Positions 1 through 5,751 of a stretch of DNA of 5,751 nt are shown in pieces. The stretch lies in assembly GCA_030671985.1 (NCBI GenBank), contig DAOVHI010000095.1, positions 1 to 5,751 of the forward strand, in the 5' to 3' direction. Numbering within the stretch: position 1 is the first letter of the stretch; the number at the start of each line of letters is the position of its first letter. The notes beneath the pieces are model-generated. The model had not been told where the DNA came from. It saw only the letters and a program-made list of their open reading frames with translations, and ran no database searches. Source of the DNA: JAHJDO01 sp030671985 [NCBI: bacterium] (lineage in GTDB: Bacteria; JAHJDO01). A program made the translations under genes and the position numbers.

Positions 1-321
1 ATCGATTCTATTCTTTTCTCCTGTTATGGAATTGACAATAGGCGTTCCATTCTTATTCCTTTTAAGAGCAGATTAAATCGCCTTAGGATTGGCGCTGTCA
101 ATACATAATGACTTATCCGTAACTTCCTGCACAGTGTCCATAAGCCATTCCAAGTCCCCTATCTCTCCTGACACACTTGTTCCCGCATTAACGTCTATAT
201 AATCAGCGCCCGCTTTATCCTGCATCCTGACCTGTTCCTGAATATATTCCTTATCTTTCTCGCTGACAGCTCTGTTAATGTACTTTCTGCTTGTATTAAT
301 TCTTTCTCCAATAATTTCCAT
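1..321 (-). pseudogene. Pterin-binding methyltransferase (AcsE/MetH-pterin type), interrupted by an in-frame TAA and cut by the window edge
   Basis: This family transfers the methyl group of methyltetrahydrofolate to a corrinoid protein, either as a methionine synthase module or in the Wood-Ljungdahl pathway. The ATG at 321 opens with the family's GERIN motif (residues 5-9). It is followed by AGADYIDVNAG (37-47, with D43 and N45) and CIDS (73-76, with D75), the start of the TIM-barrel pterin pocket. Codon 83 is TAA (73-75). Beyond it, all 24 codons to position 1 stay open in the same frame and still look homologous: SALK, then PIVNSITGEK, including the conserved NS pair. A single G-to-T change of GAA to TAA explains the break. 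The family is usually about 260-300 residues, so the 82-residue product lacks most of the barrel. A sequencing error or translational readthrough are alternatives. TAA closes other genes here, so a changed code is unlikely. The gene lies 68 bases downstream of the HAD phosphatase gene. Confidence 0.8.
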
Positions 322-330
322 TTAACTAAT

Positions 331-346
331 CTCCTTTTTCAAGGAG
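331..346 (-). promoter_or_regulatory. Ribosome binding site of the pterin methyltransferase, inside a small hairpin
   Basis: On the minus strand CTCCTT, GAAA and AAGGAG follow one another, giving a perfect 6-bp stem with a GAAA loop. The 3' arm AAGGAG is the Shine-Dalgarno sequence, 9 bases ahead of the ATG at 321. If it folds, the ribosome site is hidden. No T-run follows, so it is not a good intrinsic terminator. The stem is seen in the sequence; its regulatory effect is inferred. Confidence 0.5.
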
Positions 347-348
347 GA

Positions 349-377
349 ATTATACCAGCAAAGCATGTGTTCAGCAA
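349..377 (-). promoter_or_regulatory. Candidate sigma70 extended -10 promoter for the pterin methyltransferase
   Basis: The minus strand carries a perfect TATAAT (349-354) preceded by TGG, forming an extended -10 element. A TTGCTG -35-like hexamer (372-377) sits 17 bases upstream. A start about 7 bases after the -10 would fall near 342, leaving a leader of about 20 bases that includes the AAGGAG ribosome site. The promoter begins just after the HAD phosphatase stop, consistent with a separate transcription unit. The -35 matches only in its TTG. Confidence 0.5.
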
Positions 378-389
378 TATTTTTTCTAA

Positions 390-1046
390 TTACGTACTTA
401 TACCAGAGATGGATACTATCTGGTTAAAGACCTCTTCAAAATCTTTTGTCTTACACTTATAGTCGACTATATCCGAAAACGCCTTATCAGATGAATTAAA
501 TGCCATAGAATATCCGCTGGATTTAGCTAGGGGGATGTCTCCTGCACTGTCACCAACACTTATTACCTCGTGCGGTTTGACACAAAATCTCTTCATTATC
601 TGTTTTGAAATACTGCCCTTTCCCCCATGATTTATGTTTATTTTAACCCCGCCGGTTAGAATACCCTTTCGGGAAATAATCCGGTTAGATAAAACGTAGT
701 CAAACCCTAACTCTTTTTTTGCCCTTTCGGCCATATACTGAAGACCCGTAGAAATAGCAGCTATTTTAAACCCTCTCCGTTTAAGCCGTTTTATACAGGA
801 TGGGACATTTATGGCGTAAGGGAGTTCATTGAAAATTTCCCTGATTTTTTCTTCGGACAACCCTTTCCAATGAGCTGCGTCAAGTTCACAGAATTTACGA
901 TAACTTAACTTGCCTGCCAGAAACTGTTTCTGATACTGAAAGGCAAGCGTATCCCATAATTCAAACCTTTCATGGATATATCTCCACGAACTTATATGCT
1001 TGGTTATTGTCCCGTCAATATCAAATATTATAAGTTTATATTTCAC
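390..1046 (-). CDS. HAD superfamily IB phosphatase, phosphoserine-phosphatase-like
   Basis: This is a cytoplasmic Mg-dependent phosphatase of 218 residues, the usual length for SerB-like HAD-IB enzymes. Motif I is DIDGT, with D9 as likely nucleophile and D11 as acid/base. Motif II is the serine in AAISTG (S99). Motif III is the lysine in GGKGS (K143). Motif IV is VGDSAGD (D166, D170). The helical cap occupies roughly residues 15-80. The start is a GTG at 1046, two bases after the rlmN stop, and it places MKYKLIIFD directly before the first beta strand. An ATG overlapping it is out of frame and hits a stop at once. The tight spacing implies co-translation with rlmN. Phosphoserine is the classic substrate, and serine would feed one-carbon units to folate, which suits the neighbours. 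Motif I is DGT rather than the DST of classical SerB, so the true substrate is uncertain. Confidence 0.85.
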   Translation of the reverse strand: MKYKLIIFDIDGTITKHISSWRYIHERFELWDTLAFQYQKQFLAGKLSYRKFCELDAAHWKGLSEEKIREIFNELPYAINVPSCIKRLKRRGFKIAAISTGLQYMAERAKKELGFDYVLSNRIISRKGILTGGVKININHGGKGSISKQIMKRFCVKPHEVISVGDSAGDIPLAKSSGYSMAFNSSDKAFSDIVDYKCKTKDFEEVFNQIVSISGIST

Positions 1047-1048
1047 AT

Positions 1049-2086
1049 TCAGCCATCTTTTTGCTTTAACCTGCCCGCCAACTGGCCGCAGGCCGCCTGT
1101 ATATCCCTGCCTTTAGACTCGCGCCGGGTTACCTTTATCTTGCCCTGTATGAGCTTGTCCATAAATATATCTATATCTTTTTTGGAGGGGGGCTGGAATC
1201 CAAGACCGGGCACAGGACTGCAGGGTATTAAATTTACCTTTGCCTTCAATCTTCCGGCTATAGCCTCAAGCTCGGCCGCATCTTTTAAGGAATCATTCCT
1301 GCCTTTTATTAAAACATATTCCAAAGTAAGTATCCTGCCTGTTTTTTTTGTGAAATGTTCGCCGGCCTCAATAAGTTTTTTCAGGGGATAACGTTTATTA
1401 GCCGGGACAAGCGTATCCCGAAGATTGTCAGTTACCGCGTGAAGGGAGATAGATAAATTAATCTGCAGACCTAAATCTGTCAGTCTCCTTATCCCCGGAA
1501 TTACACCGCAGGTTGAAACGGTTATTCTTCTGGCGCCGATATCCATGCCTGATTTGGAATTCATTATCATAATCGCCTTCAGAACATTATCGCAGTTATC
1601 CAGGGGCTCACCCATACCCATAAAGACATAATTTGTTATTTTATGTTTTAGCCTGTGCTGTAAAAATAATATCTGATTGATTATCTCTGAAGGGCTAAGA
1701 TCTCTTATAAAACCGCCATGACCGCTGGCGCAAAAGACACACCCGAATTTACACCCGGCCTGAGTAGAAAGACAGACTGTTTTTCTGTTTCGGGCGCATA
1801 TAAGCACGGTCTCTATAAAATTACCGTCGCCGAGATTAAATAGAAATTTTTCGGTCCCGTCAGCAGAACTGAGTTTTCCCGCAAGACTTAAAGCGCTTAT
1901 ATAATAATCCTGCTCCAGTTTGGACCTAAAGGCCTGCGGAAGGTTGCTCATTTCCTGAAAGTCACAGACCCCTTTTTTATAGAGCCAAAAGAATATCTGT
2001 TCGGCCCGATAACCGGATTCTCCTATTTCAACAACTGCCTTTTTAATCTCCTCTAAGGTGAAATCTTTTATATCCCTTTTATCCAT
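1049..2086 (-). CDS. rlmN: Dual-specificity 23S rRNA/tRNA adenine-C2 methyltransferase RlmN
   Basis: This radical SAM enzyme methylates C2 of A2503 in 23S rRNA and, in characterised homologues, A37 of some tRNAs. The 345-residue length is normal. The cluster motif CxxxCxxC is C112, C116 and C119. Seven residues before its first cysteine is C105 in CLSTQAG, matching E. coli C118. The methyl-carrying cysteine is C333 in AACGQL, matching E. coli C355. GMGEP (157-161) binds SAM, and NLIPCSP (285-291) is also typical of the family. I chose the ATG at 2086. An ORF open from 2158 adds 24 residues that overlap the upstream coding sequence and carry no family similarity. The chosen start lies 5 bases after the homocysteine methyltransferase TAG and has a weak Shine-Dalgarno, so translation is probably coupled to the gene before it. 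All catalytic residues are present. Confidence 0.95.
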   Translation of the reverse strand: MDKRDIKDFTLEEIKKAVVEIGESGYRAEQIFFWLYKKGVCDFQEMSNLPQAFRSKLEQDYYISALSLAGKLSSADGTEKFLFNLGDGNFIETVLICARNRKTVCLSTQAGCKFGCVFCASGHGGFIRDLSPSEIINQILFLQHRLKHKITNYVFMGMGEPLDNCDNVLKAIMIMNSKSGMDIGARRITVSTCGVIPGIRRLTDLGLQINLSISLHAVTDNLRDTLVPANKRYPLKKLIEAGEHFTKKTGRILTLEYVLIKGRNDSLKDAAELEAIAGRLKAKVNLIPCSPVPGLGFQPPSKKDIDIFMDKLIQGKIKVTRRESKGRDIQAACGQLAGRLKQKDG

Positions 2087-2091
2087 AATTT

Positions 2092-2982
2092 CTAAAGAAG
2101 ACTGCTGTCTACTGCGTTTTTTATAGCTCTTATATGCTCCGGTGTTGTGCCGCAGCATCCACCTATGATATTGGCTCCGGCGTCTATGAGTTCAGGCACT
2201 TTTTTTACCATATCCTCAGGTGTCTCTCTGAAACAAGTTTTCCCATCTATTAATTCAGGAACTCCTGCATTAGCATGAACAAGAATTGGCTTGGAAGAAT
2301 ATTTTCTCATCTCTCTGACAATATCCACCATAGGTCCAATTCCATTACCGCAATTTGTTCCTATAATATCCGCACCTGCTTTTTCTAATCCAAGCACAGC
2401 CTCTTTCACACCAACACCCATCATTGTTTTATATCCCTGCGTTCCATTATCAAATGTCATTGTAGCAATAGCCGGAACATTCGTGTTTTCCTTCACAACC
2501 TTTACAGCAATAGAAGCTTCTTCAAGAGACGTCATGGTTTCTATACATATTGCATCTGCTCCACCCTGTATTTGCGCCAGAACCTGTTCCCGAAACACGT
2601 CATACATCTCATCTTCTGTCACAAGCCCCAGAGGCTGTATAAATTCTCCTGTCTGCCCAACAGAGCCCGCAACAATTCCTCCGCATTGCAGAGCTGCTTT
2701 TTTAGCCAACGTAACACCTGCCTTGTTAAATTCGACAACCTTTTTCTCTAAACCGAATTTTGCAAGTTTAAATCTTGATCCGCCGAATGTGTTTGTTACT
2801 ATAATATCGCTTCCGGCTTTTAAGTAAGCTTCTGCAATTGCCCTGACTTCGTCCGGATTGGTTATGTTCCACTCTTCAGGACATCCGCCTGCTTTCAGCC
2901 CTTTCTTTTGAAGTATGGTACCCATAGCGCCATCAGATACTAAAATCTCGCCTTTTTTAATCCGATCAAGTAATAAACTCAT
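2092..2982 (-). CDS. Homocysteine S-methyltransferase, stand-alone MetH N-terminal-type module
   Basis: This cytoplasmic zinc enzyme of 296 residues moves a methyl group to homocysteine, forming methionine. DGAMGT (17-22) is the family N-terminal signature. The zinc cysteines are C211 in GTNCGNG and C276-C277 in GGCCGTTPEH, spaced as in the homocysteine domain of bacterial MetH. The protein ends just after this barrel, so the pterin, cobalamin and reactivation domains of full MetH are absent. They would have to come from separate proteins, such as the interrupted pterin-binding gene at 1-321 and a corrinoid protein not seen here. The ATG at 2982 has GGAG (2990-2993) 7 bases upstream. It is the first gene of the operon with rlmN and the phosphatase. 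Betaine or S-methylmethionine methyltransferases share the fold, but the pterin-type neighbour favours a split methionine synthase. Confidence 0.88.
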   Translation of the reverse strand: MSLLLDRIKKGEILVSDGAMGTILQKKGLKAGGCPEEWNITNPDEVRAIAEAYLKAGSDIIVTNTFGGSRFKLAKFGLEKKVVEFNKAGVTLAKKAALQCGGIVAGSVGQTGEFIQPLGLVTEDEMYDVFREQVLAQIQGGADAICIETMTSLEEASIAVKVVKENTNVPAIATMTFDNGTQGYKTMMGVGVKEAVLGLEKAGADIIGTNCGNGIGPMVDIVREMRKYSSKPILVHANAGVPELIDGKTCFRETPEDMVKKVPELIDAGANIIGGCCGTTPEHIRAIKNAVDSSLL

Positions 2983-3316
2983 AATTCAACTCCATTTCTT
3001 GCTTTCACTTTTTTCAAATCAGACCTCTTAAAAACTTGTTTGCGCTAATAACCCTAATATCATCTTTCAAACAATCGGAACTCACACAGATTCTACCATA
3101 GTCAAAAATAATACCAAGAATTTTGTAGTTCGGTGGAAATTTTCAGCACAACTCCATTATAGAATATATCTTTTTTACCAAATCTGTTTTTAATGATATT
3201 GTAATGGAAATACAAAACCTAAACAAGAATTACCTTTTTAAATCTATAAAAATTTGATACGCTTTTATTAGTTTTGTAACGAGGAATCGAGAAAACATGG
3301 ATTTCATGTATTAAGT
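2983..3316. other. Intergenic stretch upstream of the homocysteine methyltransferase and left flank of the cassette
   Basis: No ORF with support on either strand. For the minus strand it holds the GGAG ribosome site at 2990-2993, the candidate promoter at 3090-3117, and an isolated TATAAT at 3156-3161 without a -35. For the plus strand, TTGATA (3254-3259) sits 17 bases from a poor TAACGA (3277-3282), a weak candidate promoter for the cassette gene. A short inverted repeat ACATG/CATGT with a 5-base loop lies at 3295-3309, just before the cassette boundary. I see no SAM or cobalamin riboswitch signature, no integrase fragment and no convincing second attC. Confidence 0.6.
3090..3117 (-). promoter_or_regulatory. 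Candidate promoter of the homocysteine methyltransferase-rlmN-phosphatase operon
   Basis: The minus strand has TAGAAT (3090-3095) preceded by TGG, an extended -10, with TTGGTA (3112-3117) at a 16-base spacing. Predicted initiation near 3083 gives a leader of about 100 bases. The TGG-extended -10 arrangement is the same as that of the candidate promoter at 349-377. Supported by consensus match only. Confidence 0.35.
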
Positions 3317-3323
3317 GTTAGCT
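3317..3323 (+). repeat. Integron core site at the cassette 5' boundary (GTTAGCT)
   Basis: The core-site form is G|TTRRRY, with recombination after the first G. GTTAGCT fits except for a C at the sixth position. Its first six bases are the exact reverse complement of GCTAAC in the attC R'' box (4382-4387). This is expected when they form the two halves of one attC in the excised circle. The junction is therefore placed between 3317 and 3318, 17 bases before the cassette ATG. Confidence 0.75.
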
Positions 3324-4452
3324 ATATAAAAAATATGAAGGATGATAGAAAAAATCGAATAATAAAACTTTTAGAAGAAATAAATAGTTTTAGAATGTGT
3401 GGTCCATCTGATGACCCTGATGAAATCACTGCTGTTACTTCGGGTCTACGTTATTTAACAATTCAATTAAAAAAAGCATCAATGGCATTACTTCCTGCTT
3501 CTTTAAATGATCAAATTGCAAATATAGAAGTGGAAATCAATGATATATGTGGTGCTTATGACGCAAAAGCTGAACTTGATGCTTTATCATTTGAGATAAA
3601 ACAAGTTTTAAATGGAGAAATTTTTGAAGAGCCTAAAATAACCAAATCAACAATAAATAATCAAGAGCTTTTAAAGTTGATAGAAAAACTTAAAAATACT
3701 ATGGTGTCAGTGTCGACTGGTGGCCAGCGCATACAAAATGTTAATTTCGAATATCAAAAAACATATGGTGAAGTTGATGTCGAACTTAGAAATCGCAAAC
3801 TTGAAAACCCAAATCCCTATCCCGATCTTTGGGAATGGTATGGTCGTTGGAGCATCGGTGATTTGCCATCCTATCAATCCCGAAGACAATTTCTTTCAGA
3901 AATGTTCAACCCATTACTGGAAGAATTGAGAAATAGAGAAGCTGGGAAACAGCCAACTATTCTTCAAAAGCCAACCGGATGGGCAAGAGTTGATAGAACA
4001 ATTGAGGAAATCCGGAATCGTTTATCATCAGCAACAACAGAAGAGCAATATCAAGCAATTGGCCTCTTATGTCGTGACGCCTTAATTTCGCTTGCACAAT
4101 CTGTATACGATCCCAAAAAGCACCCAAACATGGATGGTATCCAACCCAGTGAAACAGATGCGAAAAGAATGCTTAAAAATTATATTACAAGTACTTTAGC
4201 TAGTAGTTCAAACGAAGCAGCACGAAAACATGCCAAAGCTGCATACGATCTTGCCAATGATCTTCAACATAGAAGAACTGCAAATTTTAGGCAGGCTGCT
4301 CTGTGTACCGAAGCTACCGCATCAATCATCAATGTTATTGCGATTATTTCTGGAAGGCGAGATCCATAATAAAATTTAGCCGCTAACAATTCGCTTCAGG
4401 CAATCGCAACCCGTCGCCAAATGGCGTCGGCTGCTCTGCCTGAGCTCAAACG
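3318..4452 (+). mobile_element. Solitary integron gene cassette (one ORF plus attC)
   Basis: The unit has the standard cassette layout: a core-site half at the left, a short leader, a single ORF (3335-4369) filling almost all of it, then an attC whose R'' box begins 11 bases after the stop. Its span of 1135 bases is normal for a cassette. The ORF runs opposite to every other gene in the window. Both flanks are ordinary chromosomal operons, and no intI gene or further attC is visible within 3.3 kb to the left or 1.3 kb to the right. This is either an insertion by an integron integrase at a secondary site or the last remnant of a decayed array. The empty site would read AAGTG|TTAGTG. Confidence 0.82.
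3335..4369 (+). CDS. Cassette-borne protein of unknown function, Abi/HEPN-like C-terminal look
   Basis: This is a 344-residue soluble protein with no signal peptide or membrane helix; I cannot assign it to a named family. Residues 1-120 are rich in charged, helical sequence (such as ELLKLIEKLKN). Residues 124-200 form a conserved-looking block with VSTGGQRIQNVN (125-136), ENPNPYPDLWEWYGRW (157-172) and DLPSYQSRR (176-184). Residues 213-342 form a helical domain beginning PTGWARVD, with an LLCRDAL helix, a DAKRML segment, then DLANDLQHRRT (305-315) and AALCTEATASI. The last part resembles all-helical domains of abortive-infection and HEPN-type proteins, but the canonical Rx4-6H motif is missing. 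The ATG is 17 bases inside the cassette and has no clear Shine-Dalgarno, which is common for cassette genes. No promoter fits in that leader, so expression must start in the left flank. It is complete, with no frameshift. A defence role is inferred from the cassette setting and is unproven. Confidence 0.85.
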   Translation: MKDDRKNRIIKLLEEINSFRMCGPSDDPDEITAVTSGLRYLTIQLKKASMALLPASLNDQIANIEVEINDICGAYDAKAELDALSFEIKQVLNGEIFEEPKITKSTINNQELLKLIEKLKNTMVSVSTGGQRIQNVNFEYQKTYGEVDVELRNRKLENPNPYPDLWEWYGRWSIGDLPSYQSRRQFLSEMFNPLLEELRNREAGKQPTILQKPTGWARVDRTIEEIRNRLSSATTEEQYQAIGLLCRDALISLAQSVYDPKKHPNMDGIQPSETDAKRMLKNYITSTLASSSNEAARKHAKAAYDLANDLQHRRTANFRQAALCTEATASIINVIAIISGRRDP

Positions 4453-4458
4453 TTAGTG
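4381..4458 (+). repeat. attC recombination site of the integron cassette
   Basis: The 78-base imperfect palindrome has every attC part. R'' CGCTAAC (4381-4387) pairs with R' GTTAGTG (4452-4458), with one G:T. The unpaired spacers are AATTC (4388-4392) and TCAAAC (4446-4451). L'' GCTTCAGGC (4393-4401) pairs with L' GCCTGAGC (4438-4445) in eight pairs plus one extrahelical T, the asymmetry that guides integrase strand choice. The central part (4402-4437) forms an inner stem from CCG.CGCC and GGCG.CGG around an AAAT loop. The outer sequences resemble the attC of the aadA resistance cassettes. Recombination is expected after G4452; the last six bases belong to the flank. The 37 bases from 4459 to the ATPase stop contain nothing I recognise, including no terminator. 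Confidence 0.88.
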
Positions 4459-4495
4459 CGACGAAAGCGTAGAAAGAATAGAATATATCGCCAAT

Positions 4496-5296
4496 TTATT
4501 GTAGGACTTTAGCTTTTTCTTCTTCTGAAACCACCAGTATATATGGCTTGGAAGAAATAGGATTCTTTTCAACCACTACCACTGTCTCGTAAACATCCTC
4601 AATAATCTGATATGTTAATACCTCTTGAGGTGAGCCAATTTTGTAAATAAGTCCATTATTGAGGAGAACTAGTTTGTCGCAATATTCGCTTGCCAGATTA
4701 AGGTCATGTAAAACCACAATCACAGTAAGTCCTTTTTGTCTATTCAGCCTTCTGATAAGATCTAAAACTTTGATTTGATGGGTTATATCCAAATGGGCTG
4801 TGGGTTCGTCTAAAAGAAGCAATTTCGGTTCCTGAGCAAGCGCTCGAGCAATAACTGCAAGCTGTTTTTCTCCACCGCTCAGCTCTCCAAGAAGTCTGTC
4901 CTTAAACCTGATGGTATCCGTTAAAATCATCGCCTCTTCGGCAATTTGCCAGTCATGTTTGCTTTCCAAAAATTGAAACTGCCTGCGATAAGGAATCCTT
5001 CCCAGAAGAACGAACTCTTCTATGGTCATATTAGATCCTATTTCCGAAGACTGAGATACAAAAGCTACTTTTTTGGCAAATTCTCTAAATCCAAATTTGG
5101 ATATATCTTTTCCATCAAAAAGAACCTCCCCGCTTCGCAGCTTAAGTATTTTGGTCATTGCTCTGAGCAAAGTCGTTTTCCCTGAGCCGTTAGGACCGAT
5201 TATCCCACAAAGTCCTTCCTTTTCTATTTTGAGATTAATCCGGTTAAGTACAAATTTTGAATCATACCCGCAGACCAGATCTTTCACTTCAATCAT
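4496..5296 (-). CDS. ABC importer ATPase, iron-siderophore/haem/cobalamin family (FecE/BtuD/HmuV-like)
   Basis: This cytoplasmic ATPase of 266 residues drives a type II (BtuCD-fold) importer. The nucleotide-binding motifs are intact: Walker A GPNGSGKT (34-41), Q-loop Q82, signature LSGGE (139-143), Walker B LLLLDEP (159-165) and H-loop H197. The VLHDLNLASEYCD stretch is typical of the FecE/FhuC/BtuD branch. The extra 40 or so residues after the core are probably a small C-terminal extension. The ATG at 5296 shares one base with the stop of the permease gene (TAATG), so the two are translationally coupled. A G-rich ribosome site lies inside the permease's last codons. The sequence does not settle the substrate. 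Cobalamin is attractive because a corrinoid-dependent methyltransferase system lies nearby, but ferric siderophore or haem fit equally well. Confidence 0.92.
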   Translation of the reverse strand: MIEVKDLVCGYDSKFVLNRINLKIEKEGLCGIIGPNGSGKTTLLRAMTKILKLRSGEVLFDGKDISKFGFREFAKKVAFVSQSSEIGSNMTIEEFVLLGRIPYRRQFQFLESKHDWQIAEEAMILTDTIRFKDRLLGELSGGEKQLAVIARALAQEPKLLLLDEPTAHLDITHQIKVLDLIRRLNRQKGLTVIVVLHDLNLASEYCDKLVLLNNGLIYKIGSPQEVLTYQIIEDVYETVVVVEKNPISSKPYILVVSEEEKAKVLQ

Positions 5297-5751
5297 TACT
5301 GCCTGCCCCCTAACGTAACTTGTTTCTTGCTAAGAAAATAGACGAAAATTATTCCTCCCACAATCCCTGTGATCACGCCAACAGGAAGTTCCAAAGGAGA
5401 AACGATTGTCCTTGCAAGAGTATCGCAAAGTATAAGAAATGCTCCGCCTGCAAGAGCAGATGTAATAAGAAGTATACGATGATCTCCTCCAACAAACATA
5501 CGCATAAAATGCGGAACAACCAATCCGACAAATCCAATTACTCCGGCAACTGAGACTGCGCATCCCGTAAGTAAAGATGCAAGTATGAACAGCCATTTTT
5601 TTGTCTTTTCCACATTTACCCCAAGATGTAATGCCTCTTCTTCGCCTAAAGCAAGCGCATTAAGTTTTGTGCAGAATAAATAAGATATTAATAACCCCAG
5701 AACCGATATTAAAACAATTACTTTTATAAGAACCAAATTAGGCTCTTCTAA
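5296..5751 (-). CDS. FecCD/BtuC-family ABC importer permease, C-terminal part
   Basis: This is an inner-membrane permease that pairs with the ATPase encoded directly downstream. The frame is open to position 5751, giving 151 codons, so the gene is cut by the window edge. A TTG at 5736 could be misread as a start, but the codons before it are open and full-length members have about 330 residues. Hydrophobic segments lie at about window residues 6-25, 51-80, 92-112 and 120-140. The family hallmark GFVGLVVPHFMRMFVGGDHR includes the PHxxR part of the ATPase-coupling region. The short cytoplasmic tail ends TLGGRQ. The partner substrate-binding protein and the rest of the permease should lie to the right. 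Confidence 0.9.
   Translation of the reverse strand, partial: LEEPNLVLIKVIVLISVLGLLISYLFCTKLNALALGEEEALHLGVNVEKTKKWLFILASLLTGCAVSVAGVIGFVGLVVPHFMRMFVGGDHRILLITSALAGGAFLILCDTLARTIVSPLELPVGVITGIVGGIIFVYFLSKKQVTLGGRQ

Follow-up and report, generated by a model that had tools for sequence, protein, structure and literature searches.

A gene cassette behind an attI-like leader that recurs in the genomes of one bacterial genus

The stretch of DNA analysed here (the window) is the complete 5751-bp contig C69 of the assembly G000 (1.25 Mb, 152 contigs), and it contains a gene cassette that was most probably inserted by integron-type recombination at a chromosomal attI without an adjacent integrase gene (intI). 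Such sites appear to be dispersed in the genus, the integrase having been lost, being carried on unbinned DNA or acting in trans. What can be read from the sequences in favour of this proposal is an attC site, repeated leaders, the complementarity between cassette junction and R'' box, the exchange of cassettes at orthologous loci, the likeness of one leader family to attI, and the lack of an assembled intI. The main feature, which an earlier sequence-only reading of the window did not mention, is a repeated leader of 100 nt (3221-3320) preceding the cassette, with a 3' end of ~22 nt that matches attI sites adjoining true intI genes. The features of the window are as follows.

3156..3170, no strand: short direct repeat, left copy, ATTATAGAATATATC; also marks the empty site in relatives (L041, L043, L044)
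3221..3317, plus strand: family-1 leader, a promoter-like AT-rich segment with the putative left half of attI; model R1
3297..3317, plus strand: putative attI core, ATGGATTTCATGTATTAAGTG; crossover expected at G3317/T3318; top of 190 GTT sites in the window by matrix
3318..4452, plus strand: integrated gene cassette, 1135 bp; junction GTTAGCT against GTTAGCG for the reverse complement of R'', 6/7; another cassette at the orthologous locus of G002
3335..4369, plus strand: cassette ORF, 344 aa; sole ORF of the cassette, no family assigned
4381..4458, plus strand: attC, with R'' 4381-4387, L'' 4393-4401, L' 4438-4445 and R' 4452-4458; by covariance model and bottom-strand fold
4453..4474, plus strand: right flank, TTAGTGCGACGAAAGCGTAGAA; presumably the right half of the docking site, displaced; by alignment with G002
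4478..4489, no strand: short direct repeat, right copy, ATAGAATATATC; a near-identical repeat lies on both sides at the G002 locus too (L042)

The cassette, its neighbours and its attC site

All the genes flanking the cassette lie on the minus strand, as expected from the earlier claim that it sits between two chromosomal operons of opposite strand: to the left are those for a homocysteine methyltransferase, RlmN, a HAD phosphatase and a methyltransferase fragment, and to the right those for an ABC ATPase and a FecCD permease. In relatives, two genes that we take to be cobA and cobQ lie between the methyltransferase and ABC genes. Both are missing from contig C69, and at 2983-3160 and 4475-4500 only short flanking bases are left. 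In the window the left border of the cassette reads G3317|TTAGCT and the right border G4452|TTAGTG, and with its core-site boundary, single ORF and attC it is the complete cassette that had been recognised.

The product of the ORF matched no Pfam, NCBIfam or PADLOC family above cut-off, and no relative of it was found in the viral contigs searched. A shorter relative, 86% identical, is encoded by the first of three clustered cassettes in a Candidatus Omnitrophota MAG (locus L039, genome G097), and that cassette starts with TTAGCTATA, as does the cassette in the window; a second relative (41.6%) is found on a Haliscomenobacter plasmid. Structure prediction was set aside, the alignment holding 2 sequences and the mean pLDDT being 48.5. 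The cluster in L039 is followed, at 7518-8081, by a pair of ORFs that are presumably AbrB-like and RelE-like; the Omnitrophota cluster is closed by an attC-like site of only 37 nt (L205, 7355-7391; G097:C32).

The attC of the window has the box spacing of class 1 attC sites. R'' (CGCTAAC) is followed by a 5-nt spacer, L'' carries one unpaired base, and a 6-nt spacer precedes R' (GTTAGTG), so that every part of the textbook site described from the sequence alone (R''/R', L''/L', unpaired spacers and an extrahelical base) is present, as is usual for an integron gene cassette. Two checks had been proposed, and both gave results typical of an attC. The bottom strand of 4378-4459 folds with -20 kcal/mol, against -12.4 +/- 2.2 for shuffled sequences, none of 200 being as good; and a covariance model, R2, built solely from 7 outside attCs of three plasmid integrons (class 1 integrons and a cyanobacterial plasmid integron), scores the site at 34.2 bits (E 4.8e-5, 182,080 bases searched) and ranks it first in its own genome (E 3.3e-4). 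For comparison, an attC outside the training set, presumably of class 1 (L145:3987-4076), reaches 27.1 bits. An Rfam scan of the window left the attC unflagged and returned two weak, chance-level matches elsewhere. Initial attC heuristics, which gave many false matches, mainly in GC-rich loci, were dropped; a stricter geometric rule, weak on its own (10 matches, against 5.1 +/- 2.3 with a maximum of 10 in 40 shuffles of 32 loci), was superseded by the covariance models.

The genus set comprises five genomes (G000, that of the window, and G001-G004), all fragmented MAGs of 62-96% completeness. A search of the phylum returned these five, from a single genus, and the host is unusual, as had been supposed. 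At E ≤ 1, R2 found at least 8 attC matches in three of the five genomes, at least 4 of them in the window's own assembly; a second model, R3, made from 24 attC sequences with that of the window among them, found at least 32 in all five, and at least 9 in the window's own assembly. These genome counts, like those for family-1 leaders given below, are lower bounds, and one attC (G004:C14) found by R2 in fetched loci was missed by the R2 genome scan. The cassette had been called lone and without an integrase. No integrase lies nearby, but the cassette is one of many dispersed ones; likewise, the suggested search of the rest of the genome yielded further attCs and no intI.

Recurring leaders, their junctions and their likeness to attI

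Comparison of window positions 2900-4560 with the relatives revealed similarity at six further places in the genus, immediately before the cassette; of these matches, three stop at 3319-3320, one extends 17 bases further and two stop earlier. A sequence-only model of 100 nt (R1), made from the window leader and six other copies, gave at least 34 matches in the genus at E ≤ 0.05, with at least 6, 7, 9, 7 and 5 in G000, G001, G002, G003 and G004, respectively. These family-1 leaders end in ...TTAATTG|TT and are homologous over ~100 nt at unrelated loci. Some R1 matches cover the promoter-like part only and some the core only, so the two parts of the leader are separable. An ORF starts within 160 nt downstream in 29 of 31 inspected matches, and these ORFs are, by eye, mutually unlike except for two pairs, namely one gene behind the promoter-only matches G000:C54 and G004:C54, and the ORFs of G001:C196 and G001:C165. 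Promoter-like motifs are seen in the leaders of relatives; the window copy is degenerate and was not called by a consensus promoter scan, which found fewer promoter-like sites than in shuffled sequences. It may be that a promoter in the leader drives expression of the cassette.

Family-1 leaders also lie within about 100 nt downstream of the xerD stop codon in G002 (L117, G002:C44) and G003 (L116, G003:C32), with different cassettes behind them, and G001 has no leader after xerD. Between two cassettes at L094 (1974-2140; G003:C31), another attI core is found fused to a copy of the lolA right flank, and the flank's own sequence seems to take the place of the promoter part of the leader. An exact family-1 21-mer in two viral contigs was taken as chance, the two having identical surroundings and no leader or promoter context.

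On entry of a circular cassette, its own R' supplies the bases after the crossover G, which therefore complement the R'' at its far end. Agreement between junction and R'' was scored at four variable junction bases in each of 23 leader/attC pairs, of which the family-2 sites (see below) were chosen by pattern and the 10 family-1 pairs were seen leaders with a readable attC, three of these attCs being located by eye (the first of G002:C96, G003:C71 and G003:C31b). Junction and R'' agree at 81 of 92 variable positions, the match being full in 17 pairs and short by one position in 4, with 2 clear failures (L185 and G002:C119). Permuted junctions gave a mean of 38.4 and a maximum of 59, none of 100,000 permutations being as good as the observed pairing. 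In an earlier set of 21 pairs, which took in three spotted via the R'' scan itself (G000:C120, G003:C34 and G003:C87), the present R' of the same attC agrees with R'' at 33 of 84 positions, with no full match, as is expected if the present R' stems from the target. The 5' end of a cassette thus complements its own R'', as closure of a cassette circle implies, fully at the variable bases in 17/23 genus pairs and at 6 of 7 positions in the window.

A second recurring sequence upstream of R3-listed attCs, family 2, ends in ...TTCAATGATTAATG|TT. With up to 2 mismatches its pattern occurs 23, 31, 17, 15 and 27 times in G000, G002, G004, G001 and G003, respectively, against 2, 9, 6, 1 and 7 times for the reversed-pattern control, and in 16 of 23 sites a TTGA motif begins 61-70 nt upstream of the junction. 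Inspection of 29 attC matches placed a family-1 or family-2 leader upstream of 18; two others are later cassettes of arrays (G002:C96, G004:C77b), one (G000:C143) lies behind a family-2 site with a non-fitting junction, and eight have neither leader nor array neighbour, five of these with less than 900 nt of upstream sequence. At 31 intI loci no family-2 sequence was found beside intI: the best score there was 11.9, and the weakest genus site scored 26.2. By the behaviour of its junctions family 2 may be attI-like. At one such leader (L188; G003:C32, about 160.8-162.6 kb) a 547-aa ORF follows, the start of which we take to resemble hybrid-cluster protein; the gene in this cassette thus appears to be metabolic.

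Family 1 can be compared directly with sites beside integrase genes. True integron integrases (above the TIGR02249 cut-off) are encoded in 15 of 285 sampled genomes of Omnitrophota, the phylum of the genome containing L039, and a site ...TATATTAATTG|TT adjoins Omnitrophota intI genes. Among nine Omnitrophota intI loci with an attC match the site is present in eight, and in all eight the junction agrees 7/7 with R'' of the first cassette, which marks these sites as real attIs; L248 has an attC and no such site beside intI. A matrix was made from 14 of 17 Omnitrophota intI loci, omitting L248 and also L252 and L261, which have only 3-mismatch sites near a contig end. Among the 8280 GTT sites scored with it in 49 genus loci, the 18 best all lie at family-1 leader junctions; in the window, G3317|TT outranks all other GTT sites (16.8 against 10.0 for the next); and in a Kovacikia plasmid stretch the best site (22.6) lies 0.2 kb from intI. 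The Omnitrophota sites were chosen by their likeness to the family-1 core (≤3 mismatches), so that the matrix is partly circular. Independent support comes from the constant distance of all 14 sites from the matched intI stretch (0.43-0.56 kb) and from the eight R'' matches in eight. The whole-leader model R1 gave a match at E ≤ 5 beside intI at five of 17 loci. Only the match at L258 is strong (24.2 bits), and the first cassette there begins TTAGCTATATAAAA, as does the window cassette. The family-1 core would therefore answer to the attI of an integron platform, as judged against the 14 core-guided attIs.

This likeness also bears on an alternative in which an integrase dropped cassettes at non-classical genomic sites (attG) and no real attI was involved. 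Insertion of single cassettes into genomes at attG sites was reportedly published by Loot et al. in 2024, and has in common with the genus that single cassettes lie at chromosomal sites outside an integron. However, attG sites are described (PMC12901181) as divergent from classical att sites, whereas the target in the genus is a repeated attI-like leader, homologous over ~100 nt at unrelated loci and sharing its core with intI-adjacent attIs; a target unlike attI was not what was found. For family 1 the sequence comparisons already speak against attG insertion, and overall we regard it as highly improbable.

Empty and exchanged sites at orthologous loci

At the window (cob) locus, G000 and G002 share 121 of 188 positions in the leader region and, counted from the first T, 23 of the first 27 right-flank bases, and the cassettes between are different (alignment score 16.5). 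In G001, G003 and G004 neither leader nor cassette is present between cobA and cobQ. Relatives with an empty site had been proposed as a comparison: these three lack leader and cassette together, and the clean junction is seen instead in G002, where the leader and the same first right-flank bases enclose another cassette, with junctions equivalent to 3317/4452.

A further comparison is provided by the locus of what we take to be lolA. Here G002 and G003 are identical at 387 of 400 positions up to the G, and at 465 of 500 from the first T past the last cassette, while the cassettes between show chance-level similarity only (score 15.5, against 11-16.5 for unrelated-flank controls). Since the lolA cassettes differ where the left flank is 97% identical, turnover of cassettes continued after the leader was established. 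In G004 the leader is present at this locus (96/110) with other content behind it (scores 18.0 and 20.5, from low-identity stretches), and its right junction is altered, the right flank being alignable only 156 bases further in. At two further loci, E and F, compared between G003 and G002 by their right flanks only, identity is 430/502 and 431/498, beginning 0-2 bases from TT, and different ORFs lie upstream of the matching flanks. The right flanks at locus D agree at 451 of 495 positions, the G003 end being placed by eye and the G002 contig beginning 137 bases upstream. Related loci thus exist without the cassette or with another one, as expected of a mobile unit, and the comparisons at the cob and lolA loci, and by right flank at E and F, point to exchange of cassettes.

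It might be asked whether leader, cassette and right end move together, as a MITE-like or site-specifically integrated element in which the cassette is mere cargo. The whole cob insert is flanked by a short direct repeat in both G000 and G002, and two full leaders start with ATATATGGAATCC and finish in GGATTCCATATAT or a near copy of it, forming an inverted repeat, as such an element might. This is improbable as an account of the cassettes, however, because the lolA cassettes differ between G002 and G003 with leader and right flank kept, and because the junction/R'' rule holds; together these imply that cassettes moved independently of leaders. Movement of the whole unit could account for the spread of leaders, though not for the entry of cassettes. 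The leaders may have spread as small mobile or duplicated segments, a matter on which the inverted repeat and the direct repeat at the cob insert offer hints only.

Our preferred reading, insertion of cassettes at standing attI-like sites, would run as follows. Sites of this kind, many behind a promoter-like segment, would be scattered over the chromosome of the genus. Recombination between bottom-strand attC and attI would bring a cassette in at G|TT, giving one or a few cassettes per site, pointing away from the leader. Over time cassettes would be swapped, leader and right flank remaining. The integrase would be supplied in trans, or have been present formerly and then lost, or reside on an unbinned plasmid.

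The integrase and the relation to known integrons

No protein encoded in G000-G004 matched TIGR02249 above its cut-off. The genus has at least 31 Phage_integrase matches, among the matches listed; ten of these recombinases (XerC, XerD and others) were scanned with TIGR02249, the best reaching 193 bits against a cut-off of 265, and the IntI insertion, present in four reference IntI proteins, was absent from all 14 genus recombinases aligned. A tblastn search of 371 kb around leaders and attCs, in 85 loci that partly overlap, likewise gave no remnant of an intI gene; with IntI proteins as queries it found only XerD and one IS-linked recombinase near leaders. An intI with the IntI-specific additional domain, by which an integron platform is recognised, was thus not found in these MAGs of 62-96% completeness, and, the genomes being fragmented, such a gene may lie on an unbinned plasmid. 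G097, with 6 attC matches, likewise has no IntI above cut-off. The best-scoring of the ten recombinases (L127; G002:C121) was considered as an IntI and rejected, since it lacks the IntI insertion and adjoins a transposase gene; it lies directly upstream of that ORF (L242, 5798-7920), which we take to encode an IS91-type transposase.

Ordinary decay would be the most familiar explanation: conventional integrons at several loci would have lost intI, leaving attI and first cassettes as fossils resembling clusters of attC sites lacking integrases (CALINs). Some leaders do look decayed (for example G002:C50 and G001:C193). We nevertheless consider decay unlikely, given that the 85 loci hold no intI remnant, that a flanking gene ending close upstream, as xerD does, leaves no room for intI, and that the lolA cassettes differ between species. 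It is possible, though we put it forward only tentatively, that the genus has a distributed integron, in which many promoter-bearing attI slots are reloaded with single cassettes, either by a recombinase other than a canonical IntI, such as host Xer or some other tyrosine recombinase, or by an integrase arriving only in trans. If so, cassettes would be expressed in parallel from their own promoters rather than queued in one array. For cassette insertion at intI-less attI sites, as preferred here, we infer that an IntI of the Omnitrophota/cyanobacterial-plasmid type acted in trans, from an unbinned plasmid or transient element, or was lost.

With conventional integrons the genus shares attC geometry, the G|TT crossover, an attI core like that of Omnitrophota and Kovacikia, and a promoter-like segment; it differs in having many attI-like sites per genome, mostly with one or few cassettes where these are seen, and in that no intI was found next to the sites or elsewhere in the assemblies. 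In MITE-bounded integron units a small inverted-repeat element is likewise associated with integron parts, but in the genus the attI core forms the end of the repeat, and neither integrase nor transposase was seen in the unit. CALINs and single-attC variants also have attCs without intI; they are defined by attCs alone, whereas the genus loci start with a recurring attI-like leader that stays fixed while cassettes change. IntegronFinder 2 by default defines a CALIN as two or more clustered attCs without intI and leaves attI outside class 1 undetected (PMC9024848). Contig C69 has one attC and is not a CALIN in that sense, and loci of this type would be overlooked under these defaults. The concept of CALINs, and the notion that integrases acting in trans can use their cassettes, are already established (PMC9024848, PMC9668308). 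Genome-wide attI and promoter sites without intI may be new, as no description of them was recognised in the literature searched.

The attI core common to Omnitrophota and a cyanobacterial plasmid integron, and the cassette family shared by the window and L039, point to one integrase type, and the candidate suggested by the shared core is open to direct testing. In this genus attI-like sites appear to have been multiplied, dispersed and uncoupled from intI. Should these sites be functional, many cassettes could be expressed at once, and the integrase need not be encoded by the cell.
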